Made by a program: the position numbers and the translations under genes. Under the pieces are notes generated by a model. The model saw only the letters and a list, made by a program, of their open reading frames with translations, was not told the origin of the DNA and ran no database searches. This document shows, piece by piece, positions 1 through 43,085 of a DNA stretch of 43,085 bases; within the stretch, counting starts at the first letter, position 1; each line of letters begins with the position of its first letter. Location: NCBI GenBank assembly GCA_020725465.1, contig DYEY01000009.1, forward strand, positions 1 through 43,085, given 5' to 3'. The DNA comes from Dethiobacter sp. GTDB lineage: Bacteria; Bacillota; Dethiobacteria; Dethiobacterales; Dethiobacteraceae.

Positions 1-72
1 CCCTGCCCTGTGGAGCTCGGACTTTCCTCGAGGGCCGTAAAGCCCCCGCGGCTACCCGGCCTGCTTTGTATT
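1..72 (-). ncRNA. rnpB: RNase P RNA, 5' portion (partial)
   Basis: On the minus strand, bases 30 to 8 read GAGGAAAGTCCGAGCTCC followed by ACAGGGCAGGG. This is the conserved 5' core (P4/CR-I region) of bacterial A-type RNase P RNA. The stretch before it (GGCCGGGTAGCCGCGGGGGC) would form the start of the P1-P3 helices. The rest of the gene lies outside the window. The 5' end is estimated from the promoter at 83-110 and may be off by about 10 bases. An A-type RNA in a Firmicute argues against Bacillales (B-type) and for the Clostridia/Peptococcaceae side. Confidence 0.9.
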
Positions 73-82
73 GTTATCCCGG

Positions 83-110
83 GATATATATTTTAACACG
101 GATTTGTCGA
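83..110 (-). promoter_or_regulatory. Candidate sigma-A promoter of rnpB
   Basis: On the minus strand a TCGACA (-35, bases 105-110) and a TATATC (-10, bases 83-88) are 16 bases apart. Initiation would fall near base 76, just upstream of the RNase P RNA 5' core. Assigned by eye. Confidence 0.45.
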
Positions 111-187
111 AAAGTCAAAAGAGCTGGTGGTAAAATTTATCTTATGGTATACTATATTTTAAAGTATTACTGAAGCAGGGGGTTATT

Positions 188-442
188 ATGAAGAAAGTTA
201 CTTCGGTCACCCGTAAAGGCCAGGTGACTATTCCGCTGGTTGTCAGAGAGAGGTTAGGTATTGCTTACGGTGATAAGGTGGAGTTCTCCTTCAACGAAGA
301 GGGGGAGGTATTGATAAAGCCTGTTAAGACGGATATAGACAGGTTATATGGTATTTTATGCGGGAAGAGCAGCGCTGACCCTGAGGAACAAAGGAAGCAT
401 GCCCGGGAATGGGTCGCCGGCCGGCCGGGCAGGGGCAAGTGA
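188..442 (+). CDS. vapB: AbrB/MazE-type antitoxin (VapB)
   Basis: 84-residue protein. Residues 3-47 form a SpoVT/AbrB swapped-hairpin DNA-binding domain (VTRKGQVTIPLVVRERLGI). The remaining short tail is the expected toxin-binding segment. The start has a GGGGG Shine-Dalgarno site. The stop codon shares one base with the start of the PIN-domain gene (TGATG), typical of co-translated toxin-antitoxin pairs. By family knowledge the antitoxin neutralises VapC and represses its own promoter. Imperfect inverted half-sites (GTATACT at 147-153, AGTATTAC at 163-170) surround the likely -10 region (TATACT, 148-153) and could be its operator; that is inference. Confidence 0.88.
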   Translation: MKKVTSVTRKGQVTIPLVVRERLGIAYGDKVEFSFNEEGEVLIKPVKTDIDRLYGILCGKSSADPEEQRKHAREWVAGRPGRGK

Positions 443-846
443 TGTACCTGGTTGATACCAATGTTTTTATCCGCTTTTTCATGAAGGATGATGAAAAGAA
501 GGCAAACCGTTGTTATGAGTTATTAAAAAAGGCGGCAACGGGAGAAATCACCCTGTTTGTTTCTGAATTAACAGTTGCGGAGCTGGTATGGGTATTACAA
601 TCTCCCGCCAATTATGGTTTAAAACCGCCTGAAATCAGGGAAATAATACTGCCGCTTTTGACTATGAAAGGGTTGCATTTGCCAAACAAAACTATCTACC
701 CTGAGGTGCTGGAGTTGTTTGCCGAGAGCGGGGTGGATTTTATTGACGCCTACCATGCTGTACTTATGAAAAAAAACAAGATGGATATAATCTACAGCTA
801 CGACACCGACTTTGATCGTTTGCCCGTCGGACGTCAGGAACCCTGA
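442..846 (+). CDS. vapC: PIN-domain toxin ribonuclease (VapC)
   Basis: 134-residue PIN domain. The acidic residues expected for metal-dependent RNA cleavage are visible: D5 in VDTNVF, E47 in TVAELVW, D102 in DFIDAYH and D121/D123 in YDTDFDRL. The start at 442 is preferred over an in-frame ATG at 409 because it overlaps the antitoxin stop (TGATG), follows an AGGGGC site and begins exactly at the PIN first strand. VapC toxins usually cleave tRNA or rRNA. The last 13 bases overlap the end of the convergent zinc-ribbon gene. Confidence 0.9.
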   Translation: MYLVDTNVFIRFFMKDDEKKANRCYELLKKAATGEITLFVSELTVAELVWVLQSPANYGLKPPEIREIILPLLTMKGLHLPNKTIYPEVLELFAESGVDFIDAYHAVLMKKNKMDIIYSYDTDFDRLPVGRQEP

Positions 847-1550
847 GGCACCAGCAGACGGCCGCAGTTTTCGCAATGCACCAGGGCGGATGGGTTGCAG
901 AGGCGGTTTCTCAGGTTGGAGGAGATTGAAACACGGCAGCCGCTGCAGTTTTCACCTTCCAGGCGGGCAACCGGGCGGCCGTGAAAGCGCGTCCGCATGG
1001 CATCATACTCCGCCAGCAGGGACGGGCTGACGCGGCTGCGCAGCCCGTCTATCTCTGCCTGAAGTTCTGCTATCCTGTCTTTATAGTTTTTTATTTCCCT
1101 GTTTCCTTGCCGCTGCATATCGCTCAGGCGGTGAGAGTTAATTTCCAAATTTCCCCTGGCTTCAGCCAGTGTTTTTTCCAGTTCCTCCACCGCTTCCATG
1201 GCCAGTAAAAGGTCTTCTTCTGTTTTGCTTTTTTCCCGCAGAAGAGCCTTATTTTTGTTTTCCATCTGCTCCAGTTCCTTGGCGCTCTTGACAGTGCCGC
1301 TGTAGAGCCTGGCCTGCACAGCCTTGCTTTCCTGGTGGATCCTCTCCACTTCCATCTCCAGGCGCCGGCTGCGTTTGCGCTGTTCCGCCAGCTTGCTTTC
1401 AGCCCGGGAAACCGCTTCCCTGTTGTCTGCTACCTCATTTTGCAGTTTTTTAAACTGCCCGTAAACCGGCAGGCCTTTCAGCTCCCTGCGTACGCTGTCA
1501 ATGTTCAGCTCCAGCTGTTGCAGGCGGTAAAGATCCGCTATCTCTCCCAA
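834..1550 (-). CDS. Coiled-coil protein with C-terminal C4 zinc ribbon
   Basis: About 238 residues. A long heptad-rich coiled coil fills roughly residues 10-175. The C-terminus is a zinc ribbon with CSGC and CENC knuckles (C4-type zf-RING_7/CT398-like family). Proteins of this family are common next to nif3/trmK in Firmicutes; a role in nucleic-acid binding is assumed but not established. A GAGGAG site 8 bases upstream favours the TTG start at 1550; a GTG three codons earlier (1559) lies directly against that site and is less likely. Its 3' end overlaps vapC by 13 bases, tail to tail. Confidence 0.85.
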   Translation of the reverse strand: MGEIADLYRLQQLELNIDSVRRELKGLPVYGQFKKLQNEVADNREAVSRAESKLAEQRKRSRRLEMEVERIHQESKAVQARLYSGTVKSAKELEQMENKNKALLREKSKTEEDLLLAMEAVEELEKTLAEARGNLEINSHRLSDMQRQGNREIKNYKDRIAELQAEIDGLRSRVSPSLLAEYDAMRTRFHGRPVARLEGENCSGCRVSISSNLRNRLCNPSALVHCENCGRLLVPQGS

Positions 1551-1576
1551 AATAATCACTCCTCAGGTCAGAGTAA

Positions 1577-1600
1577 AAAAGGACAGGCATAATTGCCTAT
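1577..1600 (-). terminator. Intrinsic terminator after the nif3 gene
   Basis: On the minus strand GGATAGGCA - loop - TGCCTGTCC (one G-U pair) is followed by TTTTTT. It begins at the stop codon of the NIF3-family gene and ends about 25 bases before the zinc-ribbon gene. Confidence 0.8.
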
Positions 1601-2721
1601 CCTGAAAAAGTGCGCCAGGGGGAGGTAGGTACGGTGGAGGCGGCAACTTCAGCCTCATAGCCTCCCTCGCTTATTTTTGCCCTCAGGTAATCGCAAAGTA
1701 CAGGTACAATTATTCTTTCCGTAGCGTCGTGGCCGGCGTCGATCACGGCCAGGCCGGCGGCAGCCGCTTCACGGGCTTCATGGTATTTCAGGTCACCTGT
1801 AACCAGGACGTCGGCACCGGCATAATGGGCGGATTTGATCAGGTCGGCACCGGCACCGCCGCAGACCGCGACTTTTTTAATTTTTAAATCACTGTCACCG
1901 GTGACCCGGAGGGTAGAAACGTCCAGTTTCTCCATAACCACGCGGCAGAAATCCGATAGGGTCAGGGAGCTGCTCAGGCGTCCAACCCGTCCAATCCCGC
2001 AAGGTCTCCCCTCGTTTTGCAGCCTGTAAATATCATAGGCTGCTTCTTCGTAGGGGTGGGCCCTCAGCATGGCCGCAACCACCCGGTTGCGCAACTGCGA
2101 CGGGTAGATGGTTTCAAGGCGTAGCTCCGGCACTTTTTCCAGCTTCCCCTGCTCACCTATAAAAGGGTTGGTGCCATCGTGGGCCAGGAAAGTGCCGGTT
2201 CCCGGCGCCTGGAAGGAACAATGACTGTAGTTGCCTATCCAGCCAGCGCCGGCGGCCGCCATGGCCCGGCGCACGTTATCCTCATGCCCGCAAGGAACAA
2301 AAACAACAATCTTTTCATAGGTTTCACGGGCAGTCACATTTATCACTTCGGTTTCCCGCAAGCCGAGCAGCTCCGCCAGGCGGTCATTTACTCCCCCGGT
2401 GGCGGCGTCCAGGTTGGTATGGGCCGTATAAACAGCAAGGCCCGCCGCCAGTGCCCTGCACAGAAGCCTGCCCTGCGGCAGGTCGGTGCGCAGCGAATTA
2501 AGTGGCCTGAAAATCAGCGGGTGGTGGGAAATTATCAGCCCGGCGCCAAGGGATAAGGCCTCGTCTATCACTGCATCATCCACATCCAGGGCGACGAGGA
2601 TCTTCTCAACCGTAGCGTCAAAAGAGCCAAGCTGCAATCCGGTATTATCCCAGTCCTGAGCCAGGCGGCGCGGAGCCAGGGCTTCAATATAACTAATCAG
2701 GGTCCCTATGGGCAACGGCAA
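1597..2721 (-). CDS. NIF3-family dinuclear metal-centre protein (YqfO type)
   Basis: 374 residues, the long form with a PII/CutA-like insertion (about residues 135-235) between two NIF3 lobes. Metal ligands are visible: H66/H67 in ISHHPLIF, H101 and D105 in AHTNLD, and a C-terminal DAGHDATE. Some annotations call the family GTP cyclohydrolase 1 type 2, which is weakly supported; the safe call is a hexameric metal-binding hydrolase-like protein. The start is TTG at 2721, preceded by GAGGAGGTG with a 7-base spacer, inside the end of trmK (29-base overlap). The trmK-yqfO order matches the Bacillus yqfN-yqfO pair. Confidence 0.92.
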   Translation of the reverse strand: MPLPIGTLISYIEALAPRRLAQDWDNTGLQLGSFDATVEKILVALDVDDAVIDEALSLGAGLIISHHPLIFRPLNSLRTDLPQGRLLCRALAAGLAVYTAHTNLDAATGGVNDRLAELLGLRETEVINVTARETYEKIVVFVPCGHEDNVRRAMAAAGAGWIGNYSHCSFQAPGTGTFLAHDGTNPFIGEQGKLEKVPELRLETIYPSQLRNRVVAAMLRAHPYEEAAYDIYRLQNEGRPCGIGRVGRLSSSLTLSDFCRVVMEKLDVSTLRVTGDSDLKIKKVAVCGGAGADLIKSAHYAGADVLVTGDLKYHEAREAAAAGLAVIDAGHDATERIIVPVLCDYLRAKISEGGYEAEVAASTVPTSPWRTFSG

Positions 2722-3406
2722 AACTCAGCACCTCCTCCAGGCTGGACAGTTCTGTTTCCACTTCCTGTATCCGGGCAGACACGTCACCGCGCCTGGCCCT
2801 CTGCAGGCTGCTTTTGACTATACGGAGCTTGCGTATCTTTTCCCGGAGCAGCGCTGTGAAAAGCGGCGGTCTCTTTTCCAAAAGCCGCGGTCCCAGGGAC
2901 AAGCGAAAGGGGTCGGTCTCGCTTTCCCGGCCCGGCGCGGCCTGTATTATCTCGTAGAGGCGGCGGCCTTCCAGCACCAGCGACTCCTTTTCCAGCATAT
3001 ATCCGTTGCCGGCCAGAAACAGGCGCAAATACCCGGACTCGTTCATGGGCTGCAGTATCAGGCGGCGGATACCGGTAAGCCTGTCCTCCCCTTCTCTTAA
3101 AATGCCGGCGATGGTGCGCCCCCCCAGGCCGGCGATAACTACTGTATCCACGCCGTCCTCGGGGGTCAGGACCCGGAGGCCGTCGCCCAGCCGGAGGTCT
3201 ATTTTTTTCAGGCAATTGAAAGCGGCGGCGGTCTCCCGGGCCGCTTCCAGGGGAGACCGGTTCAGGTCGGAGGCAATTACCCGCTGGCTTACCTGTTCCT
3301 GGACCAGGTAAACGGGCAGGTAAGCGTGGTCTGTCCCGATATCCGCCACGGTGCTGCCGGGGGGGATAAGTTCAGCTATTGCCGCCAGGCGAGGGGTGAG
3401 TTTCAT
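2693..3406 (-). CDS. trmK: tRNA (adenine-22-N1)-methyltransferase TrmK
   Basis: 237 residues. A class I SAM-dependent methyltransferase with motif I VADIGTDHAYLP (residues 20-31), an IAGLGGRTI segment and the family motif LQPMNESGYLR, followed by a C-terminal helical segment. By homology to YqfN/TrmK it makes m1A22 in tRNA. The start ATG is preceded by GGAGGTG with a good spacer. It overlaps the nif3 gene and is the first gene of that pair. Confidence 0.93.
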   Translation of the reverse strand: MKLTPRLAAIAELIPPGSTVADIGTDHAYLPVYLVQEQVSQRVIASDLNRSPLEAARETAAAFNCLKKIDLRLGDGLRVLTPEDGVDTVVIAGLGGRTIAGILREGEDRLTGIRRLILQPMNESGYLRLFLAGNGYMLEKESLVLEGRRLYEIIQAAPGRESETDPFRLSLGPRLLEKRPPLFTALLREKIRKLRIVKSSLQRARRGDVSARIQEVETELSSLEEVLSFAVAHRDPD

Positions 3407-3479
3407 TTACAGCACCTCCGCCAGTATGATTTACCTTTTCCATAAAAAATATAAAATTCCTGCCTGACGCACAAGAACA

Positions 3480-3513
3480 AAGCCCGTCCCCGGCCAAACC
3501 CGGGGACGGGCTT
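3480..3513 (-). terminator. Strong terminator hairpin after the thiolase/DUF35 operon
   Basis: A perfect 14-bp stem (AAGCCCGTCCCCGG, 3480-3493, with its complement at 3500-3513) and a 6-base loop. It lies directly downstream of the last DUF35 gene and upstream of trmK. Confidence 0.85.
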
Positions 3514-3518
3514 ATTGG

Positions 3519-3995
3519 TTATACCGGCCTGAAGTGGCTGATGTCCAGTATGCTTCCGGTCCTTTCCGCCTCCGGCCGGAAGACGGCCTGAACCTTCATG
3601 CCGATGGTTACCTCACCGGCGTTGCATCCAAGCAGCCGGTGAACAAGAATCCCGTCCGCCACCCTGACAGCGGCTATGATAGCGGGTTCGGGCTTGGCGC
3701 TGCCGTCTCTGTTTACGTAAGCCACGGTATAGGAGAAAACCGTGCCTTCGCTGCCAACGTCCAGCCAATCATCCAGCCGGGCAAAACAACGCTCGCAGAA
3801 CATCCTGGCGGGAACGAAGGTAACCTGGCAGCTATGGCACCTGGTGCCTGTAATGCGGGCATTGTCTTTGAGCTCCCCGAAAAACCTCTGTCCGGCCACA
3901 CCGGTTGTATACCTGTTGCTGACCGGGAAAGTGTTTTCTTCCGGGTACCAGTAACGGTTCTCGGTGTTTTTGGTGCTCCTTTCCAAGAAAGCCAT
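3519..3995 (-). CDS. DUF35 Zn-ribbon/OB-fold acyl-CoA-binding protein (second copy)
   Basis: 158 residues. Rubredoxin-like zinc ribbon with C53/C56 (CHSC) and C67/C70 (CERC), then an OB-fold (YTVAYVNRDG... ILVHRLLGC...). Family members act as obligate partners of thiolase-fold enzymes: ChsH2 DUF35 with the Ltp2 aldolase, BbsA with BbsB, and the archaeal HMG-CoA channel protein. It is last of four co-directional genes, four bases after the other DUF35 gene, so it very likely serves one of the two upstream thiolase-fold proteins. The substrate is unknown. Confidence 0.9.
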   Translation of the reverse strand: MAFLERSTKNTENRYWYPEENTFPVSNRYTTGVAGQRFFGELKDNARITGTRCHSCQVTFVPARMFCERCFARLDDWLDVGSEGTVFSYTVAYVNRDGSAKPEPAIIAAVRVADGILVHRLLGCNAGEVTIGMKVQAVFRPEAERTGSILDISHFRPV

Positions 3996-3999
3996 GGGC

Positions 4000-4524
4000 T
4001 TATACCTCCTGGTAGGGTTTAAAATACTTGATATCGGTAATGGCTCCCGTCCGTTCCTCCGCAGGTTTCCAGACAGCCTTTACCCTCATGCCAATTTTAA
4101 TGTCCTTCGGGTCTACTTCTCCCAGCCTATGCATGATACCCATCCCTTTGGATGCGCCGTCAATTTCAATCACGGCGGGAAGATGCGGCGTTTCGCCGGG
4201 CTTGATCCGGCTGGCATCCCAGTTGACATAACAGATAGAAAAAGTGTTTACAACCCCGGTATCCTGTACAAAGACCCAGTCGTCGGATGGACGGAAACAC
4301 AGCTCACAGAACATCCTGGGAGGAACCATGATACGGCGGCATTCATTACAAGACTTGGCAATGATTCTGCCGTTTTTAAGTTCTCTCAGGTATCTTTCGA
4401 TCGCCACTCCCATGTCCCAGGCATACCTGCAGTTGAGGCTGTCTTCCGCGAAAAAAACCTTGCCCTGCTGGATATCATCCTCAGATAAGCCAATTCCACC
4501 CTGTATATACTGCCTGTTTGACAT
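4000..4524 (-). CDS. DUF35 Zn-ribbon/OB-fold acyl-CoA-binding protein (first copy)
   Basis: 174 residues. Zinc ribbon C59/C62 (CNEC) and C73/C76 (CELC) followed by an OB-fold (FSICYVNWD... MGIMHRLGEV...). It has an N-terminal helical arm of about 45 residues. An AAAGGAGGGG site precedes the ATG. It starts 28 bases after the thiolase-fold gene at 4553-5710. The zinc-finger/OB architecture with the neighbouring thiolases indicates a heteromeric acyl-CoA enzyme. The two DUF35 copies are clearly diverged from each other, which argues for one partner per thiolase rather than a recent duplication. Confidence 0.9.
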   Translation of the reverse strand: MSNRQYIQGGIGLSEDDIQQGKVFFAEDSLNCRYAWDMGVAIERYLRELKNGRIIAKSCNECRRIMVPPRMFCELCFRPSDDWVFVQDTGVVNTFSICYVNWDASRIKPGETPHLPAVIEIDGASKGMGIMHRLGEVDPKDIKIGMRVKAVWKPAEERTGAITDIKYFKPYQEV

Positions 4525-4552
4525 GCATTACCCCTCCTTTGCGGTTTGTAAC

Positions 4553-5710
4553 CTACGACCCCATTACCACTACCGAACTAACCTGCATCAGATCTCCCCA
4601 AGCCTGGGCCACTCCCAGCTTCGGGTTGCCGGGAACCTGCCTTTCCCCCGCTTCCCCGCGCAGCTGCCAGAAGAGCTCACAGATTTTCATCATGCCGGCA
4701 GCGGCTATGGGGTTACCCACTCCCAGCAATCCACCTGACGGGCACATGGGCAGGTTGCCGTCCATGTCAAAATAACCGTCACGCAGGAGCTGCACCGTTT
4801 TGCCCCTGGGCGAAAGCAGAAGCCCTTCCATGTGGTGGAGCGCCTTGTAGCCGAAGGGGTCGTATGGCTCGGCAATGTTTATTTGCTTGTGCGGTTCGCG
4901 GATACCGGCCATTTTATAGGCCATCCTGGCCGCGTGTTCGGTGTACCTGGGGTAATAAAGGTCCCTGGTGCCCCAGTAAGCGGTATCAAGACTCCAGCCT
5001 ACCCCTTCCACCCAGACCGGCTTATCCGTCAGCCTCTTGGCGACTTTTTCGGAAGCCAGGACAACGGCGGCAGCGCCGTCGGAAACCGGGCTGACGTCAA
5101 GGCGGTTTACCGGGTATGCCATAACTTCGGAATTAAGGATATCTTCCAGGGTGACAGGATCTTTGAACTGGGAGGCCGGGTGTTTCAGCCCCTGGTTTTT
5201 GTTCTTGACCGCCACCAGGGCCATGTCCTCCTTGGTGTAGCCATAGCGCTGCATGTAACGGTTCTTTTCCAGAGCGAATATCCATAGCAGGTTGGGCTGG
5301 AGCGCCCTCTCGGTGGTATGGTCGAAAATAGTCAGGAAGAATCCCTGGGCGTGAGGCATGGCGTTGGACATCTTTTCCTCACAGACCACCAGGCAGGTAT
5401 CAAACATTCCGGAAGCCACATGGTACCAGCCGTGGATAATGGCGTGCACACCGGTGGCGCCCCCCACAAAAACCCTCATGGTGGGCTTATTCCAGCCGCC
5501 ACAACCATCCGCCAGGTACTCACCTTTTTGGTGCACACCGTCAAAAGCATCGGGAGCACTGCCGTGGGCGACGCATTCAATGTCTTCCAGCCTGAGGCCA
5601 CAGCTGTCAAGGGCCGCTTTGGTGGCCTCAAAAGACAGTTCTTTCGGTGTTTCCAGCGCCCTTCTTACAAACTTGGTCATCCCGGCGCCTATAACAGCGA
5701 CTTTTCTCAT
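4553..5710 (-). CDS. Thiolase-fold enzyme lacking the thiolase catalytic residues (aldolase-like?)
   Basis: 385 residues of SCP2/ACAT-type thiolase fold. Hand alignment puts G84 (VGGATG) where the nucleophilic Cys normally sits, Y283 (EPYDPF) at the first catalytic His, and N333 (GNP instead of GHP) at the second. A classical thiolase cannot work with this set. The steroid side-chain aldolase Ltp2 (partner ChsH2, a DUF35 protein) is a known thiolase-fold enzyme with a remodelled site that uses tyrosines, so a retro-aldol or other C-C lyase activity on a CoA ester is the best guess. It is second in the operon, between the other thiolase-fold gene and the DUF35 genes. Substrate unknown. Confidence 0.85.
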   Translation of the reverse strand: MRKVAVIGAGMTKFVRRALETPKELSFEATKAALDSCGLRLEDIECVAHGSAPDAFDGVHQKGEYLADGCGGWNKPTMRVFVGGATGVHAIIHGWYHVASGMFDTCLVVCEEKMSNAMPHAQGFFLTIFDHTTERALQPNLLWIFALEKNRYMQRYGYTKEDMALVAVKNKNQGLKHPASQFKDPVTLEDILNSEVMAYPVNRLDVSPVSDGAAAVVLASEKVAKRLTDKPVWVEGVGWSLDTAYWGTRDLYYPRYTEHAARMAYKMAGIREPHKQINIAEPYDPFGYKALHHMEGLLLSPRGKTVQLLRDGYFDMDGNLPMCPSGGLLGVGNPIAAAGMMKICELFWQLRGEAGERQVPGNPKLGVAQAWGDLMQVSSVVVMGS

Positions 5711-5729
5711 ATTATATCCACCTCCCCCG

Positions 5730-6890
5730 TTATTCCAGGTTGCTTAGGATGACAGCCACACCTGTTGCTGTGGGAATTCCTCTCCAGGCAAAAGCCAGGC
5801 CGGTTTTGACGCCGTCAAGCTGCCTTCTGCCCGCTTCCCCGCGTAGCTGCCAGACCACTTCCGCCAGCTTGTACAACCCGTTGGCCTCATGAAGATAACC
5901 AACGCCCAGACTGCCGCCGGACATATTGACCGGAAATCCGCCCTGGCGCGAGAATTCTCCCTGGCAAAGAAGCTTGCCCGCCTCACCCCTGGCGCAGATG
6001 TTGAGCGCTTCCAGGTGCTGCAGCTGCTTGTACGAGAAAGTGTCGTCAATTTCGGCAAAGCAGATTTCGTGGCGCGGAGAGGTTATGCCAGCCATTTTGT
6101 AGGCCTGCCGGGCAGCCAGCCGGGCGTAGACAGCGTCACCCCAGCCATCCTGCCGCGAATCAAGATTGGGTGTGTCCGTAGCCCAGCCAATGCCCTTTAT
6201 CCAGACCGGCTTTTTGGCAAGCTCCCGGGCCTTTCTTTCCGAAGCCAGGAGGACGACCACGGCACCGTCGGCGTGATGGGCAATGTCCTGGTACTTCAGT
6301 GGTGAGAACAACTGCGGTGAAGCCAGCACCTGCTCAATATCAGTCTTGGCTCCGTAGACGGCCAGGGGGTTAAACAGAGCGTTATACTTGTTTTCAGCCA
6401 CCACCTGCGCGCAGTGGGCCTCGCTGGTTCCCGTTTCATACAGGTAGCGCTGCATCTCTAACCCGGCTATAAAATACGGGTTCTCCCCCAGCGGCCGTAC
6501 CGTGACCGGGTCGCAGGCGTAAGAAACAACATTTTCATAGTGCTGGACGTTGGATGCCTTGGAAAAGGACGACGCCACCACCAAATCCATTTGGCCGGTC
6601 TGGATATGCATCATGGCCGAGGCCAGGCCCTGCAGGCTATCACCGGTAATGCTCTGAACCGGTTTAAGCACTGCGCCCAGCTGGTCGGGCACATACTCAT
6701 CGGCGATACTGATACCTTCCATAAAGTCCTCGGAAGAGGCGACAAAGGCGTCTATGTCCTGGGGGTGTATGCCGCCGGCATCTTCATAGCACTTCACTGC
6801 GGCTTCAAATATCATCTCCCGGTAGGACACATCCCGGGAAGTGGAGCCCAGGCGTGAACAGCCCACACCCACTATAGCCACTCTGTTCAT
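5730..6890 (-). CDS. Thiolase-fold enzyme lacking the thiolase catalytic residues (second type)
   Basis: 386 residues. Same SCP2-like fold as its neighbour but only distantly similar to it. The Cys position falls in SITGDSLQG (Thr/Gly/Asp, no Cys), the first His position reads EIDDTF (Asp), and the GHP loop reads GVGYLHEANG (Tyr). The ATG at 6890 follows GGAGG with a 7-base spacer; ATGs further upstream lie on or before that site. It is the first gene of the operon and sits behind the promoter at 6911-6939. With its partner it may form a heteromeric thiolase-fold complex with one or both DUF35 proteins; this is inference. Confidence 0.85.
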   Translation of the reverse strand: MNRVAIVGVGCSRLGSTSRDVSYREMIFEAAVKCYEDAGGIHPQDIDAFVASSEDFMEGISIADEYVPDQLGAVLKPVQSITGDSLQGLASAMMHIQTGQMDLVVASSFSKASNVQHYENVVSYACDPVTVRPLGENPYFIAGLEMQRYLYETGTSEAHCAQVVAENKYNALFNPLAVYGAKTDIEQVLASPQLFSPLKYQDIAHHADGAVVVLLASERKARELAKKPVWIKGIGWATDTPNLDSRQDGWGDAVYARLAARQAYKMAGITSPRHEICFAEIDDTFSYKQLQHLEALNICARGEAGKLLCQGEFSRQGGFPVNMSGGSLGVGYLHEANGLYKLAEVVWQLRGEAGRRQLDGVKTGLAFAWRGIPTATGVAVILSNLE

Positions 6891-6910
6891 TTGCATTCCT
6901 CCTTGTAAAG

Positions 6911-6939
6911 GATTAAACACCTGTCAATGCTTCAGTCAA
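6911..6939 (-). promoter_or_regulatory. Candidate sigma-A promoter of the thiolase/DUF35 operon
   Basis: On the minus strand TTGACT (6934-6939) and TTAATC (6911-6916) are exactly 17 bases apart, about 20 bases upstream of the first gene's Shine-Dalgarno site. The spacer overlaps a short inverted repeat (ACCTGT ... ACAGGT). Confidence 0.55.
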
Positions 6940-7413
6940 CAGGTTTCTTCCCTAACCCATGGCAACACCTCCGGAATTTATTTGCCGGATTCCCTGAATG
7001 TTATTTTTGACAAACAGCAGCAACCCATCTTTCTCCCAACCCTAAGGTGAGTACTTTTAACCCACAGTTTAAATTAATATGCAATTTATATGCCATAGTT
7101 TACAGGAAACTGGCACCTTATTCCTGCCTGTTTTTTCAGCTTAAAACAGAACCTAAGCACTGCATAAATTTGTAATTGATTCACTTTTACATCATTTCAG
7201 TCTTTTATTGCATCTTACCCTGTTTTTTTTATGCAGTGTTACATCGCTCCCATGCCAGTCGCCTTGTATATCCTGCCTTTAAAGCAGTTGAATTCCGTGC
7301 TCCGAAACAATAATTTTTTCTGTCTGGCCGTATCCCTGAAATGGCAGCGGTCCGGCCCGGTTGGCAATCTCCGCAGCACCCACCCAGAACCTGCATAATA
7401 TTTTTCCGGGATA
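6940..7413. other. AT-rich gene-free region with inverted repeats
   Basis: No convincing gene is seen between the thiolase operon promoter and the pyrB promoter. The region holds a hairpin (GCC-AT-AGTTT/AAACT-GGC, 7092-7114) and an 11-bp perfect inverted repeat, CACTGCATAAA at 7158-7168 and TTTATGCAGTG at 7228-7238, enclosing 59 bp. No ribosome-binding site followed by a coding-like reading frame was found. Confidence 0.6.
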
Positions 7414-7442
7414 TTGTATGAAAAAGACGCTTCATATATAAT
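7414..7442 (+). promoter_or_regulatory. Sigma-A promoter of pyrB
   Basis: TTGTAT (7414-7419), a 17-base spacer and a perfect TATAAT (7437-7442) followed by a T-run. It lies 66 bases upstream of the pyrB start. Confidence 0.65.
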
Positions 7443-7508
7443 TTTTTTAAGCAGAAGCACCTTTGCCCCTATGCTGTGACCAGACTTTTCCGACAGGAGT
7501 GCTTGTAA

Positions 7509-8519
7509 ATGGAACGAAACAGCAAGATTTTTCACTGCCTGACAGCACAGCAGTTCAGCCGGGAGTTCCTGCATGAAATCTGTGACCTGGCCGACAGGAT
7601 CAGGGATATCGCCCGTACCAAAGCAGGCATGGAATACCTGTCGTCCATACTCAACCACAAGCGGGCCATGCTCTATTTCGTGCAGCCTTCCACCAGGACC
7701 TTTCTCTCGTTTTACAGCGCCTGCCAGATACTGGGCATCAGGTGCGCCGAAGTACGTGACCCCAAAACATCTTCCGAGGTAAAGGGGGAATCGGAAGAAG
7801 ATACCGTACGTACCTTTTCTTCTTATTTTGACTTCATTATCATGCGTCACCCCAAGGCTAATTTTGCCGAAAAGATAGCGCAGCTTCTGAATAAAACCGA
7901 GCGCCCGGTACCTGTAATCAACGCTGGCTCAGGCAAGGACCAGCACCCCACCCAGGCCCTGCTCGACATCTACACCCTGCGCCGCAGTTTCAGTCACCGT
8001 GGCGGCATAGACGGTAAGAGCGTGGCCTTCGTTGGCGACTTGCTGCGCGGCCGTACCATCCGTTCCCTGGCCTACCTCCTGGCCAAATTTGAGGACGTGA
8101 AACAGTATTTTGTGGCGCCGCCGGAATTCCAAATCGGTGAGGATATCCTCAAATACCTGGACAGTGCCGGCGTAAACTATGAAGTGCTCACCAACTTTAA
8201 AAAGATCATACCCCATGTGGACGCCATCTACATGACCCGCCTGCAGGACGAATGGGATGCGGTAGATGGCACCAAGGCCAGGTTCGACCTGGAGCACTAT
8301 TCCCTCACCGAGCAGGACCTGCCCTCTCTTAAACCGGATGCCGTTATCCTGCACCCACTGCCCCGCCGCCAGGAAATCGCCGTGGAGGTAGATGCCGACC
8401 CCCGCGCCATGTACTGGCGGCAGGTAAGAAACGGCATGTGGGTCAGGGTGGCCCTGGTTGCCATGATATTCAGCCGGGAGAAGAACATTGTTGAGTACTA
8501 CCTTAATAACAATCTCTGA
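7509..8519 (+). CDS. pyrB: Aspartate carbamoyltransferase catalytic chain
   Basis: 336 residues. The carbamoyl-phosphate site S61-T62-R63-T64 (QPSTRTFLSF), the KGESEEDT loop, HPTQALLD, and the aspartate-side ILHPLPRRQEI motif are all present. It catalyses carbamoyl phosphate plus aspartate to carbamoyl-aspartate in pyrimidine synthesis. It is slightly longer than the usual 305-310 residues because of N-terminal and C-terminal extensions. AGGAG lies 9 bases before the ATG. No pyrI or other pyr gene is adjacent and no PyrR attenuator was recognised in the leader. An ornithine transcarbamylase is less likely given the KGES loop. Confidence 0.9.
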   Translation: MERNSKIFHCLTAQQFSREFLHEICDLADRIRDIARTKAGMEYLSSILNHKRAMLYFVQPSTRTFLSFYSACQILGIRCAEVRDPKTSSEVKGESEEDTVRTFSSYFDFIIMRHPKANFAEKIAQLLNKTERPVPVINAGSGKDQHPTQALLDIYTLRRSFSHRGGIDGKSVAFVGDLLRGRTIRSLAYLLAKFEDVKQYFVAPPEFQIGEDILKYLDSAGVNYEVLTNFKKIIPHVDAIYMTRLQDEWDAVDGTKARFDLEHYSLTEQDLPSLKPDAVILHPLPRRQEIAVEVDADPRAMYWRQVRNGMWVRVALVAMIFSREKNIVEYYLNNNL

Positions 8520-8539
8520 AAGATGACGGGAGGTAAAGA

Positions 8540-9043
8540 ATGCACAGAGACATCAGGCTGGTGCTGATAGTGTTCCTTAACTTTGTTTATTCGGTCAGTT
8601 TAATCGGGGTTATCTTTTTTTACTCACTGATGGGCACGGTGGCCACAGACAGGATAGGAATTATAATCACCGAAGCCACCGGGTTTCAAAGGCAGGAGAT
8701 GTTGCTTAGCGCCACCCTCTTGCCGGCGGAACTGCACACTCTGTTTTGGCTGTCCCTGGCCGGCGTGGGCTTTTGCTTACTGTTTGTGTACCTGCTGGTC
8801 CACACTTTCAGGTCTTTCCACGGGCCCGCCGCCTTGACCGTAATAGTGGTGCTGCTGATGTTTGTGGTCAGGAACCTGGTGTTCAGCTTCATTCCCGCTG
8901 AATCAGCCCAGCTTGGCTCCAACGCCTATATACTGAGCATCCTGGCCAGGGCGCTGCAGGCCAACATTGCCGTACTGGTATTTGGGGTTATTTTGTTCTG
9001 CCTGGCTCACTGGGGCGACGCTGTCTATACCAGGAAAACCTGA
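8540..9043 (+). CDS. Four-helix integral membrane protein, unknown function
   Basis: 167 residues. Hydrophobic segments lie at about residues 7-30, 63-90, 94-112 and 135-158, with a loop after the first helix. GGGAGG precedes the ATG and the gene begins 20 bases after pyrB, so it is probably co-transcribed with it. I recognise no family and propose no function. Confidence 0.75.
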   Translation: MHRDIRLVLIVFLNFVYSVSLIGVIFFYSLMGTVATDRIGIIITEATGFQRQEMLLSATLLPAELHTLFWLSLAGVGFCLLFVYLLVHTFRSFHGPAALTVIVVLLMFVVRNLVFSFIPAESAQLGSNAYILSILARALQANIAVLVFGVILFCLAHWGDAVYTRKT

Positions 9044-9070
9044 AAAATCAGGCGGCGCCCGAATACTGTA

Positions 9071-9102
9071 AAAAGCCCGCTCATGGCGGGCCATACTTTT
9101 TT
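9071..9102. terminator. Bidirectional terminator
   Basis: GCCCGC (9075-9080) and GCGGGC (9086-9091) form the stem, flanked by AAAA on the left and CTTTTTT on the right. It separates the pyrB unit from the convergent spoVA-like operon. Confidence 0.75.
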
Positions 9103-9316
9103 ACTGCTGCCGGTACTGCGGTTCCTGTCCCTCAACCTGTCTTTTTCGCTGCTCCAGCGTCTGCACGGCGTCATCCAGTGTTTTGGCCAGCGCCTGAAAA
9201 GTTTCCCTGGCCTGCTGGTCTTTCGTCTCCAGGGCGAAGGTTTTCATGCTGGCCGCAGCGCTCTGGACACTGCTGATGGCCTGCTGCAGCTGTGTCGCAA
9301 CCGTCAATGGTGTCAC
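9101..9316 (-). CDS. DUF1657 small helical protein (distal copy)
   Basis: 71 residues, predicted all-helical, with the family pattern ASMKTFALETKDQQARETF and a C-terminal helix. DUF1657 proteins occur almost only beside spoVA-type genes and YetF in spore formers, including the mobile spoVA2mob operon of Bacillus. This is the last gene of the operon, 10 bases after spoVAEb. Function unknown; a spore inner-membrane role is inferred from context. Confidence 0.85.
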   Translation of the reverse strand: MTPLTVATQLQQAISSVQSAAASMKTFALETKDQQARETFQALAKTLDDAVQTLEQRKRQVEGQEPQYRQQ

Positions 9317-9325
9317 CTCCTTACA

Positions 9326-9679
9326 CTACCCTTTGGGCCTGAAAAGCAAAGACGCCAGGAAACCAAAAATTATGGCGGAGGAAATGCCGGCGCTGGTAAC
9401 TTCGAAAATGCCGGTCAGCACCCCGATGACACCGGTGCGTTCCGCTTCGGACAGGGCGCCTTTAACCAGTGCATTGCCGAAGCTGCTGATAGGTACCGAG
9501 GCGCCGGCGCCGGCAACCCTGATCAACGGCTCGTACAGGCCAAGGCCTCCCAGCACGGCGCCGGCAACCACCAGGGAAACAGTCATATGGGCCGGCGTCA
9601 GGTGGAAAATATCCAGCATTATCTGGCCGATTACACAAATCAGGCCGCCCACCAGAAAAGCAAAAAGGAATTTCTCCAT
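9326..9679 (-). CDS. spoVAEb: Stage V sporulation protein AEb (SpoVAEb)
   Basis: 117 residues with four hydrophobic helices. Family features include the N-terminal LVGGLICVIGQI segment, AGAGASVPISSFGNALVKGA in the middle and a GIFEVTSAGISSAIIFGFLAS end. SpoVA proteins form the inner-membrane channel that moves dipicolinic acid into the forespore and out on germination. It follows spoVAD by 10 bases. Confidence 0.93.
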   Translation of the reverse strand: MEKFLFAFLVGGLICVIGQIMLDIFHLTPAHMTVSLVVAGAVLGGLGLYEPLIRVAGAGASVPISSFGNALVKGALSEAERTGVIGVLTGIFEVTSAGISSAIIFGFLASLLFRPKG

Positions 9680-9689
9680 GCTTACCTCC

Positions 9690-10691
9690 TCAGGCTTCTA
9701 TGGCCACCGCGTGGGCGATGCAGGGGATGCTCTCTTTCTGCTGGTAGGAAAGGGGCGAAAGTAAAGCCCCGGTGGCTACCACCAGAATTTTTTTAAGCTC
9801 CCCTTTTTTCATTCTGTTCAAGAAGTAACCGTAAGTCACCACCGCCGAGCAGCCGCAGCCGCTACCGCCCGCCATCACAGGCTGGTCGTCTTTATAGATT
9901 AAAACTCCGCAGTCGGTAAATTTTTGTTCCGGGATATTTATCCCATGCTTTTTTAGCAGGTCAGAGGCGATAACAAGTCCTATGCGGCCCAGGTCACCGG
10001 TGGCGATAAGGTCATATGAACTGGCATCTGTCCGCAGGTCGCGAAAATGGGCCTGGATGGTGTCAACGGCGGCCGGCGCCATGGCCGCACCCATGTTAAA
10101 GGGGTCGGACAGACCCATGTCCACTACCCTGCCGATGGTGGCGGCGGTAATTCTTGGCCCCTCCCCTTCCCTCCCCAGCAGGGCAGCGCCAGCCCCGGTT
10201 ACCGTCCACTGGGCGGTAGGAGGTTTTTGTCCACCGTACTCAGTAGGGTAGCGGAACTGCTTTTCCACCGAGCCGTTATGGCTGGAAGTGGCGGCCAGAA
10301 CATACCTGGCCGCGCCGCTGGCCACCAGCTGGGCAGCCAGAGCCAGGCCCTCCATAGAACTGGAACAGGCGCCAAACAGGCCAAGATAAGGGATGCCAAG
10401 CGTACGAGCGGTAAAGCTGCTGGTGATAATCTGGTTCAGCAGGTCACCGCTCAGGTAGAACTGGACATCTTCTTTGTTCAGTCCGGCCTTGGCGATGGCC
10501 TTCTCACAGGCCTGTTCCAGCAGTTTTTTTTCCGCTTTTTCAAAGCTTTCCTGGCCCAGCCAGAGATCGTCGTGAAGGATGTCAAAATCGGCGGCCAGCG
10601 CGCCCTCTGCCTCAAAAGGGCCGCCCACGGCCGCGGAAGCCAGGATTACCGGGCGGTGTTCAAAAACCCAGGACTGGTGCCCCTGCAGCAT
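9690..10691 (-). CDS. spoVAD: Stage V sporulation protein AD (SpoVAD)
   Basis: 333 residues, thiolase-like fold (FabH/thiolase superfamily) with FGACSSSMEGLALA and a Gly-rich SGCGCSAV segment near the C-terminus. SpoVAD binds dipicolinic acid and sits on the outer face of the spore inner membrane. The length equals that of the Bacillus protein. It is translationally coupled to spoVAC (adjacent stop and start at 10692/10691). Confidence 0.94.
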   Translation of the reverse strand: MLQGHQSWVFEHRPVILASAAVGGPFEAEGALAADFDILHDDLWLGQESFEKAEKKLLEQACEKAIAKAGLNKEDVQFYLSGDLLNQIITSSFTARTLGIPYLGLFGACSSSMEGLALAAQLVASGAARYVLAATSSHNGSVEKQFRYPTEYGGQKPPTAQWTVTGAGAALLGREGEGPRITAATIGRVVDMGLSDPFNMGAAMAPAAVDTIQAHFRDLRTDASSYDLIATGDLGRIGLVIASDLLKKHGINIPEQKFTDCGVLIYKDDQPVMAGGSGCGCSAVVTYGYFLNRMKKGELKKILVVATGALLSPLSYQQKESIPCIAHAVAIEA

Positions 10692-11171
10692 CTAAATCCC
10701 ACCCAATGCCTGGAAAATCAGTTTAACGACGGCTGTCACAAAAGCGGAAAAAACACCAAAGGTAATGACCGGGCCCGCTATCTTGAACATATTCCCGCCC
10801 ACGCCCAGCACGTATCCCTCGCTGCGGTGCTCCATGGCAGCGGAGGCCACCGTGTTGGCAAACCCGGTAACCGGTACAATGGTACCGGCGCCGGCCCACT
10901 GGGCCAGGTGGTCGTAAACACCAAGCCCCGTCAGCAATACCCCCAGTATAATCATCACCGCCACCGTGGGATTAGCCGCCGTTACTTCGGTGAAATCAAA
11001 AAAAGTCATAAACAGCCACTGAAAAAACTGCCCGATCACAGATATAACTCCGCCTGCCACAAAAGCGCGTGCACAGTTAAGGGGGACAGACCTTTTCGGC
11101 TCCCTGCCCCGGGCTAAAGCCTGGTATTCCTGCCTGACCGGCGTAAGCTTCTTATTTTTTTTCTTGGACAT
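10692..11171 (-). CDS. spoVAC: Stage V sporulation protein AC (SpoVAC)
   Basis: 159 residues. A basic cytoplasmic N-terminus (about 38 residues) is followed by four membrane helices with the family motifs FVAGGVISVIGQ, GAGTIVPVTGFANTVASAAME and EGYVLGVGGNMFKIAGPVI. SpoVAC is the mechanosensitive channel-like subunit of the dipicolinate transporter. It is paralogous to SpoVAEb downstream. Confidence 0.94.
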   Translation of the reverse strand: MSKKKNKKLTPVRQEYQALARGREPKRSVPLNCARAFVAGGVISVIGQFFQWLFMTFFDFTEVTAANPTVAVMIILGVLLTGLGVYDHLAQWAGAGTIVPVTGFANTVASAAMEHRSEGYVLGVGGNMFKIAGPVITFGVFSAFVTAVVKLIFQALGGI

Positions 11172-11180
11172 AGGGCCCCC

Positions 11181-12041
11181 CTAGCGCAAAAGGTACGATC
11201 TCAGTTTGTCCATCAATGTCCTCAGCCTCCGGGCATTGCCGGCGAACATTTTCTTTGTCTCCCCGTCGCCGGTTTCCAGTGCAAATTTTTCCAGGTCCGC
11301 CACCGCTTTCTCCAGTTCGGCCCATAGCAACTCCCTGACATTGTTTTTGGGGAGCTGCACAGCGTCATCGAAAAGGTCCACATACAATTCGCCGGCGGAA
11401 TCCAGCTGGCCGATAAAAACGTTGTCCAACGCCACCCCCATGGCTGAAAGCTGCGTGTGCAGCCAGTTGTGGTTTAGCCCGGCTTCTGCCAGAGGATCGT
11501 TAAGGATATTACCGTCCAGGATGACGGTCTGCGGCTCGGTGCGTGGCGTTACTTTCCACTCCAAGCTGTACGGCGTTACCGGCAACCTGTCGGATTTCAG
11601 CAAAACATTGAGATCCCCGGCCGGTTCCAGTACGGCAAACTCCACGTCGGACAGGGCAAAAGCGTTTTTGAGGCGCAAACCGGCCAGCAGTTCTTCTCCG
11701 CTTAACCGGACCTGCTTCAGGTTCTCCTCCATTATCTTCCCCTGCTTTACCAGTACCGTGGCTTTACCGTACAGCAGGTCATGGACAGCCTTGCTGCGCA
11801 GGGCCAGGTGGTCAAGCAGTACCGGTATCAGTCCGAATACGGCCAAAGCCACCAGACCCGGCCTCAGGTCTACCACCAACCCTGTGGCCATGAGTGAAAC
11901 AACGACAGCGATAATGGCATAATTTACGAAGATAAGTGGAGACGCTTTAGCCGGGTGCTTTTTCCCACCCAGGCGAACCAAGATAACAACCAGTAAAAAA
12001 AACCAAAAAGGTCGAAGCAATATAAATACCTGCGTGGGCAT
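11181..12041 (-). CDS. YetF/DUF421 membrane protein with C-terminal DUF1657-like domain
   Basis: 286 residues. Three N-terminal membrane helices (about residues 4-83), then the DUF421 cytoplasmic domain with the LRLKNAFALSDVEFAVLEP segment, then a C-terminal helical domain (about 235-286) whose FALETGDGETKKMFAGNARRL closely resembles the DUF1657 core. YetF homologues in spoVA operons promote germinant-receptor-independent responses and spore heat resistance in Bacillus. The order DUF1657 - YetF - SpoVAC - SpoVAD - SpoVAEb - DUF1657 matches spoVA2mob. Confidence 0.9.
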   Translation of the reverse strand: MPTQVFILLRPFWFFLLVVILVRLGGKKHPAKASPLIFVNYAIIAVVVSLMATGLVVDLRPGLVALAVFGLIPVLLDHLALRSKAVHDLLYGKATVLVKQGKIMEENLKQVRLSGEELLAGLRLKNAFALSDVEFAVLEPAGDLNVLLKSDRLPVTPYSLEWKVTPRTEPQTVILDGNILNDPLAEAGLNHNWLHTQLSAMGVALDNVFIGQLDSAGELYVDLFDDAVQLPKNNVRELLWAELEKAVADLEKFALETGDGETKKMFAGNARRLRTLMDKLRSYLLR

Positions 12042-12055
12042 GTCTGCACTCCTTT

Positions 12056-12262
12056 TTAGCTTCCTTTGTACTGGGGCTCCTCAAACTCCGACACCATAAG
12101 CCTGTCTTCCAGTTCTTTTACAATCTCCTCTAACACCTTTGCTCCTTCAGCGAAGGCCTCTTTGGCCTCTCTTTGCCGGGCCTGTTCCGAGTAAAGCCGC
12201 AACGTGGCGCCCGCCCCACGTAATGTGGCCAGGGTTTGCTTAACCTGTGAACCGACAGTCAT
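12056..12262 (-). CDS. DUF1657 small helical protein (proximal copy)
   Basis: 68 residues, first gene of the spoVA-like operon. Two predicted amphipathic helices with SEQARQREAKEAFAEGAKVL in the core; related to the distal copy and to the YetF tail. A GGAGGTGATG site precedes the start. It ends 14 bases before the YetF gene. Function unknown. Confidence 0.85.
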   Translation of the reverse strand: MTVGSQVKQTLATLRGAGATLRLYSEQARQREAKEAFAEGAKVLEEIVKELEDRLMVSEFEEPQYKGS

Positions 12263-12284
12263 GTCATCACCTCCATAGCTTTTC

Positions 12285-12315
12285 TAGTTTAGGCAATATG
12301 CATGCAGATAATTCA
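12285..12315 (-). promoter_or_regulatory. Possible forespore (sigma-G/F-like) promoter of the spoVA-like operon
   Basis: On the minus strand TGAATTA (12309-12315) and TAAACTA (12285-12291) are 17 bases apart. The -35 resembles the sigma-G consensus (GMATR); the -10 is a partial match to CATNNTA. Weak, and based mainly on the expectation that spoVA operons are sigma-G dependent. Confidence 0.3.
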
Positions 12316-12327
12316 TGGTAATAGAAT

Positions 12328-12357
12328 CATGAGCCACGGTTTTCACCGTGGCTCATG
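12328..12357. terminator. Strong hairpin between the CRISPR and spoVA-like operons
   Basis: A perfect 13-bp stem, CATGAGCCACGGT (12328-12340) with its complement at 12345-12357, and a TTTC loop. It lies 38 bases downstream of the last CRISPR-operon gene. No U-run follows on the minus strand (ATTCTATTA), so termination there may be weak; on the plus strand a CTTTTATATT follows. Confidence 0.65.
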
Positions 12358-12394
12358 GCTTTTATATTATCCGGTACGGCAGTGGTCGGAAAAG

Positions 12395-12754
12395 TTAGGG
12401 GGAGCCTGTCTGCCTTCTCTCGCCCCAGTCCTGCCTTGATAGCCATCCGAGGATATAGGAAAGTTCATCGGGCGAGTACCTGTTCAGGGTTGGCTGTTTT
12501 TCCCGGAAGAAATTGCGGAACAAAGACCAGTTAGAGTCAAACTGCTTGCCTCTTTTGCCGGGATTGGTTGACAGGAGGGACAAAAGAAGAGAAAGAGGTT
12601 CACGGTCATAACGGTGACGGTGGTAGAAAGCGGACAGTTTTTTTAACATATTGCCATCTAACCGGACACGTTCCCGCTGGGCTCTGTTCAGCAATTCCTG
12701 GCGGATTCTTTCCATGGCATCCAACAGTCTGTCTTTATCAGTTTCATTTATCAT
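12395..12754 (-). CDS. Unrecognised 119-residue helical protein of the type III operon
   Basis: Predicted all-helical and basic, with no Cys, no membrane segment and no motif I recognise. The middle contains AFYHRHRYDREPLSLLLSLL and the end YSPDELSYILGWLSRQDWG. The start overlaps the stop of the preceding Cas7-like gene by one base (TGATG) and has no Shine-Dalgarno site of its own, so it is translationally coupled. That ties it to the effector complex. It could be a second Cas11-like small subunit, a processing factor or an inhibitor; I cannot tell which. Confidence 0.75.
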   Translation of the reverse strand: MINETDKDRLLDAMERIRQELLNRAQRERVRLDGNMLKKLSAFYHRHRYDREPLSLLLSLLSTNPGKRGKQFDSNWSLFRNFFREKQPTLNRYSPDELSYILGWLSRQDWGERRQTGSP

Positions 12755-13707
12755 CAGTTCCGTCTACCCTGCCTTTCCGCACGGTCTATAAACCGCTGCT
12801 TAATGTCTGCTGCGGTGAGCCCCCTGTATGATTCCTGCCGGAAAGCTGCAAGATTTTCTCTGACAATACTTAGCTGAGGGTCGGTTAAAGAAGCCAGATA
12901 TTCAAACGCCAAGCTTTTCACCAGTTTGTCAGTCTCCCGGAGAGGTGGCTGCTGGCTCAAAGATGTATACCGGTTGGTATCGGCCTGGTTAATCTCCAGA
13001 ATGGAAACCCTGACGCTGCCCAGCCCCCTGTTTTTGCCTCCGCCCAGTTTTAGGTGAAACTCTTTTTCCGGAACCAGGCCCATGGAAAGGAAAAGGAAGC
13101 CCATTTCTTCATTACGAAGGTTATGAAAATAGCAGGTGGAATGAAATTCGGCTGAGGGCAGGACCACTTCCAATCTTTCAGTTTCACCGATATTGGCATT
13201 CACCCAGGATTCGTAGTGGTCATGCCAGTAAAAGCGTCGACCGCGTGTGTTTCTGCCTCCCCAGCGTACGGGGACCGCGACCCTGCTTGTTTTTAGCTCT
13301 GTCTGCGATAACGCTTCGCTAAAGGCAACCCGCCCCTGGAAACCGAACGTGCCGAATAAAGCACAGCAAGGGCAAAGGGAATCAGCCCTGCAGTTGGCCT
13401 CAAGGCAGCAAGGACCCAATGCTTCGGCAAAGGCGCGAACCGCACCTTTAATTCCGGATCCGGGTATGACAGGGACACCCTTGTTGCGTGTTACCGCTTG
13501 GTAAATGCCCTCCTTGTCCAGCTCAATCTCTCCGGAACCGATATGGAGTGGGCTGGGATAGGGGGTTTCCATCAACCTGAATACCAGCCGAATGAACCCG
13601 CTGATACCGGTCAGGCGGTGGTGCTGCTGCTCATCTGCCAGCCTGCTCTTTTGTTCGGGGATGTCACGGACCATGTAATACTCAAGATCGTTATAAACAA
13701 GGGCCAC
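12754..13707 (-). CDS. cas7: Cas7-like RAMP subunit (third copy), probably non-cleaving
   Basis: 317 residues. RRM-like RAMP with LHIGSG, VPVIPGSGIKGAVR, a Cys-rich zinc segment (CCLEANCRADSLCPCC), ALFGTFG and a C-terminal glycine-rich GGGKNRGLGSVRV. The aspartate that cuts target RNA in Csm3-type subunits (D-x-P-V before the IPGSS loop) is not found: the equivalent stretch reads EGIYQAV. A tail of about 70 residues follows the RAMP core. It starts two bases after the Csx19-like gene. Confidence 0.87.
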   Translation of the reverse strand: MALVYNDLEYYMVRDIPEQKSRLADEQQHHRLTGISGFIRLVFRLMETPYPSPLHIGSGEIELDKEGIYQAVTRNKGVPVIPGSGIKGAVRAFAEALGPCCLEANCRADSLCPCCALFGTFGFQGRVAFSEALSQTELKTSRVAVPVRWGGRNTRGRRFYWHDHYESWVNANIGETERLEVVLPSAEFHSTCYFHNLRNEEMGFLFLSMGLVPEKEFHLKLGGGKNRGLGSVRVSILEINQADTNRYTSLSQQPPLRETDKLVKSLAFEYLASLTDPQLSIVRENLAAFRQESYRGLTAADIKQRFIDRAERQGRRN

Positions 13708-13709
13708 TG

Positions 13710-14120
13710 TTATTCACCTCCCGGCAGAATTTTTACAAAGCGGGTGAAGACGGGTTGACCGTTGCTATGGATAACGTGCGTCAGTATTCGGATACCCCTG
13801 GGGCTACCGAAAGCACGCAGGCCGGGATGCCGACCGGTATCGCTTTCCAGCAGGGTTTCCACCAGCTGTTCTTCGCTTACAGAACCCTCAGCAAGCAGGC
13901 CGCAGCCTGCGTTCCACCGGAGGTCCAACATCTCATTAAAAAAGCGGAAACGAAAACCCGGACCGTATTTTTCCCTTAGTTCGGACAGGTAAGCCAGCAA
14001 CTCATTTCCCGGTACGGAGGCGTGAAAGAGCAGGCCATTGTCCCAGTCTTCAATAATGGCGCAATAGTTTTCACTTTCTGCGATGACAGCCAGCGCTTCA
14101 TCCAGCGTAACAGTTCTCAT
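13710..14120 (-). CDS. csx19: Csx19-like type III-D accessory protein
   Basis: 136 residues. The pattern of a short acidic N-terminus, EDWDNGLLFH, then FRFRFFNEMLDLRW and a C-terminal beta-rich part resembles the Csx19 family (TIGR03984), a signature of subtype III-D. It overlaps the preceding Cas7-like gene by 4 bases (ATGA). By family knowledge Csx19 is a structural component of III-D effectors. The call rests on remembered pattern plus position between two cas7 genes. Confidence 0.65.
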   Translation of the reverse strand: MRTVTLDEALAVIAESENYCAIIEDWDNGLLFHASVPGNELLAYLSELREKYGPGFRFRFFNEMLDLRWNAGCGLLAEGSVSEEQLVETLLESDTGRHPGLRAFGSPRGIRILTHVIHSNGQPVFTRFVKILPGGE

Positions 14121-15043
14121 TTAGCCTTTCCTCCCGCCAGCAAACGCTGCCAGTGACTGCTTTGCAGAATAAGTTCAATCATTTGGGGCCATTCGGTGTT
14201 GGCCCCTTTACCGGATTTCAGAACTTCCATCAACCCGGGGATACTTTCTTCCGCCAAAGTAGTGGTAATCCCGTTTATGGCAACGGCGTCATCGCCAATC
14301 AAACCGTATTTGGAGCGAGTCTGTTCATCTAGTATCCCGGTGCCGCACAACTGTCTGCCGCCGGAGACAAGGGGGCCGTACTGATGGATTTCAAAGCTGC
14401 TGACACTGACGGTTACCCGGCCAAAGCCCCTGGATTTAGACGACCCAATGCGCTGAAAGCCGGCGTCAATATCACGGATGACCAGGGCGATCAGTGCCAA
14501 CTGCCAGAGTTGGTAGTTAGTCAGTGTAAACTCACCGCAGAATGAGCCTCCGGTTACCGCTTCCGCCTCAAAAAGGGCAGTGCCCGCCGCGGTACCTTTG
14601 CGGCGGTCAATGCGCACACTGGTGCGGCTTTCCGTGGGAACGTACTTGTCAATATTCACCACCATATCCCTTACCTGCTCCTGGGTAGCACCCATTGGCC
14701 AGGGGTAGGCGTCACTGATACGCATCCGACTGGCAGTGGACATAGAACCAAAAATACGGCAGGCAAAACAATTTTCTTTCTGTTCTTTTTTACAGACGTC
14801 CCTGCCCACTTCACAGCAGTGGTAACCGATACTGCGCAGGATACGTTCGGCATGGCTGCGGATAACGCCTTTGAGACTGCTGCCGGGGAGATAAGGGGCT
14901 TCACCGAAAACTGTCTTGACCCTTACAAACTCCATATCGGGACGGTTAGGGTCTAAAGACGAACCGCCAGACCTGATAAGTACCGGGGTAACCGGTTCAA
15001 CAACAAAGCCGATGCGGACGCGGTTGTAGATTTGCTTAAACAA
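14117..15043 (-). CDS. cas7: Cas7-like RAMP subunit (second copy)
   Basis: 308 residues from the TTG at 15043, which has AGGGAGGG 7 bases upstream and places the first RAMP strand (RIGFVVEPVTPVLI) at the usual distance; in-frame ATGs at 15082 and 15091 lie deep in the previous gene. A D36-M-E-F-V motif precedes APYLPGSSLKGVIR, as in RNA-cleaving Cas7 subunits. A zinc-like Cys cluster (CCEVGRDVCKKEQKENCFAC) and a GSSKSRGFGRV glycine loop follow. It belongs to the backbone of the crRNA complex. Confidence 0.88.
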   Translation of the reverse strand: MFKQIYNRVRIGFVVEPVTPVLIRSGGSSLDPNRPDMEFVRVKTVFGEAPYLPGSSLKGVIRSHAERILRSIGYHCCEVGRDVCKKEQKENCFACRIFGSMSTASRMRISDAYPWPMGATQEQVRDMVVNIDKYVPTESRTSVRIDRRKGTAAGTALFEAEAVTGGSFCGEFTLTNYQLWQLALIALVIRDIDAGFQRIGSSKSRGFGRVTVSVSSFEIHQYGPLVSGGRQLCGTGILDEQTRSKYGLIGDDAVAINGITTTLAEESIPGLMEVLKSGKGANTEWPQMIELILQSSHWQRLLAGGKAK

Positions 15044-16133
15044 CTGCACTCCCTCCCTTAATTTCTTTATCAAGGAAATCATAGAGCGCACCGCGCCATG
15101 TTATAAGCTTTTCCTGCAGGTCGGGGGGCAAGTCACGACCGGCAACCTCCGGGGTATCCGGTTCGGGCGGACGGACAGAGCTGTAACGGTTATCGCTGAA
15201 TGATAGAAGGCCTTTTTTAACCATCTTCTGGAACAGGTCCCTGAAATTGGCGTACCCTTCACCTCTGACCTTATCCTTGGTCCAGCCCTCCTGCTGCAGG
15301 GCTTGCACCAGCGCGTGCTCGTCGTAGGTCTTGCCAGGAACAACAAAGCGGAGCAGGAATTCTTCCGGGTTTACCGGCAGAACGTCAGAAGGAGATGACG
15401 TTGTAACCTCCTGCACGGGAGCGGGAGCCATTCCTTTCATTATGGAGTCGAAGGTGTGTTCTTCCACGCTGTCTATGGCAATCTCCACCCTGCCCAGACC
15501 GCGTGAAGTCTTTCCGCCAAGGAGGGACATCCCTTTGTTGAAGAAATCCAGACCTAAGAGAATAAGGCCCAACTGGTAATCTTCGGGGTTTTCCACCAGC
15601 AGTTCAAAAACAAAACGGGTCTGTGCCGGTACGGCCTCAAAATCATACTTTAACCCTTTCGCCGTACTTGCAGTTTCGGTCTCCCGTTCAATAACCACAC
15701 CGTCCCGGACTGCTATCCATTCCGGGCGGAAGAAATCATCGGCCACCGACATATCGGATACACTCACTTTCGAGGCTATCCAGCTGGAGCCAAAGAGGCG
15801 GCAAACCTGGCAGCTGGCAACCCAGAGTTCGCTGTCGGGGTCTTTGTTGTTCATTAACTTTTTCTTTAGTTCATTACTGACGCAGCTTTGGCCGCTGACT
15901 TCACAGGCCAGTTCCCCGCCTGTTCCGGGAACGGAACGAAGGAATGCCTCGATTCCGGAACGCAGCACACCTTTGAAGGAAGAGCCGGGGATAAAGGGGC
16001 GCCCGTTAAAATCTTTTATTACAGGCAAATCGGATCCGCCCATGCCGGTGCCGCGCCCGGTTCCGATATGTAAGCCTGTTTGGGTGCGGACGGTACCCCT
16101 CAGTATTACCCGCCGCTGGAAAATATCATACAT
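15036..16133 (-). CDS. cas7: Cas7/Csm3-like RAMP subunit (first copy) with C-terminal extension
   Basis: 365 residues. GLHIGTGRGTGMGGSDLPV places D35 at the position of the catalytic aspartate of Csm3 (D-x-P-V), followed by RPFIPGSSFKGVLR, a Cys-containing CQVCRLFGS and LLGGKTSRGLGRV. Residues of about 235-365 form an extra domain with a winged-helix-like stretch (NFRDLFQKMVKKGLLSFSDN). The ATG at 16133 starts one base after the small-subunit stop (TAGCATG); an upstream in-frame ATG at 16157 is less likely. Probably the main target-RNA-cleaving backbone subunit. Confidence 0.88.
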   Translation of the reverse strand: MYDIFQRRVILRGTVRTQTGLHIGTGRGTGMGGSDLPVIKDFNGRPFIPGSSFKGVLRSGIEAFLRSVPGTGGELACEVSGQSCVSNELKKKLMNNKDPDSELWVASCQVCRLFGSSWIASKVSVSDMSVADDFFRPEWIAVRDGVVIERETETASTAKGLKYDFEAVPAQTRFVFELLVENPEDYQLGLILLGLDFFNKGMSLLGGKTSRGLGRVEIAIDSVEEHTFDSIMKGMAPAPVQEVTTSSPSDVLPVNPEEFLLRFVVPGKTYDEHALVQALQQEGWTKDKVRGEGYANFRDLFQKMVKKGLLSFSDNRYSSVRPPEPDTPEVAGRDLPPDLQEKLITWRGALYDFLDKEIKGGSAVV

Positions 16134-16134
16134 G

Positions 16135-16563
16135 CTACCTTCTCTCCCCTCTGGCATCCTTTGCTACTTCACGGAGGTAGCGTACATGGCGGTTAAGATA
16201 GCCCAGGTAAAGCCGGACCAACTGGATGTGGAGCTCGGAATCAGTTCCGGCCAACTCTGCCACCTTTCCCAGTTGCCCGAGCAATTCTTCGCCGAAATTA
16301 TCCTGCCGCCAACCTCTGCCCCGACCAATCTGGTAGCGGATAAAGTTTTTTATTTCGTTAACGGACTTGGTAGCATTGGCTTTACCTGCCAGCTCCTGGA
16401 ATTGGGTGTTACCGAATTGGTTGTTGTCCTGGGGCACCGCCTGGCCGTATCTTTTTTCGCGGTCGCGGCAGAATTCCTCAATGAGCTCCACCAGACGGTC
16501 CTTGTGGTTTTCAACCGCGTTGTACCGTTCGATCAATACCTTTACTTCCTTTTCATCAAACAT
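16135..16563 (-). CDS. cas11: Csm2/Cas11-like small subunit
   Basis: 142 residues, all-helical. FQELAGKANATKSVNEIKNFIR resembles the Csm2 region that carries a conserved Thr-Ser before a long helix, and the C-terminal YLGYLNRHVRYLREVA resembles its last helix. Size and position next to csx10 and cas7 fit the Cas11 small subunit of type III complexes. The ATG at 16563 follows GGGTGAGGGA; longer in-frame starts read into csx10 and were not used. Confidence 0.7.
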   Translation of the reverse strand: MFDEKEVKVLIERYNAVENHKDRLVELIEEFCRDREKRYGQAVPQDNNQFGNTQFQELAGKANATKSVNEIKNFIRYQIGRGRGWRQDNFGEELLGQLGKVAELAGTDSELHIQLVRLYLGYLNRHVRYLREVAKDARGERR

Positions 16564-16573
16564 TCCCTCACCC

Positions 16574-18442
16574 CTATTTTTGATTGATTCTATCGATATG
16601 GAATGAATCACAAAAGACAACCCGACCAAAACCCTCCTCGCGCTGACAACCCAGACCGTTACGTTCCAGGTCGACAGCTGAAACATAAACTTCATCGCTT
16701 AAAGCGCCAAGGGGCACCGAGAAAACAAAAGCGCTGCCGGCCCGGATAACCGGAGCCAGTTCCTTGCGTATGGCAATGGCACTGTTATAGCCGCCCCTGA
16801 AGCCGGTCCGCACAATGGCCTTTTCCAGGTAAAGGTCTGAAACTCCCAGTTTAAACGATAACTCCCTAAGTAGTTCCTCTTTAAGGTCCCCCGGGGGCAG
16901 CAATAAATCGGACTGCAGGGTGAGTGAAAAAAAGGCAAGGTCAGCCAGCTTGTATCCCCGTAAAGAATCGATTCCCATATCCTGTAAGCAGTTCCGGATA
17001 ATCGACGAAAATCGTTCCTTGGCAACCTTGATATCAGAAGGACAAAGAGCCGCATCAAAAGGCGTTACCTGCACCTGCACCCTTCCAAATCCCCTGCTGC
17101 GGGCACCGCCGATAAACAGTTCCTTACCTTCCAAACTTTCCAGGTATTTATTCAGGGCAGGGGTAGCGCCTGTAACTGTACCGGTAAAGCAGAGGCGCAC
17201 TACTTCATCGTAGTCCTGGCCTGCATTCATCAACTGCAACGTGTAGAGTTTACCTTCCGCGCTCTGCCAGCGTTTACGGTTAATGGCAGTCTTGGTGCTT
17301 AGAATACTGCCTGGCCCGGTTTTCGCATCAGAACCGCCGGTGCAGTAATAACCGCTGATTCCGCGCAGTGCCATCCCGCAATGGCAACTGTCTTCCAGCA
17401 CCACCGTAACACCGCATTGCCGCAGCAGCTTAACCAGGGAAGCGGCAATGAGGATATCACGGGTACCGTGGGAGCCCTCTCCCTTGCGCAGCCCAGGAAA
17501 AGCCTTGCAGGTCCTGGCTGAAAAGGGGACAGGCAGCGAGTTATGGCCGGCGGCAGCCGGGTAGAAATCAGAAAAGAGGGCGGGTTCACTCAGAAAGGCC
17601 TGCCTGAAATCCCCATCCTCCCATTTTCCCGGCAGGGAAGCAGCAAAACCGGCGGCTACGGCGCCACGGACATTGGCCCCGGTTATGTAGTCCTGCCCAT
17701 CCAGGAAGTTGTTTTGGGTCTTCAGTCCGCCCACCAAAATATTTTCCCGGGGAACCAGTGTAAGGTGGAGACAGGCGGCCTGTTCAAACCGGCCTGAACC
17801 CGGTGCTGCGGGCAAATCGAATTCTTTCTCCTCCTCGATAACCGCTTCGATCCGTCCCAGCCCCCTGCTTTTGCTTCGTCCAATGCCCCTAAGCGTCTTT
17901 ATTGCCGCCCGGAAGAATTTCTCCTCATCTTCTGTAAGCGCTTCCCTGGCGTCCACACGGGTCAGGAACCCGCAGGCAGGCAAAAACGGGATTAGCACCT
18001 CCGCGTCATAAAGCAACTTGTCTTCCGCTACCTTGCGCTTGCGGGAAATGGTAACACCGGTACGGACGCTGTAACCCCGTCCGGTCGACTGGAAGCTCCG
18101 GGCTTCATCTGCTCTTTTCTGAAATAAAGGCTGAAGGGTTTCATCCAGCACCGCATCATAGAAACGCAATTTGCCTTCGTTGCAGGGTGAGCCGAAAACG
18201 GAACAGGCGAGACACTTTTTCCCCTGGCACCCGGACGAAGTATCGGGACTGCAAACGTCAGGGTACACATGCCGGGCCAGACGTTCGAACTCAATTCGCA
18301 GCGACCCCTTGACAGCGGAAGCCGGTATGTAGGGAACGCCCGAGGTGTAGCGGGCAGTGGCGGTATCAACAAGGAGAGAGGACACCTGTCCGCCTACCAA
18401 AAGTGAACCGTACAGGTTTAATCTGAGCAAGTACGTTTTCAT
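16574..18442 (-). CDS. csx10: Csx10-like protein with two RAMP domains
   Basis: 622 residues, unusually long. N-terminal RAMP (1 to about 225): RLNLYGSLLVGG, D26 at the Cas7-type catalytic spacing before VPYIPASAVKGSLR, a zinc-like Cys cluster (C58...CQGKKCLAC), and SKSRGLGRIEAV. C-terminal RAMP (about 230-622): HLTLVPRENILVGG, DYITGANVRGAVAAGFA, GGARSRGFGRVQV and a final GCQREEGFGRVVF. Csx10 takes the Cas5/Csm4 place that caps the crRNA 5' end in subtype III-D. The start overlaps the cas10 stop by 4 bases. Confidence 0.82.
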   Translation of the reverse strand: MKTYLLRLNLYGSLLVGGQVSSLLVDTATARYTSGVPYIPASAVKGSLRIEFERLARHVYPDVCSPDTSSGCQGKKCLACSVFGSPCNEGKLRFYDAVLDETLQPLFQKRADEARSFQSTGRGYSVRTGVTISRKRKVAEDKLLYDAEVLIPFLPACGFLTRVDAREALTEDEEKFFRAAIKTLRGIGRSKSRGLGRIEAVIEEEKEFDLPAAPGSGRFEQAACLHLTLVPRENILVGGLKTQNNFLDGQDYITGANVRGAVAAGFAASLPGKWEDGDFRQAFLSEPALFSDFYPAAAGHNSLPVPFSARTCKAFPGLRKGEGSHGTRDILIAASLVKLLRQCGVTVVLEDSCHCGMALRGISGYYCTGGSDAKTGPGSILSTKTAINRKRWQSAEGKLYTLQLMNAGQDYDEVVRLCFTGTVTGATPALNKYLESLEGKELFIGGARSRGFGRVQVQVTPFDAALCPSDIKVAKERFSSIIRNCLQDMGIDSLRGYKLADLAFFSLTLQSDLLLPPGDLKEELLRELSFKLGVSDLYLEKAIVRTGFRGGYNSAIAIRKELAPVIRAGSAFVFSVPLGALSDEVYVSAVDLERNGLGCQREEGFGRVVFCDSFHIDRINQK

Positions 18443-20148
18443 GCCCCCGCCTCCATGAAATCAAATAGTTCCGTTAGCTCAGTGATACCCGAACAGTAAG
18501 AGCGAACTCCATTGCGGTTTGAAAGTTCCTTTAACAGGAATCGATTCAACCACTCTTCCATCCGATTATGGTTCCTGCCAAAAATGTCGTCCCACCAGTC
18601 AGCCACCCTGATCCACTGGTAAAGTATGTTCATACGCGCCGCCTCGGGACTTTCGCTAAACAGAAAACCCTCCAGGATTTTCAACTGGCTGCCGGCGATT
18701 TTCTTCTTCAACAATCTAATATTATTCAGCAAGTCCTCAAAATCGGGAGCACGCAACGGACGCGCCGTCAGGTTCAGGTGCCACTTTTCAGAATATCTGG
18801 TGTAAAAACGCTCCCGCAGAACAGCTATTTCGGTATGCAGCGGCGTACCATCAGTAATGACAGCAAAGTCCACACACCCTCCCTCACCACCATGTGACAT
18901 TTTCTTAGCCTGGGCCAGCAGATTTTCAGAGCAGTCCACAGAGAATCTTATATGGTAGCGTGCCGGCACAATCACAAAGCCGACACTCATGGTGATTTCT
19001 TTTAAAATGACACCCAGTTCTTTTTTCCCCGGCGGCAGCTGTAAGGCCCAGGAAGCAAAAACTTCTTTTACTTTGCACAAAAGATCCGCCACCATCACCG
19101 CCGTTTTATGCGCAGGAACAATAAGCAGGATATCATCCCCACCCACAATTGGTGCCTGATACTGCCGTGAGAGTCCATGCCCGGCAATCAACCTGGTCCT
19201 GACATCTTCCATGGTCCGGGTCACAATGTTACTGAAAAGTGCCAGGTCATCTATGGATTTCATCTGCATAAGCTTGCGCCCCATTTTGTCTGCGTCGGCA
19301 TGAATCACCCCCACATACCCACGCTCGGCATCCTCGCCTACGATATCGTCAATACTTTGTGCCATCTCCAGCAGCTGACCTTCCAGGGCGTTTTTCTCAA
19401 CACGGCCTCTCTCCCGCTGACCAAAGCAACTTTCGCAAAGCAGTTCTTCGACCCAGGCACGCGTATCCGGTTGTGTCGCGGCTCTTATTCCACAGGACAA
19501 GCAGCGCGCAATGTACCCGGGTAGCGGAAGAATCGCCGCCATTTTTTCTTCCTTTTTTTCCCTCAGTTCATCTGCCATTAACCGCAGCACCCGAGCAAAC
19601 CCTTCCCCTTCAACCGGATGCTTTACGCCGGGGAAAAGTGGGGCAGCATCTGTGATGTCAGGACCAAGTATTAACTCGTGAGGGAAAAATGCACGCCAGG
19701 TAGTGGTGCAACTGCCAGTTCCCGATGTTCGGGCAAACCTGCTTCTTATTTCGCTGGCCAGTTTCTCTGCCCTGGCAGCAGGAACAATAAGCATCCCTGT
19801 GCCACCACCGGCAAATACGATGTTTTTAGCCGATAACCCCTCTTCTTCCAGCACCCGGTACACCGAACAGTAAGGAGCTTCTATCCCGTTTTGCGGCAGG
19901 CGGGTCAGGTCCTTTACCATTTCACTGGCACCGCTTATTTCCAGCGGTTTTGCTGACGAGAAGACAAAATCCTTGATTTTGTCCACATCAAAGCTGACCA
20001 GTGCCAGGGGGCGCACTTTCTCCCTGTAGCGCAATCGCAATTCATCAGCCTTCACTCCGGCTAACAGCCAGTCAGCTTCCTCCGGGTCACCCAAGATAGA
20101 ATTTAAGGCAAACAAGAGGCTTTCCCGGATTTCTTTAACCAGACTCAT
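18439..20148 (-). CDS. cas10: Cas10 large subunit without HD domain
   Basis: 569 residues. Palm 1 begins at FDVDKIKDFVF (53-63) and is degenerate (GGGTG at 114-118). A zinc finger uses C216/C219 and C238/C241. Palm 2 has HADADKMG (283-290) and an intact G336-G337-D338-D339, so cyclic oligoadenylate synthesis is plausible. A helical domain D follows. No N-terminal HD nuclease is present: the protein starts about 45 residues before palm 1. AAGGAGG lies 6 bases before the ATG. It is the first gene of the operon; no CARF effector that would respond to cyclic oligoadenylate is in the window. Confidence 0.93.
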   Translation of the reverse strand: MSLVKEIRESLLFALNSILGDPEEADWLLAGVKADELRLRYREKVRPLALVSFDVDKIKDFVFSSAKPLEISGASEMVKDLTRLPQNGIEAPYCSVYRVLEEEGLSAKNIVFAGGGTGMLIVPAARAEKLASEIRSRFARTSGTGSCTTTWRAFFPHELILGPDITDAAPLFPGVKHPVEGEGFARVLRLMADELREKKEEKMAAILPLPGYIARCLSCGIRAATQPDTRAWVEELLCESCFGQRERGRVEKNALEGQLLEMAQSIDDIVGEDAERGYVGVIHADADKMGRKLMQMKSIDDLALFSNIVTRTMEDVRTRLIAGHGLSRQYQAPIVGGDDILLIVPAHKTAVMVADLLCKVKEVFASWALQLPPGKKELGVILKEITMSVGFVIVPARYHIRFSVDCSENLLAQAKKMSHGGEGGCVDFAVITDGTPLHTEIAVLRERFYTRYSEKWHLNLTARPLRAPDFEDLLNNIRLLKKKIAGSQLKILEGFLFSESPEAARMNILYQWIRVADWWDDIFGRNHNRMEEWLNRFLLKELSNRNGVRSYCSGITELTELFDFMEAGA

Positions 20149-20150
20149 GT

Positions 20151-20175
20151 ACTCCCTCCTTAAAGTAGTACTTTA
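20151..20175 (-). promoter_or_regulatory. Hairpin-framed ribosome binding site of cas10
   Basis: The cas10 Shine-Dalgarno AAGGAGG lies between GTACT and AGTAC, which can pair (5 bp) and place it in the loop; the second arm touches the ATG. Just upstream is a palindrome, AAAGTAGTACTTT (20163-20175). Could tune translation; inference only. Confidence 0.3.
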
Positions 20176-20349
20176 TCCCGGTCGCAGGTTACCTTTTGAC
20201 AGGTTATACAATAGCAAACATTTTTGTAATTATTTCTACAAAATCCCCAAATTTCCTTTTTAAAAAAATTAAAAACTTAATTTGCGTAATACAGTAATGC
20301 TGTCTTTACTTGCAGTCCGATAGATGGCGCCGTCTCCTTTATACAAATC

Positions 20350-20379
20350 AAAGAGGACATCAAAGTGTCCTCTTTTGCC
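20350..20379. terminator. Terminator-like hairpin
   Basis: AGAGGACA and TGTCCTCT separated by about 6 bases, flanked by AAA and TTTTG. It lies just downstream (minus strand) of the 20406-20834 debris and upstream of cas10, so it would insulate the CRISPR operon. Confidence 0.6.
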
Positions 20380-20405
20380 ATTTATTCAATATTGCGCAAC
20401 TTTTT

Positions 20406-20621
20406 TCAGTATAATTGACTAACACTCCAAAGCAGAATAATGCCTCCCCCAAATGGTATAAAAGTAGTCCATATGCTCATCAGTTCCACTGGCTGGTATT
20501 TCAAGAACCTCGCAATCTTACTTAGCCATGGAATGGTACCTTTTAAATCACATATCGGAGAATCGTTGTGACGGGCCAGGCGGTGAAATTTTAGGAAAAC
20601 CAATTTGAGATCTTGCATCAC
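20406..20621 (-). pseudogene. Short frame, possible gene remnant or tiny membrane protein
   Basis: 71 residues from a GTG or ATG at 20621/20618. A basic N-terminal half is followed by one hydrophobic segment near the C-terminus (FIPFGGGIILLWSV). No good ribosome-binding site. It starts 10 bases after the stop of another open stretch (20631-20834) that has no start codon, so the two may be pieces of one decayed gene. No family recognised. Confidence 0.3.
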
Positions 20622-20630
20622 CGGCTCAGA

Positions 20631-20834
20631 TTAGACAAAGTCATCGCCACTTAGGTTTGGGCTTAAACCAAGAAAGGTACCATCTAACCACTGTTCTAAA
20701 ACCAAAGCTACTACCTGGGCGGTCAGAGAGTCTTCACCATAAGGTTGGCGAAACAGAATCTCCTGTTCATACGTTGTTGCTGGCGGCTCATCTTCTGTTT
20801 TATCATTAAAAAACAGGCGCCTAAAACCCCTGTT
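20631..20834 (-). pseudogene. Open reading stretch without a start codon (gene remnant)
   Basis: Translating the minus strand gives 68 codons bounded by TAA on both sides, with coding-like composition (for example TTYEQEILFRQPYGEDSLTA and VVALVLEQWLDGTFLG) but no ATG, GTG or TTG near the beginning. It looks like the C-terminal end of a longer lost protein. Family not recognised. Confidence 0.35.
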
Positions 20835-20870
20835 TTACCACGTGTCTCGGGGAAGTGTAACTTGCCCCTT

Positions 20871-21335
20871 TTATGATTCACCTGCATTGGGCTCAAGCAT
20901 TAAAAAGCCGGTTTCTTTATTCATAACCCTGGTTGCACCGGTACCGGTTATTTCACAGAGAATGGCCTCACTGTAAAGCCAGACTGTCACACCACGCCGC
21001 AGGCATCCTGTCATGGTCTGGCCTGACCGGCCCAACGCACCGTGCATATGAAGGATAGGGCGGCCGTCCTCACCGGGAGCCAGCATGCCTATCGCTGCCA
21101 CCTCGTGGGCCCCGTCCACCGGCAGCATCATTATTTCCGGCGGCATTTCAGCGGAATTACGCGGCCCCACCACTACCTCACCGTCACCCACCCCGCCCAA
21201 AAGCAGGCACCAGCCTCTTTTCACATTGTTCCTGGCGGCAAAGTCTTCAATACAACGCGGCAGTACATCACCGTCCTCCAGCCTGATAAAAAAAATTCTT
21301 CCCAGGCTACCCTCACTGGCCTTCACAAAAATCAC
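20871..21335 (-). CDS. PPC/DUF296-domain protein
   Basis: 154 residues covering one PCC/PPC (DUF296) domain: GRIFFIRLEDGDVLPRCIEDF, LLLGGVGDGEVVVGPRN and the metal-binding-like HMHGALGRSG with MTGCLRRGVTVW. In plants the domain is joined to AT-hooks; bacterial stand-alone forms are trimeric and of unknown function. GTG at 21335 or GTG at 21326 can serve as start; AAGGG and AGGGGTGA sites precede them respectively. The neighbouring 60-bp repeats lie just upstream. Confidence 0.88.
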   Translation of the reverse strand: MIFVKASEGSLGRIFFIRLEDGDVLPRCIEDFAARNNVKRGWCLLLGGVGDGEVVVGPRNSAEMPPEIMMLPVDGAHEVAAIGMLAPGEDGRPILHMHGALGRSGQTMTGCLRRGVTVWLYSEAILCEITGTGATRVMNKETGFLMLEPNAGES

Positions 21336-21362
21336 CCCTATTCCCTTCTAAAAAGCAGAATA

Positions 21363-21542
21363 ACATAATCAGCAGGGGCAGGCAAATATTTTAGGTGACA
21401 AAGGAACCGTCCCCGTGTAACCACATAATCAGCAGGGGCAGGCAAATATTTTAGGTGACAAAGGAACCGTCCCCGTGTAACCACATAATCAGCAGGGGCA
21501 GGCAAATATTTTAGGTGACAAAGGAACCGTCCCCGTGTAACC
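21363..21542. repeat. Three perfect 60-bp tandem repeats
   Basis: Units 21363-21422, 21423-21482 and 21483-21542 are identical. Each contains GGTGACAAAGGAACCGTCCC, a word resembling the dispersed GGGACGGTTC-TTTGTCACC elements I associate with Peptococcaceae genomes. Because 60 is a multiple of three, all frames through it repeat; the 68-codon frame across it is not a gene. Perfect identity suggests recent expansion by slippage or unequal crossover. Confidence 0.95.
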
Positions 21543-21570
21543 AAAACGGCGGGTTTCCCCGCCTGTTTTT
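21543..21570 (-). terminator. Terminator of the gntR-kor operon
   Basis: On the minus strand GGCGGG-GAAA-CCCGCC followed by GTTTTGG, starting at the korC stop codon. The plus strand has TGTTTTT after the same stem. Confidence 0.75.
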
Positions 21571-22111
21571 AAACGGCCTCCCGGGCCAGGCTTAAGCCCA
21601 GCTCCAGGGCCTTTATATTTATTTCTTCAGTTCCCCTGGGCGCCCGCTCCAGCACGGCCTGTTTCAGAGACTCGTCGGAAACAACTTTGGCGATGCCGTT
21701 GATGACACCCAGCGCCACTATGTTGGAGACGATTTCTTTGCCCAGTTTCTCGCGGGCCAGGCGGGTAATGGGCAAAGAGATAACTTTTTTGCCGTTTTCC
21801 GCCACCTCCCGTACAAAGGTGGAATCAACCAGCAGGATTCCGTCTTCCTTATAGTCTTTGCCGTACTTACGGTAGGAATTTTCACTCATGGCCAGCACAA
21901 AGTCGGGAACTGTCACCTTGGGATACAGGATCTCCTCGCTGTCGGTGATGACTTCCGCTTTGCTGGCACCACCCCTGGCTTCCGGCCCGTAAGCCTGGGT
22001 CTGCACCACGTAACCGCCTTCCCTGGTGGCGGCTTCGGCCAGAATAATGGCGGCCAGAATCAGCCCCTGACCTCCGCTTCCGGTTAAACGTATTTCTTTG
22101 CGACGGCTCAT
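21569..22111 (-). CDS. korC: 2-oxoacid:ferredoxin oxidoreductase gamma subunit
   Basis: 180 residues, the gamma domain that helps hold the catalytic dimer: RLTGSGGQGLILAAIILAEA, QAYGPEARGGASKAEV and the C-terminal ERAPRGTEEINIKALELG. It overlaps korB by 4 bases (ATGA). The four-gene set korD-A-B-C corresponds to a 2-oxoglutarate-type enzyme that oxidatively decarboxylates a 2-oxoacid to an acyl-CoA with reduction of ferredoxin, or the reverse. Substrate specificity cannot be read from sequence by eye. Confidence 0.93.
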   Translation of the reverse strand: MSRRKEIRLTGSGGQGLILAAIILAEAATREGGYVVQTQAYGPEARGGASKAEVITDSEEILYPKVTVPDFVLAMSENSYRKYGKDYKEDGILLVDSTFVREVAENGKKVISLPITRLAREKLGKEIVSNIVALGVINGIAKVVSDESLKQAVLERAPRGTEEINIKALELGLSLAREAV

Positions 22112-22935
22112 GACTGCCTCCCTTTTTCCCTGGCTCTTGCCACCCGGCGCTCGTATTCTTCAACAAACTCTGGCGCCGCCTGCTGGTGCAGGACACCGAT
22201 GACAATCCTGTTTTCAATTTCAGCCGGGTCCATTGACCTGGCTTTTTCAACCGTAACAGAGTTATCTTTGTACCAGTTGAGCATGGCGGTGGCATCGCCC
22301 TTTTTGTTCATCCGGCCGTAACCCACCGGACAGTATGTCATGGCTTCAACCACGGAAAAGCCCTTATTGCCCACACTGCGCTCAATTATTTTGTCCAGCA
22401 GCGGCAGGTGGTAGGTGGTGGACCTGGCGACAAAGGTAGCCCCGGCCGCCTCTGCCAGCTTCATGATGTCAAAGTTCCTTTCCGGGTTTCCGTATGGTGT
22501 GGTGGTCGCCCGGTCCCCCTGAGGAGTAAGCGGCGAAGCCTGCCCCCCCGTCATTCCATAAATATTATTATTGAAAATAATGGCATTTAAGTCTATATTC
22601 CGGCGGCAGGCGTGAATAAAGTGGTTGCCGCCGATGGCTGTGGAGTCGCCGTCCCCCATCAGCACAAAAATGGTAAGTTCCGGCCGGGCCATTTTAAGGC
22701 CGGTAGCAAAGGCCAGCGCTCTGCCATGGGTGGTATGGAGGGTCTGAAAATTCAGGTAGCCGGCCGCCCGGGAGGAACAGCCGATGCCGGAGACGACCGC
22801 AATCTTTTTGGGATCCAGGTTCAGTTTATTAATGGCACGGAGCAGTGAACCGGTTACCAGGCCGTTGCCGCAGCCCGGGCACCAGATGTGGGGCAGGCGG
22901 CTTTCCCGCAGGAAGCTGTTGTGCAGCGCGTTAAT
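22108..22935 (-). CDS. korB: 2-oxoacid:ferredoxin oxidoreductase beta subunit, ATT start
   Basis: 275 residues, thiamine-diphosphate subunit. HIWCPGCGNG near the N-terminus supplies cluster-ligand Cys residues, and MGDGDSTAIGG with FNNNIYGMTGGQ gives the TPP/Mg site. No ATG, GTG or TTG lies in frame between the upstream stop (TGA, six bases before) and the essential CPGC motif. The ATT at 22935 has AAGGAG about 10 bases upstream and sits one base after the korA stop, so it is the likely start; a CTG three codons later is the alternative. An ATG start at 22692 would delete the cluster motif. Confidence 0.9.
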   Translation of the reverse strand: MNALHNSFLRESRLPHIWCPGCGNGLVTGSLLRAINKLNLDPKKIAVVSGIGCSSRAAGYLNFQTLHTTHGRALAFATGLKMARPELTIFVLMGDGDSTAIGGNHFIHACRRNIDLNAIIFNNNIYGMTGGQASPLTPQGDRATTTPYGNPERNFDIMKLAEAAGATFVARSTTYHLPLLDKIIERSVGNKGFSVVEAMTYCPVGYGRMNKKGDATAMLNWYKDNSVTVEKARSMDPAEIENRIVIGVLHQQAAPEFVEEYERRVARAREKGRQS

Positions 22936-22936
22936 C

Positions 22937-24076
22937 TTAAATCAACTCCTTTATCCTCACCAGTATCTCCTGTGGTGTGATTAACTCGCCGTCAAAACGG
23001 TTAGCCCCCGCCACTTCGGCCCTGCCTTTGACCGCCCTCTCCACTTCGGCAATCAGCTGGCCCATGTTCATCTCCGGCACCAGGAGGGTCCGGGCGCTAC
23101 GGGTTAGCGCTGCAATTTTCTCATACGGGAAAGGCCAGATGGTGGCGGTACGGAAAAATCCCACGGGCAGACCTTCTTCCCTGGCCAGCTTTACAGCCTG
23201 GCGGGCGGAACGGGCGCTGCAGCCATAGCAGACCACCGTCAAAACAGCATCTTCTGTCCCAAACTCTTCGGTGATTATGATTTCATCCCTGTGGTTTTCC
23301 ACTTTCTGGTGCAACCTGAGCAGCTGGTTCTTTACTCTTATCGGATCGGTGGTGGGGAAACCCTGTTCATCATGAAAGAGGCCGGTGATATTAAAAAAGT
23401 GGCCGTCACCGAAAGAGGCCAGGGGTGATACTTCTCTGTCATCGGCGTAAGGCTTGTAGTCCACGCCGTCAGCCGGCCGTTCGCGGTTCACGATTTCCAG
23501 GCTTTCCGGCGCCGGGACAATTATGTTCTCCCTCATATGCCCCACTATTTCGTCGAGCAGGATGATTACCGGCTGCCTGAGTTTTTCGCTAAGGTTAAAG
23601 GCTTTGACCGTCAGATCGAAAGTTTCCCTTACCGAAGAAGGCGAGAAGGCAATAACCGGGTGGTCACCATGAGTACCCCAGCGGGCCTGCATCACATCGC
23701 CCTGGGCCGGAGCCGTGGCCACACCGGTGCTTGGGCCAAGGCGCTGGACGTTGACTATGACACAGGGAATCTCGGCCATAATGGCATAACCGATATTTTC
23801 CTGTTTCAGAGAAAAACCCGGGCCACTGGTAGCGGTGAATGCTTTCGCGCCGCCGATGGCCGCCCCGATTACTGCTGCCATGCCGCCTATTTCATCTTCC
23901 ATCTGGATAAACCTGCCGCCTGTCTCGGGAAGCCGGCGGGCAGCGATTTCAGCTATCTCGGTGGAAGGGGTTATGGGATAGCCGGCATAAAAATTGGCAC
24001 CGGCGGCTATCGCTCCCTCGGCACAGGCTTCGTTACCCTGCATTAACCTGCTCTCTGGTTTCTTTTGCAAAATCAT
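22937..24076 (-). CDS. korA: 2-oxoacid:ferredoxin oxidoreductase alpha subunit
   Basis: 379 residues. LMQGNEACAEGAIAAGANFYAGYPITPSTEIAE opens the pyrimidine-binding domain (described here in two parts of that motif), and TATSGPGFSLKQENIGYA follows. The C-terminal part has CYGCSARSA and the TIWPFP segment. The ATG at 24076 has GGAGG four bases away; an ATG at 24043 (MQGNEA) is a reasonable alternative, with less overlap with korD. Forms the catalytic unit with KorB. Confidence 0.93.
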   Translation of the reverse strand: MILQKKPESRLMQGNEACAEGAIAAGANFYAGYPITPSTEIAEIAARRLPETGGRFIQMEDEIGGMAAVIGAAIGGAKAFTATSGPGFSLKQENIGYAIMAEIPCVIVNVQRLGPSTGVATAPAQGDVMQARWGTHGDHPVIAFSPSSVRETFDLTVKAFNLSEKLRQPVIILLDEIVGHMRENIIVPAPESLEIVNRERPADGVDYKPYADDREVSPLASFGDGHFFNITGLFHDEQGFPTTDPIRVKNQLLRLHQKVENHRDEIIITEEFGTEDAVLTVVCYGCSARSARQAVKLAREEGLPVGFFRTATIWPFPYEKIAALTRSARTLLVPEMNMGQLIAEVERAVKGRAEVAGANRFDGELITPQEILVRIKELI

Positions 24077-24293
24077 CTTGCCTCCATAAATGAATCGCAA
24101 AGTCAGGACAATAAATTTCACACTTGTTGCAGCCGATGCAATTCTCCGGATTCCTGGCATAAGCCTTGCCGTCCTCGTTCATCGCCAACACTTCCTTGGG
24201 GCAAAAACCCACACAGATACCGCAACCCTTACACCACTCGTTCTTAATGGTTACTTCCACCGGTTTTTTCATTTTAGCCAAAGTTGCCACCAT
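24033..24293 (-). CDS. korD: 2-oxoacid oxidoreductase ferredoxin-type subunit
   Basis: 86 residues with two [4Fe-4S] motifs, CKGCGICVGFCP and CIGCNKCEIYCP. It is the electron-transfer subunit that passes electrons between the KorAB active site and ferredoxin. GGGAGGTG precedes the ATG. It begins 35 bases after the gntR stop, with no terminator between them, so gntR-korDABC is one operon. Confidence 0.94.
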   Translation of the reverse strand: MVATLAKMKKPVEVTIKNEWCKGCGICVGFCPKEVLAMNEDGKAYARNPENCIGCNKCEIYCPDFAIHLWRQDDFAKETREQVNAG

Positions 24294-24328
24294 TCCTGCA
24301 CCTCCCTTCCGGATTTTTTTAACGGAAA

Positions 24329-25291
24329 TTAATGTTTCAACCCTGAAATCTTTGATACCACCGCCCGGACCGAACCCAGGTCCAACGTTGTGTTAAAGAC
24401 AATTATTTCTTTATCACCGTTTACCAGGGCTTCTATTTCCTCGCCGCGGCCGGGGGATACAATAATAACATCGGAAGAATTTATCAGATCCTGTAGGGTG
24501 CCTTTATCATGGCTGCTGGTAAAATTCACCTGCAGGTTATCCAGGCCCGTCGATTTTAGGTTTCTGATAAATTTGTGATGGAACTCCTCGGAGAGCGCCA
24601 CCAGCCCAAACCGGGTATCGCCGGGGTGTCTGGCGATTTTGACGATACCTTCCAGGCAGGGCTTTACGGCAAAGCCGTGGACTTCTTTCTCCAGGTCGGC
24701 GGTCAAATCGCGCACTTCGTTAATGTGGCTGAAAGTGGTGAAAATGTACCTGGCATCCTTTATTAACTCTTCAACCCCAACATCCCTCAGCCTCAGTTCA
24801 TTAAGGGTCAGGGGACGGACGCTGAAATTGGCCATGTCAGCCAGCTCCCGGGAGAAAACCCTGGCCTGCTCTATATTGCACTCCACAAAAACCGCGTTAA
24901 TTTTCCGCAGGAATTCCTCCCGCTCCCGCACTTTCTCCAGAACCAGCGCTGTAAATTCAGTGGTACTCATTCCCGATTCCAGCGCCTCGTCCAGGCTGGT
25001 TTCTATCAGTCCGCATATTTTGTGTCTTACCCTTCGTTCGGACAGCTCCCTGTTTTCAGCTGTCACAAATGTGCCTTTGCCCTGGTGGGAGGTCAGCACT
25101 CCTTCCTGTTCCAATAACTTATAGGCAGAGCTTATGGTATTGCGGCTGGTGCGCAGCATCCTGGCCAGCTCCCTTTCCGTTGGCATTTTCTGGCCGGGCC
25201 TGATGCTTTTGTTTCTGATTTCCTGCTTGATCTGTTCTTTTATCTGGATATACAGCGGCACTCCGCTTTTTTTGTTTGTTTTAAGCTCCAT
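24329..25291 (-). CDS. GntR-family transcriptional regulator
   Basis: 320 residues. N-terminal winged helix-turn-helix (VPLYIQIKEQIKQEIRNKSI, ERELARMLRTSRNTISSAYK, GVLTSHQGKGTFV; residues about 11-80). The C-terminal effector domain (about 90-320) is not a classical FadR or UTRA domain that I recognise; it has alpha/beta character with ARYIFTTFSHINEV and SSDVIIVSPGRGEE. The start at 25291 (GGGGTGG upstream) is preferred over 25390 because promoter and operator at 25311-25340 lie between them. It probably represses itself and the kor genes, and perhaps the divergent ligase operon. Confidence 0.9.
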   Translation of the reverse strand: MELKTNKKSGVPLYIQIKEQIKQEIRNKSIRPGQKMPTERELARMLRTSRNTISSAYKLLEQEGVLTSHQGKGTFVTAENRELSERRVRHKICGLIETSLDEALESGMSTTEFTALVLEKVREREEFLRKINAVFVECNIEQARVFSRELADMANFSVRPLTLNELRLRDVGVEELIKDARYIFTTFSHINEVRDLTADLEKEVHGFAVKPCLEGIVKIARHPGDTRFGLVALSEEFHHKFIRNLKSTGLDNLQVNFTSSHDKGTLQDLINSSDVIIVSPGRGEEIEALVNGDKEIIVFNTTLDLGSVRAVVSKISGLKH

Positions 25292-25310
25292 TTCGCCACC
25301 CCATTGAGCC

Positions 25311-25340
25311 ATTATAAGCTGGCACCTTGGATTAGTCCAA
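25311..25340 (-). promoter_or_regulatory. gntR-kor promoter with overlapping GntR operator
   Basis: On the minus strand TTGGAC (25335-25340), an 18-base spacer and TATAAT (25311-25316). The -35 is part of the palindrome TTGGACTAATCCAA (25327-25340), so a bound regulator would block RNA polymerase. The transcript would start about 13 bases before the ATG at 25291. Confidence 0.7.
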
Positions 25341-25507
25341 TTTAATATTACCATATATTCCATCAGCCTGCTACCATTGTTTTTGGCCATTATTTCCTTC
25401 TACACAATTGATTAATGGTCTTATCTTTCTATATCTGGCTGTTTTGCTTTCAGGCTTATTATTTCAGGTACCCACTTCATACAAACAACCAGAGTGATTG
25501 CGCTCCT

Positions 25508-25533
25508 ATTGGACTCTGCCCAGTGAGTCCAAT
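25508..25533. promoter_or_regulatory. Perfect inverted repeat, second GntR-type operator candidate
   Basis: ATTGGACTC (25508-25516) and GAGTCCAAT (25525-25533) flank 8 bases. The half-sites TTGGA/TCCAA are those of the 14-bp palindrome in the gntR promoter. It lies about 230 bases upstream of the ligase gene. Apart from these sites and the AT-rich stretch near 25640-25670, I see no gene between 25292 and 25763. Confidence 0.6.
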
Positions 25534-25763
25534 CGTTTTCTGTGATCAAAATGGTGTCCGGGCGACTGGTGTTGCCGAAATCTGAAAGGAAAAACAGCGG
25601 CCTTCTTTGCTGTTCTGCCTGTGAAAAACGTTGCATAGTAATTAATCGAATATTATTAATATTTAAACAATTAGGCTTTATCAAAGGTTAGGGGGGTGCT
25701 GCCTAAGGAGTGGGTATTGAATCAGTGAGATTACAGGAGATTTATTTGAAAAGGAGGATAGAG

Positions 25764-27092
25764 ATGGCAAAAACATACCGCAAATACTGGGATGAAGAAC
25801 TGGAGACAGCGCCACGGGAGAAAATCAGGGCAATGCAGCTGGCTGCACTGAAAGAAATGCTGGACTTGGTTTACAACAACTCACCTTACTATAAAAAAAG
25901 TTTTGATGAGCACGGAGTGAGCCCGGCTGACTTGAAGACGTTGGAAGATTTGAAAAAATTCCCTTACATTAACAAGTATATTCTGCGCGAGCGCCAGCAA
26001 GCCGCACCTCCCTTCGGCGACCTGGTACCTGTTCCGGAGGAAGAATTGGTTTATATGTCAGCCTCAAGCGGTTCAACCGGTATACCTACCGCTTCACCGT
26101 TTACGCTGCAGGATTTTGAGGAGTGGCAGGATTATGAGGCCAGGCTGTTTTGGTCTTCGGGTATGAGGCCCTATGACCGCTATTGCCACGCTTTGCAGTT
26201 CACCCTTTTTGTGGGAGGGCCTGATGTTATCGGTGCACAAAAGGTCGGGGCTCTCTGTGTTTGGGCCGGCACCGTACCGTCGGAAAGGATGCTGGAAATT
26301 CTCAGGCAGTGGCAGATTACAGTGACCTGGACAACTCCCTCCTTCGCCTGGTACCTGGGTGAAACAGCAAAAGCACAAGGTATTGATCCCCAAAAAGACC
26401 TGTTTGTCAGGAAAATATTCGTGGCCGGAGAGCCCGGCGGGTCTATTCCCGAAACAAGGCAGAAAATTGAAGAGCTCTGGGGCGCCGATCTTTACGACTA
26501 TTACGGCCTGTCTGACATCTTCGGCGCCTGCGCCGGTATGTGTGAAGCCAAAGACGGCCTGCACTGGGCGGAAGACCATATCCTGATTGAAGTCATCAAC
26601 CCTGACACCGAAGAAGAGGTACCTGAAGGGGAGCGGGGTGAACTGGTGCTTACTTCCCTTAAAAAGCGCGGTCGCCCCCTGATAAGATTCCGGACCGGGG
26701 ACATTGTTTCCTATACCAGCGAAAAGTGCAGTTGCGGGCGCACTCACCTGCGCCTGCACGGTATCCACGGCCGGCTAGACGACATGCTGATTATCAGGGG
26801 AGTAAATGTTTTCCCCAGTGACATCGAAGTCGTAGTCCGTAAAAACCCTGATCTGAGTGGTGAATTCCGCCTGGTGATTACCGAGGAAAAGCACCTGGCC
26901 GTACTGACCGTGGAAGCGGAAAGGGCTCATGAGTACAGCGGTGATATCCGACAACTGCAGGAGAGGGTGATTACGGACTGCAACAAAATCCTCGGCATCA
27001 GGCCCAGGGTAAACATCCTTGAACCCGGTGCACTGCCAAGGGCCACCCATAAAGCAAAGCGCGTTTTTGATGAGCGCAAAAATAACCGTTAA
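25764..27092 (+). CDS. PaaK-like aryl/acyl-CoA ligase
   Basis: 442 residues, phenylacetate-CoA ligase type of the adenylate-forming superfamily. SASSGSTGIPT is the P-loop, YYGLSDIFG the A5 region, LIRFRTGDI the A7 region, CSCGRTHLRLHGIHGRLDDM the A8 hinge and IRGVNVFPSDIE the start of the C-terminal lid. It activates a carboxylic acid to its CoA thioester with ATP. The ATG at 25764 has AAGGAGG six bases upstream. It heads a rightward operon with a permease and a dehydratase-family enzyme. The acid could be aromatic or a hydroxy acid; not determined. Confidence 0.9.
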   Translation: MAKTYRKYWDEELETAPREKIRAMQLAALKEMLDLVYNNSPYYKKSFDEHGVSPADLKTLEDLKKFPYINKYILRERQQAAPPFGDLVPVPEEELVYMSASSGSTGIPTASPFTLQDFEEWQDYEARLFWSSGMRPYDRYCHALQFTLFVGGPDVIGAQKVGALCVWAGTVPSERMLEILRQWQITVTWTTPSFAWYLGETAKAQGIDPQKDLFVRKIFVAGEPGGSIPETRQKIEELWGADLYDYYGLSDIFGACAGMCEAKDGLHWAEDHILIEVINPDTEEEVPEGERGELVLTSLKKRGRPLIRFRTGDIVSYTSEKCSCGRTHLRLHGIHGRLDDMLIIRGVNVFPSDIEVVVRKNPDLSGEFRLVITEEKHLAVLTVEAERAHEYSGDIRQLQERVITDCNKILGIRPRVNILEPGALPRATHKAKRVFDERKNNR

Positions 27093-27131
27093 CTCCGGAG
27101 ACAAACACAAATCTGAAGAGGAGGAGATAGC

Positions 27132-28493
27132 ATGGCCAGGTACGCTTATCAGGGTAAGAGGGTTTATAACACGGAGCAGCCCTATATGCTGGGCAGGCTG
27201 AAACTGCGTATACCCTTTGTCCACTATCCTTTTGAGATACCAGACGCTGTTCAGGGAGCAATTCTTTGTGTCGTTCCGATGGGGATAACCGCAGCCATGA
27301 CCGATGTCCTCGGCATTCCTTTTGAAATCGCCATTGCCATGGTTATCTTAAACAACTTCATGTACCTGCTGCACACCCACTTCGGTGACCCGGCAGTAGC
27401 CGGGTGGATCACCCCCGGTATTCCTCTGTATGTAGCTTTTCTGACAACATTTGAACCCGGCCTGGCCCGTATTCACGCCATGATTGCCCTGCAGATGACT
27501 GTAGGAGTAATCTTTCTCTTGCTGGGCGTGACAGGAACGGCGGATCGCTTTGTCAAAGCTGTACCCACCAGCATGAAAGCGGGCATCCTGCTTGGCGCCG
27601 GTATAGCATCCCTGATTGGCGAGTTCAGAGCGGGCGGGCGTGTCATGACCTTCCCGGTTTCAATTATGTTCGGTTTGTTTGTCTCTTTTTTCATGCTGTT
27701 TTCATCTTCGACACAGGAATTGCGTAAGCGTTATTCATTTTTCAGGTATGTGGCCCAGTACGGCATAGCAATACCCTTCTTTATTTCCTACGTCCTTGGC
27801 ATAGTAATCGGCGAAATCAAGAAGCCGGTTATTGCCTGGAGTCTGACCGGTATGCCCCTGCGGGACATGGTGGCCAGCCTTTCCGTTTTCAGCGTCGGCT
27901 TCCCCGCCTTCAGCTATTTTATGGCGGCGCTCCCCCTGGCTATAGCAGCCTATATCATTGCTTTCGGCGACACCCTGGTTGCCGCCAGTCTGCTTAAAGC
28001 TGCTGATGAAAAGCGCCAGGATGAGAAAATTGTCTGGGAGCCCAACCGGAACCATGTTATTACTTCCATCCGCAACTTGGTAGAGTCGTTCTTCTTCTGT
28101 TACCTGCCTCTGGCCGGGCCGCAGTGGGCAGGCGGCCAGGCCCTGGTTGTCAACCGTTACATGAACGCCACGCCGGAAGAGGAGGAAACCTACTTCGGTG
28201 GCGCCACCTCCATCTTTTGGGGCATGAGTATTGCCCTGCTGCTGGGCCCGATGGTAACCTTTTTCCGGCCGGGCCTGGCGATTGGTCTTTCACTGACATT
28301 GCTCCTGCAGGGTTACCTCTGCGGTTACCTGGCCATGAGTATGGTAGAGAATAACCTGCAAAGAGGGATCGCCACCGTGATGGGGGCGGTGATTGCCACC
28401 CAGGGCGCCGCCTGGGGTCTTGGGGTAGGTCTGGGGTTGTACCTCTTGCTTGAGCACCCCTGGATCAAAGGTGATCAGGATGTGAAAAAGTAA
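27132..28493 (+). CDS. Multispanning permease (NCS2-like)
   Basis: 453 residues with about 11-12 hydrophobic helices, for example IPDAVQGAILCVVPMGITAA, RIHAMIALQMTVGVIFLLLG and GIATVMGAVIATQGAAWGLG. The helix pattern and Gly-rich mid-protein segments suggest an APC-superfamily (NCS2-like) solute carrier; I am not certain of the family. GAGGAGG precedes the ATG. Position between a CoA ligase and a CoA-ester enzyme suggests it imports the acid that the ligase activates. Confidence 0.8.
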   Translation: MARYAYQGKRVYNTEQPYMLGRLKLRIPFVHYPFEIPDAVQGAILCVVPMGITAAMTDVLGIPFEIAIAMVILNNFMYLLHTHFGDPAVAGWITPGIPLYVAFLTTFEPGLARIHAMIALQMTVGVIFLLLGVTGTADRFVKAVPTSMKAGILLGAGIASLIGEFRAGGRVMTFPVSIMFGLFVSFFMLFSSSTQELRKRYSFFRYVAQYGIAIPFFISYVLGIVIGEIKKPVIAWSLTGMPLRDMVASLSVFSVGFPAFSYFMAALPLAIAAYIIAFGDTLVAASLLKAADEKRQDEKIVWEPNRNHVITSIRNLVESFFFCYLPLAGPQWAGGQALVVNRYMNATPEEEETYFGGATSIFWGMSIALLLGPMVTFFRPGLAIGLSLTLLLQGYLCGYLAMSMVENNLQRGIATVMGAVIATQGAAWGLGVGLGLYLLLEHPWIKGDQDVKK

Positions 28494-28540
28494 AATTAAA
28501 TACAGTTTAATATCAGGTTAAGGCAGGGATTCAGTCAGAA

Positions 28541-28732
28541 ATGTTGAAAAGTTCTGGTAAAGTCATACCGGATGAATTACTGTATTTTCTTGTGCTGGGC
28601 GGGGCTGTTGTTTTATCAGCCTGGCTTACAGCTGAGATGTCCAGACGTAAAGTCAGTATCGGCCTCAAAAGGTTTATCGTCTCAACAACAGGCATCCTGA
28701 CGGTTCTTTTGGTGCGGTTACTCATCAAATAG
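28541..28732 (+). CDS. Two-helix small membrane protein
   Basis: 63 residues with hydrophobic segments at about 13-30 and 42-61 separated by a basic turn (EMSRRKVSIGLKR). It lies between the permease and the dehydratase-family gene in the same direction, 17 bases before the latter. The ribosome-binding site (AGGCAGGG) is weak and distant, so its reality is less certain than its neighbours'. It could be an accessory subunit of the permease. Confidence 0.5.
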   Translation: MLKSSGKVIPDELLYFLVLGGAVVLSAWLTAEMSRRKVSIGLKRFIVSTTGILTVLLVRLLIK

Positions 28733-28749
28733 CAGAGGAGGCGGTTCAG

Positions 28750-30207
28750 GTGGTTGTCAGAACAAGGCAGGAATACCTGTCATCTTTAAAGGAAATGCGG
28801 CCAAATATCTATAAGTTTGGCGAACTGATACGGGATGTCACCACACACCCCGCTACCAGGCGCACTGTGGAAAGCCACGCGCGCGCGTTCGACGCGGCAC
28901 AGGATCCCCAGAGGGAGAAGATTTTTACCACAATTTCTTCTTTCAGCGGAGAGAAAATAATGCGCTTTACCAGCCTGATGACCACCAAAGAAGAGGTTAC
29001 AGCCAACCCGCTGATGAAGCGCCAGTGTTACCGTCAGACCGGGACATGCACCGGCGGCCTGTGTGTCGGCTGGAACGCGCTCAATACCATGTGGGCTGTA
29101 ACACATGACATGGACAAAGAATACGGGACTGATTACCAGGAGCGGCTGAAAAAATGGATTTTGCACTGCCAGGAGAACAGCCTGGTGGTGGCGGGTGCCC
29201 TTACCGACGCCAAGGGCGACCGCAGCAAACCTCCTTCCCGGCAGGCCAACCCGGACAGCTTCGTGCATATTGTGGAGCGCCGTCCCGGCGGTATCGTTGT
29301 CAGAGGAGCCAAACTGATGATTTGCGGCGCTGCCGCCAGCAACGAGATTTTCGTTCTCCCCGGCAGCGGGTACCGCGAACCGGACAAAGACTTTGCCGTC
29401 GCTTTTGTTGTACCCAGAGATATTGAAGGGCTGACCCTGGTGGAATGCCGCCGTCCCAGTGACAGCCGCGATCTGGAGGAAGGGTTCGACTCTCCCCTGG
29501 AGACAGGCATCACCCAGTCTTACCTGCTCTTTGACAACGTATTTGTCCCCAATGAAAGGGTATTTATGGCAGGCGAATTCAGGCACACCGGCAATATTAT
29601 CAGATATTTCACAGCCAACTACCGCGCCTGTATCGGCGCCTGCGTCACCGGGCAGGGGGATATTATGATCGGGGCGGCGGTCCTGATGGCCAGGGCCAAC
29701 GGTCTGTCGGCAAAACTGTTCCGTGACAAGATTATCCAGATGTCCGTCAATAACGAGACCACCTTCGGTGTGGGTTTGGGCGCCATTGCCATGGGCTACC
29801 GTCACCCCTCCGGTGTCTGGTTTGCCGATGATTTGCTGGCCCATGCCAACAAAATCCATGTGGCCACTCTGCCTTATGAAGTCAAAAGGTTGCTCCAGGA
29901 AATTGGCGGCGGAATTGTGGAAACGGGTTGCTTCCCATCTTACAAAGACTTTAACCATGAAGATTACGGCTCGTTCGTCCAGGCCTGCATCAAGGCCGGC
30001 GAGGTATCGGCTGAAACCAGGGCCAGGGCTGCACGGCTGGCGGAGTGGCTGACCATCGGCGGAGGTGTGCCCGGCTGTATGCATGGAGGAGGCTCTCCTG
30101 ATGGCGCCCGCCTGGTGGTCAGGGCCAATACATCAATGGACCTTTATGCCAAAATGGCGGCAGACCTGGCAGGAATCACTGAGGAGGTAAAGGAGCCGGA
30201 GGCATAA
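28750..30207 (+). CDS. 4-Hydroxybutyryl-CoA dehydratase-family flavoprotein with altered cluster ligands
   Basis: 485 residues, full length for the HpaB/AbfD family (acyl-CoA dehydrogenase fold). Family segments include AGALTDAKGDRSKPPSRQ and VPNERVFMAGE, and the C-terminal MHGGGSPDGARL. In 4-hydroxybutyryl-CoA dehydratase the [4Fe-4S] cluster is held by C99, C103, H292 and C299. Here hand alignment gives C105 and C298 for C103 and C299, C100 shifted by one residue from C99, and Y291 in place of the histidine, with an extra C294. It may act on another CoA ester or bind a different cluster. GTG start with GAGGAGG eight bases upstream. Confidence 0.85.
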   Translation: MVVRTRQEYLSSLKEMRPNIYKFGELIRDVTTHPATRRTVESHARAFDAAQDPQREKIFTTISSFSGEKIMRFTSLMTTKEEVTANPLMKRQCYRQTGTCTGGLCVGWNALNTMWAVTHDMDKEYGTDYQERLKKWILHCQENSLVVAGALTDAKGDRSKPPSRQANPDSFVHIVERRPGGIVVRGAKLMICGAAASNEIFVLPGSGYREPDKDFAVAFVVPRDIEGLTLVECRRPSDSRDLEEGFDSPLETGITQSYLLFDNVFVPNERVFMAGEFRHTGNIIRYFTANYRACIGACVTGQGDIMIGAAVLMARANGLSAKLFRDKIIQMSVNNETTFGVGLGAIAMGYRHPSGVWFADDLLAHANKIHVATLPYEVKRLLQEIGGGIVETGCFPSYKDFNHEDYGSFVQACIKAGEVSAETRARAARLAEWLTIGGGVPGCMHGGGSPDGARLVVRANTSMDLYAKMAADLAGITEEVKEPEA

Positions 30208-30250
30208 CAGCAGAGGAATGTTTAGTCCCGTGATGTTCCGCATCTAATAA

Positions 30251-30278
30251 ACCGGCGCTGTCTGGCGCCGGTTTTGTT
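30251..30278. terminator. Bidirectional terminator
   Basis: ACCGGCGC (30251-30258) and GCGCCGGT (30265-30272) with a 6-base loop, followed by TTTGTTATT on the plus strand and TTATTAG on the minus strand. It separates the dehydratase-family gene from the convergent amidase. Confidence 0.85.
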
Positions 30279-30327
30279 ATTGACCGGGAAATTTACCTAA
30301 AAATCACGGAGGCGTTTTTCTTGTTGC

Positions 30328-31740
30328 CTACAGGGGAGGACGGAAATGGTGCCAGGGATAACATGCCTCAAAAGCGGCGGAGGCCTTTAGCACTGTTAAT
30401 TCGTCAAAGCGCCTGCCGATAATCTGCAGGCCTACCGGCATCCCCACGCTGTCAAAGCCACAGGGGACGGAAGCCGCCGGCTGACCGGTAAAGTTAAACG
30501 GGTAGGTAAAAGCCATCCAGGACATGCTGTGCGCTTTTTTACCGTTTATCATAGGCGGGGCCAGGGGGCCGCCGGTGCCGGAAACAAATGCTGTAACCGC
30601 CGAAGTGGGAGTCAGCAGCAGGTCATAGCGCTCAAAAACCCTTCTTACTTTATCCCAAAGCTCCTCCCTTCTGAACTGGGCCCTGGCCAAGTCACGGTTG
30701 CTGACACTGTTCACGCGGTCGAGCATGGGCCGGAAAGCGGGATAAATCTTTTCCCGCCACTCTTCCAGCCTCTTCTCCAGGGCGGTGACAATTTCAGTAA
30801 CAACGATTTTCTGCAGGTCGCTTACCAAGTCCGGCAGAACCACACCTGTTTCCTCAACCCGGCAACCCAGTTCCCGGAAGGCAAAGGCCGCCGACCTGAC
30901 AGCGGCACTTACCTCCGGTTCCACCGAGGCGTAGCCCAGGTTTGCGCTATAGGCAACCCTGAGGTCTTTTATGCTTTCTCCCAGAGTCTGCAGATAACCC
31001 GCAGCCGGGGCGGGAAGGCTCATACGGTCCCGTTCATCGGGTCCCGCCATTACTTCCAGCATCAGGGCGGCATCGGCCACCGTCCTGGTAATAGGGCCCT
31101 CATGAGACAGGGTTTCCATCCCCGGCAGGCGCGGATAGGAAGGCACCCGCCCGAATGAGGGCTTCAGCCCGAATACACCGCAAAGGCTGGCCGGGATACG
31201 GATAGAGCCACCGGCATCATTGCCGGTGGCCAGGGGGCAGAGACCTGCCGCCACAGCCGCGGCCGCACCTCCGCTGGAGCCACCCGGCGTACGGGTTATG
31301 TCCCATGGATTAAAGGTCGGGCCAAAAACAAGATTATCGGTAACGCAAACCAGGCCGAACTCCGGCATATTAGTCTTACCAAGCACAATGGCGCCGGCTT
31401 TTTTCAGGCGCTCCACCAGCACCGCGTCCTCCTCCGGCACAAAATTTTCATAGAGGCGCGAGCCGAATGTGGTCCTGATACCCTTTGTAAAAACATTATC
31501 CTTAACCAGTACCGGCACACCGTGCAGCGGGCCGGTTGTCAGGCCGCTCAAAACCGCGGCTTCCGCCCACCTTGCCGCCTGCACAGCCTCATCCGCCGCC
31601 AGGGTTACCACGGCGTTTAAGGCAGGGTTTACCGCCCCGATCCGCTCTAAATGCGCCTCAACCACCTCTACCGGTGAGACCGTTTTTTCCCTGACCAGGC
31701 CGGCCAGTTCCGTGGCGCTAAGCCAGCACAGCTCTGACAT
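30328..31740 (-). CDS. Amidase-signature family hydrolase
   Basis: 470 residues. The Ser-cisSer-Lys triad is K80 (VLVKDN), S155 (TPGGSSGG) and S179 (NDAGGSIRIPA). Related to GatA, but no gatB or gatC is adjacent and the C-terminus is that of general amidases, so hydrolysis of a small amide is more likely than tRNA amidation. AGGGGTG precedes the ATG. It is a single gene transcribed towards the catabolic operon; it could release the carboxylate that the ligase uses, which is speculative. Confidence 0.9.
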   Translation of the reverse strand: MSELCWLSATELAGLVREKTVSPVEVVEAHLERIGAVNPALNAVVTLAADEAVQAARWAEAAVLSGLTTGPLHGVPVLVKDNVFTKGIRTTFGSRLYENFVPEEDAVLVERLKKAGAIVLGKTNMPEFGLVCVTDNLVFGPTFNPWDITRTPGGSSGGAAAAVAAGLCPLATGNDAGGSIRIPASLCGVFGLKPSFGRVPSYPRLPGMETLSHEGPITRTVADAALMLEVMAGPDERDRMSLPAPAAGYLQTLGESIKDLRVAYSANLGYASVEPEVSAAVRSAAFAFRELGCRVEETGVVLPDLVSDLQKIVVTEIVTALEKRLEEWREKIYPAFRPMLDRVNSVSNRDLARAQFRREELWDKVRRVFERYDLLLTPTSAVTAFVSGTGGPLAPPMINGKKAHSMSWMAFTYPFNFTGQPAASVPCGFDSVGMPVGLQIIGRRFDELTVLKASAAFEACYPWHHFRPPL

Positions 31741-31984
31741 AAAAACACCCCTGTGGAAACCAGATTTTTCAGTACGTATAAAACTTCAACCAATTGCTGC
31801 TGTTTCCTCTTGATGACAGCAAAAAAACAATTCTCAGTGGGTTCCTGAACTGGCCGATGGCCGTCCTGTATTATATTAAACAGTAAATTTGCGTCTACAG
31901 GTTAAGGTTTTCCTGCCGATATAAACACAGTAGGGAACCCTGAGCCACAGGCTCGGGACAAAACACCGATGCCGGGGGATGTCT
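31741..31984. other. Divergent intergenic region
   Basis: Holds the upstream regions of the amidase (minus) and the diguanylate cyclase (plus). A hairpin CCTGAGCC-ACA-GGCTCGGG (about 31938-31957) lies 30 bases before the latter gene. I checked for a c-di-GMP riboswitch and did not find its conserved core. Confidence 0.5.
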
Positions 31985-33094
31985 ATGCGCATACTCATAG
32001 TGGATGACACCCGTTTTAACCACCACTTACTTGGCGACATATTGCGCAAAGAGGGCTATAAAGATAACATATCGGCCTATACAGCCCAGGAAGCCTTTGC
32101 TGCCCTTAACCTTAACGGACCTCTGAAAGAGCCGGGTATAGATCTGATTCTGATGGACAATATCATGCCGGTTATGGACGGGATCGAGGCCTGCGCCATA
32201 ATCAAAAAAACGCCGCATCTGAAAGATATACCGGTGATCATGGTAACGGCAAGCAGTGATGCCGCCTCTTTAAAAGCGGCCTTCAACGCCGGGGCCACCG
32301 ACTTTATAACCAAACCATTTAACGAGATAGAACTGCTGGCCCGAATACGTTCCGCACTGGCGCTAAAGGAAGAGATGGATAAACGCAAAGCCCGGGAAAA
32401 AGAATTGATTCAGATTACCCGGCTACTGGAAACCGCCAATAAAAAGCTGCAGGAACTCAGTATTCTCGACAGCCTGACCGGAATTGCCAACCGCCGTTAT
32501 TTTGACGAAGTTTTTTCGCAGGAATGGAAGCGGTGCCTGCGGGAAAAACAGCCCATTTCAATAATTCTGGCAGACATAGATTGCTTTAAAGCTTTTAACG
32601 ATAATTACGGCCACCAGGCGGGCGATGAGTGCCTTAAAAAAGTAGCGGAGGAAGCAAAAAAACTGTGCCGCCGTCCCGGAGACCTGCTGGCCAGGTACGG
32701 TGGTGAGGAGTTTATAATGATTCTCCCTTTTACTGACAGCAACGGCGGTCTCTTTGTCGCTCAGAACCTGAGACATAATATAGAGAACCTGTCAATCCCG
32801 CACGGGTACTCCTCAGTTTGCGGTTTTGTGACAGTGAGTGTGGGGGTGGCCGCCGAAATACCTGACGCCCGCAACGACCGGGAACGCCTGGTCAGGTACG
32901 CCGACACGGCCCTCTATAAGGCTAAAAATACAGGCAGAAACAGAGTTGTTCTTTACAGCCCTGAAACAAATAAAGACTCCCTGTACGGAAGCCTTTTGTC
33001 TTTGCCGTATTTTACTGAGAACGGGACCGAAGTAGCCGGGTTTTCCGAAACCGGAGAGGAAGTAAAGATCCATGGCCTTGCTGGTCGGGTTTAA
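31985..33094 (+). CDS. Response regulator-GGDEF diguanylate cyclase (PleD-like)
   Basis: 369 residues. REC domain (1 to about 125) with D7/D8, phosphoacceptor D58 (LILMDNIMP) and K110; a coiled linker (about 128-160); GGDEF domain with LTGIANRRYFDE, ADIDCFKAFND and active G239-G240-E241-E242-F243. An inhibitory I-site R230-P-G-D233 lies five residues upstream. It makes c-di-GMP when phosphorylated; no kinase is adjacent. The last 30-40 residues run beyond the normal domain end into DNA antisense to a truncated secreted-protein gene. The second ATG (31985) has better spacing from GGGGGA than the first (31979). Confidence 0.93.
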   Translation: MRILIVDDTRFNHHLLGDILRKEGYKDNISAYTAQEAFAALNLNGPLKEPGIDLILMDNIMPVMDGIEACAIIKKTPHLKDIPVIMVTASSDAASLKAAFNAGATDFITKPFNEIELLARIRSALALKEEMDKRKAREKELIQITRLLETANKKLQELSILDSLTGIANRRYFDEVFSQEWKRCLREKQPISIILADIDCFKAFNDNYGHQAGDECLKKVAEEAKKLCRRPGDLLARYGGEEFIMILPFTDSNGGLFVAQNLRHNIENLSIPHGYSSVCGFVTVSVGVAAEIPDARNDRERLVRYADTALYKAKNTGRNRVVLYSPETNKDSLYGSLLSLPYFTENGTEVAGFSETGEEVKIHGLAGRV

Positions 33095-33241
33095 CACCAG
33101 AAACTGAATCTGACCGTTTGTCCTGCTGTAAATCAGGTAGTACTGTAACGTGTTCTCCGTGTAAGCGAGAGCTGGAGCCACCAGAGGGAAAGCCAGCAAA
33201 CATATAAGGGCTACCATAACAATCTGCTGAAACTTTTTCAA
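33053..33241 (-). pseudogene. Truncated secreted protein, BsuPI-like N-terminus
   Basis: A TTG start at 33241 with an AGGTGAAG site opens a clear signal peptide (MKKFQQIVMVALICLLAFPL, cleavage near ALA-YT) and a beta-strand start (QFLVLNPTSKAMDLYFLSG) that resembles the first strands of BsuPI intracellular proteinase-inhibitor domains. The frame then enters the antisense of the diguanylate cyclase, where the sequence stops looking like protein. It appears that the 3' part of this gene was replaced by the cyclase gene end. Confidence 0.5.
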
Positions 33242-33327
33242 ACTTCACCTGCCTGCATCATCTTGCAGATGATTTTTGGGTAATAAAACTGCCGGCAAAG
33301 GACAACATAAACCGGGCAGGTGAAAAT

Positions 33328-34326
33328 ATGGGACGCAAAAAAAGGCTGGACCTTATCTCACAGCTGGAAGAAAAAACAAACACAGCGGTAATCTGCTATA
33401 TAACCGGAGACAGGGAGAACCTGAGTACCAGGATTGCTCCGGATATTATCCGTGTTTTTTACCGGCACCTCGAAGCTATTGGCAAAAGAGAAAGAATAAG
33501 CCTGTTTCTTTATACCAGGGGTGGCGATGTTCTCACCCCATGGCGCCTGGTAAGCCTCCTTCGCGAGTACTGCCGTTACCTCATTGTTCTCGTCCCTTTC
33601 CGCTGTTACAGCGCCGGTACACTGACCTGCCTGGGTGCCGACGAGATTGTTATGACCAGGATGGGGGAGCTAAGCCCCATAGACCCAAGCGTCGCCAATG
33701 TTTTTAACCCCAAAGACCCACACCATCAAACGGCCAGGATCCCGGTAAGCGTGGAAGACGTCATTTCTTACTTTTCCCTGGCCAGGGAAAAAGCCGGTCT
33801 GAATCATGAAGAACAACTGGCAGAAGTATTCCTGCGCCTCTCCAAAGTGGTCCACCCCCTTTCCCTGGGGAACGTACACCGAAATTACCTGCTAATCCGT
33901 TCCCTGGCCAGAAAGCTCCTGGAGCTGCATATTGCCCCCCCCAAGCCGGAAGAGGCAGAGTATATTATAAAGAACCTCTCGGAGGAACTGCATGCGCATA
34001 ACTACATGATTCCCCGCCGGGAGGCCAGGGACCGCATCGGGCTCAGGGTTACCGAACCTTCTCCCGAAGTTGAAGCATTAATGTGGGGCCTTTATGAACG
34101 CTACGAAAACAACCTGAAACTGCTCTCTCCTTTTAATCCCGCCGCCCTGTTGAGCGACCAGGAACCACAGATCGACTTTGAAGCCACCGGAGGTATTATT
34201 GAAAGCGCCAAAAAGCTGGATACCTTTACCTTTGAAGGCCGGGTCGCACGCCAGCCGCAGGCAGGACCGGGTATGCCGCCGGTCTGCCTGGAAATCACCC
34301 GGCAGTACTGGAAAGCCGTAGAATGA
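33328..34326 (+). CDS. ClpP-fold serine protease, SDH/SppA-like
   Basis: 332 residues. FLYTRGGDVLTPWRLV gives the oxyanion-hole glycines (65-66), and FRCYSAGTLTCLGADEIVM the nucleophile S95, with MGELSPIDPS following. The pattern matches the SDH-protease/SppA-like group of the ClpP-crotonase superfamily. There is no signal peptide or N-terminal membrane helix, so it is likely cytoplasmic or soluble. AGGTG precedes the ATG. The 59-residue gene follows 39 bases later and may be co-transcribed. Confidence 0.85.
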   Translation: MGRKKRLDLISQLEEKTNTAVICYITGDRENLSTRIAPDIIRVFYRHLEAIGKRERISLFLYTRGGDVLTPWRLVSLLREYCRYLIVLVPFRCYSAGTLTCLGADEIVMTRMGELSPIDPSVANVFNPKDPHHQTARIPVSVEDVISYFSLAREKAGLNHEEQLAEVFLRLSKVVHPLSLGNVHRNYLLIRSLARKLLELHIAPPKPEEAEYIIKNLSEELHAHNYMIPRREARDRIGLRVTEPSPEVEALMWGLYERYENNLKLLSPFNPAALLSDQEPQIDFEATGGIIESAKKLDTFTFEGRVARQPQAGPGMPPVCLEITRQYWKAVE

Positions 34327-34365
34327 GCAGTCTGAGCCGACCGAAATCCGGATAGGAGGGTTTTT

Positions 34366-34545
34366 ATGAAACTGAGAAGAAAGCAGCCTCCCCCGCCGCC
34401 CCCGTTGCCGCGGCAAATTACCCGTTACCGCAACATCAGCGAATCTTCAGGCTATATCCCCTATATTTACCTGCAACAAGAGCCTGAAGGCAAAAATAAT
34501 ATCATCGTCGTTGATGAGCAGCAGAACAGCAGCGCCGAAGAATAA
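34366..34545 (+). CDS. Small proline-rich 59-residue protein
   Basis: Short frame with an excellent AGGAGGG site eight bases before the ATG. A basic start (MKLRRKQ) is followed by seven prolines in nine residues, then ISESSGYIPYIYLQQEP and an acidic end. It terminates just before a good terminator. I recognise no family. The strong translation signal and the terminator make a real gene likely. Confidence 0.65.
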   Translation: MKLRRKQPPPPPPLPRQITRYRNISESSGYIPYIYLQQEPEGKNNIIVVDEQQNSSAEE

Positions 34546-34549
34546 GAAA

Positions 34550-34579
34550 ACCAGGTAACAAATCCTTACCTGGTGGGTT
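34550..34579. terminator. Bidirectional terminator
   Basis: ACCAGGTAA (34550-34558) and TTACCTGGT (34566-34574) with a 7-base loop, followed by GGGTTATTTTT. It separates the protease unit from the convergent Hsp20 gene. Confidence 0.8.
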
Positions 34580-34583
34580 ATTT

Positions 34584-35033
34584 TTAGTGTTCGTTAAGCT
34601 TTTGCCTGACGGACTTTCGTTTTTGTTGCTCCGGTTCTTTTTCCCCCTCATCAGGTTTTACCGGCAGGCGCCTGCCCGTATTTTTTTTGGGGAAATGTAC
34701 CGTCAACAAGCCATTTTTGATATTAGCCCGGACTTTTTCCCGGTCTACTCCGGGGGGAATGGAAAGCATGCGTACGTACCTGTTTTGCGGGGGACGTTCC
34801 CGGTAAATAAATTTCAGCTCACCTGCTGTTTGCATTTCCGGCTGTCCGTCCACAAAAATACTGCCGTCACCCAGTTCTATGTTTACCCTGCCAGGCTCCA
34901 CTCCGGGAACTTCAAATATGTATATTATTTCTTCATCTGACTCCACAACGTCTACCCGGGGAACCAGCTGCATCCCCTCCGGAGCGCAGTATAGCGGTAC
35001 TCCCGGGGCAAAGGACTTTACCTGCTGATACAT
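34584..35033 (-). CDS. Hsp20/alpha-crystallin small heat-shock protein
   Basis: 149 residues. Alpha-crystallin domain (about 24-125) with VDVVESDEEIIYIFEVPGVE, a central strand set and the conserved NGLLTVHFPK end; a charged, lysine-rich tail follows. The N-terminal arm is short. It acts as an ATP-independent holdase. AGAGGTG lies before the ATG. It lies 50 bases after the second Hsp20-type gene, same direction. Confidence 0.9.
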   Translation of the reverse strand: MYQQVKSFAPGVPLYCAPEGMQLVPRVDVVESDEEIIYIFEVPGVEPGRVNIELGDGSIFVDGQPEMQTAGELKFIYRERPPQNRYVRMLSIPPGVDREKVRANIKNGLLTVHFPKKNTGRRLPVKPDEGEKEPEQQKRKSVRQKLNEH

Positions 35034-35083
35034 AATCTCACCTCTTTAATCTGAATTGGGTGAAAGCGGGGGATTTTTTTGTG

Positions 35084-35743
35084 TTAGCCAGCCGGATTGA
35101 CTTTTATTCTCCGCCTGGCGGCAAAATCAGACTTGGGCAGGCGGCACTCCAGGGTGCCGTTGGTGTAGCTGACATCGAGATACTCAGACTTTACGCTGGT
35201 TGGCAGAGCAACCGTCCTGTGGATGCTGCTGCTCATGCCGCTGACCTGGGCAAGGGCTGAAATGCTGATGGAATCGTCGGTAACAAACAAATAGATATTG
35301 TTAGGATCAACGTTAGGCAATTCGGCAGTTACTATCACATCATTGTTGGTTTCTGCCAGTTCCACCCTTGGCTCAGCCAGGCCGGCGCTTGCCTTGATGC
35401 CGGTAGTTATTCCCCCCCACATTTGGGGCTGCGCCTGGGCACCTACCTGAGTTAAATACCCTGTTACCATAGGGTTGGTTGCCTGCCAGCCCAGGTTGGG
35501 GTTAAAGCCAAAGCTGATGGCGCTTTGTGGGACAAAACCGCTCTGAATATTGCTGAGCGGAGCATACATGCTGACAGGCAGGTTGGTAGCCCAGGGCGAG
35601 AACGCCGCTGCGCCGGTCTGGACCGGCACGGTCATGCCCTGAAGTTGCTGAATGGGCACAAACGCCTGGGCGGTGAATGGCTGCTGGGGCACAAAGCCGC
35701 TGCTTTGCCAGGTTTGCCAGGGATTTACTGTGGTTGTATACAT
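35084..35743 (-). CDS. Hsp20-fold protein with Gln/Pro/Gly-rich N-terminal arm (coat-protein-like)
   Basis: 219 residues. The first 115 or so are low-complexity, rich in Q, P, A, G and aromatic residues and free of charge (for example QSSGFVPQQPFTAQAF). An alpha-crystallin domain follows (about 125-219: EPRVELAETNNDVIVTAELP ... NGTLECRLPKSDFA). The layout resembles spore-coat or inner-coat Hsp20 proteins of Firmicutes, but that is inference from composition and from the spore-forming host. Start preceded by GGAGG. Confidence 0.85.
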   Translation of the reverse strand: MYTTTVNPWQTWQSSGFVPQQPFTAQAFVPIQQLQGMTVPVQTGAAAFSPWATNLPVSMYAPLSNIQSGFVPQSAISFGFNPNLGWQATNPMVTGYLTQVGAQAQPQMWGGITTGIKASAGLAEPRVELAETNNDVIVTAELPNVDPNNIYLFVTDDSISISALAQVSGMSSSIHRTVALPTSVKSEYLDVSYTNGTLECRLPKSDFAARRRIKVNPAG

Positions 35744-35829
35744 TGTTTAGCCTCCTTGATTTTCCCGCTTTCACCCGTATTAGTTTTTCCCGGCACAAAA
35801 ATAAAATATTCCGGCCTGGAGGAAACAGC

Positions 35830-35856
35830 AAAGGGATGACTGAACATCATCCCTTT
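35830..35856 (-). terminator. Hairpin after the nikMNQO operon
   Basis: AAAGGGATGA (35830-35839) pairs perfectly with TCATCCCTTT (35847-35856). It lies 63 bases downstream of nikO on the minus strand. The run after the stem (GCTGTTTCC) is poor in T, so efficiency is uncertain. Confidence 0.6.
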
Positions 35857-35918
35857 TGGGCTGGAGCGTGCCTGTATTAAATTCTGCGTTATCCTGCTGT
35901 AAAAAAAAGCCGGACAAA

Positions 35919-36749
35919 TTACTTCCCTTTGACTGCAAACAGATGACGCCGCAGAGCTGCCACCGCAGCGGGAACATTACCAGGAAGTACTGGCAGCTCC
36001 AGTTCCGGCAGTTCCTGAAAGATGCGGGCCACCACCGGGTAACGCAGTTCCGCTTCCCGGATGACCCGCTCATTGACCAGGAGCTCTGTTCCTCCCTGTG
36101 CCAGGCAGCGGCCTCCCGCGATAACTATCACATCATCGGCCCATTCGGCCGCCAGGTCCACATCGTGGGTGGCGATGATCACCGTGGCACCGCGACGGTT
36201 CAGTTCGTTCAGGATGGCAAAGACCGTATCTTTACCTCTGGGATCAAGAAAGGCCACCGGTTCGTCCAGAATAATCACTTCGGGATCCATGGCCAAAATG
36301 CCGGCAATGGCCACCCGTTTCTTCTGGCCATAACTAAGGTGGTATGGCGCTTTACCGGCATAGTCCCACATGCCGGTGGCCTTCAGCGCGGCGTGAACAC
36401 GCGCTTCAATCTCTTTGTGACTGAGTCCCATGTTGGAGGGGCCAAAAGCCACATCTTCCCAGACGGTGGCTGAGAAAACCTGGTCGTCAGGATCCTGAAA
36501 AACCATTCCCACCCTGCTCCGCACCTGCCGCTCATTGCTGCGGCTCACCGCTTCTCCGGCAAACAGGACCTCACCCTGCTGTGCCAGGTGGATTCCGTTC
36601 AGATGGAGCAGCATGGTGGATTTTCCCGCGCCGTTGGGTCCGAGAATGGCTGTTTTCCTGCCGCCTTCAATGCGCAGGGTCAACCCCCTTAAAGCCTGGG
36701 TACCGTCTTTGTACCTGAAATAAAGGTTGTTTATCTCGATCAGAGCCAA
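35919..36749 (-). CDS. nikO: ECF transporter ATPase (NikO/CbiO)
   Basis: 276 residues. Walker A GPNGAGKS, Q-loop QDPDDQVF, signature LSYGQKKRVAIAG, Walker B VIILDEPVAFLDPRG and switch His in ATHDVD. The TTG at 36749 (MALIEINNLYFRY) starts at the standard CbiO N-terminus, ten bases inside the end of nikQ; a longer in-frame start reads deep into nikQ. It energises nickel (or cobalt) uptake with the three membrane components. Confidence 0.93.
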   Translation of the reverse strand: MALIEINNLYFRYKDGTQALRGLTLRIEGGRKTAILGPNGAGKSTMLLHLNGIHLAQQGEVLFAGEAVSRSNERQVRSRVGMVFQDPDDQVFSATVWEDVAFGPSNMGLSHKEIEARVHAALKATGMWDYAGKAPYHLSYGQKKRVAIAGILAMDPEVIILDEPVAFLDPRGKDTVFAILNELNRRGATVIIATHDVDLAAEWADDVIVIAGGRCLAQGGTELLVNERVIREAELRYPVVARIFQELPELELPVLPGNVPAAVAALRRHLFAVKGK

Positions 36750-37528
36750 ATTGCCAACCCTCTCCACTCTGCCAGTTTTAAGCCGAGGCCGAATGCCACC
36801 AGGGCCGTCCCGGTCAGCCAATCACGGGCGCCGGGCGGACAATGGCCGCAACAGTCGCTGTCGCTGTGGTACCCCCTGGACAACATGGCCAGGTAAATCC
36901 GTTCTCCCCGCTGGTACGAACGCAAAAACAGGCTGCCCAGCATGAGGCCGGTAACCTGCATGGACCGCCGGTGCAGGAGATGCCTTCCCCGGCGAAATCC
37001 CCTCGCCTTCATTGCCAGCTGCATCCGCCGTATCTCATCGTGGAAAACCTGGACGTAGCGCAGGGTAAACGCTACCAGGCTGACCATGATACCTGGCAGG
37101 CGGAGCTGCCGGAAACCGTGCAGCAGCTTGGACAGCGGGGTGGTCTGGACCAGCAGGCTGACGGCCAGTGCCGCATTCACCACCCGCAGTGCCAGGTAAA
37201 CGGCCTTTGTGACACCGGCTCCCGAAGCGGCAAGGCGGAAAAGCGGGGTGCTCAGGGTCCAGACAGGTTCACCCGGGGTAAAAAACGGGAAAAGCACAAT
37301 GAGCAGTCCTGTGAAGGGAAGCAGCCAGAGCATTTTTTTCACCATTGCCGACGGCCGGATTCCCGTGGCCAGTGCCGCCCCGGCAAGCCCCAGTACCCCT
37401 AAGGCCAGTAAACCGCGGTCTTTCAGCGATACAAAAATGATTACAACGGTAAGCAGGGAGACTATTTTCAGGCGTGTCTCCATTCTGCCCAGCATACTGT
37501 CTTTAAGCCTTTCCTCGTATACCAGCAT
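36740..37528 (-). CDS. nikQ: ECF transporter T component (NikQ/CbiQ)
   Basis: 262 residues, about five to six membrane helices and the two coupling motifs of CbiQ proteins, RxxQLAMKARGFRRG and LAMLSRGY in slightly variant form (QLAMKARGF and YLAMLSRGY). The ATG at 37528 follows GGGAGGTG. It transmits ATPase movement to NikM. Confidence 0.92.
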   Translation of the reverse strand: MLVYEERLKDSMLGRMETRLKIVSLLTVVIIFVSLKDRGLLALGVLGLAGAALATGIRPSAMVKKMLWLLPFTGLLIVLFPFFTPGEPVWTLSTPLFRLAASGAGVTKAVYLALRVVNAALAVSLLVQTTPLSKLLHGFRQLRLPGIMVSLVAFTLRYVQVFHDEIRRMQLAMKARGFRRGRHLLHRRSMQVTGLMLGSLFLRSYQRGERIYLAMLSRGYHSDSDCCGHCPPGARDWLTGTALVAFGLGLKLAEWRGLAIWL

Positions 37529-37545
37529 GCCAGCACCTCCCGCGG

Positions 37546-37839
37546 CTAGCTTTTCTGACTGCGGGAACGGGGCAGCACCAGCCTGCCGATGCCGACCATC
37601 ACGCCAAAGGTCAGGACAGTCCCGATTATCCCCGCCAAAGCTGTGGCCAACCCTTCGTGTTCCACCCCGGGAAACAGATAATCCGGAATGGGAGAGCGCA
37701 GGACGCTGTATCCCTTCTCCAGAAACTCCTTGTCCTCCGCCACCCTCTCCAGTCCATCCGGGTGGGAAGACGCAAGCGGAGACAAAAGGGCGGCAATGAG
37801 CAGCGCCGCCAGCAACCACCAAAACCAGTTACGCTTCAT
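37546..37839 (-). CDS. nikN: PDGLE-domain small component (NikN type)
   Basis: 97 residues with two membrane helices (about 6-24 and 64-87) and the SHPDGLERVAED motif after the first, which defines the PDGLE family that replaces CbiN in nickel/cobalt ECF systems. It overlaps nikM by 11 bases. PDGLE versions are most often linked with nickel. Confidence 0.9.
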   Translation of the reverse strand: MKRNWFWWLLAALLIAALLSPLASSHPDGLERVAEDKEFLEKGYSVLRSPIPDYLFPGVEHEGLATALAGIIGTVLTFGVMVGIGRLVLPRSRSQKS

Positions 37840-38473
37840 GACCCGCCACCTCCGCTTTTTTCTCCTGTCCGAACGTCCCGGTACTCACGGCAAAGGCCAC
37901 CGCTGCCGCCGTTATTATCCCCTCGCCCACCCCGATCAGGGCGTGCCAGCCTGCCATGACGGGCAGCACCACCCCAAGCGGTATGGTTCCCGAAACGGCC
38001 AGCTCCAGCGATACCAATACCGCCGCCGCCATAATGGACAGCCAGGCGGCAACAAAAGTGGCTGCGTAGCGGTTGGCTTTCAGTTTAAGTAAAAAATGGT
38101 AGGTAAAATGGGAAACGGCCACGGCCACTACCGCCATATTAAAAATGCCGGCCCCCAGCACGGTTATCCCGCCATCCTGAAAAAACAGCGCCTGTACCGC
38201 CAGCACCGTACTGATTACCAGGCAGGCGCTCCAGGGACCAAGCAGGATAGTAGCCAGCGCCGCGCCAAGAAGATGTCCGGAAGCAGCTCCGGCCACCGGG
38301 AAATTGACCATCTGCCCGGCAAAAATAAAAGCAGACATGACCCCAAGCGCCGGCAGCTGGCGCTCATCCAGCAGCTCCTTGCTCTTTTTGGCCGCGTAGC
38401 TGACCGCTCCGGCGCTGATTACCGCCGTGGCCACCCAGGTCTTAGTGTCCAAAAACCCATCCGGTATATGCAT
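37829..38473 (-). CDS. nikM: ECF transporter substrate-binding membrane component (NikM/CbiM)
   Basis: 214 residues, seven helices. It starts exactly at MHIPDGFLD, whose amino terminus and His2 bind the metal in NikM/CbiM; this fixes the ATG at 38473 (GGAGGTG upstream) and rules out a start at 38500. GAASGHLLGAALATILLGPW is the family core motif. The NikR-type operator upstream argues for nickel rather than cobalt. Confidence 0.94.
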   Translation of the reverse strand: MHIPDGFLDTKTWVATAVISAGAVSYAAKKSKELLDERQLPALGVMSAFIFAGQMVNFPVAGAASGHLLGAALATILLGPWSACLVISTVLAVQALFFQDGGITVLGAGIFNMAVVAVAVSHFTYHFLLKLKANRYAATFVAAWLSIMAAAVLVSLELAVSGTIPLGVVLPVMAGWHALIGVGEGIITAAAVAFAVSTGTFGQEKKAEVAGHEA

Positions 38474-38536
38474 GGCCCCACCTCCAGAATTTTTATTCAC
38501 TCTTATTGTAGCACACTGTTTACTTCCGTAGCACTA

Positions 38537-38557
38537 TTATTTCATCCCTCCCGCCAT
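38537..38557 (-). other. Possible leader mini-gene (6 codons)
   Basis: In the nikM leader, GAGGAGG is followed nine bases later by ATG GCG GGA GGG ATG AAA TAA TAG. The Shine-Dalgarno is as good as any in the window. It may be a short upstream reading frame or chance. The rest of 38474-38672 contains an inverted repeat, CCCTGT/ACAGGG (38612-38632), and a GGCTGG/CCAGCC hairpin (38656-38671), and no longer gene. Confidence 0.25.
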
Positions 38558-38672
38558 TTTTTTTATCCTCCTCATAACAGCATGCTGCATTATAGTCCCC
38601 CGTCACACTTACCCTGTAAAATATAGACAGGGCCGTAGCCCATATTTTAAAAGGCGGCTGGAAAACCAGCCA

Positions 38673-38723
38673 ATATAAAAGTGAGAATGTCTAGTGTTAC
38701 AAATTAGCATTTAGTAACACTAG
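38673..38723 (-). promoter_or_regulatory. NikR-type operator overlapping the nikMNQO promoter
   Basis: GTGTTAC (38694-38700), 13 bases, GTAACAC (38714-38720), extended by CTA/TAG on the outside to 10-bp perfect arms. This is the GTGTTAC-N13/14-GTAACAC motif proposed for NikR in Desulfovibrio-like bacteria. On the minus strand a TTGTAA (38697-38702) and TTATAT (38673-38678), 18 bases apart, form a promoter whose -35 lies inside the site. A leader of about 190 bases to nikM follows. Confidence 0.75.
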
Positions 38724-38898
38724 AGGGCCCATAACACATTACCCAAGTTCGTTTTAATCCTGCTAAATCCTGCCGCAGTATAAAAATTTTATCCTGTCCA
38801 AAATAACTGCTTTTAACACTAAAGCAAGATTCATTCCGTCCAAGCCAATGAGGGGAGACGGCTCCGTCTTTTTTCCTGCAGAACTCTGCTGCTGCGGT

Positions 38899-39543
38899 TC
38901 AAAAATCCGATAGATCTGCCTGCGCCAGTGGTCGCAAATGGCAGGTTTCATTTAACGCATTTAAAACAAAAAACCGACCGTTATATTCGAGAATATTTAT
39001 GCAGGCCGTATCCTGTTTTATTTTCCAGAATGAGTTCAACCCCGCCCCCAGCAGCCAACCAAGCAAAACTTTATTTACTACCCGGTGCGACACTATAACC
39101 AGATCGTGGGCAGAAAATGTTCTCGCCATTTGCAGCAGCGCACCGCTTGAGCGCCCCGCTACCTGCTCAAGCGTTTCTCCTCCAGGAAATAAAACAGTCT
39201 CCGGTTTGGTAAGCCATTCTTTGTAAAGCCCGGGAAACAATTTTTCGATTTCCCTGTGGGGCTTCCCCTGCCAGTCACCAAAGTTAATGTCGGTAAAGGC
39301 CACGGCCTTCTCTACAGGTCTATCAGAAAACACCGCAACGGCTATTTCAGCTGTTTCCACAGCCCGACCAAGGGGACTTGAGAAGAACAGCGGGTCGCGC
39401 AAGCCTCTCCTGCTAAGCTCATGCCCTATCGCCTGTGCCTGAATCCTGCCAAACCCGTTCAGCGGAATGTCATGCGTGCCACGGAATACTTCCTCCCGGT
39501 TCCAGTCTGTCTGACCATGCCTGACCAGGAATACCCTGCCCAT
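38899..39543 (-). CDS. Histidine phosphatase family protein (CobC/PhoE-like)
   Basis: 214 residues. RHGQTDWN carries the phosphorylated His, FFSSPLGRAVETAEI the phosphate-binding Arg, and VSHRVVNKVLLGWLLG the second His. INFGDWQGKPHREIE is typical of phosphoglycerate-mutase-like phosphatases including alpha-ribazole phosphatase. Alpha-ribazole phosphatase is one possibility; a general phosphatase is equally likely. It ends 425 bases before nikM, with the NikR site in between, so it is not part of that operon. Confidence 0.85.
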   Translation of the reverse strand: MGRVFLVRHGQTDWNREEVFRGTHDIPLNGFGRIQAQAIGHELSRRGLRDPLFFSSPLGRAVETAEIAVAVFSDRPVEKAVAFTDINFGDWQGKPHREIEKLFPGLYKEWLTKPETVLFPGGETLEQVAGRSSGALLQMARTFSAHDLVIVSHRVVNKVLLGWLLGAGLNSFWKIKQDTACINILEYNGRFFVLNALNETCHLRPLAQADLSDF

Positions 39544-39631
39544 ACTTCCACTTCCCAGTTAAGTATTTATAAACATTATATCAGCTTGGTCCGCCTGATT
39601 ACAATTAATACAAAAACCAGGGCTCACCGTA

Positions 39632-39671
39632 ATAATAAAACGACAGGGCCTCAGGGCCCGGCCGTTTTTGT
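39632..39671. terminator. Terminator-like inverted repeat
   Basis: AAAACGACAGGGCC-TCA-GGGCCCGGCCGTTTTT: an imperfect GC-rich stem bordered by A and T runs. It lies between the lipoprotein gene and the histidine phosphatase gene. The rest of 39544-39811 shows no gene I can support. Confidence 0.6.
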
Positions 39672-39811
39672 TGGTCCGTATAACCACCAGTAGCTGTGGG
39701 CTTGCTAACCGCCCTGCCGCCGATGACTTTGGCCACAGCAGCAAAGCTTCCATAATCTGTGTTGCTTTCAGCCGCCGGCAGGCCTTCGCTATCCCGGCAA
39801 TTTTTCTGTCC

Positions 39812-40333
39812 TTAACTGCCTTTCCCGGCACCTTGAATCTGTTTCAGGGTTTCTTCCATACCTTCTTCAGCGGGCATCAGCATGATAACGGTGTGTGTCC
39901 GATATCCTTCCATCTCATTGCTTTCCACAACAGCCAGGTTGTAGGTGTATCCTCCCATCACTCCCAGGGAAGCGAATCCTTTACTGTCTTCATGGGAGGA
40001 AATCACCTGGGCATCCTTCAATACTTTTTTGTAAAAGGCTGCAACCGTTCCCACATCATCCTTTGAGAACGCGTTAACAATAACCCCGTTCTCATCACTC
40101 TGTACGGCGGCGACAAAACTGTTTTTATACACGGGGAAAAGCTCCGCCGGATAATTGTCGGGCAGAGGGACGCTTTTTTTGGTATCATCGGAATATTTTA
40201 TTTCTGTTTTGTCAGCCTTATAGGTTGTTACTCCCCCTTCTTTTTTGACCCCGCTGTTTTTATTCCCGCCGCAGCCGGTAAAAGCAGCCAGGCAGGCGAT
40301 GATAACCAAAACAGACAAAATCCTGTTTTTCAA
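39812..40333 (-). CDS. Putative lipoprotein
   Basis: 173 residues. A lipoprotein signal peptide (MKNRILSVLVIIACLAAFTG, then C21) anchors it outside the membrane. After a short charged linker comes a compact alpha/beta domain (LPDNYPAELFPVYKNSFVAA... VAAFYKKVLKDAQVISSHED). I do not recognise the domain; similar small Firmicute lipoproteins have no known function. It stands alone between two intergenic gaps. Confidence 0.85.
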   Translation of the reverse strand: MKNRILSVLVIIACLAAFTGCGGNKNSGVKKEGGVTTYKADKTEIKYSDDTKKSVPLPDNYPAELFPVYKNSFVAAVQSDENGVIVNAFSKDDVGTVAAFYKKVLKDAQVISSHEDSKGFASLGVMGGYTYNLAVVESNEMEGYRTHTVIMLMPAEEGMEETLKQIQGAGKGS

Positions 40334-40419
40334 TTTTATTTCTCCTTCCTGAAGACTGTTAATAAAATTCTATCCCGAGCCATCCGGCAAGAGCAAGTAA
40401 CTTTGGTCACGAAAATAAA

Positions 40420-40447
40420 TGACCGGCGGCAGTGCCGGCCGGTGACT
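40420..40447 (-). terminator. Probable terminator of the NarL-type regulator gene
   Basis: On the minus strand CACCGGCCGGCA-CTG-CCGCCGGTC, an imperfect GC-rich stem, followed by ATTTATTTTC. It lies 55 bases past the regulator stop codon. Confidence 0.55.
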
Positions 40448-40500
40448 TTCTTCTGCAGGGAGAAACGGGAGGGTCATGGGGTAATATATGGTCCCATTGC

Positions 40501-41142
40501 TCAAATCAGGTCATTTTTCAGGGCGTATACCACAATCTGCGTACGGTCTTTTAACCCCAGGGTTTCCAGTATCCTGGAAACCTTGTTTTTGATGGTCCCT
40601 TCGGAGTAATTCAGTATTTCCGCAATTTCCCTGTTGCTTTTTCCGTACGCGATCAACCTGACGATATCCCGTTCATCAGTCTTTAGAGGTTCATTGCCAA
40701 AACCTCTGTTTTTTTCATAAAGTCTGACCAGCTCCTGCTGTAAAAGGCGGCTTACCGAGCTCTGCAGGACCGTAAACCCGCTGCAGACGCATTGAATGGC
40801 CATAATCAGGCTCTTTGGCCTGACATCTTTCAGAATATACCCGTCGACCCCGACCACTGCCGCATTCCAAACGTGCTCCCGGTTTTCAAAGGTAGTAAGC
40901 AAGATGATTTTTGTTTCCGGGCTCTGTTCTTTTATTTCCGCGGCAGCACTGAACCCGTCGCGGTCCGCCATTTTTATGTCCATCAGTACCACATCAGGGG
41001 ACAGCAACCTGCACTTGGTCACGGCTTCATTCCCGCCGGCAGCCAGTCCCACAACTTCTATCAAATCTTTCTCCTGTTGCATCATGTACTTCAGGCTTTC
41101 CGCGAGTAATACGTGGTCGTCAACAATCAGCACTTTTATCAC
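40501..41142 (-). CDS. NarL/FixJ-type response regulator
   Basis: 213 residues. REC domain (1 to about 120) with D8/D9, phosphoacceptor D55 (VVLMDIKMAD), T83 region and K104 (ILKDVRP); C-terminal LuxR-type helix-turn-helix SNREIAEILNYSEGTIKNKV. The GTG at 41142 has AGGAGGG seven bases upstream; a longer ATG start at 41196 would add 18 residues before the first REC strand. No sensor kinase gene is in the window, so it is an orphan here. Targets unknown. Confidence 0.92.
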   Translation of the reverse strand: MIKVLIVDDHVLLAESLKYMMQQEKDLIEVVGLAAGGNEAVTKCRLLSPDVVLMDIKMADRDGFSAAAEIKEQSPETKIILLTTFENREHVWNAAVVGVDGYILKDVRPKSLIMAIQCVCSGFTVLQSSVSRLLQQELVRLYEKNRGFGNEPLKTDERDIVRLIAYGKSNREIAEILNYSEGTIKNKVSRILETLGLKDRTQIVVYALKNDLI

Positions 41143-41364
41143 CGGCAGTCCCTCCTGACGGATTCTGCCTTTAAAACCTGTAAAAATATTCGCCATAAAT
41201 AGAGGTTTTTCCTGCTTATTTCTTATCTTTGCTCCGTTTTTCTTTCATTTTCTTCCCCAGAGATCATTCGGCCGGTCCGACGGCACTTTTTCCTGCATGC
41301 CCGGCTACACACCCCGGCTACATTACCCATCGACTTTTACCGGTTTATCCCATACAATTACAAT

Positions 41365-41738
41365 TGACATATAATAATAGTACCGGTTTTCATAGCCTTT
41401 TTCACCTTGGCCGGTACCATCCTGCACCTGGATGTCCTTATTTCCAAATGGTCGGTTGCCGCTGTTTACATCGTATTCAGGGCTATAGGGAAAATGGGTG
41501 GCTGTTACCTGGGGGCCACATTTCCGGCGCCGAAAAGAAAATAAAACTTCATCTGAGTACCGCCATGTTGACCAAAGCCGGCCTGAGCCTGGGATTGCTC
41601 ATGTATGTGCAGGATAGGCTCTACGGCGTGGTCGAAGTGGCAGTTATGCTGATAGCACTTGAGATGGCAGCCATCACGCTCTACGAGATTACCGGCCCCA
41701 TATGTGTTCGTTACGCATTACCCGGGGCGACATCCTGA
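41365..41738 (+). pseudogene. Decayed CPA2-type cation/proton antiporter fragment
   Basis: Only the C-terminal part of a monovalent cation:proton antiporter membrane domain remains. One frame encodes VPVFIAFFTLAGTILHLDVL and VAAVYIVFRAIGKMGGCYLG (to about 41520); the next frame continues SGAEKKIKLHLSTAMLTKAG and VVEVAVMLIALEMAAITLYE to 41738. A single missing base near 41520 (ATTTCC where ATTTTCC would restore the frame) explains the break. The N-terminal two thirds are absent: a stop lies just upstream and 41143-41364 looks non-coding. Joined similarity is judged by eye. Confidence 0.7.
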
Positions 41739-41836
41739 AAGCCATGAGGCGGCTTTGAGATACCCGGTGTTTTCTGTTGCCTTGGTTTTCCTTAAATTGT
41801 ATAATGTATTTACAGCTTTACCCGAGGAGGACGCTT

Positions 41837-42277
41837 ATGGCTTCCGGGAAAATCAATTTGTCACGTCTGAGCCAAAAAGTTGCAGACATTAAGCAATCGC
41901 TGTCTGTTTTAAGGGAGTATACAAGACAGGATGAGGTTATATTTTTAAGTAACCCCGAAGCTTTAAGGTCAGCACGCTATGCTTTTATCGTTCTGATTGA
42001 AGCTGCTATTAATATCGCCAATCACCTGTGTGCCAGGCTGTTACACGAAGCACCTCAAAGTTATGCTGACTGCTTCTTACTGCTGGGTAAACACGAATTA
42101 TTGCCCGCAGACCTGTCAGAACGTCTGGGCAAGATGACCGGTTTCCGCAATTTGCTGGTTCACGGCTATGGCAAGGTAGACGATAAAGTGATGCTGAAAA
42201 TAATGAAATATGATTTAGGGGATCTCGATTTATTTTTAACAGAGGTTGCAAAACTGGTAAGGGATGATGGGCAATGA
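41837..42277 (+). CDS. hepT: HepT-type toxin (DUF86 HEPN ribonuclease)
   Basis: 146 residues, all-helical. R104-NLLV-H109-G-Y111 is the RX4HXY active motif of HEPN toxins. GAGGAGG precedes the ATG at 41837; the frame extends upstream to 41777 without a good start. It overlaps the following nucleotidyltransferase gene by 4 bases (ATGA). In characterised pairs HepT cleaves tRNA or mRNA and is silenced by AMPylation of its Tyr by MntA. Confidence 0.92.
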   Translation: MASGKINLSRLSQKVADIKQSLSVLREYTRQDEVIFLSNPEALRSARYAFIVLIEAAINIANHLCARLLHEAPQSYADCFLLLGKHELLPADLSERLGKMTGFRNLLVHGYGKVDDKVMLKIMKYDLGDLDLFLTEVAKLVRDDGQ

Positions 42278-42690
42278 AGTCCAGGTTCAGGCTGGATCAG
42301 AGTGACAGGGAACGTTTCCTGTCTATAATAGCCTCCCGGCTGGCATTTAACCATGAAATTGTTTTCGCGTATTTTTATGGATCTGCAGTTAATGACCTTA
42401 TGGTGGGTGATATCGATATAGCTGTCTATTTTCAGGAACACATTCCCACGGAAAAACAGATAGATTCCTGCTTAACTCTGACTTTGGAGCTGAGCGCAGA
42501 ACTGGGTATACCGGTGGATGTCAGACCGCTTAATCATACAGCCGTCGGTTTCCGTTTTCATGTCACCGGCGGGCGCTTGCTGTTTTCGCAGGATGAAGAC
42601 AAGCGATTGGACTTTGTGGAGTCCACATGGCGGGAATACTTTGATTACAAACCACTGTTGGCACAAAACCTGGCAGACATGCTTGAATAG
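42274..42690 (+). CDS. mntA: MntA-type minimal nucleotidyltransferase antitoxin
   Basis: 138 residues. G36-S37 (YFYGSAVND) and D46-x-D48 (GDIDIAV) are the nucleotidyltransferase catalytic motif, with two metal-binding Asp residues present, so it should be active. By family knowledge it AMPylates HepT to neutralise it. It is translationally coupled to hepT and is followed by a terminator before the tRNA cluster. Confidence 0.92.
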   Translation: MKSRFRLDQSDRERFLSIIASRLAFNHEIVFAYFYGSAVNDLMVGDIDIAVYFQEHIPTEKQIDSCLTLTLELSAELGIPVDVRPLNHTAVGFRFHVTGGRLLFSQDEDKRLDFVESTWREYFDYKPLLAQNLADMLE

Positions 42691-42693
42691 AAA

Positions 42694-42733
42694 AACGCAG
42701 CCATTAGGCCCTGCCTTTTGGCTGCGTTGTTTT
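42694..42733. terminator. Bidirectional terminator
   Basis: AACGCAGCC (42694-42702) and GGCTGCGTT (42720-42728) form a 9-bp stem, with TTTTT on the plus side and TTTTTC on the minus side. It ends both the hepT-mntA operon and the tRNA operon. Confidence 0.85.
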
Positions 42734-42740
42734 TAAATGG

Positions 42741-42813
42741 TGGGCGATGACGGGCTCGAACCGCCGGCATCCTGCTTGTAAGGCAGGCGCTCTCCCAGCT
42801 GAGCTAATCGCCC
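42741..42813 (-). tRNA. tRNA-Val (anticodon TAC)
   Basis: 73 bases, full cloverleaf: acceptor GGGCGAT/ATCGCCC, D stem GCTC/GAGC, anticodon loop CTTACAA (TAC) on a CCTGC/GCAGG stem, T loop TTCGAGC. Encoded CCA follows at 42740-42738. Confidence 0.95.
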
Positions 42814-42817
42814 ATGG

Positions 42818-42889
42818 TGACCCCTACGGGAATCGAACCCGTGTTACCGGCTTGAAAGGCCGGTGTCTTGACCGCTTGACCAAGGGGCC
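42818..42889 (-). tRNA. tRNA-Glu (anticodon TTC)
   Basis: 72 bases: acceptor GGCCCCT/AGGGGTC (one G-T pair), anticodon loop CTTTCAA on ACCGG/CCGGT, T loop TTCGATT. CCA is encoded at 42817-42815. Only four bases separate it from tRNA-Val. Confidence 0.95.
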
Positions 42890-42898
42890 GGAATTTGG

Positions 42899-42970
42899 TG
42901 GGCCCACTAGGATTCGAACCTAGAACCTACCGGTTATGAGCCGGCTGCTCCACCGTTGAGCTATAGGCCC
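42899..42970 (-). tRNA. tRNA-Met (CAT anticodon; Ile2 possible)
   Basis: 72 bases: acceptor GGGCCTA/TGGGCCC, anticodon loop CTCATAA, T loop TTCGAAT, encoded CCA at 42898-42896. It is not the initiator type: the acceptor first pair is matched and no three-GC-pair anticodon stem is seen. A CAT anticodon can also be lysidine-modified tRNA-Ile2; identity elements were not resolved by eye. Its D arm and anticodon stem are nearly the same as in the adjacent tRNA-Asn. Confidence 0.9.
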
Positions 42971-42973
42971 GGT

Positions 42974-43003
42974 AAAAAATGCAGGCATCCCTGCATTTTT
43001 TTT
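42974..43003 (-). terminator. Hairpin with T-run inside the tRNA cluster
   Basis: AAAAATGCAGG and CCTGCATTTTT pair around a 4-base loop, between tRNA-Asn and tRNA-Met. It has the form of an intrinsic terminator in both directions, so part of the transcripts may stop after tRNA-Asn; alternatively it is a processing spacer. Confidence 0.6.
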
Positions 43004-43012
43004 AAATATTGG

Positions 43013-43084
43013 CTCCCCGAGCAGGATTCGAACCTGCAACCTACCGGTTAACAGCCGGTTGCTCTACCGTTGAGCTATCGAGGA
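43013..43084 (-). tRNA. tRNA-Asn (anticodon GTT)
   Basis: 72 bases: acceptor TCCTCGA/TCGGGGA (one T-G pair), D stem GCTC/GAGC, anticodon loop CTGTTAA, T loop TTCGAAT, discriminator G, encoded CCA at 43012-43010. The 5' end lies one base from the window edge, so upstream tRNAs may follow outside. Confidence 0.95.
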
Positions 43085-43085
43085 A

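What the first reader, a model, noticed from the sequence alone, without database searches (positions are those of the whole stretch)
28750..30207. 4-Hydroxybutyryl-CoA dehydratase relative with rearranged iron-sulfur ligands
In the reference enzyme the cluster uses C99, C103, H292 and C299. By hand alignment this protein has C100 one place off, C105, Y291 instead of His, C298, and an additional C294. The catalytically important His is gone but a Cys set remains, so the cluster may be all-Cys or Tyr-ligated, with different chemistry.
Basis: partly seen in the sequence, partly recalled or inferred. Interest (0 to 1): 0.68.

Follow-up and report, generated by a model that had tools for sequence, protein, structure and literature searches.

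The report
Altered sister of 4-hydroxybutyryl-CoA dehydratase
This gene encodes one member of an untested family of anaerobic enzymes that looks almost identical in shape to a well-known radical dehydratase and keeps three of the four residues holding its iron-sulfur cluster, but has swapped nearly all the catalytic residues around it, so it probably performs a different reaction on a different CoA-bound acid.

Summary
The hand alignment is right. The 485-aa protein (28750-30207, +) has the 4-hydroxybutyryl-CoA dehydratase (AbfD) fold: predicted model Z 52, rmsd 1.3 Å over 473 residues. C100, C105 and C298 sit at AbfD's C99, C103 and C299, with one residue inserted between the first two; Tyr291 replaces His292.

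The swap is not a quirk of one sequence. 23 relatives (50-78% identical; Firmicutes-type genomes, Bacteroidota, Chloroflexota, Thermoplasmata) form one fully supported clade. All 23 keep the three Cys. Position 291 is Tyr in 21, His in 1, Glu in 1. C294 is Cys in only 14, so an all-Cys cluster using C294 is unlikely. E257, Y296, K300, H188, T190 and E455 are replaced or deleted throughout.

Eleven of 24 surveyed loci place the gene with an acyl-CoA dehydrogenase, nearly always with ETF. CoA ligases, CoA transferases, and in two loci betaine-type transporters, also occur. Best reading: a flavin/[4Fe-4S] acyl-CoA enzyme with a three-Cys, site-differentiated cluster, acting on something other than 4-hydroxybutyryl-CoA. 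My preferred but unproven guess (about 0.3) is elimination of an amine from C4. Cluster content, fourth ligand and substrate are untested. A new variant of a known kind.

The parts
28750..30207 (+). HpaB-fold protein, 485 aa, called HpaB* here: clade with altered active site
   Evidence: Pfam HpaB_N 278 bits + HpaB 127 bits; 1u8v E 5.6e-93, 6vjr E 1.9e-95; AF2 model pLDDT 92.4, Z 52.4 to 1u8v
28734..28741 (+). Shine-Dalgarno AGAGGAGG, 8 nt before the GTG start
   Evidence: sequence
29047..29049 (+). C100, equivalent of cluster ligand C99 of AbfD
   Evidence: invariant in 23/23 clade and 21/21 canonical sequences
29062..29064 (+). C105, equivalent of ligand C103; spacing CX4C instead of CX3C
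   Evidence: invariant in 23/23 and 21/21; one-residue insertion
29620..29622 (+). Y291 at the position of ligand/catalytic H292
   Evidence: Tyr 21/23, His 1 (L066), Glu 1 (L015); canonical His 20/21
29629..29631 (+).
   Evidence: Cys 14/23, Ala 6, Tyr 1, Pro 1, Thr 1
29641..29643 (+). C298, equivalent of ligand C299
   Evidence: invariant in 23/23 and 21/21
29929..29931 (+). C394 in an ETGC insertion found only in this clade
   Evidence: 23/23 in clade, gap in canonical
30076..30078 (+). C443 (VPG-CMHGGG) next to the deletion that removes E455 of AbfD
   Evidence: Cys 22/23; canonical Ser; E455 deleted 23/23. Model confidence is lowest here, mean pLDDT 62 for 441-450
25710..27092 (+). PaaK-type CoA ligase, likely same unit (true start probably near 25764)
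   Evidence: PaaK 313 bits below its cut-off of 646; PDB 4r1l and 2-hydroxyisobutyryl-CoA synthetase 6hdw; also beside HpaB* in L041, L051, L052, L059
27132..28493 (+). PurT-like permease, likely same unit
   Evidence: 7tak E 1.2e-93; also beside HpaB* in L041, L044, L052, L059, L078, L081
24329..25390 (-). GntR-type regulator, divergent from the unit
   Evidence: Pfam GntR
21569..24160 (-). 2-oxoacid:ferredoxin oxidoreductase genes; link to HpaB* uncertain here
   Evidence: alpha subunit PRK08659; same gene set directly before HpaB* in L045 and L048
30328..31740 (-). amidase downstream, convergent; a 64% homologue lies downstream of HpaB* in L059
   Evidence: Pfam Amidase

Best explanation
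The protein belongs to an uncharacterised clade derived from the 4-hydroxybutyryl-CoA dehydratase line. SHOWN: same fold, three cluster-ligand Cys kept in all members, His ligand replaced by Tyr (rarely His or Glu), most other AbfD catalytic positions replaced or deleted, and repeated linkage to CoA-activation and beta-oxidation genes. INFERRED: it holds FAD and a [4Fe-4S] cluster bound by C100, C105 and C298, whose fourth iron is not firmly held by His and may be open to substrate, solvent or Tyr291. INFERRED: it acts on an acyl-CoA as AbfD does. Deprotonation and one-electron transfer to the flavin make an enoxyl/ketyl radical that loses or shifts a group at C3/C4; the product passes to an acyl-CoA dehydrogenase/ETF and on to acetyl-CoA. 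SPECULATIVE (about 0.3): the leaving group is an amine at C4 (trialkylammonium as in gamma-butyrobetainyl-CoA, or a related nitrogen group), which needs no acid to help it leave and so explains the loss of the acid/base residues that handle the C4 hydroxyl in AbfD. Fourth ligand, my odds: open/substrate/solvent 0.4, Tyr291 0.3, C443 or C394 0.2, other 0.1.
For: Fold: Z 52.4, rmsd 1.3 Å over 473 residues to 1u8v; Z 53.5 to 6vjr; HpaB monooxygenases only 38-40. Three Cys invariant in 44 aligned proteins, absent from the aligned HpaB monooxygenases 2yyg and 9lft. One clade, support 100, stem 0.65, with the motif columns left out of the tree. 32 clade-switch positions, including E257Q, H292Y, Y296I, K300V, C347A, E455 deleted, S456C; H188M/Q and T190C/A. 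Neighbours: acyl-CoA dehydrogenase in 11 of 24 surveyed loci, with EtfB-EtfA in 10 of them, in four phyla and several gene orders. G308 cluster: SDR, CoA transferase, BCCT transporter, FeS protein, thiolase, acyl-CoA dehydrogenase, EtfB, EtfA, ETF-QO-like protein, CoaD, HpaB*. The only BCCT gene of the 5-Mb genome G111 starts about 0.85 kb after an HpaB* gene. Biological precedent: BbuA removes trimethylamine from C4 of gamma-butyrobetainyl-CoA, and its authors liken this to 4HBD (PMC8364193). Precedent for a three-Cys cluster with an open iron that binds an acyl-CoA: 2-hydroxyacyl-CoA dehydratases (PMC11574389).
Against: No cofactor, activity or substrate has been measured. The loop with C443 is the least certain part of the model (mean pLDDT 62). 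L066 keeps a His at 291, so loss of His is not absolute. BCCT lies beside HpaB* in only 2 loci, MTTB in 1 (and that genome has 20 MTTB copies), and the window's own genome has no BCCT; the window's permease is PurT-like and its ligase PaaK-like, which point to no particular substrate. The window locus itself lacks adjacent acyl-CoA dehydrogenase/ETF genes.
Confidence: 0.6

Rival explanations
1. A non-eliminating acyl-CoA enzyme: same fold and three-Cys cluster, but it isomerises a double bond or rearranges a branched or aromatic acyl-CoA with no C4 leaving group.
For: Polar catalytic residues replaced by Ile, Val, Gln, Cys; new conserved aromatics Y94, Y208, Y258, W433; PaaK-like ligase resembling phenylacetate and 2-hydroxyisobutyrate CoA ligases. 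AbfD itself also isomerises vinylacetyl-CoA (own knowledge).
Against: No neighbour specific for aromatic or branched acids was found; BCCT/MTTB neighbours in three loci suggest amines.
Confidence: 0.3
2. Still a 4-hydroxybutyryl-CoA dehydratase, with an altered ligand set.
For: Whole-length similarity and fold; beta-oxidation type neighbours would suit crotonyl-CoA.
Against: H292, E257, Y296, K300, T190 and E455 all changed across the clade; the own genome already has two canonical paralogues with CFQRC/His/Cys (L002, L003).
Confidence: 0.1
3. One reading: all-Cys cluster with C100, C105, C294 and C298.
For: C294 is one helical turn before C298 on the same helix 277-316, so it could be near.
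Against: C294 is missing in 9 of 23 members without a compensating change.
Confidence: 0.05
4. A new all-Cys cluster using the clade-specific C443 or C394 as fourth ligand.
For: C394 23/23 and C443 22/23, both absent from canonical enzymes; C443 lies beside the deleted E455.
Against: Distances not measured; L012 has Thr at 443; C443 loop poorly predicted.
Confidence: 0.15
5. A cluster-free flavin monooxygenase of the HpaB type, mis-read as a dehydratase relative.
For: Pfam and NCBIfam names are HpaB.
Against: NCBIfam HpaB scores 137 against a cut-off of 480; fold and sequence far closer to AbfD; ligand Cys invariant here and absent in HpaB; ETF and ferredoxin-oxidoreductase neighbours fit anaerobic metabolism.
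Confidence: 0.03

Closest known systems
[quoted passage not shown]
   Same: Full-length fold (Z 52.4, rmsd 1.3 Å), three of four cluster ligands, R91/R90, H445/H458 and GSP loop
   Different: CX4C not CX3C; His292 to Tyr; E257, Y296, K300, H188, T190 replaced; E455 deleted; two extra clade Cys
Archaeal 4HBD, Nitrosopumilus maritimus (PDB 6vjr)
   Same: Fold (Z 53.5), three Cys
   Different: 6vjr keeps CFQRC and His; it groups with the canonical clade
HpaB / phenol monooxygenases (2yyg, 9lft, 6qyi)
   Same: Pfam families HpaB_N and HpaB, overall fold (Z 36-40)
   Different: No cluster Cys in the two aligned (2yyg, 9lft), about 20% identity, O2-dependent chemistry
BbuA, gamma-butyrobetainyl-CoA TMA-lyase (PMC8364193)
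   Same: Proposed analogy only: flavin-dependent C4 elimination from an acyl-CoA; gene cluster with BCCT-type transporter and CoA transferase
   Different: Acyl-CoA dehydrogenase family, about 10% identity to 4HBD by its authors; no AbfD-type cluster expected
2-Hydroxyacyl-CoA dehydratases (review PMC11574389)
   Same: Works-like precedent: three-Cys [4Fe-4S] with an open iron, ketyl radical chemistry on CoA esters
   Different: Unrelated fold, needs a separate activase component

Membership tests
4-hydroxybutyryl-CoA dehydratase (AbfD type) | HpaB/acyl-CoA dehydrogenase-like fold over the full length | tested here: met
   Z 52.4, 473 residues, rmsd 1.3 Å
4-hydroxybutyryl-CoA dehydratase (AbfD type) | Cluster ligands Cys99, Cys103, Cys299 | tested here: met
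   C100, C105, C298 invariant in 23/23, but with one residue inserted between the first two
4-hydroxybutyryl-CoA dehydratase (AbfD type) | His292 as fourth ligand | tested here: not met
   Tyr291; His in only 1 of 23 clade members
4-hydroxybutyryl-CoA dehydratase (AbfD type) | Catalytic residues E257, Y296, K300, E455 (roles from own knowledge of the AbfD literature) | tested here: not met
   Q256, I295, V299, deleted
4-hydroxybutyryl-CoA dehydratase (AbfD type) | Groups with AbfD and 6vjr in a tree | tested here: not met
   Separate clade, support 100, stem 0.65; AbfD and 6vjr lie on the other side
4-hydroxybutyryl-CoA dehydratase (AbfD type) | Dehydration of 4-hydroxybutyryl-CoA; FAD and [4Fe-4S] content | not testable with these tools
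   needs purified protein
HpaB 4-hydroxyphenylacetate 3-monooxygenase | NCBIfam equivalog score above cut-off | tested here: not met
   TIGR02309 137 bits against 480.2; TIGR02310 89.5 against 885.2
HpaB 4-hydroxyphenylacetate 3-monooxygenase | No cluster Cys at the AbfD ligand positions | tested here: not met
   this protein has them; 2yyg and 9lft do not
BbuA-type C4-amine lyase (works-like comparison) | Acyl-CoA dehydrogenase family membership | tested here: not met
   best matches are 4HBDs; acyl-CoA dehydrogenases Z 24 at most
BbuA-type C4-amine lyase (works-like comparison) | Gene cluster with betaine transporter and CoA transferase | tested here: inconclusive
   true for G308; BCCT alone at G111; absent from the window's genome

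The most novel reading that the evidence does not exclude
A second radical lyase family on the 4-hydroxybutyryl-CoA dehydratase scaffold: FAD plus a three-Cys, site-differentiated [4Fe-4S] cluster without the His ligand, which cleaves an unactivated C4-N bond (betaine-type or amino/guanidino acyl-CoA) in anaerobic bacteria and archaea.
Probability: 0.25. Interest if true: 0.78.

Novelty: new variant of a known kind. Interest (0 to 1): 0.55.

Why it matters
AbfD is the textbook case of a flavin and an iron-sulfur cluster together making a radical from an acyl-CoA, and the role of its odd His ligand invites testing. Here is a natural family in which that His and nearly all acid/base residues have been exchanged while the cluster Cys stay, so the part played by each can be tested by comparison. 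It is also one of the genes behind the blanket name '4-hydroxyphenylacetate 3-hydroxylase family' in anaerobes, sits in catabolic clusters of bacteria and archaea, and could expose an unknown anaerobic degradation step.

Tried and rejected
All-Cys cluster through C294: rejected on conservation. Cluster-free monooxygenase: rejected. Sequencing or frame artefact: rejected, since intact relatives at 50-78% identity exist in many genomes. MTTB linkage: one adjacent case, but that genome has 20 MTTB genes, so not significant alone. The small 63-aa ORF at 28541-28732 has no homologue at the other loci. Papers: none of the searches turned up work on this clade; the AbfD mutant study PMC4292473 is not held, so roles of AbfD residues rest on my own knowledge. 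One scan of genome contigs gave only 6 relatives.

Full report
OBSERVATION. The ORF at 28750-30207 (+) encodes 485 residues from a GTG start with a good ribosome site. It matches Pfam HpaB_N and HpaB over its length, and among solved structures it is closest to the two 4-hydroxybutyryl-CoA dehydratases: 6vjr (E 1.9e-95) and 1u8v, AbfD (E 5.6e-93); the HpaB monooxygenases come at E 6e-34 or worse. Numbering AbfD from its PDB chain reproduces the ligands C99, C103, H292 and C299. Aligned to it, the window protein has C100, C105, Y291 and C298, plus C294 at S295. The only correction is that C100 is the same ligand as C99, and one residue has been inserted after it (TGTCTGGLC against TASCFQRC).

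A CLADE, NOT A SINGLE ODDITY. Searches of whole genomes and contigs gave 22 further full-length relatives at 50-78% identity, from many families of the same phylum and from Bacteroidota, Chloroflexota and Thermoplasmatota (a fragment also from Myxococcota). In an alignment with AbfD, 6vjr and 19 other relatives from the collected genomes, the three Cys are invariant in all 44. The position of H292 is Tyr in 21 of 23 clade members, His in L066 and Glu in L015. C294 is Cys in 14 of 23 only. A tree built without the motif columns puts the 23 on one side of a branch with support 100 and length 0.65, with AbfD and 6vjr on the other side. Thirty-two positions are fixed differently in the two groups. 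Among those are E257 to Q, H292 to Y, Y296 to I, K300 to V, V303 to Q, C347 to A, S456 to C443, A460 to G and deletion of E455; H188 (to M or Q) and T190 (to C or A) are also lost. C394, in an inserted GC pair, is new and invariant in the clade. The window's own genome also carries two canonical copies with CFQRC and His (L002, L003), so the variant is an extra, specialised paralogue.

STRUCTURE. An AlphaFold2 model from the 42-sequence alignment has mean pLDDT 92.4 and pTM 0.90. It superposes on 1u8v with Z 52.4 and rmsd 1.3 Å over 473 residues, and on 6vjr with Z 53.5; HpaB monooxygenases reach Z 38-40 and acyl-CoA dehydrogenases about 24. C100 and C105 lie in the loop before the helix starting at 106, and Y291, C294 and C298 lie on the helix 277-316, in blocks with pLDDT about 89-91. 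The loop holding C443 (residues 441-450) is the weakest part of the model (mean 62).

SURROUNDINGS. In the window the gene follows a PaaK-type CoA ligase (25710-27092) and a PurT-like permease (27132-28493) on the same strand. The nearest syntenic locus, L059 in the same family, reads ligase, permease, acyl-CoA dehydrogenase, EtfB, EtfA, sigma-54 type regulator, HpaB*, then further downstream an amidase 64% identical to the window's. Among 24 loci with useful flanks, 11 have the acyl-CoA dehydrogenase, 10 of them with EtfB and EtfA, in Firmicutes-type genomes, Bacteroidota, Chloroflexota and Thermoplasmatota and in several gene orders. The ways of making the CoA ester differ: PaaK-like or other AMP ligases, CoA transferases, or 2-oxoacid:ferredoxin oxidoreductase. 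Further beta-oxidation genes appear: enoyl-CoA hydratase, SDR, thiolase. The enzyme therefore very probably works on a CoA thioester. Transporters give a hint of substrate. The only BCCT (betaine/carnitine/choline) gene of G111 lies just after an HpaB* gene, and one of two in G308 lies in the same gene run as HpaB*. That G308 run is SDR, CoA transferase, BCCT, FeS protein, thiolase, acyl-CoA dehydrogenase, EtfB, EtfA, ETF-QO-like protein, CoaD, HpaB*. L062 has an MttB-family methyltransferase and a corrinoid protein next to acyl-CoA dehydrogenase, ETF and HpaB*, though that genome has 20 MttB-type genes. The window's genome has no BCCT gene.

MECHANISM. Shown: fold, three conserved ligand Cys, exchange of the rest of the site, linkage to acyl-CoA metabolism. 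Inferred: FAD, and a [4Fe-4S] cluster held by three Cys with a fourth iron that is open, bound by Tyr291, or bound by a clade-specific Cys. Clusters with three Cys and an open iron that engages a CoA ester are known in 2-hydroxyacyl-CoA dehydratases (PMC11574389). Speculative: the substrate carries an amine rather than a hydroxyl at C4. The residues lost are those thought to handle the hydroxyl leaving group in AbfD (own knowledge; the mutant study is not held), and two positively charged or His positions (K300, H188) are replaced by neutral residues. BbuA provides the biological precedent: it removes trimethylamine from C4 of gamma-butyrobetainyl-CoA, its authors compare this with 4HBD, and they note that trimethylammonium is a good leaving group (PMC8364193). 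I put the amine version at about 0.3, and an isomerase or rearrangement on a branched or aromatic acyl-CoA about equally likely.

VERDICT. Observation confirmed. By the defining features tested it is not a member of the 4HBD family, but it very likely works like one. New variant of a known kind.

Noticed in passing
L079:8456-17357 (G000:C46, own genome): A canonical AbfD-type paralogue with CFQRC/His/Cys sits near an octopine-dehydrogenase-type gene, two MttB-family methyltransferases, a PanB-like (ketopantoate hydroxymethyltransferase) gene and branched-chain-type ABC permeases; this looks like an amine or opine catabolic cluster.
   Followed up: partly
L025:1501-2946: A second, apparently separate lineage also has CX4C (CIGARC) but with Gln in place of the ligand His and with E455 kept; a distinct ligand variant.
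   Followed up: partly
L060:7634-9076: Directly before an HpaB* gene in G471 lies a very divergent relative with CNYRC, His kept and an extra residue before the third Cys.
   Followed up: no
L066:1498-2928: A member of the variant clade with His instead of Tyr at position 291 but all other clade features; a natural test of the ligand question.
   Followed up: no
L046:10576-10941 and L044:15643-16155: coaD-like genes (pantetheine-phosphate adenylyltransferase family) lie beside HpaB* in two genomes, and a PanB-like gene in L042; CoA biosynthesis genes near this pathway are unexplained.
   Followed up: no
L042:2490-3749: A 420-aa protein without any Pfam match in a cluster with both a variant and a canonical HpaB-type gene, nitrilase, oxoacid oxidoreductase, thiolase and PanB-like genes.
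   Followed up: no
window 28541-28732 +: A possible 63-aa two-helix membrane protein between permease and HpaB*; no homologue found at related loci.
   Followed up: yes
L004 (G000:C61:49989-51413): A fourth, divergent HpaB-type paralogue in the own genome with CIQRC and His; one in-frame TGA is reported within the matched stretch.
   Followed up: no
window 34584-35743 -: Two adjacent Hsp20-type genes, one with a long low-complexity N-terminal part.
   Followed up: no
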